Positions 1-40,866 of a stretch of DNA of 40,866 nt are shown piece after piece. Source of the DNA: Cytophagales bacterium (GTDB lineage: Bacteria; Bacteroidota; Bacteroidia; Cytophagales; Cyclobacteriaceae); assembly GCA_020063545.1 (NCBI GenBank), contig JAGUUF010000274.1, positions 1 through 40,866 of the forward strand, in the 5' to 3' direction. Position 1 is the first letter of the stretch. Every line of letters begins with the position of its first letter. The notes below the pieces were generated by a model. The model had not been told where the DNA came from and made no database searches. It worked only from the letters and a program-made list of their open reading frames with translations. The position numbers and the translations under genes are program-made.

Positions 1-2
1 AT

Positions 3-317
3 GCCTGCGCACTGGCTACGGTATCGGAATTTACTACGGGGTTTTTGTTGGTTTCCCGGCTTGATCCAAAGAAGTACCGGCTGATTATGAAACGGCTGGA
101 GATGGACTACCACTACCAGGGAAAAACGCATGCCTATGCCGCGTTTTCAATTTCGGAGGAATGGTTGAATGAAAAGATTTATTCGCCCCTCATGCTGCAG
201 GATGCCGTGGAAGTTTTATGTGTTGTAAAAATCCATGATGAAAAGGGTAACCACCTGACTACGGGCACCATCTGCTGGCAAATAAAGGATTGGGCTAAAG
301 TAAAAACCATAACTTGA
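3..317 (+). CDS. DUF4442/thioesterase-like protein, 5' truncated by window start
   Basis: Open frame continues upstream of the listed ORF start to the window edge (ACALATVSEFTTGFLLVSRLDPKKYRLIMKRLEMDYHYQGK...), resembling DUF4442 hotdog-like thioesterases. Confidence 0.6.
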   Translation, partial: ACALATVSEFTTGFLLVSRLDPKKYRLIMKRLEMDYHYQGKTHAYAAFSISEEWLNEKIYSPLMLQDAVEVLCVVKIHDEKGNHLTTGTICWQIKDWAKVKTIT

Positions 318-344
318 CAAGTTGTCAAGTTTGGTATAGTTTTA
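312..344 (+). promoter_or_regulatory. Putative promoter/operator of the TA operon: palindrome acttgacaa-g-ttgtcaagt (312-330) and TTG-N20-TAGTTTTA
   Basis: Perfect 9-bp arms with a 1-nt centre; TTG at 314-316 and near-consensus Bacteroidota -7 box TAGTTTTA at 337-344, just upstream of the antitoxin start. Confidence 0.5.
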
Positions 345-349
345 CTTTC

Positions 350-586
350 GTGAAAGTAATTTCTGTTGGAGAGTTTAAAGAGAAAATGGCCTTTTTTATC
401 GAACGGATTTTAAAGGGCGAGGAATTTATTGTTTCATACGGCCGAAAGAAGAATAAGATTTTCAAGGTTTCCCCGATAAAGAACACCCGGCAGTTCAAAC
501 GTAAATTAGGACCTTTGGAAGGTAAGGCCACGATTACTTTTGAAGGCGATTGGAAAATTACCGATGAGGAGTTTCTGAAATCATGA
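350..586 (+). CDS. Type II antitoxin, Phd/YefM-like
   Basis: ORF 314..586; the likely start is GTG at 350 (VKVISVGEFKEKMAFFIERILKGEEFIVSYGRKKNKIFKVSPI), typical Phd N-terminus; overlaps a PIN gene by ATGA. Confidence 0.75.
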   Translation: MKVISVGEFKEKMAFFIERILKGEEFIVSYGRKKNKIFKVSPIKNTRQFKRKLGPLEGKATITFEGDWKITDEEFLKS

Positions 587-975
587 AATACCTCCTGGAT
601 ACACATATTTTTCTATGGGCATTAATCAGCCCGGCCAAACTATCCGATCGGTGTAAGGAAATTGTGATGTGCAACGAAGATGTTTACATAAGTCCGGTAA
701 TATTTTGGGAGATATCCATTAAATACGGATTAGGTAAGATTACGTTAGAAGGGATTAAGCCGGAAGAGCTTTTGACGAAAGCAAAGGGTTTACAACTGCA
801 AACACTGGAATTTAAAAATGAAGATGCTTTAAGTTTTTATAGACTACCAAAGTACCATACTGATCCGTTTGATCGGATGCTGGTTTGGCAGGCTATCCGT
901 AATAATATGGTACTTATTAGCCACGACAGCCAGCTTGCACATTATGAGCCGGATGGGCTTAAGCTTGTTTGGTAA
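583..975 (+). CDS. PIN domain toxin (VapC-like ribonuclease)
   Basis: MKYLLDTHIFLWALISP... with HTDPFDRMLVWQA motif; overlaps the antitoxin stop by 4 nt. Confidence 0.85.
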   Translation: MKYLLDTHIFLWALISPAKLSDRCKEIVMCNEDVYISPVIFWEISIKYGLGKITLEGIKPEELLTKAKGLQLQTLEFKNEDALSFYRLPKYHTDPFDRMLVWQAIRNNMVLISHDSQLAHYEPDGLKLVW

Positions 976-1053
976 ACAGGCATTCGTAATGATAAGATTT
1001 TATATAATAGGTATTATCTTCCTCCGATAGTTACATTTTTCGAAAGCCTTGCA

Positions 1054-1992
1054 TTGAGCGCCTATTCATTTCATAGTACTAAGCCTGACAGTTATTTGGG
1101 TTGTGAGTACCCGATAAGCCTGTTTCATTTACCGGAGCACCGTGGTTTGCAGAACCAAATGGGCTGGAGGTCGTTCTTTGTTCTCCATGAAAAAACGAGG
1201 AAACTTTATTCCGAGGTCCATTTCCATTGCGAGGGCCGGTTGGCCGCAAGTCCATTGCGGGCGCCCTTCGGTTCGTACCTGTTTTCGGAAAAACTACCCC
1301 CCGAAGTTTTGTTCGATTTTATATTGTTTACAGAGGAAGAGCTGAAAAAAAAGCAGATCGGTCATATTCTGCTAAAAGAAGCACCGGCCGGGTACTTTCC
1401 CGGGCAGCACCAGGTACTGATGCCCTTACTGCTTAACCTGAACTACACGGTTCAGCAGGCTGAGATTAGTTCCCTTATTCCGGTAACAGAAAAGCCATTT
1501 GCCGAAATTGTTGATTCATGGGAAAGCCGAAAATTGAGGCAGGCACGTGAGGCTGAGTTGACTACACGGCTTATTCATGCAGAAAACCTGGAGATGGTCT
1601 ATTCTTTTATATGGCAATGCCGCCAGCAAAAACATTATTCGCTTTCGATGACGCTGGAGGAAGTGAACAACGTGGTGCAAAAATTTCACGATAGGTTTAT
1701 TTTGTTTGGTGTTTTCGACCAGGATAACCTGGCGGCTGCCTCCATCGCCATCCGGGTTACCGATAACGTGCTTTACAATTTTTATTCCGACCATCATGCC
1801 AACTATGATTCACTCAGTCCGGCTGTTATGTTAATTGAGAGTGAGTATCAGTACTGCCGGGACCACCGGTTAGCCCTGCTCGACCTGGGTACATCATCCA
1901 TCCACGGCAAGCTTAACTTTCCGCTGCTTGATTTTAAAATGCGATTGGGCGCCAGGCCATCGCCAAAATACACCTTTACCAAGCAATGCTGA
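1054..1992 (+). CDS. FemAB-like/GNAT acyltransferase domain protein
   Basis: 312 aa ORF with FemAB/BioF2-like layout (RQAREAELTTRLIHAENLEMVYSFIWQCR...LFGVFDQDNLAAASIAIRVTDNVLYNFYSDH). Start is TTG or another non-ATG codon; uncertain. Confidence 0.55.
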   Translation: MSAYSFHSTKPDSYLGCEYPISLFHLPEHRGLQNQMGWRSFFVLHEKTRKLYSEVHFHCEGRLAASPLRAPFGSYLFSEKLPPEVLFDFILFTEEELKKKQIGHILLKEAPAGYFPGQHQVLMPLLLNLNYTVQQAEISSLIPVTEKPFAEIVDSWESRKLRQAREAELTTRLIHAENLEMVYSFIWQCRQQKHYSLSMTLEEVNNVVQKFHDRFILFGVFDQDNLAAASIAIRVTDNVLYNFYSDHHANYDSLSPAVMLIESEYQYCRDHRLALLDLGTSSIHGKLNFPLLDFKMRLGARPSPKYTFTKQC

Positions 1993-1995
1993 CCT

Positions 1996-2862
1996 ATGGC
2001 CGCTCCGCTGGTTTCGGTAATTTGCCTGTGCTATAACCACGGCCGCTTCGTAGAAGAAGCGGTTCAATCGGTGCTGAACCAAACCTATCCCAACATTGAA
2101 TTACTGGTTGTTGATGATGCCAGCACGGACGACAGCGCCCAGCGCATTACCGCTTTGGCGCAGCAAGCGCCATCCATCAAAACATTTTTACTGGCAACAA
2201 ATATTGGACACTGCAAAGCGTTTAACCGGGCATTAAACTTGGTTTCCGGCAGTTTTATCATTGACCTGGCAGCAGATGACGTGCTTTTGCCCGACCGGGT
2301 AGCTAAAGGTGTTGCCGAGCTGGAACGACTTGGCGTTTCATATGGCGTTCATTTCAGCGATGCCGAGTACATTGATGCATCAGGGAAACATCTTTTCAAC
2401 CATTCGCATAACTACCCGCACGAAACCATCCCTGCGGGCGATATATATATAGAGTTGATAAGGCGGTATTTCATCTGTCCGCCTACTATGCTGTTCAGGC
2501 GAAGCGTGCTGGAGGTGCTTGGCGGGTATGATGAAACCCTCAGTTATGAAGACTTTGATTTCTGGATTCGGTCATCCCGCCAAAGCAGGTATGCCTACAC
2601 GCCAGAAGTACTGGTTAAAAAACGGGTGGTGCCATCGGCAAAAAGCCAAAAGCAGTTCAGGTTATTCAGCCGTGAATCGGCCACCACCTACACGGTGTGT
2701 GAAAAGATCATGAACCTCAATCGCACCCGAGCGGAGCAGGAGGCATTGTCGAAGCGCATCTTGTACGAAATGCGGTTGAATATAAAGTTGCTGAACATTG
2801 ATATGGTGAAAAAATATTTCCGGTTGTGGAACCGGAATAAGGAACTGATTTATCCTGAATAA
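1996..2862 (+). CDS. Glycosyltransferase family 2
   Basis: VSVICLCYNHGRFVEEAVQSVLNQTYPNIELLVVDDASTD...LAADDVLLPDR is the classic GT2 fold signature. Confidence 0.92.
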   Translation: MAAPLVSVICLCYNHGRFVEEAVQSVLNQTYPNIELLVVDDASTDDSAQRITALAQQAPSIKTFLLATNIGHCKAFNRALNLVSGSFIIDLAADDVLLPDRVAKGVAELERLGVSYGVHFSDAEYIDASGKHLFNHSHNYPHETIPAGDIYIELIRRYFICPPTMLFRRSVLEVLGGYDETLSYEDFDFWIRSSRQSRYAYTPEVLVKKRVVPSAKSQKQFRLFSRESATTYTVCEKIMNLNRTRAEQEALSKRILYEMRLNIKLLNIDMVKKYFRLWNRNKELIYPE

Positions 2863-2871
2863 CAGAAAGAA

Positions 2872-3786
2872 TTATTTCCGGGTATCCTCGCCCGTAAGGA
2901 TACTCAGGTAACTTTCGTAGCGGCTGCGCGCAATGGTTTCTCGGGCAACGGCTTCTTTTATGGCACACTTTGGTTCATTAATATGCAGGCAGCGCGATCC
3001 GAATTTGCAGGTTAGCCGCAGGTCGCGCATTTCCGGAAAGTAATCCGAAAGTTCTTCCGGTGTCATATCAATGAGTCCGAACTCTTTTATGCCTGGTGTA
3101 TCAATAATAAATGTGGTTTCATCCAATCGAAACATTTCGGCAAACGTGGTGGTGTGTGTTCCTTTTTTGGTGAAATCCGAAACTTCGCTTACTTTTTGGT
3201 TGATGGCAGGCGAAAGTTTATTGATGAGCGTGGATTTACCCACACCCGAGTGCCCGGCAATAAGGGTGGTTTTTCCGTGAAGTAATTTTTCAATTTCCGG
3301 TTGCAGATTTTCAAGAGCGCTTGTTACGATGCACGTTACGCCCAGTGGCTTGTAAATTTGTATGAGGTTGTTTTGATGGCGTTGCGATTCGTTGTCGAGC
3401 AGGTCTTTTTTATTAAAAACAATTACCTGCGGAATGCGGAAAGACTCGGCTGCTACCAGGAAGCGATCGATAAAACCGGCCGAAGTCCGCGGCATTACCA
3501 TAGTGGCCACTACCATAGCCTGGTCAATATTGGCCGCAATAACATGGGCATGCCCGGTTTTTTTTACTGACTGGCGTACAATGTAATTGGTTCGCGGAAG
3601 GATGGAGGTAATGATGCCTTCATTACTTTCCGGCTCTACATCAACATAATCGCCTACTGCTACGGGGTTGGTTTCTTTAATCCCTTCCAGCCGTATTTTG
3701 CCGCGGATGCGGCACCGGAGTTTTACCCCATCCTCCATGAGAACATCGTACCACGAACCGGTTGAACGCATCACCCGGCCTTTCAT
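2872..3786 (-). CDS. rsgA: Ribosome small subunit-dependent GTPase A
   Basis: Circularly permuted GTPase motifs: FNKKDLL, GHSGVGKSTLINKL, DTPGIKEFGL; C-terminal zinc site CKFGSRCLHINEPKCAIK. Confidence 0.95.
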   Translation of the reverse strand: MKGRVMRSTGSWYDVLMEDGVKLRCRIRGKIRLEGIKETNPVAVGDYVDVEPESNEGIITSILPRTNYIVRQSVKKTGHAHVIAANIDQAMVVATMVMPRTSAGFIDRFLVAAESFRIPQVIVFNKKDLLDNESQRHQNNLIQIYKPLGVTCIVTSALENLQPEIEKLLHGKTTLIAGHSGVGKSTLINKLSPAINQKVSEVSDFTKKGTHTTTFAEMFRLDETTFIIDTPGIKEFGLIDMTPEELSDYFPEMRDLRLTCKFGSRCLHINEPKCAIKEAVARETIARSRYESYLSILTGEDTRK

Positions 3787-5027
3787 GGCTTCAACAGATT
3801 TCGGCAGTGCTTCATGATTTTTTCTGTTGCCCCCAGGTTCTCTTCCACGTACAGCCGCGTTACTTCGCAGGCCAGTAAGAAATTCTGAGGCAGGTTCACC
3901 ATTTCGTACTTCGTTTTTAAATCCCGGTAATCGGCAACTTCAAACGCGCCTCCACGGTTAATCAGGTCAACCGCTTCCTGGAATTTCTGGAAATTCCGGT
4001 TACCGAAAAAAATGGGAATGCCATAGCATGCCGCTTCAAGTATATTGTGAAGCCCTTTGCCAAATGCACCCCCTATAAAGGCAAACTCCCCGTACCGGTA
4101 AAGTTTTCCTAACATCCCCACATTGTCGATCATCAGGATGTGGTATTCATCCAGGCTTGCCCCGGCTTTTGAATACCGGATGGTTTTTGCATTTACTGCC
4201 TTTTCGAAGTTGCTCATAAAGGCCTCAGTAACTTCGTGTGGTGCAACAATAAATTTCAGGTGGAAATAATTCTCGTTGATGAACGGAATCAATACTTCAA
4301 GGTCTTCGGGCCAGCAACTTCCAATAATCATGACCTTGTCATTTCCTTTAAAACCTTTTGCAACCGGTATCTCCTCACCTTGCTTAACCAGTTGGTTCAC
4401 CCGGTCGAACCGGGTATCGCCTGCCCGTGTAACGTTGGTGATGCCGATGGATTTCAGCAAGCGCACCGATTCATCATTCTGAACAAAGAAATGATTGATG
4501 TACCGCAGCATGTTCCGGTAGAATTTGCCGGTAGCCTTAAAGAAAAACTGATCCGGCCTGAAAATGGCTGAAATGGAAAGCAGGGGAATTTTTCTTCTGT
4601 TCAGTTCCGATGCGTAGTGGTACCAGAACTCATACTTCACAAAAATTGCCAGTATCGGTTTGCTGATTTCGATAAACCGGGAAGCATTTCCCTGGGTATC
4701 CCACGGCAGGTAAAAAATATAATCGGCCTTGGGGTAATTTTTGCGCACCTCATAGCCGGAGGGTGAAAAAAATGTTAACAGAATTTTATGGTCGGGAAAT
4801 TCTTCTTTAAGTTTTTCGATCACCGGCCGGCCTTGTTCAAATTCACCGAGCGAAGCACAATGCACCCACACCAGCGGAGCATTGTTGGAGGCCAGTTGGC
4901 CGCTAAACCGCCTGAAAAAATTCCTGCGTCCGAAATTAAAGGCATCGGCTTTGGCGTTGAAAAAACCGGCAAGGTAATAAAGCCCCCTGAGCAGGGTGAT
5001 AAGCAGGTTATAAATAAACACGGTCAT
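3783..5027 (-). CDS. waaA: 3-deoxy-D-manno-octulosonic acid transferase
   Basis: WVHCASLGEFEQGRPVIEKLKEEFPDHKILLTFFSPSGYEVRKNYPKADYIFYLPWDT is characteristic of KdtA/WaaA; 4-nt overlap with rsgA. Confidence 0.95.
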   Translation of the reverse strand: MTVFIYNLLITLLRGLYYLAGFFNAKADAFNFGRRNFFRRFSGQLASNNAPLVWVHCASLGEFEQGRPVIEKLKEEFPDHKILLTFFSPSGYEVRKNYPKADYIFYLPWDTQGNASRFIEISKPILAIFVKYEFWYHYASELNRRKIPLLSISAIFRPDQFFFKATGKFYRNMLRYINHFFVQNDESVRLLKSIGITNVTRAGDTRFDRVNQLVKQGEEIPVAKGFKGNDKVMIIGSCWPEDLEVLIPFINENYFHLKFIVAPHEVTEAFMSNFEKAVNAKTIRYSKAGASLDEYHILMIDNVGMLGKLYRYGEFAFIGGAFGKGLHNILEAACYGIPIFFGNRNFQKFQEAVDLINRGGAFEVADYRDLKTKYEMVNLPQNFLLACEVTRLYVEENLGATEKIMKHCRNLLKP

Positions 5028-5159
5028 TAACCATCAAAAATAGGAAGAGTAAGGCCTATTACCCTGTATTTGAAGATAATTTTGGTATTTTGGCGGATTG
5101 CGATTACCAAAATTCCTAATTTAGAATGAAGGATATTATTGAACCGAAATTCCATTGAT

Positions 5160-6248
5160 ATGAACAAAATAGTAAAGTTGGTATTCATCTTTGTTATTGC
5201 TGCGGCAATACCATTTTCATTACATGCTCAGAATGAAGATGATATTGTGCGCTTTTTACAAGCTAATAAAACTGATGGCGGAAAGTTAATCACAGCCTAC
5301 ATTAACCCGTTTATCGAAGGCTTTTCTTATGCGCTGAACGGGGGGTGGTTCCACACCGCCAAGCCACACAAACTTGGTGGCTTTGATATCAACCTCTCGC
5401 TTACACCGGTATTCATTCCATCATCGCAAGACCGCTTCGATCCGTCCAAACTCAATTTCGAAAACATCGCGGGTTTTGCCAATACAACAAACCCAGGTAA
5501 GAATGCGCCAACCATAATCGGCCCAAATGACCGGACCACCTACTACTTTAATTACGATTTGGATGGTGACGGAAATACAAACTCCCCGGGCAACATCATT
5601 GACCCCGATGACTCCTTCAGTGGTCCGGAAGGCCTGGCGTTGCGGGAGAACCTTAAAGTAGCACCAATTGGCGCCCCTATGCTACAAGTAGGGGTTGGAC
5701 TGATAAAGGGTACGGATGTAATGGTACGGTTTGTTCCTAAAATTTCAGTGGGAAGCACCGAAACAAAACTTTTCGGCCTGGGTCTTCGCCACGATATTAA
5801 GCAGCACATCCCCGGCATAAAAATGCTTCCGTTCGATTTGTCGGTAATGGCTGGCTTTACAACGTTTGAAGGCGTTACAGATTTGTCGGCACTGGCCACG
5901 GAATTTCCTCCGGCAACTGCCGGAACACGGCAAGAAGCCATCTATAAATTCAATGCCTACTTGTTCGAGGCACTTATTTCAAAGAAGATAGCCATATTAA
6001 CCGTATTTGGCGGTGTGGGCTTTAATGGTGTTAAAACAACAGCCGATGTGCAGGGCAGTTATACATTTTTTAACAACACTGCTGCTGAATTTGATTTAAC
6101 CAATCCGTATTCGGCTACATTTAAAAACAACAGCATGCGCTTTGATGTGGGCTTCAGGATTAACTTGTTAGCCTTTTATCTTTATGGCGATTACACCATT
6201 CAGGAGTATAGTTCGGTTACCGCTGGGCTGGGATTTACGTTCCGGTAA
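5160..6248 (+). CDS. Exported DUF6588-like outer-membrane protein
   Basis: ATG at 5160 gives signal peptide MNKIVKLVFIFVIAAAIPFSLHAQ; beta-barrel-like C-terminus ends in FTFR. Confidence 0.65.
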   Translation: MNKIVKLVFIFVIAAAIPFSLHAQNEDDIVRFLQANKTDGGKLITAYINPFIEGFSYALNGGWFHTAKPHKLGGFDINLSLTPVFIPSSQDRFDPSKLNFENIAGFANTTNPGKNAPTIIGPNDRTTYYFNYDLDGDGNTNSPGNIIDPDDSFSGPEGLALRENLKVAPIGAPMLQVGVGLIKGTDVMVRFVPKISVGSTETKLFGLGLRHDIKQHIPGIKMLPFDLSVMAGFTTFEGVTDLSALATEFPPATAGTRQEAIYKFNAYLFEALISKKIAILTVFGGVGFNGVKTTADVQGSYTFFNNTAAEFDLTNPYSATFKNNSMRFDVGFRINLLAFYLYGDYTIQEYSSVTAGLGFTFR

Positions 6249-6271
6249 TTGATTTGAAACTGCAAAATATA

Positions 6272-6299
6272 AAGGCTGTCAGCAATGGCGGCCTTTTTA
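6272..6299 (+). terminator. Rho-independent terminator
   Basis: Stem AAAGGCTGTC-agcaat-GGCGGCCTTT (10 bp incl. two G-U) followed by a T run, 24 nt after the stop at 6248. Confidence 0.8.
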
Positions 6300-6315
6300 C
6301 TTTAAAACCAGCCGC

Positions 6316-7380
6316 TTATTGTTCCACATCGCCAGTCTCTGATAACCAGATCGCAATAAATCTTGTTTGTTCAAAGCGGGCGCAGGTAATTACCATTACG
6401 GAAGTAATGGGTACCGACAGAATCATACCTAAAACCCCCCAGATAACCCCCCAAAAAGTTAACGCAAGCAACACACCCAGTGGGCTGAGATTAAGGGTGC
6501 GCCCCATTATTTTGGGTTCCAGTACGTTGCCAACCAACAGTTGAACGGCCTGGATGGCCAGGAACAGCCACAAAAAAATCCAGAACGACTGAAACTGAAA
6601 CATGGCAAAAACAGCCGGAAGCAGGGTAGCAAAAAAAGAACCGATGTACGGTATGTAGTTCAATAAAAAAATCAGAAATGCCCACCACACCGGGAAATCA
6701 ACATCAAACACCAGCAGGATAACGTAACTGAGTAATCCTGTTAACACACTCATTTGTGTCTTTATTGATATATACTTACGGGTAGCTTGCGCAACCTGGT
6801 CAATAATAGCCGTAACCTTTTTCAGCTGTGCCGGATCTTTTACCCAGAGACTCAGCTTTTTTGTAAAAAATTTCTCCTCCACCAGCAAAAAAGCCACGTA
6901 AATAATGATGATGAAAATATTTCCGGCAATGTTGGTGAGGCTGTTAAGCAACCCGGTTAACAGGGGCTGAATGTTAAACGATGACACTGCCTCCAGTATT
7001 CTTTCCTGTATCACTTCGAATCCTTCCAGCGTTTTCAGGTTGGCAATCATCGATTTGAAGTTGGAAACATAAACCGGTGATTTGTCAATAATGAGTTGCA
7101 GGTTTAATACAATGATCTCGTAAATGCCAATCGCAATCAGGAAGATAATCAGGAAGGCCAGAATGGTGAGCAGCCACGAAGGGAACCGCTTTCCTTTGAT
7201 GCTGATTTTGCCGAACAGCCGTTTCAGTTCGAACACGGCATACCAGATCATGCCGGCAATAACAATGGGCTGAAGGAAATTGCTGAAATACACCAGGCAG
7301 AACACCACGATGGCCAGAATAATCAGCCAGGCAGCTGCCCGTTCAATACCAAACGCCCGCAATGTTGATGGTTGATCCAT
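6316..7380 (-). CDS. AI-2E family transporter
   Basis: Multi-TM protein with FLLNYIPYIGSFFATLLPAVFA and LSPLGVLLALTFWGVIWGVLGMILSVPIT motifs of PF01594. Confidence 0.9.
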   Translation of the reverse strand: MDQPSTLRAFGIERAAAWLIILAIVVFCLVYFSNFLQPIVIAGMIWYAVFELKRLFGKISIKGKRFPSWLLTILAFLIIFLIAIGIYEIIVLNLQLIIDKSPVYVSNFKSMIANLKTLEGFEVIQERILEAVSSFNIQPLLTGLLNSLTNIAGNIFIIIIYVAFLLVEEKFFTKKLSLWVKDPAQLKKVTAIIDQVAQATRKYISIKTQMSVLTGLLSYVILLVFDVDFPVWWAFLIFLLNYIPYIGSFFATLLPAVFAMFQFQSFWIFLWLFLAIQAVQLLVGNVLEPKIMGRTLNLSPLGVLLALTFWGVIWGVLGMILSVPITSVMVITCARFEQTRFIAIWLSETGDVEQ

Positions 7381-7383
7381 GCC

Positions 7384-8157
7384 TTACTTTCCTTTGTATG
7401 CGGGTTTCCGTTTTTCGATGAAGGCTTGCATGCCTTCTTTCTGATCTTCGGATGCAAACGTGAGGTAGAAATTCTTTCGCTCAAATGCGAGACCTTCATC
7501 CAGTTGGGTTTCAAACGACCGGTTAATGGCTTCTTTGGCCAGTTGCACGGCCACCGGTGACATCTGCGCGATTTCTTTTGCCAGTTCAACCGCTTCATGC
7601 ATCAGCATTTCAACCGGTACAACTTTATTAACCAGTCCGTAGAAGTGAGCTTCTTCTGCAGAAATGAACCGGCCGGTTAAAATCAGCTCCATGGCTTTCG
7701 CTTTTCCGATGGCTTTTGTTAAACGCTGTGTACCGCCCGCCCCCGGTATGGTGCCAATCTTAATCTCGGGTTGTCCGAACCTGGCGGTTTCAGAGGCGAT
7801 GATCATATCGCACATCATGGTAAACTCGCAGCCTCCGCCAAGGGCAAACCCTGATACAGCGGCAATAATGGGTTTCTTGGTTTTGCGTATCTGATCCCAC
7901 GTGCTGAACTGGTCAATCAGCAGCATATCAATAGCCGATTTATCGGCCATCTGCTTAATATCGGCCCCGGCAGCAAATGCCTGTTCATTGCCGGTAATGA
8001 TGATTACCCGCACCGCTTCGTTTTTGTCCAACGCCTGCAGGGCATCGCGCACCTCTTCCATCAGTTTACGGTTCAGGGCGTTGAGTTCTTTGGGCCGGTT
8101 TAACTGGATGAGGGCAATGCCCGGCTGGTATTGCTCGGTTACAATAATGAATTCCAT
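7384..8157 (-). CDS. Enoyl-CoA hydratase/isomerase family protein
   Basis: NRPKELNALNRKLMEEV, AFAAGADIKQM, SGFALGGGCEFTMMCDMIIASETARFGQPEIKIGTIPGAGGTQRL crotonase signature. ATG at 8157 preferred over the TTG at 8163. Confidence 0.93.
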   Translation of the reverse strand: MEFIIVTEQYQPGIALIQLNRPKELNALNRKLMEEVRDALQALDKNEAVRVIIITGNEQAFAAGADIKQMADKSAIDMLLIDQFSTWDQIRKTKKPIIAAVSGFALGGGCEFTMMCDMIIASETARFGQPEIKIGTIPGAGGTQRLTKAIGKAKAMELILTGRFISAEEAHFYGLVNKVVPVEMLMHEAVELAKEIAQMSPVAVQLAKEAINRSFETQLDEGLAFERKNFYLTFASEDQKEGMQAFIEKRKPAYKGK

Positions 8158-8263
8158 GCTCAATATGTTATTGGTTTTGGTCGCCTCAATTTCGTTTAAA
8201 AAATCGGCTATGCGAAAAGAGAAAGGAGGTGAGTAGCGAAAAAATCAACCTGGACTGAAAAAG

Positions 8264-8293
8264 AAAAGCCCCTCTGAGCAGGAGGGGACTTTT
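8264..8293 (-). terminator. Rho-independent terminator-like hairpin, best T tract on the minus strand
   Basis: AAAAG CCCCTC-tgagcag-GAGGGG A CTTTT; minus-strand downstream sequence CTTTTCTTTTTC is T-rich. It lies between two divergently transcribed genes. Confidence 0.7.
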
Positions 8294-8437
8294 CAAACCA
8301 AAAGGCGGTAAAAGTGTGCTATGCGTTCCTGTATACCGAACCACCAATGGTTTGTAACCGGCAGCAGTGTTATTTTTAAGGCCGTTTGCCGCCCGTTCAA
8401 CCGAACAAAATGGTAGTTGGCCGGCTTAATCCGTAAT

Positions 8438-8944
8438 ATGAAAAAGCTAAACGTTCTGTTTGTTTGCCTGGGTAATATTTGCCGTTCGCCCCTTGCCGAG
8501 GCATTGTTTAAACACAAGCTTAACCAGCATGGACTCGAACATTGTATTGAGGCCGACTCGTGCGGAACTTCGGATTACCATATTGGCGAGCCCCCCGACA
8601 GCCGTACAATGGCCAATGCCCGAAAAAATGGAATTACCATCAGCCACAGGGGGCGGCAGCTTTCAATAACCGATTTGGAACATTTTGACTATATCCTGGC
8701 AATGGATCAAAGCAACTACCACCACATCCTTTACCTGGGGCGCCACCACGACATTACCGGTAAAGTTTCGTTAATACGGAATTATGACCCAATCGGAAAA
8801 GGACTTGATGTGCCCGATCCATACTACGGTGGCGAGCGTGGCTTCCAGGAAGTTTTCGAAATCCTCGATCGCTCCCTGGAGGGTTTTATTCACTATTTAA
8901 AAGAAAAGGAAAAAATTACGGCTTTACCAAAACCTGCAAGGTAG
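8438..8944 (+). CDS. Low molecular weight protein-tyrosine phosphatase
   Basis: VLFVCLGNICRSPLAEALF (CX5R loop) and the DPYYGG acidic loop. Confidence 0.95.
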   Translation: MKKLNVLFVCLGNICRSPLAEALFKHKLNQHGLEHCIEADSCGTSDYHIGEPPDSRTMANARKNGITISHRGRQLSITDLEHFDYILAMDQSNYHHILYLGRHHDITGKVSLIRNYDPIGKGLDVPDPYYGGERGFQEVFEILDRSLEGFIHYLKEKEKITALPKPAR

Positions 8945-10154
8945 AGCGCGAGGATTGCTCGAGCAGCAGGTTTTTTTGTTTCCGGTAGGTTTCAAACGTT
9001 GATTCATCATAATTTTTTACGGTAATCAGCACCAGGTTGGTGTTGTAATACACATCAAAATGATGGCGAAGTTTCTCCACCAGGGCAAGCAGTTTGTTTT
9101 CGCGGTAGTCAATGCAGAACGAGAATGAGATGGCTGAATTTTGCATGACGTTAATTTTTATATCCAGCGCAGAAAGTGCATGAAAAATTAAACTGAGTTG
9201 CTGTTCATTAACAAACGTGTAATCGGTTACCCTGCACGATACCAGGCATTGATTCTCTTTAAATACGATAAGCGGTGGAATTTTTTCAATGCGACATTCG
9301 TGGATGCGCGTGCCGGGCAGTTCGGGCTTATCGAAACTTTTAACCAGTAAGGGAATTCCCTTGAGTGCCAGCGGCTTTATTGTTTTCGGGTGGATAACCG
9401 AGGCCCCGTAGTACGTCATTTCGGCTGCTTCCTTATAAGGCAGTTCATCAAAAACAACAGCATCCGGAATCCGTTTTGGATCGGCACTCATTACACCGGG
9501 TACATCTTTCCAGATGGTTACCGAACCGGCCCCGAGGCACGAAGCAAAGATGGCAGCCGTATAGTCCGAACCTTCGCGCCCCAGGGTTGTGGTTAATCCA
9601 CCGGTAGTGCCACCGATGAAGCCCTGCGTAAGGATGATATTTTTATCCAGTTCAGGTAGCAGTGTCTTGATGCGCGCGTGTGTTGCTTCCCAGTTTACCT
9701 TTCCTTCCCTGAAGCAATCATCGGTAACGATAAGCTGGCGGGCATCTTTCCATAAACAGGCAATGCCCGACTGAACAATAAACCGGTGAACAATAACCGA
9801 TGAGATGATTTCCCCGAAACTCACTACCTGGTCATACACCTGGTCTTCCGGTCCGGGTACAAGGTTTTGAACAAGCGAATCAAAATATCCTTCAATTTCC
9901 TTCAGGGTGTCCGCATCAGTAAGCAGTTCACGGGCAAGGTTCAGGTGGTAGGTTTTGAGTTCGCCCAGTTCGGACTGGAACGGCTTACCCTGGCGGTATA
10001 GGGTAACAATGTTTTCGAGTGCATTGGTGGTTTTGCCCATTGCCGAAACCACCACCACAAGGGGTTGGCCGGCATTGGCCTTAACAATAGCGGCCATATT
10101 GCGCACCGCTGCACTGCTTTTCAGGGAAGCGCCTCCGAATTTAAAAACATTCAT
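8916..10154 (-). CDS. Aspartate kinase
   Basis: MNVFKFGGASLKSS, VVVVSAMGKTTNAL, TLGREGSDYTAAIFASCLGA; C-terminal ACT-like region. Confidence 0.93.
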   Translation of the reverse strand: MNVFKFGGASLKSSAAVRNMAAIVKANAGQPLVVVVSAMGKTTNALENIVTLYRQGKPFQSELGELKTYHLNLARELLTDADTLKEIEGYFDSLVQNLVPGPEDQVYDQVVSFGEIISSVIVHRFIVQSGIACLWKDARQLIVTDDCFREGKVNWEATHARIKTLLPELDKNIILTQGFIGGTTGGLTTTLGREGSDYTAAIFASCLGAGSVTIWKDVPGVMSADPKRIPDAVVFDELPYKEAAEMTYYGASVIHPKTIKPLALKGIPLLVKSFDKPELPGTRIHECRIEKIPPLIVFKENQCLVSCRVTDYTFVNEQQLSLIFHALSALDIKINVMQNSAISFSFCIDYRENKLLALVEKLRHHFDVYYNTNLVLITVKNYDESTFETYRKQKNLLLEQSSRSTLQVLVKP

Positions 10155-10159
10155 TTTGG

Positions 10160-10189
10160 TTGTTCTAAATCGTTTGCAACTTAAATTTG
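10160..10189 (+). promoter_or_regulatory. Bacteroidota-type promoter for fbp: TTG-N19-TAAATTTG
   Basis: TTG 10160-10162, N19, TAAATTTG 10182-10189, upstream of the FBPase start. Confidence 0.6.
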
Positions 10190-10229
10190 CTTTTCAACAA
10201 AATCATTCAAGTTGGCGAAAGAATTTTCA

Positions 10230-11222
10230 ATGGCCATGGAAGAATCGCGTATTGCCGCACCGATTGGCAGTGCGCTCGACCGGTTTATTAAAAGCAAGCA
10301 AGACCAGTTTGCGTATGCCAGCGGTGAACTTTCGCAGTTGCTGCGCGATATAGCCCTTGCCTCAAAGGTGGTAAACCGCGAGGTGAACAAGGCCGGGCTG
10401 ATTGATATCATGGGCTCGATGGGCTCCACCAATACAGCCGGAGATGCCCAGCAAAAACTTGATGTACTGGCCAACATCCGCTTTTCAAGGGCGTTGATGA
10501 AAGGAGGAGAAGCCTGTGCCCTGATATCGGAGGAGGCCGAATCGTATGTTGATCTGAACAATTCAGGCAAATACGTTATCGCCATCGACCCGCTGGACGG
10601 CTCATCCAATATCGATGTTAACGTTTCCATCGGCACAATTTTTTCCATCTATCGCAGAAAGAGTAAAGAAGGTACGCCCATCCGCGAAGAAGACATTTTA
10701 CAAAAGGGCTCTGAGCAGGTGGCTGCCGGTTATATTCTGTATGGTTCTTCCACCATGCTGGTTTATACTACCGGCCATGGCGTAAATGGTTTTACCTACG
10801 AGCCAACCTTGGGCGAATACTTTTTGTCGCATCCCGATATGAAAATGCCGGAAGAGGGTAAGATTTACTCAGTAAATGAGGGTTCCTATAATTCGTTTTC
10901 AAAACCGGTAAAAGAGTATATCGCGTATTGTAAGGATAAAAATTATACCGGCCGCTACATTGGTTCCCTTGTGGCTGATTTTCACCGCAACCTGCTTAAA
11001 GGAGGCATTTATATTTATCCGGCAACAGCCAAAGATCCAAACGGCAAACTCCGGTTAATGTATGAATGTAATGCGCTTGCCTTTGTGGCCGAACAGGCTG
11101 GCGGCAAGGCCTCGGATGGGAAGAACAGGATACTGGATATTCAGCCGACTTCGCTGCACCAGCGAACCCCTTTTTATGTAGGCTCAAAAAGGATGGTAGA
11201 GAAAGCGGAGAGTTTTGGTTAA
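10230..11222 (+). CDS. fbp: Class I fructose-1,6-bisphosphatase
   Basis: [44 protein letters not shown] and ...[27 protein letters not shown]-type C-terminus. Start codon could be 10230 or 10236. Confidence 0.93.
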
Positions 11223-11641
11223 TCTTTTTTTACCTCTTCTTTATTATCCGCAAAAACTTCAGGCAGGTGTTTCATCAGGATGGCATACCATTTTAACAGT
11301 TTTTTAATATCCGATACGTAAACCCGGTTATCATCGTATTCCGGCAAAACCGATTTCAGGAAAGCTTTTAATTCTGCCGGATCAGCTTCTGCATCAATGC
11401 CGGTATCGTTACCAAATTCTGAATTGATTTTTCTGAGCACCTGCTCAAGCGATACGGTTCCTTCTTTGGTAGTTGTATAAATGGAAATTTCGCTGAGCAC
11501 GGACATTTTGTGGCTGGGAGTTGCCACCAGTTTTGTTTTCTGTTCATCCAGTGATTCCAGGATTACTCCTGATTTTGCAGGCTTCAGCACTTTGAACAGC
11601 CCGCCTTTACCCGATACGGTAGCAATTTCGTCCAGTTTCAT
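11219..11641 (-). CDS. DUF5606 domain-containing protein
   Basis: [37 protein letters not shown], recognisable N-terminus of this Bacteroidota family. Confidence 0.75.
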
Positions 11642-11670
11642 AAGGTATAATCGGGCAAAGCTAAATATTT

Positions 11671-12270
11671 TCAGGTTGCTGTATTCAATGCGGCCCTGAT
11701 GAATTCAAGAATTTCCATGCCCCCGGTTTTTTTCACCGATGACGTAATGAATACCGGTGGCAGCGACTCCCATTCGTTAAGCAGTTCTTTTTCAAACGAG
11801 TTCAGCGTTTCCTTTAGTTGAGTTTTGGTAACTTTATCCGATTTGGTAAAAACAAGAGCAAGGGGTAGTCCGGCCTTGCCGGCCTGGTAAATAAAATCCA
11901 GGTCAATGGCTTGCGGGGCAAGCCGGCTGTCGAGCAGAACAAACAGGCAGCAGAGGTTGCGGCTGCCGGCCAGGTACATGTCAATAACCTTTCCGAAACC
12001 GCTTCGCTTAGCTTTGCTTACTTTGGCGTACCCGTAGCCCGGTAAATCAACCAGGTACCAGGCATTATCAATAAGGTAGTAGTTTATAGTTTGCGTTTTG
12101 CCCGGTGTTGCCGAGGTTCTGGCCAATTGTTTCCGGCCTGTAAGCAGGTTAATAAGCGATGACTTACCGACATTGGAACGGCCGATAACAGCAAATTCGG
12201 GCTTGCCGGGCATTGAAACGGATGCTGGTGTAGTGGTGCTGGCAATGAATTCGGCTTGCTTAACGGTCAT
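11671..12270 (-). CDS. engB: Ribosome biogenesis GTP-binding protein YihA/YsxC/EngB
   Basis: GRSNVGKSSLINLLTGRKQLARTSATPGKTQTINYYLI, VDLPGYGYAK, FTKSDK. Confidence 0.95.
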   Translation of the reverse strand: MTVKQAEFIASTTTPASVSMPGKPEFAVIGRSNVGKSSLINLLTGRKQLARTSATPGKTQTINYYLIDNAWYLVDLPGYGYAKVSKAKRSGFGKVIDMYLAGSRNLCCLFVLLDSRLAPQAIDLDFIYQAGKAGLPLALVFTKSDKVTKTQLKETLNSFEKELLNEWESLPPVFITSSVKKTGGMEILEFIRAALNTAT

Positions 12271-12434
12271 GGACAGGCAGTTGAAGTAATGCTTTCAACC
12301 CAAAATACTAATAATGTAAGATTTGAGTACTTTATGAGTCCAAATTTGCACGATTTAAACATCAGTTTTTCCTATATTGGCAGGCTTAGTTGATTGTTTA
12401 TTTTTTAACTTTAATTGTAAACCCACTTCAAGAC

Positions 12435-14450
12435 ATGTACAGTATGCGCAGTATACTGATTTTTTTAGCTGTCGCGGGGGCCTTCCTAACCAGTTACAGC
12501 CAAACCGAAAAAGAGCAGGCTAAGTTATATATGGAACAGGCCGAATTGATTATGGCCGAAACCAGGGCCATCGATGATGCCCGGGAACTTATGGTAACGG
12601 CTGCCAACCTGGACCCCGCCAACATCAAAGCAAATTTTGAAGCCGGCCACTACCACATTAAAACCATCGGCAAGGATTTGGCCGTAAAGTATTTTTTGCG
12701 TGTGTATGAACTTGACCCGAATTACCGTTTCGATCTTGAATTCTGGATCGGGCAGAGTTACCAATACGGCCTTGAATTTGATAAGGCTATCGATTTTTAC
12801 AACCGCTATAAACAACGACTGGCCAAACGTCCCAACTACCTGGGCAACGACCGGGTTAGCGCTGCCGTTGTTGACCGGGCAATTTATGAGTGTGAGAACG
12901 GAAAGGAATATGTAGCCAACCCGAAAAATTTTTCCATTGTTAACATTGGGCGTGAAATCAATTCCGAGTGGGATGATTATGCCCCTGTATTCAACGAGAG
13001 CGAAGACCAGGTAATCTTTACTTCGCGCAGGCGCGATGGGAACATGAACCAAAACGTGGATGTTGACAACAAACCTTTCGAAGACATTTTTATTGCCCGA
13101 AAAGTAAACGGCCGGTGGACCCCCGCTGAAAACATTGGTTCGCCCATAAACACACCGTATCACGATTCTAACCTGGCACTTTCTGCCGATGGCCAGACGT
13201 TGTTCATTTACACCGATGAAGGTGGTGGCGATATTTACTACAGCGATCGCCAACCCAACGGCACCTGGGGCGCACCCGTTCCGCTGCCGGGAATCATTAA
13301 TTCATCGTACGAAGAAAAGTCAATTACCATTTCTTCGGATGAGAAAACACTTTACTTCTCCAGCAACCGGCCGGGAGGATACGGTGGGCTTGATATTTAC
13401 CGCGCAACAAAAGATGCCCGGGGTGAGTGGTCGAACGTAAAAAACATGGGACCCAAAATAAACACGGAGTACGATGATGACGGTCCGTTTATTGATTACG
13501 ATGGCAAAACCCTTTACTTCAGTTCGAAGGGCCGCAAGGGAATGGGCGGGTTCGATATTTACAAATCGGTATTTAATGAAGCAACCAACGAGTGGAGCGA
13601 ACCGGAAAACCTGGGCTACCCGATTAACACGCCTGATAACGACATCTATTTTGTAAGCACGAAAGACGGCAAGCGGGCTTACTACTCCTCAGTGCGCGAA
13701 GACGGCTTAGGGTATGACGATATCTTTTTGATTACAGTCCCCGAAGTGGTTGCAGCCAAAGAACCTGAAAAATTGCCCGAGGTTAAGCCCGAAGAAAAAC
13801 CTGAGGAGAAAAAGCAACAATTTCCATTGCGGTACCGGGTTAATGTAGTAGACGCAGGTACACGCCAGCCGCTTGATGCCAAAGTAAGGCTTCAGGGTTT
13901 GCGCGATAATGTTGTGGTGGCAGGCACGGCAGCAGGTGCGGGTGGTACCGAGTTTATGATTAGGGCGGAAGAGCCGAAAGATTATCGCCTTTCCGTTGAG
14001 TTAGAAGGGTACGCGTTTGTCAATCAAAATGTGCGGCTGGATGGTGCCTCTGAAACAGAACGAACGGTTACCCGCACAGTTGAGCTAAGAAAGCTGACTA
14101 CCGGAGTGGTTTCGGTTTTGCGTAACATCTATTTCGATTTTGATAAAGCAACATTCAGAACAGAATCCTACACCGAGTTAAACAAACTGGAGCGCATGAT
14201 GGCCGAAAATCCTAACCTGAAGGTTGAAATAGCCGGCCATACCGATGCCGTGGGAACGGCAGCCTACAATAAATTGCTCTCCCAGCGCAGGGCTGAAGCG
14301 GTTAAAGATTTTTTAACCAAGAAGGGTATTGACCCCCGCAGGATTACAGCTGTGGGATACGGCAAAACACGGCCGCTGGCCAGTAACGATGATGAAGCAG
14401 AGGGCCGTGAACTTAACCGCAGGGTTGAGTTTAAAGTGCTGGGCAACTAA
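12435..14450 (+). CDS. OmpA family protein with TPR, PD40 beta-propeller and carboxypeptidase-regulatory-like domains (T9SS PorE-like)
   Basis: Signal peptide; TPR-like N-terminus; repeated PD40 blades (FTSRRRDGNMN, LYFSSNRPGGYGGLDIY, LYFSSKGRKGMGGFDIY); CRD-like segment; OmpA C-terminus (IYFDFDKATF...AGHTDAVGTAAYN...NRRVEFKV). Start is ATG 12435 or 12444. Confidence 0.85.
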   Translation: MYSMRSILIFLAVAGAFLTSYSQTEKEQAKLYMEQAELIMAETRAIDDARELMVTAANLDPANIKANFEAGHYHIKTIGKDLAVKYFLRVYELDPNYRFDLEFWIGQSYQYGLEFDKAIDFYNRYKQRLAKRPNYLGNDRVSAAVVDRAIYECENGKEYVANPKNFSIVNIGREINSEWDDYAPVFNESEDQVIFTSRRRDGNMNQNVDVDNKPFEDIFIARKVNGRWTPAENIGSPINTPYHDSNLALSADGQTLFIYTDEGGGDIYYSDRQPNGTWGAPVPLPGIINSSYEEKSITISSDEKTLYFSSNRPGGYGGLDIYRATKDARGEWSNVKNMGPKINTEYDDDGPFIDYDGKTLYFSSKGRKGMGGFDIYKSVFNEATNEWSEPENLGYPINTPDNDIYFVSTKDGKRAYYSSVREDGLGYDDIFLITVPEVVAAKEPEKLPEVKPEEKPEEKKQQFPLRYRVNVVDAGTRQPLDAKVRLQGLRDNVVVAGTAAGAGGTEFMIRAEEPKDYRLSVELEGYAFVNQNVRLDGASETERTVTRTVELRKLTTGVVSVLRNIYFDFDKATFRTESYTELNKLERMMAENPNLKVEIAGHTDAVGTAAYNKLLSQRRAEAVKDFLTKKGIDPRRITAVGYGKTRPLASNDDEAEGRELNRRVEFKVLGN

Positions 14451-14537
14451 CACCGCAGCAACTGTAATCGGTTTTTTTATTCCTGTATTTTATTAGCAAC
14501 TTGGCTCGCTTTGTTGTTATGCTAACAAACCGCGTGC

Positions 14538-15260
14538 ATGGAAGTTGTTCCCTATAAGGAAGAAAAATCAACAAAAAAGCAGCAGGTGGCCAGGATGTTC
14601 GATAACATCAGTCACCGGTATGACTTTCTTAACCATTTTCTGAGTCTTGGCATTGATAAGGCATGGAGGCGGAAGGCGATTAACCTGTTGCGGCCTGTTA
14701 ATCCCAGAATTATCCTGGACGTTGCCACCGGCACCGGTGATTTTGCCATCCAGGCACTACGTATTCACCCCGATAAGGTTATTGGCGTTGATATTTCGGA
14801 AGGCATGCTTGAAATCGGGCGGAAGAAACTAATCAGGCGAAAACTGGACAACAGGATTGAACTGAAGACTGGTGATTCCGAAAATCTTCCTTTCGAAGAA
14901 AATAAGTTTGATGCCGTTACCGTTGGATTTGGAGTGAGAAATTTTGAAAACGTAAATCGAGGCCTGGAGGAAATAAAACGGGTATTACGGCCGGGCGGCC
15001 TGCTGGTGGTTCTTGAATTTTCAAGGCCCAGGCATTTCCCGTTTAAACAATTGTATAACCTTTATTTCAAGTTCATCCTTCCGAAAGTTGGCCGGATAAT
15101 TTCGCGCGATAAAGCCGCTTATACGTATTTGCCGGAATCAGTGGAAGCCTTTCCGGACGGTGAAGATTTTCTCGCTATCTTGACGGACCTTGGATTTAAA
15201 GAACCGGCATGCAAGCCTCTAACCTTCGGCATAAGTTCAATCTATACGGCACGAAAATAA
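14538..15260 (+). CDS. ubiE: Demethylmenaquinone methyltransferase
   Basis: VARMFDNISHRYDFLNHFLSLGIDKAWRRKAI, DVATGTGDFAIQAL, VTVGFGVRNFENVNRGLEEIKRVLRPGG; UbiE/MenG hallmark. Confidence 0.95.
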   Translation: MEVVPYKEEKSTKKQQVARMFDNISHRYDFLNHFLSLGIDKAWRRKAINLLRPVNPRIILDVATGTGDFAIQALRIHPDKVIGVDISEGMLEIGRKKLIRRKLDNRIELKTGDSENLPFEENKFDAVTVGFGVRNFENVNRGLEEIKRVLRPGGLLVVLEFSRPRHFPFKQLYNLYFKFILPKVGRIISRDKAAYTYLPESVEAFPDGEDFLAILTDLGFKEPACKPLTFGISSIYTARK

Positions 15261-15949
15261 TTGTGTTTGCAGGTATGCTCCTCATAACGGGGCCGCTTGC
15301 CGCACAAAGTTTTTTGTGGGCACGTAAAAACAATCCGAACTACGATGAAAGCCGGGTTATCAGCTACGGGTTTCTTATCGGATTGCATAGCTCGGCCTAC
15401 CAGATTAACTATTCGGATGCGTTTGTTACGCCCGCAATGGATACCCTTCATTCCGTTGAGCCGCAATGGAAACCCGGATTTTCTCTTGGCTTTATTGTTA
15501 ACTACCGCGCCCATGAATTCCTCGATTTACGGGTAACACCAACAGTAGGTTTTTATGAACATTCCCTGACGTACCGGTTTACCAACGGACAATCGGTTAA
15601 CCAGTTGGTCGAAACCACCATGGTAGAGTTTCCGGTATTGATAAAGTATAAGTCCATGCGCAGGGGCAATATCCGCATGTATATGGTAGGCGGGGTGCGT
15701 CCGGGCATCGAGGCTTCGGGCAAAAAGGAAATTGAAAATGTTACCAACAGCCTGGAAGTGGCCGCCTTTAACATGAGCCTGGAGGCAGGAATTGGTTTTG
15801 ATTTATACTTTCCGCTGTTCAAACTTTCACCGGAAATCCGGTTTTCACGCGGGATTTATAACGTTCTGGATAATCCCGATAACATTTATGGGAAGCCGCT
15901 GAAGCAACTCACAACAAATACCATCAACATTTATTTTCTATTTCAATAA
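15209..15949 (+). CDS. porT: Outer-membrane beta-barrel protein, T9SS PorT-like
   Basis: Signal peptide (MQASNLRHKFNLYGTKIIVFAGMLLITGPLAAQ), YGFLIGLHSSAYQINYSD...PGFSLGFIVNYRAHEFLDLRVTPTVGFYEHSLTYRF...FPVLIKYKS, resembling PorT. Start is 15209 or 15275. Confidence 0.75.
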   Translation: MQASNLRHKFNLYGTKIIVFAGMLLITGPLAAQSFLWARKNNPNYDESRVISYGFLIGLHSSAYQINYSDAFVTPAMDTLHSVEPQWKPGFSLGFIVNYRAHEFLDLRVTPTVGFYEHSLTYRFTNGQSVNQLVETTMVEFPVLIKYKSMRRGNIRMYMVGGVRPGIEASGKKEIENVTNSLEVAAFNMSLEAGIGFDLYFPLFKLSPEIRFSRGIYNVLDNPDNIYGKPLKQLTTNTINIYFLFQ

Positions 15950-16704
15950 TGAAACGCACGGTATTGATCACGGGTGCTACATCGGGCATTGGCCTGGCTA
16001 CGGCCCGGTTGCTGGCCCGGCATTCGTTCAGGCTAATTCTTTGCGGAAGGCGGCTGGACAGGCTACAGGCGTTGCAAGCCGAACTCTCCGTGCATACTGC
16101 TTGCAGGATACTCTCGTTTGATGTGCGCGAGGCGGAAGAAGTAGCGGCAGCTGTTCAATCCTTACTGGCCGACTGGCAAGCGATTGATGTTCTCATCAAT
16201 AATGCAGGTAATGCCCATGGTTTGGATCCGATACAAAGTGGAAAGCAATATGATTGGGATGCAATGATTGACATTAATGTTAAGGGGTTGCTGTATGTAT
16301 CCCAAACCATTATCCCTTCCATGACGGAACGCAAAAGCGGGCACATCATTAACATTGGGTCAATAGCCGGCAAGGAGGTGTACCCTAACGGTAATGTGTA
16401 TTGTGCCAGTAAGTTTGCCGTTGATGCATTAACAAAGGGCATGCGCATGGATCTGAATCCGTTTGGCATAAAAGTAACGGGAATTCACCCCGGCCTGGTG
16501 GAAACAGAATTTTCACTTGTTCGCTTTAAAGGCGATGAAGCCAGGGCTTCGCAGGTGTACAAGGGTTATGAGCCGCTGAAGCCTGAAGATATTGCCGAGG
16601 TAATTTTGTTTGCATTAACCCGCCCTGCACACGTTGTGCTGGCTGACCTGGTAGTATTCCCTACCGCACAGGCCTCAGCTACGCAGGTTAAGAAGGATAT
16701 CTGA
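15949..16704 (+). CDS. SDR family NAD(P)-dependent oxidoreductase
   Basis: TGATSGIGLATARLL, NNAGNAHG, YCASKFAVDALTKG motifs; start overlaps the PorT stop (TAATG). Confidence 0.95.
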   Translation: MKRTVLITGATSGIGLATARLLARHSFRLILCGRRLDRLQALQAELSVHTACRILSFDVREAEEVAAAVQSLLADWQAIDVLINNAGNAHGLDPIQSGKQYDWDAMIDINVKGLLYVSQTIIPSMTERKSGHIINIGSIAGKEVYPNGNVYCASKFAVDALTKGMRMDLNPFGIKVTGIHPGLVETEFSLVRFKGDEARASQVYKGYEPLKPEDIAEVILFALTRPAHVVLADLVVFPTAQASATQVKKDI

Positions 16705-17353
16705 GTTGAAGCAGCATTTTTTCATCAATGTCGTGCCCGCCATTAAAGGTTAAATAGCCCGGCACTATGCCCAGTTTTAATGTTAACTCCTCCATCTCCC
16801 GCATCCGGTCGGGAGTAATAAACGGGTCGTTGGTTCCGTAAACTACCAGAAATTCTTTTCCGGAAAGGATAGCTTTACCGACCTCAAAATTCATATCAGG
16901 GGGCAGGATGCCCGACCACAGGATAAGCCGGTTAAAGTTTATCCGGTTATCCAGCGCCCAGCGCGATGCCGTTGCCGCGCCCTGCGAAAAGCCAAGAATG
17001 GTTACGTGTGCTTCAGGGTAATATTGAAGCTCGGTTTTGTAAACGGAGGTTAAGTATTCGCAATAGTTTTCAATGTCGGTAAGCCGGTTCTCCCGGGTCA
17101 TCCACGTGGCGCCAACCCGGTTGTTGCCGGTGCGCATACGTGTGGGTAAGTCCTCAACATAAAAGCGCGAAAGCCCTTCAGGTGCAATAACACAGGTTTC
17201 ACCATCAGCAAGCATGTTGAATTTCTGTAAAAAATACTGCGCCAGTTGGCCGTAACCATGCAGTACAAACCATACATTTTTGGTTTTGGAAGTAAGCTCA
17301 CCTAATCTGAAGTACCGAGCCTTGAACAGGAAGTCGATGGTAAATGCTTTCAT
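16688..17353 (-). CDS. Alpha/beta hydrolase (phospholipase/carboxylesterase-like)
   Basis: LHGYGQL, nucleophile elbow GFSQGAAT, VYGTNDPFITP, GGHDID. Confidence 0.85.
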   Translation of the reverse strand: MKAFTIDFLFKARYFRLGELTSKTKNVWFVLHGYGQLAQYFLQKFNMLADGETCVIAPEGLSRFYVEDLPTRMRTGNNRVGATWMTRENRLTDIENYCEYLTSVYKTELQYYPEAHVTILGFSQGAATASRWALDNRINFNRLILWSGILPPDMNFEVGKAILSGKEFLVVYGTNDPFITPDRMREMEELTLKLGIVPGYLTFNGGHDIDEKMLLQLRYPS

Positions 17354-17374
17354 ACCGTGAAGGTAAAAAATAAA

Positions 17375-17402
17375 AAACCCCGGCCGGTGCCGGCCAGGGT
17401 TT
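17375..17402 (-). terminator. Strong Rho-independent terminator
   Basis: AAACCC-c-GGCCG-gtgc-CGGCC-a-GGGTTT, followed on the minus strand by TTTTTTATTTTTT. Confidence 0.88.
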
Positions 17403-17421
17403 GTAGCGAAGCAATTCTGTT

Positions 17422-17844
17422 TTACCGCTTAAATCCAAGCGCACTTCCACCGCAATAGGATGTGGATCCGTCAAACGTGTATTGGATGTAGTAAATACCT
17501 GTGGCATTACAGGGGTAGGCAATGGCCGCAATGTACTGCCCGTTAATTTTGCTGGTGGCCACTTTGTTTCGGTTGGAGTCGTACAGCGTTACCACTATTC
17601 CATCGGTGGGCTGGGCCGGAGCACAGATGTTAATCATGTACTGTGTTCCTTTGGTAAACACATAGGAGTACTCCACTTTATCTTTTGATCCCCCGGTGCC
17701 ATCTATTTTATAGCTTTTTAAGAAGTTGAATCCGGATGCCAGCTTGGGTATGCACTGATTTGAAAGGTTTTCGGAATTGCACTGCCCGTTAGCATCGGCC
17801 GAGACTATAAAAAGCGACAAGGCAAGAATGATTACATGTTTCAT
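17422..17844 (-). CDS. Small secreted Cys-containing protein of unknown function
   Basis: 140 aa with signal peptide MKHVIILALSLFIVSADANGQ and several cysteines in the mature part. Confidence 0.7.
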   Translation of the reverse strand: MKHVIILALSLFIVSADANGQCNSENLSNQCIPKLASGFNFLKSYKIDGTGGSKDKVEYSYVFTKGTQYMINICAPAQPTDGIVVTLYDSNRNKVATSKINGQYIAAIAYPCNATGIYYIQYTFDGSTSYCGGSALGFKR

Positions 17845-17859
17845 AGGTTGTCGGTTATC

Positions 17860-18759
17860 TTAGCTAATAATCTTATTTCGGATGGTTCCTGTTATTGTTC
17901 GGATGTTGGTAATATCATCGGGTGTAATGTCGATGGTGGTGGTACTGTTATCTTTTATAACCATTACTCCGTTCACCACTTCGAAGGTTGATTCTTTGTA
18001 GGTGTAGGTGATGTTCACCTTATCAAATACTTTTTTCAATTCCTCCATATCGGTAAGTAATGCAGCCATGTTCTGATCAACATCTTTATAGAAACTCAGC
18101 AACAACAGAATATTTTCGAGAATTACTTTCTGCTCTCCGATTTTCTCCTGCAATTCCTTGTTGTTCGGGTCCATAGCCGCCACGTTACAGGTAATGTGCA
18201 TGGCTTCAAGCCAGCCGCCCGTAAGCAGCAGCACGCTCAGGTTTGCCCGGCCCTGGGTTTGCAGGTAATGGTTAATGTTGTTGAAATTCTGGGTAGTTAT
18301 TAACAAAAGTGAGTCCAGATTTTTGCTGTTTGTGGCCAAACGACCAATGGTTTCAATGTCGAAAAACTGGCCAATATTCAGTCCATCGGCAAGGCTTTTA
18401 ATGGCCGACATGTATTTTACACCGTCCTGGTTTTGCTCGTAGATGTTGGTATATCCCAAATCGGTACCGTAAATTCCAAGATTCAGAGCCTTTTTGTAGT
18501 TGCTATTATACTTAGGCAGGTTATCAGCCGAGTTCAGGTAGTTGAGGTTGTACTTTTTCCCTGATTCCTTAAGGAGAACGGAAATTTCCAGCGGACTGGG
18601 TATTTGCTGAAGGATGTCTCCGATAACCGCTTCCGAAATAGAAGGGCCGGTTATTTTGGTTGAATCGAGGCTTTCCATGAAGGCTTGCTCATCAGACTTT
18701 TTGCCGGAGCCGCAGGCCGTGAGGATGGCTACGATTAGGGTGTACTTGAGTAGTTTCAT
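17860..18759 (-). CDS. Lipoprotein of unknown function
   Basis: MKLLKYTLIVAILTACGSGKK contains lipobox LTAC; 299 aa helix-rich. Confidence 0.75.
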   Translation of the reverse strand: MKLLKYTLIVAILTACGSGKKSDEQAFMESLDSTKITGPSISEAVIGDILQQIPSPLEISVLLKESGKKYNLNYLNSADNLPKYNSNYKKALNLGIYGTDLGYTNIYEQNQDGVKYMSAIKSLADGLNIGQFFDIETIGRLATNSKNLDSLLLITTQNFNNINHYLQTQGRANLSVLLLTGGWLEAMHITCNVAAMDPNNKELQEKIGEQKVILENILLLLSFYKDVDQNMAALLTDMEELKKVFDKVNITYTYKESTFEVVNGVMVIKDNSTTTIDITPDDITNIRTITGTIRNKIIS

Positions 18760-18780
18760 ATGCCTAAAATTAAGCGGTTA

Positions 18781-18812
18781 CAAAGTTAAAAATTCAGCAT
18801 TCCTGACCAAAA
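18781..18812 (-). promoter_or_regulatory. Consensus Bacteroidota promoter TTTTG-N19-TAACTTTG
   Basis: Reverse complement of CAAAGTTA (18781-18788), 19 nt, then CAAAA (18808-18812), immediately upstream of the lipoprotein start at 18759. Confidence 0.7.
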
Positions 18813-18825
18813 CGGTACAAGCCTG

Positions 18826-21800
18826 CTATTTTTTCTTCGGCAGGTTTACCTTGCCGAACATATCCACAAACTTCCTTAGTAATTCAAAATATAAGGTTAC
18901 ATAAAAGATCAGCGCCATGAACCACACAACAAACAGGTTAAAGGCAAAGGTGCTGAACTCAACTCCAAGGAAATATTTTTTTGGTGCAAAGAAGTGTGTA
19001 CGGTAATTCAATAGCCCTGCCTGCTTCGGATCAAGGAATATCGTGTTTATTTCCTGGATAAGCTGGCCGTTGTATTCCAGGATTCTGTTTTTTGTTGAAA
19101 CGTTTTTTACCAGGTCGGCCAGGCTTTCGTTGTAGTACCGGTTTTTATAGTCGTTAAGGTTGTACGTACTGCCGGGTTCATTTTCTTTTGTGAAAATGAT
19201 TTGCTCGCGGTAAGCAACAGCCTTGTTGTAAGCCTCCTGGTAAAACCTGCGGTAAGCCAGCAGAAATTCTTCCAGGGTTTTACTGAACGAAGGCGTAAAC
19301 ATTTCGGGCGACCAGGGCTTGCTGAGATCAACCTGCTCAAGGCCGCGTTTAAAATAGTCATCCTTCAGGGTATTGCGGATGATTTCCAGATCGTTTCGAA
19401 TTTGTTTTCGTACCGAATCATCGGCAGACTGAATATTGTCTGCGATGAATTTGCGTTTTTTCTCCAGTTCATCGGCAAGGAATGAAGCCCTGAAGTCGGC
19501 CTGGGATTCAATTTTTTCGTAACTGTAATACGGTTTTTCGTACGAGTTGTTGATGAAGTTGTAAACCGCAAGCGCCTCATAGGCCCAGCGCGAAGCCATA
19601 AAATCGGCCACTAAGGGTACTTTGCCCTTGGTGCTGATGATGTTGTTGAGTTTATCAAACCGGAACAACAATCCGCTCAGAATCATTTGCGGAATAAGCA
19701 GCAAGGGTATCATAACGTATACCGTAACTGCCGAATTGAAAGCTGAGGAGATATTCAAGCCAAGTACATTGGCCATACACGAAACCGAAAACAGGACTAC
19801 CCAAAAGGGGAGAATCATCCGCCACTCTACTTCCAGAATAAGGTGGCCAATCAGCACAAAGGTTAGGGTTTGAATGGCCGAAAGCGTAAAGAGTATGGTG
19901 ATTTTTGACACCAGGTAACTGTTCCAACTCAGGTTGAGGAATGATTCGCGTTTCAGGATTTTCCGGTCGCGTATGATTTCTTCGGCACTCACCGTTAACC
20001 CCATAAACAGGGCCACCACAATACTCATTAATATAAAGGCCGGGAAGTTGTCGTTAAAGCGGAAAAGATATTCTTTACCGCCCGGTGCACTTTTGTATTT
20101 AATGATGAAGGCCAGGATCAGCGCCAAGAGGGGTGCCTCCAGCATGTTGATGAGCAGGTATTGCTTGTTGCTTAGTTTGGAGAGGGTATCGCGGGTAATG
20201 AAGATAAGCGCCTGCCTTATTTTGTTTGGAAGGTTAAGCGAGTGCGGGGGTTCCTCCTTTACATCTTCCACTTTACTCAGCCTGAACCGTTCCTTGTACC
20301 ACTCGTGCCATTGAACAGGCGTAATTTTTCGTTTGTTGGTGGGCTGGCCGTATTCATCCACCACTTTGGCTTCGATGATGTTGAAAATCTGTTCGGGGTT
20401 AACATTACCGCAGGTTTCGCACTGGCCGCGGTTACTGTCAACCTGAAGCGTTGATTTTTTGAAGTAGGTAACCGCTTCAACAGGTGGCCCGTAGTATGCG
20501 GGATAGCCGCCCGTATCCATAATAATCATCTTGTCGAACATTTTATAGATGTCCGATGAGGGTTGGTGGATGACTACGAAAATGAGTTTGCCTTTTAAGG
20601 AGAGTTCTTTCAGAAGGTCAATTACATTTTCTGAGTCGCGCGAAGAAAGGCCTGATGTCGGTTCATCGAGGAAGAGAATGGCCGGCTCGCGAATCAGTTC
20701 CAGCGCAATATTAAGGCGCTTGCGCTGGCCACCGCTGATGGTTTTTTCGAGTGGGTTGCCGACTTTCAAATCCTTACGCTGGTCAAGCCCCAGGTTTTCG
20801 AGTACCTCCATTACACGTTTGTGAATTTCTTCTTCCGTGAAATGGGCAAAGCAAAGTTTGGCGTTATAGTACAGGTTTTGGTAAACCGTTAGTTCTTCAA
20901 TCAGAAGGTCATCCTGCGAAACGTAACCGATTACCCCGTGAATTTTTTCTTTCTCTTCAAAAATATCGAACCCGTTGATGAGAATTTTACCAACGGAAGG
21001 TTTAGCCAGTCCGGCCATTACGTTAAGCAATGTGGTTTTTCCGGCACCACTTGCGCCCATAATGCCAATCAGGCGGCCCGGGCCTTCCGAAACCTTTACA
21101 TCGCGCAAGCCAACCGTACCGTTAGGAAAGCGGAACTCATCAATAACGGCATTGAATGATAGTTTGGTTGTTTTAATTTCTTCATTAAAGTCAGCAATAA
21201 TGTCGCTGTAGTACAGCGCATCACCGGCCTGTGTTTTTATGGTGCTGCCGTGCGAAAACAGGTAAACCCGGTTGGGCTGCATTATGAAGCCGTTCATCAG
21301 GGTTGACTCCTCGCCCGCGTATTTTACAAAGTACATGTCAACACTGCGCACGCGCATGCACACCAGGTCACCGGTAAGGTGAATGTGTACGTGTTTATGG
21401 AGTTTTTCCGGTGATGCCTTTTCCTCGCTGTTGCCAATCAGAATGTCAGGGTAGTTCAACGAACGGGGTTCCGTTGCGGTAATAAAATCCTCAATCAGCC
21501 GGTATTCATCGGGTTCGATATTGAATACGGTGGAAACGGTATTGATAATTTCCATCCGCTGTGCCGAAAAATTCTTGTCGGTTGCAACCAGTTCGAGCAG
21601 TTTAATCAGTACAACAACCTTTTGCTTTTGGGTAAGTGTTTTATTGATTTTTTTGCAGATACCCAGAACGCGTACCGATTCTTTAACACTGGTAAGTTTG
21701 GCTCCGCCTTCGGTAGCTTTACCATACCCGGATTGTTCATCGTACTGTGCCAGGTATTCTTTGAGTGTGTCCTGGTCCAGTTCGGTTTGAAAAAAAGTAA

Positions 21801-21894
21801 TGACATACTGGCGCTCATTGGCGCTCACTCCGCCATCCTGTTTGGTGATGATGGCAAAAAGCTGGGTTAGCGCTTTGAGAATTTCTTCACTCAT
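18826..21894 (-). CDS. ABCG-type ABC transporter (ATPase-permease fusion) with N-terminal TerB-like domain and enlarged soluble loop
   Basis: Walker A GASGAGKTTLLN, signature ISGGQRKRLNIAL, Walker B ILFLDEPTSGL; TerB-like N-terminus (LFAIITKQDGGVSANERQYV...); TM bundle with a long soluble insert before the last TM. Confidence 0.9.
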   Translation of the reverse strand: MSEEILKALTQLFAIITKQDGGVSANERQYVITFFQTELDQDTLKEYLAQYDEQSGYGKATEGGAKLTSVKESVRVLGICKKINKTLTQKQKVVVLIKLLELVATDKNFSAQRMEIINTVSTVFNIEPDEYRLIEDFITATEPRSLNYPDILIGNSEEKASPEKLHKHVHIHLTGDLVCMRVRSVDMYFVKYAGEESTLMNGFIMQPNRVYLFSHGSTIKTQAGDALYYSDIIADFNEEIKTTKLSFNAVIDEFRFPNGTVGLRDVKVSEGPGRLIGIMGASGAGKTTLLNVMAGLAKPSVGKILINGFDIFEEKEKIHGVIGYVSQDDLLIEELTVYQNLYYNAKLCFAHFTEEEIHKRVMEVLENLGLDQRKDLKVGNPLEKTISGGQRKRLNIALELIREPAILFLDEPTSGLSSRDSENVIDLLKELSLKGKLIFVVIHQPSSDIYKMFDKMIIMDTGGYPAYYGPPVEAVTYFKKSTLQVDSNRGQCETCGNVNPEQIFNIIEAKVVDEYGQPTNKRKITPVQWHEWYKERFRLSKVEDVKEEPPHSLNLPNKIRQALIFITRDTLSKLSNKQYLLINMLEAPLLALILAFIIKYKSAPGGKEYLFRFNDNFPAFILMSIVVALFMGLTVSAEEIIRDRKILKRESFLNLSWNSYLVSKITILFTLSAIQTLTFVLIGHLILEVEWRMILPFWVVLFSVSCMANVLGLNISSAFNSAVTVYVMIPLLLIPQMILSGLLFRFDKLNNIISTKGKVPLVADFMASRWAYEALAVYNFINNSYEKPYYSYEKIESQADFRASFLADELEKKRKFIADNIQSADDSVRKQIRNDLEIIRNTLKDDYFKRGLEQVDLSKPWSPEMFTPSFSKTLEEFLLAYRRFYQEAYNKAVAYREQIIFTKENEPGSTYNLNDYKNRYYNESLADLVKNVSTKNRILEYNGQLIQEINTIFLDPKQAGLLNYRTHFFAPKKYFLGVEFSTFAFNLFVVWFMALIFYVTLYFELLRKFVDMFGKVNLPKKK

Positions 21895-21929
21895 TCATTA
21901 TCGGGTTGGTAGCTGGTAGCGGCCCCGGG

Positions 21930-22292
21930 TTAATAGGTTTTGAACTCAAACGGTATTTCAACCAGTTCAGAAAATTCCTGCCCGGCTTCCTCCATATCTT
22001 CATCGTCTTCGTGGTAGTACCATAATATTTTCATGCCTTTAATGTCTTCCAGGGCAGAGAGTACATCCAGGATGAGTTTGGAAGATGCTGTGTTGAAATA
22101 CTCCAGTTTGAAAACAAAATCGGTTGTCGGGTTAGGCTCCGCACCGTACTTTCCAATCCACTCCAGTACCGGACGATAGAATTCGGCCGAGTCTTCAGGC
22201 AGGGAGCGGCCTGATATTTCAAAGATTCCGTTCTTTTTATCGAGGATGATTTTCGGGGTGTCTTCGGTTCCTTCAAGATTTAATATTTCCAT
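21930..22292 (-). CDS. siaC: SiaC family regulatory phosphoprotein (DUF1987)
   Basis: GTEDTPKIILDKKNGIFEISGRSLPEDSAEFYRPVLEWI...EYFNTASSKLILDVL; DUF1987 hallmark. Confidence 0.88.
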   Translation of the reverse strand: MEILNLEGTEDTPKIILDKKNGIFEISGRSLPEDSAEFYRPVLEWIGKYGAEPNPTTDFVFKLEYFNTASSKLILDVLSALEDIKGMKILWYYHEDDEDMEEAGQEFSELVEIPFEFKTY

Positions 22293-22318
22293 GGTGATAA
22301 GGTTAAAACGTTCAACAA

Positions 22319-22873
22319 TTAATTTTCGCCAGCCTCGCGCGGCACATTTACTTTGAGGCAGAAAAAGCAGTATTCGGCATTCATTTCAGGAAATGAAAAC
22401 TCAAGTTTTGCACCCGACTTACGGGCCATATCAACGAAGCCTAGCCCGGCACCGCCTTTTTCGGATATGGTGGTGTTTTTGATTATCTCTTTGTACAGGT
22501 CTTTGAGGCCTTCCTTGTCCAGGCTGTTGATTTTATCGAGGGCTGCTTTCAGCTTATCCACATTTACCTTGCGGATGGGATTACCGCTCATGATGGAATA
22601 GCGGTTAGTTTCTTTGCCGATAAGGAAGATAGCCGCATGGCTTCGGGTTTGGCCGTCAACCAGTTCATCGCTGTGTTTTACAATGTTCTGTAATGACTCA
22701 ACCATTACGTTGAATACCTTTCGTTTTATGCTTGATTCTTCTCCGGAGGAATCAAGGTTGCGCTCGGCCATGGCCAGTATGGATTTGGTGGTTTCCTGGG
22801 TGAAATCGCCCTGGTACACCAGAATCAGTTTCTGCGACATCATGGTGCGGTGCAGATCGTAGATGAAATTCAT
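22319..22873 (-). CDS. siaB: SiaB family GHKL-like protein kinase (DUF6272)
   Basis: FNVMVESLQNIVKHSDE (N-box-like) and EKGGAGLGFVDMARKSG; directly upstream of siaC. Confidence 0.85.
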   Translation of the reverse strand: MNFIYDLHRTMMSQKLILVYQGDFTQETTKSILAMAERNLDSSGEESSIKRKVFNVMVESLQNIVKHSDELVDGQTRSHAAIFLIGKETNRYSIMSGNPIRKVNVDKLKAALDKINSLDKEGLKDLYKEIIKNTTISEKGGAGLGFVDMARKSGAKLEFSFPEMNAEYCFFCLKVNVPREAGEN

Positions 22874-22962
22874 TTCAGTTGCTTATTTGAGGTTTCGAAT
22901 TTATTAAGTTTTGCATCAATATCGGCTATGTTATTTTCTCAAAATCAAGGTTTTTCATACAT

Positions 22963-25900
22963 CTAAAATTTTATCCCTATTAACAGTACGTCATCGGTTT
23001 GCCGGGTATCGCCCCGCCAGGCTTCCCACTCGGTGTCAAAAATAACGGAGGCCTCGCGCATGGAAAGGGTATGCACCCGTTCGATGATTTCGCGGGTTTT
23101 CTTAGGGCCAAACTTGCGCCCCTCCGGCCCGCCAAACTGGTCGGGGAAGCCATCGGAACTGAAATAAACCGAGTCGCCTTTATCCAGTTTAATTTTTGTG
23201 TTGGTAAAGTTGGTCTGGTTCTTAAAAATCCCTCCGCCTATCGGGAATTTGTTACCCTTCACTTCATCCATTACACCGCCTTTCATAATGTAGAGCGGGC
23301 GATGTGCCCCGGCATACTCCACTTCGCGGGTGTTCATGTTTATTTTACACAGGGCGATGTCCATTCCATCCTTGGTAGAGGCGTCTTCATCCTGCCGAAG
23401 GGTTTTGGTAACGCCTTCGTCAAGCAAATCCAGGATAACACCCGGGTCGGTAACCTTGCGGCTGCGCACAATATCGTTCAGCAGGAAGTACCCAATAAGG
23501 GAGAGCAGGGCCCCCGGCACACCATGCCCGGTACAATCAACCGCAGCAATATAAATATCGTCTTTCACCTGCATAAACCACGGAAAATCTCCGCTTACCA
23601 CATCGCGCGGCTTATATAATATAAAGGAGTCGGGCAGGGCGCGGTTTATTACCCGCGTGTTGGGTAAAATGGCCGTTTGTATGCGCTTGGCGTAATTAAT
23701 ACTTTCTGTGATCTTTTTATTCTTGGCCTGGATTTCGAGTTCGATCATTTTCCGCTCGGTAATATCGTGCGATACCACCAGCACGGATTCGACCTTATTG
23801 GTTTCGTCAAACTCCGGAATGGCGTTTACCTGCATTACCCGCTTGCCCATTTCGCTGGGGAAATCCATTTCGGTGGCAACGGTGTTTTCGGTAGCATTTA
23901 CCTGTTCAACAATGCGGAGCCACGTTTCCAACACCGATTTGTCGAGGTCAACTTCCTGCACGTTGCGGTTCAGGAACTGGCTGGGACTTTTGCCGGTATA
24001 GGATTCGATAACGGGGTTGATGTAGGAGATGGCTTCCTGCTCAAGTCGTGTAATCAGGTCGGGCGAGTTTTCGGAGAGTGCCTGCATTTTGCTCCGCATG
24101 CGTTGCTCCTGTTCGGCCCTTCTGCGTTCGGTGATGTCGCGCGAGTTGAGGATATACCCGTGAATAGCCGGGTTGGACATGCAGTTGGTACCGGTGGCTT
24201 CAATCCAGATGTAATTGCCGTCTTTGGTCTTGTACTCAAATTGCACGGTTACTTGTTCATCGGGGCTCTCTTTCATTTTCCGGAACAGGCCGTCAAAAAT
24301 TTCGCGGTGCTCGGCATGCACGTTGTTCATGTCGCTGCGGCCAATCAGTTCTTTCTGGCCATAGCCGAGAATGGTTTCAACCGAAGGAGAAATGTAGCGG
24401 ATGGTTTCGTCCTCTTCGTAAATGGTAATCACTTCCGAAGCATTTTCAAGCAGCAGCTGCATGCGCTTCTGCGTGCGGTTCACTTCTTCAACCTGGTGTT
24501 CGAGCTCGCGGTTGGTACGTTCCAGTTCTTCCTGGGTGGCCTGCATCTCTTCGGCATTTTGCCTGAGTACTTCCTGCTTCTCTTTCAGTTCATTACTCAT
24601 CGCCTGCGATTCTTCCAGCAGCCTGCGGGTGCGTTCGTTAACACGGATGTTGAAAATGGTGCGAGCCAGGATGAGGCTGAGTTCTTCAACAAATTTTACC
24701 TGCGATGGATTGAACCGTTTGAGCCCGGCAAACTCCAGTACGCCATACACTTCTTCGTTGGTAATGAGCGGCACGATAAGAATGCATTTTGGTCGTTGTT
24801 CGCCAAGAATGCCCGAAGTGATGGTTAAGTAATCATCCGGGATTTCGGTGCGCAGTACGGTATCCTTTTCTATGGCCGCCTGGCCTACCAGTCCTTCGGC
24901 AAACCGGAAACGGGTTTGAAGGTATTTTTTGCGGCCGTAGGCATAGCTGGCACGCATTTCAATAACCGGTTCGCTGCCGGTTTCGTCATTCACGGCATAA
25001 AATGCTCCCTGGATGGCGCCAATCTTTTCGAGGATAAACCGGATTACATCATCGCCCAGCGTATCGAGCGAATCGTGCAGCCTGAGTATTTCGCTGATCT
25101 CGGCAACACCGCGCACAATCCAGTTGCGTTCGTTATCGCGTTTTTCATTTTCAATAAGGTTGTTGCGCATGGTAAGCAGCGAAGATCCGAGCAAGTCGTT
25201 TTCGCTTTCGGGAACGAACTGCGTATCAAATTTTCCTTCACCTATGCGCTGCGTGAATTCGGCTTTTCGCTTTAGCGAGCTTACCAGGTTGTTCACTTTT
25301 TCGGTCATCTGCCCGAATTCATCGCGGGCGGTAATGTCAATATTCTCCGGCAGCACGCCTTCGGAAACCATGCCCAGAATGTTGCGCATGGTGTTAAGGG
25401 GCCGCGTGAGCGATCGGGCAAACATCATGGAGAGCAGGGTGGTAAGCAACACAATGCAGATGCCGGCCAACACGTAAATCCTGATTAACCCTGTTGCATC
25501 GCCATCCGCTTCGGCACCATCCATTTTTGCGATTACTCCCCAGCCGGGTAACGCAAGGGCTTTGCCGGTGTAGTACACGGATGCTCCACGATAATCCGAG
25601 CCGGAAACCATGCCGGTGGTGCCGGTCAGTACACGGTTAATGCCCTGAACAAACGGATCGTCAGGATTGTAAATTTTTATTGCCGCGTTGGGCTCGAAAC
25701 GAAGCGGGCTGGCCAGTAAAATCTTTTTATTGGTATTGTCCTGTTTTACCAGGATGATCTCACCGGTCTTTCCGAAGCCCCGGGTTTCGGACAGGGTTTT
25801 AAAAAATTCGGCCAGGTTAATGCGTGCTATAAGAAACTGGTTGCCGCTGGACGTGGTAATGGGTGCAAAACCGAACAGGTAATAGGTGTTTTTATCCTTA

Positions 25901-26313
25901 AATACCGAACTGAAGTGAACGCCTTTTTGTGCGTTTGAAAAACTGGAACCATCGGGGTCGGTAAACGTTTTGCCGGGCTCATAATTTCCATCGGTTGAAT
26001 AGAGAACAGCACCAGCTTGTGAAATAACATAGAACTCTTCAAACCCAAACCGGCTGCCAGCTTCCAGCGAATCCAACGATTCCCAAACTCGCGATTGTTG
26101 AAGTGTTTTTAATTCACTTTCCTTCCCGGCAAAAAATATGTTTACAAGTTCGGCCCGACTATCGGCTATTGCCGAAAGGCTGTACATCCACTTGTCGCGG
26201 TTGGCTTTTTGGTTAAACTCAAATGTGAAAAAACCGATGGCGCTTACTGCCGCCACGGCAATGGCCATTACCAGGATGGTGATTTTTGTGCTAACCTTTA
26301 TTCCTTTCAACAT
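22963..26313 (-). CDS. SpoIIE/PP2C-type phosphatase with Cache-like sensor, HAMP, GAF and two PAS domains (SiaA-like)
   Basis: N-terminal TM plus extracytoplasmic region, second TM, HAMP (RSLTRPLNTMRNILGMVSEG), GAF, coiled coil, PAS (YISPSVETILGYGQKELIGRSDM), PAS, SpoIIE (KPRDVVSGDFPWF...AAVDCTGHGVPGALLSLIG). Confidence 0.93.
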   Translation of the reverse strand: MLKGIKVSTKITILVMAIAVAAVSAIGFFTFEFNQKANRDKWMYSLSAIADSRAELVNIFFAGKESELKTLQQSRVWESLDSLEAGSRFGFEEFYVISQAGAVLYSTDGNYEPGKTFTDPDGSSFSNAQKGVHFSSVFKDKNTYYLFGFAPITTSSGNQFLIARINLAEFFKTLSETRGFGKTGEIILVKQDNTNKKILLASPLRFEPNAAIKIYNPDDPFVQGINRVLTGTTGMVSGSDYRGASVYYTGKALALPGWGVIAKMDGAEADGDATGLIRIYVLAGICIVLLTTLLSMMFARSLTRPLNTMRNILGMVSEGVLPENIDITARDEFGQMTEKVNNLVSSLKRKAEFTQRIGEGKFDTQFVPESENDLLGSSLLTMRNNLIENEKRDNERNWIVRGVAEISEILRLHDSLDTLGDDVIRFILEKIGAIQGAFYAVNDETGSEPVIEMRASYAYGRKKYLQTRFRFAEGLVGQAAIEKDTVLRTEIPDDYLTITSGILGEQRPKCILIVPLITNEEVYGVLEFAGLKRFNPSQVKFVEELSLILARTIFNIRVNERTRRLLEESQAMSNELKEKQEVLRQNAEEMQATQEELERTNRELEHQVEEVNRTQKRMQLLLENASEVITIYEEDETIRYISPSVETILGYGQKELIGRSDMNNVHAEHREIFDGLFRKMKESPDEQVTVQFEYKTKDGNYIWIEATGTNCMSNPAIHGYILNSRDITERRRAEQEQRMRSKMQALSENSPDLITRLEQEAISYINPVIESYTGKSPSQFLNRNVQEVDLDKSVLETWLRIVEQVNATENTVATEMDFPSEMGKRVMQVNAIPEFDETNKVESVLVVSHDITERKMIELEIQAKNKKITESINYAKRIQTAILPNTRVINRALPDSFILYKPRDVVSGDFPWFMQVKDDIYIAAVDCTGHGVPGALLSLIGYFLLNDIVRSRKVTDPGVILDLLDEGVTKTLRQDEDASTKDGMDIALCKINMNTREVEYAGAHRPLYIMKGGVMDEVKGNKFPIGGGIFKNQTNFTNTKIKLDKGDSVYFSSDGFPDQFGGPEGRKFGPKKTREIIERVHTLSMREASVIFDTEWEAWRGDTRQTDDVLLIGIKF

Positions 26314-26337
26314 ACTTCTTTTACTTCGTCTCCTGTT

Positions 26338-27066
26338 TTAGTTAACCGCCAGTTTATCTGCCAGCAATACAGCAGCTTCCTCAACAAATTTCCGTTGGCT
26401 GGGTGTTACCGGGGTAAATGAAGCAAGTTCAATAACCCCTGTAACCGCATTGTCCTTCGTGGCTGCAACAATTAAAATATACCGGGGTGATGAACTGCCC
26501 AGGCCCGAAATAATTTTTACATAGCCTTCCGGTATTTCGTCAAGGTACAGTGTTTGGCCGGTAATAATTGTTTGGCCTATCAACCCTTCGCCAGCTTCAA
26601 ACTCCGTTGTGCTGCCTTCGGAAAGGGTTAATGCATAGCCTGCTTTCAGCACGGCAACTTTCTTTTCATTGCGGGTTTCTACATGGTAAAAGGCACCCTG
26701 GCCGGCTTCCAGTTGTTTGCAAATGGCCGACAGGCCGCTTTGCATAATATCCTCCGGTTTGCGGGCCGATTTCAGTGCAGCGTTCAGAGAATCAAATGAA
26801 ATGGTAGTTGTGGCTGAATCATTTCCGTTCTGATTTTTCCCGTTACCGATTATTTTCTTTTCGCGGTAAACCACCAATGCCTGGTTGTTGGTTAAGGCTG
26901 TAACCAATGCGGCAGCCCCAAACACGCTGCTGATGCCGAGCAGCAGGTAAAACTGGTTGGGAATGCCCTGCGCTTCCGACTGAAACAAGGTATAAAGTGC
27001 GAAGGCGATTCCGGCCATGAACAGGACCGCCAATAGTATGCTGATATTTCGCGCTGAGAATTTCAT
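26338..27066 (-). CDS. Membrane-anchored GAF domain protein
   Basis: Two N-terminal TMs followed by a GAF domain (GAFYHVETRNEKKVAVL...GLIGQTIITGQTLYLDEIPEGYVKIISGLG); no output domain. Confidence 0.8.
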   Translation of the reverse strand: MKFSARNISILLAVLFMAGIAFALYTLFQSEAQGIPNQFYLLLGISSVFGAAALVTALTNNQALVVYREKKIIGNGKNQNGNDSATTTISFDSLNAALKSARKPEDIMQSGLSAICKQLEAGQGAFYHVETRNEKKVAVLKAGYALTLSEGSTTEFEAGEGLIGQTIITGQTLYLDEIPEGYVKIISGLGSSSPRYILIVAATKDNAVTGVIELASFTPVTPSQRKFVEEAAVLLADKLAVN

Positions 27067-27659
27067 TACCTGTATTGCTTATCAAGTTCTTTAAAGAATT
27101 CAACAATCTGGTCAACTTTTAAAACATGGTCTATTTGCGTAAGGGCCATAGCCGATTTTGGCATGGTATCGATCATGCATTCGGCTGGTTCCTGCACAAT
27201 AGTATAGCCGCCCCGATCCTTAATGTGCTTCATGCCCATAGCCCCGTCTTTGTTAGCTCCCGAAAGCAGGATGCCAATAAGTTTATCTTTAAAAACATAC
27301 GCACAGGTACCCAGCGTGATATCGATGGCCGGCCTTGAGTTGTTTATCATCTCTTCGGTGGAAAGTGAAAAGTAGTTTCCGAGTTCAACCGAAAGGTGAT
27401 AGTTGGCCGGGGCCAGGTACACGCTGCCCCGCTTAATGTTTTCCTTGTCGTATGGTTCGGTTACCTGCACAACACTTTTTAATGACAATGCCTCGACAAA
27501 TCCATGCCGCACATGCTTAAGCCGGTGCAGGCACATAATGATGGGCAGCGGAAATCCTTTCGGCAACTGCGAGAGAATTTTAACCACTCCCTGGAAGCTG
27601 CCTGCCGACCCACCGATAACAACGGCTTTGTAGCTGTTATTTAGGTTGAACTTGTTCAT
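27066..27659 (-). CDS. cheB: Stand-alone CheB-type methylesterase (no receiver domain)
   Basis: VIGGSAGSFQGVVKIL, APANYHL, LLSGANKDGAMGMKHI; catalytic Ser/His/Asp motif context. Confidence 0.9.
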   Translation of the reverse strand: MNKFNLNNSYKAVVIGGSAGSFQGVVKILSQLPKGFPLPIIMCLHRLKHVRHGFVEALSLKSVVQVTEPYDKENIKRGSVYLAPANYHLSVELGNYFSLSTEEMINNSRPAIDITLGTCAYVFKDKLIGILLSGANKDGAMGMKHIKDRGGYTIVQEPAECMIDTMPKSAMALTQIDHVLKVDQIVEFFKELDKQYR

Positions 27660-27679
27660 GAGCCGTTCGCAACTTCCTG

Positions 27680-28501
27680 TTAGTCCTTTATTTTCTTGTA
27701 AATCTTTTCTTCATTATTCACCACAATAAAGCGGTTGGCATAGTCGCACCAGATGAGTGATTCTTTCGATCCGATGGCGAGGTAGCCGTATTTGAATAAA
27801 CTTTCGTGAAACTTCTTAAGTACTTCATTCTGCAGTGCCTGGTTAAAATAAATCATCACGTTCCGGCATAACACCAGGTCAAACTTGTTAAACACTTCGC
27901 CCATTACCAGGTCGTGCTTGCGGAACGTTACATTGTTCAGTAAATCTTTGTTAAAAACAGCCTGGCCGTTTTCCTCACGGTAATAATCCTTAAGCGAGCC
28001 GGCTCCCTGGAAGCGGATGTAGTTTTTCTCGTTAAGCTCCATGTTCTTTATGGAGTAGGTGCCGGATTTTGCACGCTCCAGGATGGTGGTGTCAAGGTCG
28101 GTGGCATAGATCTGAACGTCCTGGTGAATGCCCATTTCTTTGAGCAGAATGGCCATGGAAAGAACTTCTTCGCCCGATGAGCAGCCTGCATGCCAGATTT
28201 TAAATTGTTTGTGGTTAAGCAGGATGGCCGGGATGATTTCTTCGCGCATGATCCGCCAGAAGCTCGGGTCGCGGAACATTTCCGTTACGTTAACGGTAAG
28301 CTCATCAAGAAACTCGTGGATGAATTCCGGGGAATCGTTCAGTTTGCGGATCAGCGCATCCACGGTAAGGCGTTTCAAATCCATAATCCGCAACACCCTG
28401 CGCTTAAAGGATGACATGGCGTAATTGCGAAAGTCGTAGCCGTACTTTTGGTAAATCAGCTCCGAAATCCGCTTCAGGTCGGCAATGTCAATGTCCTGCA
28501 T
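27680..28501 (-). CDS. cheR: CheR-type protein-glutamate O-methyltransferase
   Basis: LTVNVTEMFRDPSFWRIMREEIIPAIL, IWHAGCSSGEEVLSMAILL, LVLCRNVMIYFNQ. Confidence 0.95.
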   Translation of the reverse strand: MQDIDIADLKRISELIYQKYGYDFRNYAMSSFKRRVLRIMDLKRLTVDALIRKLNDSPEFIHEFLDELTVNVTEMFRDPSFWRIMREEIIPAILLNHKQFKIWHAGCSSGEEVLSMAILLKEMGIHQDVQIYATDLDTTILERAKSGTYSIKNMELNEKNYIRFQGAGSLKDYYREENGQAVFNKDLLNNVTFRKHDLVMGEVFNKFDLVLCRNVMIYFNQALQNEVLKKFHESLFKYGYLAIGSKESLIWCDYANRFIVVNNEEKIYKKIKD

Positions 28502-28544
28502 GGAGAGGTTCTTTGGTTATGTTACAGGGCCTCAAAAATAACTG

Positions 28545-28554
28545 ACCACGTGGT
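28545..28554. promoter_or_regulatory. Perfect palindrome ACCACGTGGT upstream of cheR
   Basis: 10-bp perfect palindrome next to a minus-strand TATTTTTG (28533-28540) -7-like box. Confidence 0.3.
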
Positions 28555-28698
28555 GCCGACCGTCCCATTTACCGTTAAAATCTTACATGTGTTAAAACAC
28601 GTTGTCAAAACTCAATTGGCCCGCCCTGGAGGTAACAGGGGTGTGAAATTTAGCGATAATAGCCGGATTTTGATGAACTTTTCAAGTTGTTTCAGAAA

Positions 28699-30666
28699 TC
28701 AATGGAGTTTATTCCGAAGGGTTTCCTGTGTAATCTTCAGCGCTTCCAGGTTGACCCTGAACATTTTTTCCAGTTCGGTAATGGAATCATCGCTGGTTGC
28801 GGCAGGTGGCGCAGCGGCAAGTTGCTGCTCAAGGGTTTTTATCCGGTTTTCCATTGCCTGCTGTTCGCTTAAGTCGTGGGCGTAAATGGCGGCCCCGATA
28901 ATTTCTCCGCTGGGCGATAACAACGGCTTGTAATTAACCGAGTAGGGCCGGCCAAAATAATCCTTTTCAACGCTGAGGGTTTGTCCGCTGAATACCTTAT
29001 CGTAAATCGATTTGTGGTATTCGAACTCGTCTTCTTTAAATAAGCTCAACACATAATACCCTTTTTCGTACGGGATGCCTGACCGGATGAATTCATCGAA
29101 CAGCGGTGCGTTATTGCGCAGCACCACACGGTAATCGCGGCCAATGGCTACAAAGGCATCGGTGGTGGCATTCATCAGGTTGCTCAGGTAGGTTTCTTTT
29201 TGCTGGGCTTCTTTCATTACCCGCTGCATTTCTTCCTGGGTGGCTGTAAGTTCTTCCATGTTTTGGCGCATCTCTTCTTCCTGCGCGCGCATGGCTTCGG
29301 TAGTCATCCGGCTTTCGTCAAGTAATTTGCGGTTGTTTTGAGCCGCTTTAACCGAGGCCAGTGTGCTGGCAATGGTTTCGCCCAGTTTTTCAACGAATGC
29401 AATTTCATGCGGCTGGTATTCACGGAAGGAAGCCAGTTCAACCATTCCGTAAACCGTATCGTCAACTTTCAGCGGAACAATAAGCAGTGTTTTTGGGTTG
29501 GCATCGCCAAGGCCCGAAGTAATGCGCACGTAGTCTTCGGGTATTTCGTTCAGGTAAACGGTTTCTTTTTCAAGATAAGTCTGGCCCAGAAGCCCTTCGC
29601 CCGGTTTTACTTTTTGCTGCTGGTGCTTTTTGATGTTGAAGGCAAATAATGAGATGAGTTCAAGGTATGGATGTTGGGGGTCGTCTTCATTAAGCACATA
29701 TAGGCCTCCCTGGTTGGAACCCGTATACTGTACAAGTGCCGAAATGATTTTATCGCCAAGCTGGGTAAGGTTATTGGCTGATGAACGAAGGATTTCAACA
29801 AACCTGGCCAATCCTTCGTTGGCCCATTTGCGTTTTTGTTCCTCATCGTTCATGGCCAGCAGTTTTTGTTGCATGGCAATAAGTGAATCGGCCAGTTTGT
29901 TTTTTCCCGGCTGGTATTCGGGTTCCAGTTCCTTATAATCTTTCGAAAGGTTTCCTTCGCCAATTTCCTTTACAAAATCCGAGGCATCGCGCAGGTTTTC
30001 CACCACTTCATTTATTTGCCTGGCAACCGCGCCAATTTCATTGGTCCGCAATCCGTTGGTATGATTATGCTGTGCCGTATTCGATGCCAGGGCCAGCAGC
30101 GGCTTAACAATATTTTTTCTGACGGCTATGATCAACCAGATGATGAGCAACGCATCGGCAACCAGCGAAAGCCCCAATGCCCACGTTGCAGTTTTCTTCA
30201 GTTTGTTCTCTTCATAGTTGAAATCAATGATTAGTTTATCAAACCAATCGAGCAGTAAGCCAGCCTGCACACCAAGCCTGGTGGTATCGGGTGATGTCGT
30301 AATAATCGAAGTAAATACCGCCCAGTCGGCAAGCAGCCGCTCCAGCGTTATGCCGGGTAATGGCTGTACAGGCGGAAGAACAGTTTGTGTTCCTGAAATC
30401 CGGCCCCCATGTTTGAGCAAACCGAGTTCTCGTTCGACTTTAGTAATTCGTTCAAGCCGGGTGCCCTGGTCGTCAGTTGTATGGTGCAGGAAGATTTGAT
30501 GAACATGAAGTTGGAGTTTCCGGGCATGATCAAGTTGTTGCTGAACGCTTTCAACAGCCGTAAATTTGCTTTGGATCCACAGTAACTGGAGGGCAACAAT
30601 AACAAAGAGCAGCACACCGGCAAGTATGCTGGCTTGCGCTATGGATACGTTTTTAAGGCCCTTCAT
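28699..30666 (-). CDS. Sensor protein with HAMP, GAF and PAS domains, no recognisable output domain
   Basis: Two TMs flanking an extracytoplasmic helical region, HAMP-like segment, GAF (GEGLLGQTYLEKETVYLNEIPEDYVRITSGLG), Glu-rich coiled coil, PAS; ends in a coiled coil. Confidence 0.85.
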   Translation of the reverse strand: MKGLKNVSIAQASILAGVLLFVIVALQLLWIQSKFTAVESVQQQLDHARKLQLHVHQIFLHHTTDDQGTRLERITKVERELGLLKHGGRISGTQTVLPPVQPLPGITLERLLADWAVFTSIITTSPDTTRLGVQAGLLLDWFDKLIIDFNYEENKLKKTATWALGLSLVADALLIIWLIIAVRKNIVKPLLALASNTAQHNHTNGLRTNEIGAVARQINEVVENLRDASDFVKEIGEGNLSKDYKELEPEYQPGKNKLADSLIAMQQKLLAMNDEEQKRKWANEGLARFVEILRSSANNLTQLGDKIISALVQYTGSNQGGLYVLNEDDPQHPYLELISLFAFNIKKHQQQKVKPGEGLLGQTYLEKETVYLNEIPEDYVRITSGLGDANPKTLLIVPLKVDDTVYGMVELASFREYQPHEIAFVEKLGETIASTLASVKAAQNNRKLLDESRMTTEAMRAQEEEMRQNMEELTATQEEMQRVMKEAQQKETYLSNLMNATTDAFVAIGRDYRVVLRNNAPLFDEFIRSGIPYEKGYYVLSLFKEDEFEYHKSIYDKVFSGQTLSVEKDYFGRPYSVNYKPLLSPSGEIIGAAIYAHDLSEQQAMENRIKTLEQQLAAAPPAATSDDSITELEKMFRVNLEALKITQETLRNKLH

Positions 30667-30712
30667 GGGGGCAAATAAACGAAAATTCAGCAGGCGCTAA
30701 ACTGATAAAAAA

Positions 30713-31195
30713 TCATTTTTTACCAGGGCCGTCAAGGCTCTGTTTCGAAAAGGAGTACGGGAGCAAATCGGCCGCGGAAGAGGCCTTAATCCAGTGGTGG
30801 TCTTCGTTTTGCATAATCAATGCGATGGGTTTTTTCTGGTTTGTTTCAAACTCCATAATTACCTGGCGGCATCCACCGCAGGAGGTTGCCGGCACCAAAT
30901 CTTTGCCGCCTTTCTTTTTTGCCACAACCACCAGTTTTACAATTCGCTTGTCAGGGTATTGCGCGGCAGCGGCATAGAGGGCAACACGCTCGGCACACAT
31001 GCTTAGCGGGTACGATGCGTTTTCGTAGTTAGCCCCCGTCACCACGGTTCCGTCTTCCAATACCAGGGCAGCGCCAACACAGAATTTGGAGTAATTGGCA
31101 TGCGCAAAATGGGCGGCATCTTTTGCCTTATGCGCCAGGTATTTTGATTCCTGATCCAGGTCATCAAAATGCTTGAAGATGGTTAGTTCACTCAT
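30713..31195 (-). CDS. cdd: Cytidine deaminase
   Basis: NYENASYPLSMCAERVALYAAAAQYPDK...PATSCGGCRQVIMEF zinc-binding motifs; ATG at 31195. Confidence 0.95.
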   Translation of the reverse strand: MSELTIFKHFDDLDQESKYLAHKAKDAAHFAHANYSKFCVGAALVLEDGTVVTGANYENASYPLSMCAERVALYAAAAQYPDKRIVKLVVVAKKKGGKDLVPATSCGGCRQVIMEFETNQKKPIALIMQNEDHHWIKASSAADLLPYSFSKQSLDGPGKK

Positions 31196-31276
31196 GCGGT
31201 TGGGGGAAAGGGTAAGAAAGATAAAAAATTTAATCGTACTGGTATAGCGAGCAGGCAATTGAATTACTTTGCCGGT

Positions 31277-32611
31277 ATGAAGACAGTTTTGGTTTTAGGG
31301 GCAGGACGCTCCTCAGCGGCCCTGATTACCTACCTGCTTGACTATGCCGAAAAAAGCAAAAACAAAGTGCTGGTTGGCGACCTTTCCTATGAACAGGCCC
31401 AGGCGAAGGTTAACGGTTCAGCGCATGGCAGGGCCATCCGCTTTACCATTGAGGATGAACCACAAAGTTCAGAAGCCATCCGATCAGCCGATGTTATTAT
31501 TTCCCTTCTCCCGCCCCATCATCATGTTGCCGTGGCGAAATACTGTTTGGCTCACCGTAAACACCTGCTTACCGCCAGCTATGTGTCGGATGATATGAAG
31601 CAGTTGCATCAGGATGCAGTGGAAAAGAAACTTTTGTTTTTGAATGAATGCGGACTCGACCCGGGAATTGATCACATGAGTGCAATGGAGATCATTAACA
31701 GGATTAAACAGCATGGAGGAAAACCGAAGTCGTTTGAGTCGTTTACCGGGGGATTGATTGCGCCCGAGACTGATCCGCAAAATCCCTGGCGGTATAAGTT
31801 TACCTGGAACCCCCGAAACGTGGTAACGGCCGGACAGGGCACGGCAAAATACCTTTACAACGGCACGTATAAATACATTCCGTACCAGCAACTGTTTAAG
31901 CGCACAACGGCAATTCATGTGCCCGGCCATGGCGAGTTTGAAGGCTATGCTAACCGTAACTCCCTTTCGTACATTACCCCGTACGGGTTGCAGGAAATTA
32001 AAACCATTTTGCGCGGAACACTTCGGCACAAAGGTTTTTGCAGTGCGTGGAATGTACTGGTGCAACTGGGTTGCTGCGATGATACGTACCGGATGGATAA
32101 TGTTGCCGGTATGACACACCATGGTTTTATTGAGTCTTTTCTGGAAGCAGGTGCGGGTTCAGCACGGCAGCGCCTGGCCAGGCAATTGGGCCTGGATGCT
32201 GAGGGCGGAGAGATGCAACGCCTTGCCTGGTCGGGTTTTTTTGAAGATGAGCCCATCGGTTTACCGGAAGGCACACCTGCACAGATTACCGAGCACATCT
32301 TGAATAAAAAATGGAAACTGCATCCGGATGATAAAGATATGATTGTGATGTGGCACCGATTTGTGTATGAACATGATGGAGAGGAACGCGAAATTCAATC
32401 ATCGCTGGTCGTTACCGGGGAGGACTCAATACACACGGCCATGGCTAAAACAGTGGGGCTCCCGCTGGGAATTGCTGCCCGGTTAGTGCTGGAAGGAAAA
32501 ATAAAATCAACAGGTGTGCAGTTGCCGGTACATGCAGAAATGTATTTGCCGATACTCAGTGAGTTGAAGGAGTACGGAATTTACTTTCAGGAGCAGCAAC
32601 GGATATTATAA
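31277..32611 (+). CDS. Saccharopine dehydrogenase family protein
   Basis: MKTVLVLGAGRSSAALITYLLD Rossmann motif; NECGLDPGIDHMSAMEII; ATG at 31277. Confidence 0.9.
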   Translation: MKTVLVLGAGRSSAALITYLLDYAEKSKNKVLVGDLSYEQAQAKVNGSAHGRAIRFTIEDEPQSSEAIRSADVIISLLPPHHHVAVAKYCLAHRKHLLTASYVSDDMKQLHQDAVEKKLLFLNECGLDPGIDHMSAMEIINRIKQHGGKPKSFESFTGGLIAPETDPQNPWRYKFTWNPRNVVTAGQGTAKYLYNGTYKYIPYQQLFKRTTAIHVPGHGEFEGYANRNSLSYITPYGLQEIKTILRGTLRHKGFCSAWNVLVQLGCCDDTYRMDNVAGMTHHGFIESFLEAGAGSARQRLARQLGLDAEGGEMQRLAWSGFFEDEPIGLPEGTPAQITEHILNKKWKLHPDDKDMIVMWHRFVYEHDGEEREIQSSLVVTGEDSIHTAMAKTVGLPLGIAARLVLEGKIKSTGVQLPVHAEMYLPILSELKEYGIYFQEQQRIL

Positions 32612-33061
32612 CGCGCTTGCTTCATACTGCTCGTCAACAAGCAGGTTTGCCGAATTAGCAGCCTGCACGGCCAGCTCATCGCAGCGTTCGTTTTCGGGGT
32701 GGCCGGCATGCCCTTTTATCCAGACAAATTTCGGTTTGAAGCTGTTATAAAGCGGTATGAACCGTTTCCATAAATCGGGGTTGGCTTTGTTTTTAAAATC
32801 TTTTTTCTCCCAGTTCCAAAGCCATCCTTGTTTCACTGCTTCTACAACATATTTAGAGTCGGAGTAAATTGTAACGGGTATTCCTTTTTTGCGGATGGCC
32901 TCCAGCCCGGCAATAACGGCCAGCAGTTCCATGCGGTTGTTGGTGGTTAGCCGGTAACCCTGGCTGAGTTCTTTAACATGATTATTGAATTTAAGAATGG
33001 TTCCATAACCTCCCGGCCCCGGATTGCCCTGCGCTGCGCCATCGGTGTAGATGCGGATCAT
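32606..33061 (-). CDS. rnhA: Ribonuclease HI
   Basis: MIRIYTDGAAQGNPGPGGYGTIL, NNRMELLAVIAGLEAI, IYSDSKYVVEAV, WIKGHAGHPENERCDELA. Confidence 0.95.
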   Translation of the reverse strand: MIRIYTDGAAQGNPGPGGYGTILKFNNHVKELSQGYRLTTNNRMELLAVIAGLEAIRKKGIPVTIYSDSKYVVEAVKQGWLWNWEKKDFKNKANPDLWKRFIPLYNSFKPKFVWIKGHAGHPENERCDELAVQAANSANLLVDEQYEASAL

Positions 33062-33633
33062 ATACGGAAACCAACATTATCCTTAAAAATCTTCACCGCT
33101 ATGGCCAGCAGGATAACCCCAAACACCCTGCGCAAAACGGAAAAAACAGATTTACCAAGTTTGCGCTCGAGCCATGAAGACGAACGAAGCACCAGGTAAA
33201 CAAAAATCAGGTTTAGCAAGATGCCTATCAGGATGTTCACCTCTTCATATACTGCGCGCAACGAAAGAATGGTAGTTAGCGTGCCGGCCCCGGCAATTAA
33301 CGGAAAGGCCAGAGGAACAATGGAGCCGGAACCCCTCGCTTCAGGGTCATCTTTAATGAGCGTACGGCCCAGGATCATCTCCATGGCTACAATAAAGATG
33401 ACAATGGAACCCGCCACGGCAAATGAGGCTACATCAAGCCCGAAAAGTTTTAGGATTGACTGGCCCAGGAACAGAAAACCAACCATGAGTACAGCCGAGA
33501 TGATGGTTGCTTTTTCGGCATGGATGCGCCCCTCGCGCTGTTTGATAATAATCACAAACGGAATGGAACCGATGATATCAATAACCGAGAACAGGATGAG
33601 GGTAACGGAAAAGATCTCTTTAATGTTGACCAT
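33058..33633 (-). CDS. MarC family protein
   Basis: Six-TM protein; LFSVIDIIGSIPFVI, PLAFPLIAGAGTLTTILSL; ATG at 33633. Confidence 0.92.
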   Translation of the reverse strand: MVNIKEIFSVTLILFSVIDIIGSIPFVIIIKQREGRIHAEKATIISAVLMVGFLFLGQSILKLFGLDVASFAVAGSIVIFIVAMEMILGRTLIKDDPEARGSGSIVPLAFPLIAGAGTLTTILSLRAVYEEVNILIGILLNLIFVYLVLRSSSWLERKLGKSVFSVLRRVFGVILLAIAVKIFKDNVGFRI

Positions 33634-33691
33634 AGCGCTTCTTTGTCGCAAAACTAAAACAAAAAAGCGGGAAGAAACCGAGCTTAGTATT

Positions 33692-34456
33692 TCACTGTGC
33701 TAGTTTCTTCCTGAAATCGGCATTGTAGGTAAGGCTTACCTGCAGGGTGTGGTTGCGCTCGGCTTTGAGGCCATCGGCTTTTACAACAAACTGCTGCATG
33801 TACCCAACCTGCACATTGCCTTTTGCTGAGAATTGATATCCCAACGCCCCGTACAACCGGTTTTGGTCAAGGTAGTTCCTGTCGAAGTTGGGACCGAACT
33901 GGATAAAGATTTCGTCATACACGCTGGCAAAGAGAGTCTTTGGGCCCATCTCCTTTTTTGTAAGCGGGTAGTTTACCAGGAACCGGTAGCGTATGCGGTT
34001 ACGGTATACCCAGCCCTCCTGGCCAAAAACATTACCCTCCAGCCACCGTTGTTCGGGTCGGAAGCGGTGGTTAAAATAAAATCTTCCCTGCCGCTGGGTT
34101 AGAATAAAATTTTGCCAGATGCGGTGTTCGGTAAATTTTTCCGGTACGGGTTGTTCACCGTAGGGCCAGGTAACAATGTGGCCGTAGCCAAGGGTAACCG
34201 TTACCGCATCGGTAATCCAGTAATCAACACCGATACGCAGCAGCGATTGCTGCCAACTGGTAATCCAGTCTGACCTGCGCCACTGGTATTCGGTATGCAA
34301 ACTCCACTTGTCAGTTAGTTTGTGGTTACCAAAATACATGTACCAGCCGTTGTATTGGTTAACGATTTGTTTTTGGGACAGCGCCTGGTGAGGCAATGAT
34401 AAAAGTGCGGTAGTTATCCCGGCCAGGATGATCTGCTTAATTGTGTAACGAACCAT
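33692..34456 (-). CDS. DUF2490 domain-containing outer-membrane protein
   Basis: Signal peptide; GWYMYFGNHKLTDKWSLHTEYQWRRSDW...RIGVDYWITDAVTVTLGYGH; DUF2490 style. ATG at 34456. Confidence 0.85.
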   Translation of the reverse strand: MVRYTIKQIILAGITTALLSLPHQALSQKQIVNQYNGWYMYFGNHKLTDKWSLHTEYQWRRSDWITSWQQSLLRIGVDYWITDAVTVTLGYGHIVTWPYGEQPVPEKFTEHRIWQNFILTQRQGRFYFNHRFRPEQRWLEGNVFGQEGWVYRNRIRYRFLVNYPLTKKEMGPKTLFASVYDEIFIQFGPNFDRNYLDQNRLYGALGYQFSAKGNVQVGYMQQFVVKADGLKAERNHTLQVSLTYNADFRKKLAQ

Positions 34457-36311
34457 ACTTAAGGAGAAAATGAGTTGTTTCGTACCAGGCAATACTCTCT
34501 TCAATAAATTCAGGATTATTTGAATAGCTGACTTTCTGATGTGGTTCCAGAATTACCAAGTCGTTGTCTTTCATATACCCAAGCAACTGGTACGTGCTGA
34601 GAAATACCCTGCGCTGTTCATGGGTGGTTTTGAAAATATCATACCCCAAAAATTTGCTGGTGTAGGAGAAGTTAAGCAATCCCAATAAGGTGGGTGCCAC
34701 GTCAATCTGACTCATGAGTAAATTTACGACTCCCGGCTCAATATGTTTAGGAGAGAAGATGATCATTGGGATTTTGTACTTATCCGGGGGGAGGTATGTT
34801 TTACCCGCGCTTGATGCACAATGGTCGGCAATAATTACAAACAGGGTGTTATCGTACCAGCTAAATGTAGAACATTTTTTGATAAACGCATTAATGGCAA
34901 AATCAGTATACTTTACTGCGCCACTTCTGCCGGTGTGAGAGGGTATATCGATGCGTCCATTGGGGTAGGTAAAGGGCCGGTGGTTGGATGTAGTCATGAT
35001 GTGCACAAAAAAAGGTTTATTCAACGTTGTTGTTTTAAGTATCTCCTTTTCAGCCAGCCAGAATAAATCCTCATCGGCAATTCCCCATATATTTTCAAAG
35101 TGAATCTGTTCTTTTGGAACGTTTAGCCTGTCAATTGTTTCGTAGTGGTTTTCAGAAAAGAAGTAATTCATGTTGTCAAAATATCCATAACCGCCATAGA
35201 TAAACTTGCTTTCATAACCATGCGCGTTAAAAACCGTTGCCAGGGTAAACATATTTTCGTTATGCGGCCTGCGTATAACGGATTGCCCCGGGGTTGGCGG
35301 AATGGCTAATGACAGGGCCTCCAGGCCACGAACGGTACGGGTACCCGTGGCATATAAGTTAGTAAAAAGCAAGCCATGCCTGCTCAGGGAGTCCAGGTGT
35401 GGCGTTATACCCATTGTGTTTCCAAAGGCCTGCATGAATGAGGCACTCAGGCTTTCCACTGATATCAGTACTACATTAAGCTTTTTCTCAGGCCCCGGGT
35501 TATTTATTTTCCGTTCAAGCGAAAAAGAATCAGTTGATGTGTAGGTTGCTTCCGGGGTCTTTAACATGGTTTTAACTTTGATAAAGGCCTTTTGTTTATC
35601 AATAGTTTTGTAAAACTTTGAATAGTCGAGCTCATTATTGCGGTAAGCTGCAAATAATTCGTAGAGGCCATTGCCGGCAAGTTCGTTGACGTACGCATTT
35701 TTGCTGAATTGCTTTTGTTCAGTATTAATTGTGAAGTAGGCAAGTAAAGGAGCCAGCATAAAACCCATTGCCCATTTAAGGCGGTTTGGCCAACGCATTT
35801 TGCTTACCGATGATTGCCGGATGGCAGGCCGCAGCAGGTACGTGAGTGAAAGCGCGCCAATAATTATGGCGGGTATGATTTGTTGCAAAGGATAGGACTC
35901 TTTTATGTTTCCTAAAACTTCGGTGGTGTACACCAGGTAATCAACCGCAATAAAATTGAAGCGGGTATTAAACTCTTCCCAAAAGAAACCTTCGGCCAGC
36001 GAAGTGAACAGGAGGAAGCTGATTTCCAAAAACATGCAAATCACGAGTGTTGAACGAAACCATTTTGCCTTCAGCAACCTGTTGCTAACTAACACCAGCA
36101 AAATGAAAATCGGGATTACAACGTATGTTGCCGTAACGAAATCATACAACAGTCCAATAAGGAGAGCCGCTGGAATATCTAACGATAATTCGATTTGCTG
36201 CCAGGTATAAAATAACAGGATTAACCGGGTGAATGCCGAGAACAGCAAAAAAACCATGACCATGAGGGCAATAAACCCAAACCGGTGATTCAGTATTGAA
36301 CGCACTTTCAT
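34437..36311 (-). CDS. LTA synthase family / sulfatase-fold membrane enzyme
   Basis: N-terminal TMs then alkaline-phosphatase-fold domain: NVVLISVESLSASFMQAFG, TSNHRPFTYP, FVIIADHCASS. ATG at 36311. Confidence 0.9.
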   Translation of the reverse strand: MKVRSILNHRFGFIALMVMVFLLFSAFTRLILLFYTWQQIELSLDIPAALLIGLLYDFVTATYVVIPIFILLVLVSNRLLKAKWFRSTLVICMFLEISFLLFTSLAEGFFWEEFNTRFNFIAVDYLVYTTEVLGNIKESYPLQQIIPAIIIGALSLTYLLRPAIRQSSVSKMRWPNRLKWAMGFMLAPLLAYFTINTEQKQFSKNAYVNELAGNGLYELFAAYRNNELDYSKFYKTIDKQKAFIKVKTMLKTPEATYTSTDSFSLERKINNPGPEKKLNVVLISVESLSASFMQAFGNTMGITPHLDSLSRHGLLFTNLYATGTRTVRGLEALSLAIPPTPGQSVIRRPHNENMFTLATVFNAHGYESKFIYGGYGYFDNMNYFFSENHYETIDRLNVPKEQIHFENIWGIADEDLFWLAEKEILKTTTLNKPFFVHIMTTSNHRPFTYPNGRIDIPSHTGRSGAVKYTDFAINAFIKKCSTFSWYDNTLFVIIADHCASSAGKTYLPPDKYKIPMIIFSPKHIEPGVVNLLMSQIDVAPTLLGLLNFSYTSKFLGYDIFKTTHEQRRVFLSTYQLLGYMKDNDLVILEPHQKVSYSNNPEFIEESIAWYETTHFLLKYGSLHN

Positions 36312-36318
36312 GTTTATT

Positions 36319-38523
36319 CTAAAGAAGAATTTTTTTGGTGTTAACAGCATGCTGAGCACTTGTTAGAAAGTGAGCACCAAAATTTTCGAGCAATTTAATT
36401 TCGTACGCATCCAGTATACTGCGTCTTTTATAGAATAGCAGCTTGTTACGGTGGCATTCAATGTGCATTTCTTCTGCGTTTTCCAGAAATTCAATTACTT
36501 CCTGTGAAAAGAACCTTCTGATTTCCGGTTCATCCTGCCCACGCAAATAGTATTTTTTGGAAAACTGTTGATGATCGGAAAAGTCAATGTCCTTACCGCG
36601 TGTGAGTTCCGAAAGTTTAGACCATAAACTCTCTGGTTCGAGAGCAAAATCAGGAATTGTTAAACCGGTATCGCTTATCAGCATAACAGTAAGCTGAGTA
36701 TTTTGTTCTGCTTGTCCGGCCCCCTCGGTAAGTGTAATATCCGAAATGGTAAGCCGACCCTCCTCAAGGTATTTTTCCAGTACGTTCTCCTCAAAACGGA
36801 TTCTTGTACCGATTTCAATCGGAAAATCCTTGTATTTCATTACACTTTTTACTTTTTGAGGATAAAAGCTGTAGTCATTTTCTTCACTGAATTTACGCAG
36901 GGCTACCTGACGCGGATCGAGTTTGATTTCAACGCGGGTTTGTTTATACGGATCAAATTTGCGCGAGGCAAGCGGGTGGTTGGAGAATGCCCTGAAATTA
37001 TCAAAACCAAGCGTTAACACCTGGCCGCCTGTATGTTGATACTCTTCCTGAAAGTGGTACAAGGCTTCCATAAACGTGTGGTCCACAATTTTTGATTCGC
37101 TAAAATTCATAATCACTTTCTTTCCGGGTTCAAAGGAGTGGAAAAGTTTTTTATACCCAATCAGGTTTGAGAATATAGCGGCATCAATCACTTTAACATG
37201 GTATTCGCCATTGGTTTGTGTTTTTTCATAACGCGCTTTGAACAGGCTTCGTACCGGTGCCCCGTTTATCAGGTGGAAGAAAAATTTCATAAGGATGCCC
37301 GCCCCGACACCCATCAGCAAATCGGTTGAAATGGTTACGATGATGGTGGTAACAAAAATGACGAGCTGTTCGGAGCCGATTTTATAGGTTTTAAAAAATT
37401 CATTTGGCGATGCCAGCCTGTAGCCAACGGCTATCAGCAGTGCGGCAAGGGCGGTGTTAGGTATCATTTCGATTACCGGAATGAACAACAGCATGGCCAC
37501 TAACAAAAAGAATCCATGGAAGAAGTTTGCCCAACGCGTACGGCCCCCGAAAGAAATATTGGCCGAACTGCGGGCAACTTCGGATATCATCGGTAGCCCT
37601 CCCAGCATACCTGAAATGGCATTTCCAATACCCACGGCTTTAAGGTCCTTATTGTAATCCGAAATGCGTTTCCAGGGATCCAGCCCGTCTATGGCTTTAA
37701 CCGTCAACAGCGTTTCGAGGCTGTTTACGAAAAGGAACATGATTACGTATTTCCAGAAAACAAACGTGCCAATCATAGAGAAATCGGCATTGAAGCCAAC
37801 CGACCCCCAGAAGTTGCCAATCTGTACCATGTCGAAAGCCGGTTCGGTATGTTTAAAATCCATGATCCACGCCAGTGGTACTGTTACCAGCAGCACCACC
37901 ATCGGGGCAGGAATCCGTTTGAAAACTTTTCCCTTAAGCAAAGGCATACCGAAAATGATAACGAGGCTGAGGATTCCCAGAAAGGTTACCCGAATGTCTT
38001 CGTGCATAATGGAATCGGGAATGCGGGCATAGAGTTCAAGTGGCTCCAGGCCTTTTAACGTGGCGGGGTCAATACCCAGCAACACATGTATTTGTTTGGA
38101 GAAAATAATTAAGCCAATGGCGGCCAGCATACCGTGCACAGCCGAATGGGGGAAGAAATCACTGAGCGAGCCGAACTTTAAAAAACCGAATACAATCTGA
38201 ATCAGGGCAGCCACAACAATAACCCCCAGGGCCAGGTGCCAGCCTTCCGGCCCACCGCCCATTTCGGTTACGGCCCCGGCACAAATGGTTATCAGGCCGG
38301 CTGCAGGCCCTTTAATGGTAAGGCGGCTTCCGGCAAAAAAACTAACAACCAGGCCGCCAATCATTGCCGTTAGTACGCCCATGGCAGCCGGAAATTCGCT
38401 TGCTTTGGCAATGCCCAGGCTTAGGGGCAGTGCCAGCAGAAATACTAAAAATCCGGAAAGTGCATCGGCTTTCCAGTTTTGTTTAAGGCCTTCGAGGCCG
38501 TCTTTAGGGAGTTGAGTGTTCAT
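36319..38523 (-). CDS. SulP family inorganic anion transporter with STAS domain and extra C-terminal region
   Basis: GLKQNWKADALSGFLVFLLALPLSLGIAKASEFPAAMGVLTAMIGG; PMISEVARSSANISFGGRTRWANFFHG; STAS-like VIMNFSESKIVDHTFMEAL. Confidence 0.93.
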   Translation of the reverse strand: MNTQLPKDGLEGLKQNWKADALSGFLVFLLALPLSLGIAKASEFPAAMGVLTAMIGGLVVSFFAGSRLTIKGPAAGLITICAGAVTEMGGGPEGWHLALGVIVVAALIQIVFGFLKFGSLSDFFPHSAVHGMLAAIGLIIFSKQIHVLLGIDPATLKGLEPLELYARIPDSIMHEDIRVTFLGILSLVIIFGMPLLKGKVFKRIPAPMVVLLVTVPLAWIMDFKHTEPAFDMVQIGNFWGSVGFNADFSMIGTFVFWKYVIMFLFVNSLETLLTVKAIDGLDPWKRISDYNKDLKAVGIGNAISGMLGGLPMISEVARSSANISFGGRTRWANFFHGFFLLVAMLLFIPVIEMIPNTALAALLIAVGYRLASPNEFFKTYKIGSEQLVIFVTTIIVTISTDLLMGVGAGILMKFFFHLINGAPVRSLFKARYEKTQTNGEYHVKVIDAAIFSNLIGYKKLFHSFEPGKKVIMNFSESKIVDHTFMEALYHFQEEYQHTGGQVLTLGFDNFRAFSNHPLASRKFDPYKQTRVEIKLDPRQVALRKFSEENDYSFYPQKVKSVMKYKDFPIEIGTRIRFEENVLEKYLEEGRLTISDITLTEGAGQAEQNTQLTVMLISDTGLTIPDFALEPESLWSKLSELTRGKDIDFSDHQQFSKKYYLRGQDEPEIRRFFSQEVIEFLENAEEMHIECHRNKLLFYKRRSILDAYEIKLLENFGAHFLTSAQHAVNTKKILL

Positions 38524-38608
38524 AAATTTTACTGAGTAATCTGAGGACAATAGTTCAATTGGTTTACCCGCTGTTCAGTGCAGGTAAACGAAACAGAAGT
38601 CCGTCAGA

Positions 38609-38959
38609 CTAAATCAGTAAAACACGATGTAGCGTGAACAGGGGGGGCTGACTGTTTTCCTTGTTTACAGGCAGCACCCAGGTTACCAAGGCGGGGTTAA
38701 ATTTTATGAGCTCGCTGAAAATCTCATGGAATGTACTCCTGGTATCAACTATTCCTTTCTCTGCCTGTTCTTCAGTACCCGGTTCGACAATAAAAAGTAA
38801 AGAGAAGTGGTCAATTGAATTGTTTTCTGCCTTAACGCCTGCCAGGCCCTGGGTTACGAGGTGCCTGGCAGGAATTTGGGAAAATACCGGAACTACCGAT
38901 TCGAAACAGAATAGCAGTATTAGAAAGTATTTCAACAGGTTAAGTTTTGCCCAACGCAT
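38609..38959 (-). CDS. Small exported protein of unknown function
   Basis: 116 aa, N-terminal signal sequence KLNLLKYFLILLFCFESVVPVFSQ; just upstream of and co-directional with SulP; C-terminus PLFTLHRVLLI. Confidence 0.6.
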   Translation of the reverse strand: MRWAKLNLLKYFLILLFCFESVVPVFSQIPARHLVTQGLAGVKAENNSIDHFSLLFIVEPGTEEQAEKGIVDTRSTFHEIFSELIKFNPALVTWVLPVNKENSQPPLFTLHRVLLI

Positions 38960-39094
38960 CTAACGTAATTGATGTACAAAGGTCTGAATATTTTTCTGAC
39001 TTTATCAAACTGCTATTACCCGGAATCGATTGCGTTGGCAAAATCAGGCTGCAGACTGAACCAAATGGTGATACCTGCGTATGCATAAAGCGTA

Positions 39095-39126
39095 TTGCAT
39101 GTGGCATTTTCTTTTAGCTACATTTG
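39095..39126 (+). promoter_or_regulatory. Bacteroidota promoter TTG-N21-TACATTTG
   Basis: TTG 39095-39097 and TACATTTG 39119-39126, followed 6 nt later by ATG at 39133; predicts a leaderless or near-leaderless mRNA. Confidence 0.6.
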
Positions 39127-39132
39127 CACCGA

Positions 39133-39474
39133 ATGAGACACTGGTATTCACGATTTGTAACCGGATTTTTGGCCATTTGTTTTGCAACGGTATCCATTGC
39201 CGGTTCTGCTACGGTTTCGGGTTCAGATGTTTCCGTTCACAAATCTTTTACAGGAAAAACGGATGCCTTACCATCGAGTTTTGTTCAGTTCATTCTTGAA
39301 GAAACCGGGAGCGAAAAAGGAAAGGAGAAACAAGTCGTTGGGATTAATGCTGTAGTTCCGGTACGCTCACTTCCAAAACGTATTCTTACAGAATTTGCAC
39401 TTACCCGATATAGTGGGGTCATTCTTTCTGGTAATTATCCACGTTACCTGTTTCAACGAAAGCTATTGATTTAA
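39133..39474 (+). CDS. Small exported protein of unknown function
   Basis: MRHWYSRFVTGFLAICFATVSIAGSA signal sequence; consensus promoter directly upstream; C-terminus PRYLFQRKLLI similar to the divergent neighbour. Confidence 0.6.
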   Translation: MRHWYSRFVTGFLAICFATVSIAGSATVSGSDVSVHKSFTGKTDALPSSFVQFILEETGSEKGKEKQVVGINAVVPVRSLPKRILTEFALTRYSGVILSGNYPRYLFQRKLLI

Positions 39475-39560
39475 CAACGGACATTTCCTTTCAACCTTTT
39501 GCAGGTTGGTTCCAGTCTGTTTTAATTATATAAATCAAGGCATTTGCCGAACTATTTTCC

Positions 39561-40866
39561 ATGCGTATGTCCGACAATGATATTTTTAATGAACATAATG
39601 TACTGCACAAGCTTAAGCATTACCTGCCTGCCCAGGCTCCGCTTAAAGATTTTATTCACCACAATACACTCCATGCTTTTCAGGCCTTGCCGTTTGATAA
39701 AGCCATATTTAATGCTTCAGCAATTTTGGGTTACAAGGTCTCGCTAACGCTTGCTGAGTATCGCCACCTGTATGCCTCTGGCCGCATTCGCGAAGAAGTG
39801 TTGAACCAGATTATTATTCATAAGAAAGGTGCCGATCGGTTGCCGGAATGGAAGGAGAAATTACTTCATGGGGTCTATCACCGCCCCATGCCCCGCATCG
39901 GTACATTGCGCTCGAACTGGAAAAAACTTCACCAGGTTGATCTGGATTCGCTGGTGCACCCTTTGTTGTTTCGGATGTTATGCAGTTACCTCGACCAGGG
40001 TATTGCCATCTGGAATTTTCCGGTATGGCATAAAGGATTTCTGGCTTCTATCCGTGAACTGGAACGGACCAGCTTAACCAGTTTTTTTCGTTCCTCTCGG
40101 GCAAAAGAGTTACTGCTCAAAGGGCATTGCAGTATTGTTCAATTGCTGCGCATCTTGGTTGGCTTTGATCAGTCGCTGTATGAGCAGTACCTTTTTGATC
40201 AGCAATTTGCCCACCAGGGCTGGTCGGGCATGGTAGCTGTTGTGGAAGAGCATCCCGAAACATTGCTCGATAAGCGAAAAATATCGTTACACGATTTAAT
40301 CGTGTTTGAGTTATTGCTCGAAATCGATGCGCTTGACTTTTATTTTGGGCCGTACTGGCTGCCGCTGGAGCAGGGTCTCAACGAAAAACCGGAGCACCTG
40401 TTTGCTGATGTGCCTGTTACAGAACTTGATGAGGTAACCATGTTGTGGCAGGAGGCCTTTGAGTGGAGTTACTACAACCCGGTATTGGCCGGCATTCAGG
40501 TAGCTGTTTCGGATGAGCCGGCCAAAGAAAATAGTTTTCAAGCCGTGTTTTGTATTGACGACCGGGAATGTTCGCTGAGGCGTTACCTGGAACAAACGGA
40601 TAGGCGTTGCGAAACGTATGGCACTCCGGGTTTCTTTGGTGTTGAGTTTTATTTTCAACCCGACCACGGCAAATTTTACGATAAGCTGTGCCCCGCACCG
40701 GTTACACCCGGGTATTTAATTAAAGAAGTAGGTATTCGCAGAAAACATAGTCGCGATACGCATTTTACCCAGCGAACGCATTCCCTTTTAGGCGGCTGGC
40801 TGATTAGTCAGACGCTTGGCTTTTGGTCGGCTTTTAAATTATTCCTTAACATTTTCAGGCCATCGA
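39561..40866 (+). CDS. dabA: DabA / DUF2309 inorganic carbon transporter subunit, truncated by window end
   Basis: My translation from ATG 39561: MRMSDNDIFNEHNVLHKLKHYLPAQAPLKDFIHHNTLHAFQ...AVFCIDDRECSLRRYLEQT...; open to the window end. Absent from the supplied ORF track. Confidence 0.92.
   Translation, partial: MRMSDNDIFNEHNVLHKLKHYLPAQAPLKDFIHHNTLHAFQALPFDKAIFNASAILGYKVSLTLAEYRHLYASGRIREEVLNQIIIHKKGADRLPEWKEKLLHGVYHRPMPRIGTLRSNWKKLHQVDLDSLVHPLLFRMLCSYLDQGIAIWNFPVWHKGFLASIRELERTSLTSFFRSSRAKELLLKGHCSIVQLLRILVGFDQSLYEQYLFDQQFAHQGWSGMVAVVEEHPETLLDKRKISLHDLIVFELLLEIDALDFYFGPYWLPLEQGLNEKPEHLFADVPVTELDEVTMLWQEAFEWSYYNPVLAGIQVAVSDEPAKENSFQAVFCIDDRECSLRRYLEQTDRRCETYGTPGFFGVEFYFQPDHGKFYDKLCPAPVTPGYLIKEVGIRRKHSRDTHFTQRTHSLLGGWLISQTLGFWSAFKLFLNIFRPS

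Follow-up and report, generated by a model that had tools for sequence, protein, structure and literature searches.

In Pseudomonas aeruginosa, the PP2C phosphatase SiaA and the kinase SiaB set the phosphorylation state of SiaC, which in turn regulates the diguanylate cyclase SiaD. To our knowledge this three-protein switch is known only in Pseudomonas biofilm control, and we know of no SiaC client other than this cyclase. SiaC (DUF1987) proteins are nevertheless widespread, and DUF1987 is scarcely named in the open-access literature. The locus described here, found in a 40,866-nt stretch of Cytophagales DNA (the window), shares with the Pseudomonas system a HAMP-bearing PP2C phosphatase, a SiaB-type kinase, the Thr68 column of SiaC and the gene order A-B-C followed by the client. 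However, the gene in the client position encodes a TerB-FHA-ABCG transporter rather than the GGDEF protein SiaD, CheR, CheB, GAF, P299 and P140 genes are added, and SiaA carries GAF and PAS domains. We consider it fairly likely that the locus encodes a partner switch of the SiaABC type that controls an ABC exporter and not a diguanylate cyclase, with SiaC docking on the exporter and CheR/CheB tuning the switch.

An earlier note on this DNA had described a cluster of seven minus-strand genes. All seven reading frames were confirmed at the positions it gave, separated by 35, 26, 89, 24, −1 and 20 nt, and Pfam and NCBIfam profile searches of the encoded proteins bore out its genes and domains, with the exception of a Cache domain in SiaA, which was not detected. 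The boundary of the cluster had to be moved, as the unit continues downstream with P299 and P140, which had been overlooked together with the FHA-like domain and the likely role of CheR/CheB. The unit thus comprises nine genes, CheR-CheB-GAF-SiaA-SiaB-SiaC-TerB/FHA/ABCG-P299-P140 (window positions 28501-17422), and ends at an intrinsic terminator (Table 1). A hairpin with a T-run follows P140 in 35 of 41 loci. The full promoter motif precedes P299 in 17 of 41 loci, against 0.7 expected; upstream of ABCG no enrichment of a Bacteroidota-type promoter was seen across loci, which counts in favour of the earlier view of the cluster. Some of the loci encode a homologue of the 655-aa HAMP/GAF protein upstream of CheR, and this protein is a probable accessory sensor. 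No close relatives of SiaC were found in IMG/VR, and there was no sign of a phage-borne origin.

Table 1. Features of the nine-gene block and its flanks (window coordinates)
Feature	Coordinates	Strand	Basis or remarks
Intrinsic terminator, end of nine-gene unit	17375..17402	-	12-pair stem, 8 GC, T-run
P140, small secreted Cys-containing protein, 140 aa	17422..17844	-	signal-peptide-like N-terminus
P299, conserved lipoprotein, 299 aa	17860..18759	-	invariant lipobox Cys16
Bacteroidota-type promoter match TTTG-N-TAACTTTG	18781..18811	-	5' of P299
TerB-FHA-ABCG half-transporter, 1022 aa, proposed SiaC client	18826..21894	-	PF05099, PF00005, PF01061
FHA-like domain, about residues 150-258	21121..21447	-	between TerB and ABC ATPase; Foldseek
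TerB domain, transporter residues 1-135	21490..21894	-	PF05099 6e-07; high-confidence model
SiaC (DUF1987), STAS-like switch protein	21930..22292	-	PF09345 133.6 bits, cut-off 24.5
Thr68 codon, predicted SiaC phosphosite in YFNTASSK	22089..22091	-	same column as P. aeruginosa T68
SiaB-family Ser/Thr kinase (DUF6272)	22319..22873	-	NF038262 180 bits, cut-off 85
SiaA-like sensor phosphatase	22963..26313	-	extracytoplasmic domain, HAMP, GAF, conserved coil, 2 PAS, SpoIIE/PP2C (Pfam)
SiaA coiled segment QEvLrQNAEEMqATQEEL	24514..24633	-	candidate methyl-accepting helix, function inferred
Membrane-anchored GAF protein	26338..27066	-	PF13185 7.3e-09
CheB methylesterase	27066..27659	-	PF01339 2.7e-48; catalytic domain only, without receiver domain
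CheR methyltransferase	27680..28501	-	PF01739 1.8e-45, PF03705
HAMP/GAF/coil membrane protein, 655 aa, with EEMRQNMEELTATQEEM	28699..30666	-	Pfam GAF

Of 42 TerB-ABCG loci sampled, 41 have the nine genes in the same order and on the same strand, an arrangement far beyond chance. The full block is also present in the culturable species Chryseolinea serpens (L161) and Ohtaekwangia koreensis (L160). This settles in the affirmative whether relatives conserve the gene order, which the earlier note had left to a neighbourhood survey. The complete set occurs in 46 of the best 80 P299 loci in GTDB genomes. Distant families within the class also have the block, either unchanged or with its genes rearranged; the order CheR-CheB-x-PP2C-SiaB-SiaC-ABCG-P299 was found at four loci of such families (L283, L293, L294, L297). 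SiaC and ABCG are neighbours in no fewer than four different gene arrangements. Some genomes have ABCG-P299-P140 without an adjacent SiaC (L238, L240-L244), so that SiaC is not essential to this trio.

The core of the block has the sequence features expected of a SiaABC partner switch, namely a SiaC with a phosphorylatable threonine, a SiaB kinase and a HAMP-bearing membrane SpoIIE/PP2C phosphatase. SiaA aligns to the PP2C domain of P. aeruginosa SiaA (6k4e, E=1.1e-38) with the metal-binding Asp motifs preserved, and its extracytoplasmic part of ~240 residues is poorly conserved and without domain assignment. SiaB matches 6kko_A and conserves the catalytic Glu59 and Asn63 and the GAGLG of the Gly-rich ATP lid. 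SiaC aligns to P. aeruginosa SiaC (6kko/6k4f), and 92 of 93 intact modules share an identical YFNTASSK motif. The conservation of this motif and of the SiaA and SiaB catalytic residues indicates that the switch is under selection in intact modules. The three proteins score below the NCBIfam equivalog cut-offs for SiaA, SiaB and SiaC (205, 86 and 83.8 bits, against 700, 225 and 150). We regard the block as a previously undescribed form of this switch, in which phosphorylation and dephosphorylation of SiaC are inferred.

The proposal that this system works without a diguanylate cyclase held up beyond the locus: no GGDEF protein was found in the whole genome (96.4% complete), and GGDEF occurs in 6 of 149 family genomes, compared with 100 of 149 for SiaC. 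Since neither the operon nor the genome encodes SiaD as a GGDEF client, the locus does not qualify as a SiaABCD biofilm system. The candidate in its place is an ABCG half-transporter by layout (ATPase PF00005, then the ABC2-type membrane domain PF01061), in which 410 of 1022 columns are at least 95% identical across 42 loci.

Evidence for this client comes from natural losses and fusions. A clade of 14 genomes, nested within the full-module loci, has lost the genes from CheR to SiaB and kept SiaC-ABCG-P299-P140, with SiaC directly upstream of ABCG. The clade includes L219, a MAG for which a locus without SiaC was ruled out, since inspection of its reading frames revealed a frameshifted SiaC. 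SiaB is absent genome-wide in 10 of the 14; in four, another SiaB is encoded elsewhere and could act in trans, and all 14 have other SpoIIE phosphatases. SiaC in this clade is still under purifying selection (dN/dS 0.115, versus 0.035 in intact loci), with an eroded YFNTASSK motif and Thr replaced by Ile or Val in 5 of 13. By analogy with P. aeruginosa, where T68A SiaC is still functional and phospho-T68 blocks client binding (PMC8457831), such erosion would leave SiaC permanently active. The SiaC-only state is a single loss event for the clade, a caveat on the evidence that it provides. At three distant loci (L285, L286, L295), TerB-FHA-SiaC fusions are encoded beside ABCG; their N-terminus matches that of ABCG (prob 98.5, E 3.9e-15), so that in these proteins SiaC is fused to the domain with which the transporter itself begins. 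The earlier suggestion that the adjacent TerB-ABCG protein is the SiaC client gains support from this retention and these fusions, in the absence of binding data. Where SiaC is missing, TerB diverges beyond expectation and the FHA-like domain does not; this excess may partly reflect paralogy.

It is conceivable that SiaC controls some other cytoplasmic client, such as a SpoIIE protein, an anti-sigma-like kinase or a cyclase of another type, and that ABCG-P299-P140 are merely co-transcribed for use under the same condition. P. aeruginosa SiaC does act on a cyclase (PMC8457831), many further SiaC genes exist in family genomes, relatives have other SpoIIE genes, and SiaC and TerB show no covariation of their pairwise rates (r=-0.04). 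We still regard this explanation as unlikely, given the persistence of SiaC beside ABCG under purifying selection after SiaA/B loss, the existence of the fusions and the recurrence of the association across several gene orders. Signals might also flow in reverse. BceAB-type transporters report to histidine kinases, and by the same token the transporter with P299 and P140 could be the sensor, with SiaABC reporting its occupancy to another output; co-localisation and fusion are symmetric evidence of partnership and do not give a direction. We give this reading very little weight, as SiaA already has membrane sensor domains of its own and SiaC stays with ABCG where the locus has lost all of its upstream signalling parts, leaving little to report to.

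Finally, SiaC could serve ABCG mainly as a subunit for structure or stability, its phosphorylation being minor or occasional. Its persistence without the kinase and with an eroded Thr68 fits this idea, as does the parallel with MlaB, whose phosphorylation is unproven (PMC7367683); the near-invariance of YFNTASSK in intact modules and the conserved SiaA and SiaB catalytic residues make it quite improbable.

We therefore return to the reading with the exporter as output. SiaB is predicted to phosphorylate SiaC on Thr68 and the membrane sensor SiaA to strip the phosphate; unphosphorylated SiaC would then dock on the ABCG half-transporter at its cytoplasmic TerB-FHA domain and set the activity of the exporter, a binding that is inferred, with no interaction assay. 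The effect would most likely be activation, comparable to the support that the ABC ATPase MlaF receives from MlaB, a STAS protein, but this sign is inferred, as is the cargo, no transport assay being available. Recognition of phospho-SiaC by the FHA domain was rejected as the main mechanism. Foldseek matches the modelled domain to FHA domains (prob 1.00, best E 5e-3), but on inspection its alignment lacks S-x-x-H, conserving only the NG and GS parts, and no canonical Arg/Ser/His phosphothreonine pocket is evident. Since these binding residues are not evident, the domain probably does not read phospho-SiaC; SiaC also persists after loss of Thr68. P299 and P140 may be envelope partners or cargo-handling parts of the transporter. 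They match no Pfam or NCBIfam family above cut-off, and a fold search of P299 against the PDB gave nothing below E=0.2. P140, found in 41 full loci, has four invariant cysteines (C22/C31/C112/C131), and both proteins co-vary in evolutionary rate with each other and with the ABCG membrane domain. In many Bacteroidota the phosphoswitch is thus linked to a membrane exporter with two secreted partners, and it probably turns this exporter on and off.

The CheR/CheB pair may tune SiaA. The genome encodes a single CheR, that of the block, and no MCPsignal match was found in it or in both same-genus genomes; the absence of MCPs rules out a chemotaxis role of CheR/CheB in this genome. The SiaA coil has a mean column conservation of 0.86 (0.78 for GAF, 0.80 for SpoIIE), and the GAF protein evolves fastest within the block (mean identity 0.33). 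CheR and CheB would most likely tune SiaA and the upstream HAMP/GAF protein by methylating their conserved QNxEExxATQEE coil reversibly, which would amount to adaptation outside chemotaxis; this methylation is inferred, in the absence of methylation data. The methyltransferase and methylesterase families are those of chemotaxis adaptation, whereas here there is no MCP, CheB has no receiver domain and the probable substrate is a sensor-phosphatase coil. More tentatively, and with some doubt, the block might constitute a three-layer control of an exporter, with CheR/CheB setting the gain of the PP2C sensor, this sensor and SiaB setting SiaC phosphorylation, and SiaC gating ABCG through TerB-FHA, a design that collapsed in one clade to a permanently active SiaC subunit. 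If so, the SiaC-only clade would connect partner switches evolutionarily with STAS subunits like MlaB.

Among other known systems, E. coli MlaFEDB likewise pairs an ABC ATPase with a STAS-fold protein whose phospho position is occupied by a conserved Thr (PMC7367683). MlaB differs in having no known kinase or phosphatase, and here ATPase and permease form one ABCG chain with TerB-FHA; no MlaE or MCE (MlaD) domain was found among the nine genes by Pfam, the permease being of ABC2/ABCG type. Whether MlaB-type STAS regulators of ABC transporters work through phosphorylation is a question already raised (PMC7367683), for which this block offers a genetic system. M. tuberculosis Rv1747-PknF also combines an FHA-containing ABC exporter with control by a neighbouring Ser/Thr kinase (PMC3908365). 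There, however, the kinase is eukaryotic-like and the FHA domains genuine, whereas in the present block the kinase is of SiaB type, with SiaC as its expected substrate, and phosphopeptide-binding residues are not evident in the FHA-like domain. The logic of kinase, phosphatase and STAS-like switch is shared with HsbA/HptB and with SpoIIAA/SpoIIAB/SpoIIE (see PMC8457831), which act on sigma factors, anti-sigma factors or cyclases and not on transporters. The transporter of this block would be a second class of SiaC client, for which gene order, natural losses and fusions provide support across a Bacteroidota class.

The seven minus-strand genes reported in the earlier note are present with the spacing and domains claimed, apart from a Cache domain in SiaA, which was not detected. 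The block is larger than that note had it: two more genes follow ABCG, one for the lipoprotein P299, whose lipobox cysteine is invariant, and one for P140, which is small and secreted and likewise has invariant cysteines. SiaC was found in 18 of 297 genomes of a phylum sample and in 100 of 149 genomes of the family. Among 86 neighbourhoods read, 42 contained a TerB-ABCG gene, and 41 of these carry all nine genes on one strand in one order (median gaps 0-95 nt), so that conservation of gene order, which the note had named as a check, holds. Only L070, which comes from another family, differs: there SiaB-SiaC converge on ABCG and P299. The best 80 loci of a P299 scan of GTDB genomes, from Chryseolinea, Fulvivirga, Ohtaekwangia, Chryseosolibacter and other Cyclobacteriaceae, included the complete set in 46; a number of the remainder are cut by contig ends.

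A hairpin with a T-run lies 3' of P140 in 35 of the 41 loci. P299 has a Bacteroidota-type promoter in front of it in 17/41 (0.7 expected), and the -7 element is enriched upstream of CheR (13/41 versus 4.6 expected) and not upstream of ABCG (1/41 versus 4.4). This pattern implies that SiaC and ABCG probably share one transcript, and that P299-P140 can probably also be made alone. The SiaC-ABCG gap contains a hairpin and then a T-run, a possible attenuator, in 10/41 module loci.

Judged from its sequences, the phosphoswitch is intact: Thr68 is in register with P. aeruginosa SiaC, SiaB retains Asn63, the GAGLG loop and its catalytic Glu, here residue 59, SiaA keeps the PP2C aspartates when aligned with 6k4e, and 92 of 93 intact modules share an identical YFNTASSK. 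A SiaD-type output can be excluded for nearly all of these family systems. The absence of a GGDEF protein noted earlier extends to the window's whole genome (2.98 Mb, 96.4% complete, one SiaC), and any GGDEF match occurs in only 6/149 family genomes, versus SiaC in 100; four genomes have both (G312, G341, G376, G416). Further SiaC clients probably exist, as two or three SiaC genes cluster without ABCG at L122, L123 and L133 of the same family.

We consider it very likely that SiaC is functionally linked to the ABCG transporter. P299 relatives occur in 207/395 genomes of the class; in 20 distant loci picked by P299 score, a selection favouring module-like loci, TerB-FHA-ABCG was found in 17, 12 of them with SiaC nearby too. 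Three encode, between SiaC and TerB-FHA-ABCG, a TerB-FHA-SiaC fusion (367-377 aa) whose C-terminus is the Pfam SiaC domain and whose residues 1-250 match the ABCG TerB-FHA N-terminus (prob 98.5, E 3.9e-15). In the SiaC tree, co-directional loci and the window's SiaC form one supported group, with two other SiaC inside; SiaC of convergent loci falls outside it, which suggests a second SiaC association.

Features and loci, with positions
Feature	Locus	Positions	Remark
Terminator-like hairpin	window	17402-17375	12 pairs + T-run, after P140
SulP-type sulfate permease (PF00916)	window	36319-38550	adjoins sulfatase (34437-36359) and DUF2490 protein
P299 paralogue + TerB-ABCG, no SiaC	L245, window's genome	G000:C91:3420-4274	
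Same pair, no SiaC	relatives L246, L252, L253, L255-L257		
TerB-FHA-SiaC fusion	L285	5025-6149	
TerB-FHA-SiaC fusion	L286	13139-14272	
TerB-FHA-SiaC fusion	L295	5859-6962	
Tandem SiaB	L293	5115-6257	two DUF6272 domains, one 380-aa protein
Tandem SiaB	L294	14248-15390	two DUF6272 domains, one 380-aa protein
Separate SiaB genes	L284, L295		two or three
Full gene order	L283, L293, L294, L297		
P299-P140 divergent	L284		
SiaB/SiaC divergent from ABCG	L288		
SiaB-SiaC convergent	L299-L301		

That SiaC docks directly on TerB-FHA under Thr68 control is our favoured reading, held with less assurance and without binding data. The ABCG N-terminal 265 residues were modelled (pLDDT 87.7), with an FHA-like fold after TerB in which no S-x-x-H motif is evident. 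Relative to the ABC-core prediction, TerB is over-diverged where SiaC is missing from the locus (residuals -0.08 to -0.15) and in paralogues (mostly -0.23 to -0.30). The SiaC-only clade lacks this excess (-0.017), and no such effect was seen for the FHA-like domain. This pattern fits a putative docking of SiaC on TerB, even though the two show no covariation in rate. P299 and P140 covary strongly (0.63), and each also covaries with the membrane domain of ABCG (0.33 for P299, 0.42 for P140). P299 is mostly helical, without a match in a PDB fold search, and its paralogues adjoin a second TerB-ABCG without SiaC, once in the window's genome. Having a lipoprotein and a secreted protein as partners suggests that the cargo, itself not identified, is a component of the envelope or surface.

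The window's genome has one CheR and no MCP, and MCPs are absent from 12 of the genomes that carry the 41 full loci (locus handles compared with the MCP list). In SiaA, the coil that follows the GAF domain (QEvLrQNAEEMqATQEEL) exceeds both the GAF and the phosphatase domains in conservation, and the upstream HAMP/GAF protein carries EEMRQNMEELTATQEEM; both have Glu pairs, then small residues, resembling MCP methylation sites. A methylation layer in which CheR/CheB act here remains a tentative inference; methylation is not shown.

A clade of 14 genomes, counting the frameshifted L219 with 13 others, has no CheR-to-SiaB genes at the locus, and SiaC sits there between a CDD gene and ABCG. The ABCG tree nests this SiaC-only clade within full-module loci, so the state is not primitive but arose by loss. 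SiaA alone has gone from the locus in three further lineages, which kept SiaB-SiaC. No SiaB was found anywhere in 10 of the 14 genomes. SiaC dN/dS is 0.115 versus 0.035 in intact loci, still purifying; the phosphosite and helix 2 drop in conservation from 0.96 to 0.63, the best-preserved part is the C-terminal helix with the tail, and Thr68 is Ile or Val in 5/13 sequences. In P. aeruginosa, phospho-Thr68 blocks client binding by SiaC, and the T68A and T68A/S69A proteins still function (PMC8457831). Because selection persists despite SiaB loss and Thr68 erosion, and T68A is functional in P. aeruginosa, we infer that SiaC has a phosphorylation-independent job kept beside ABCG, as expected of a locked-on client-binding subunit.
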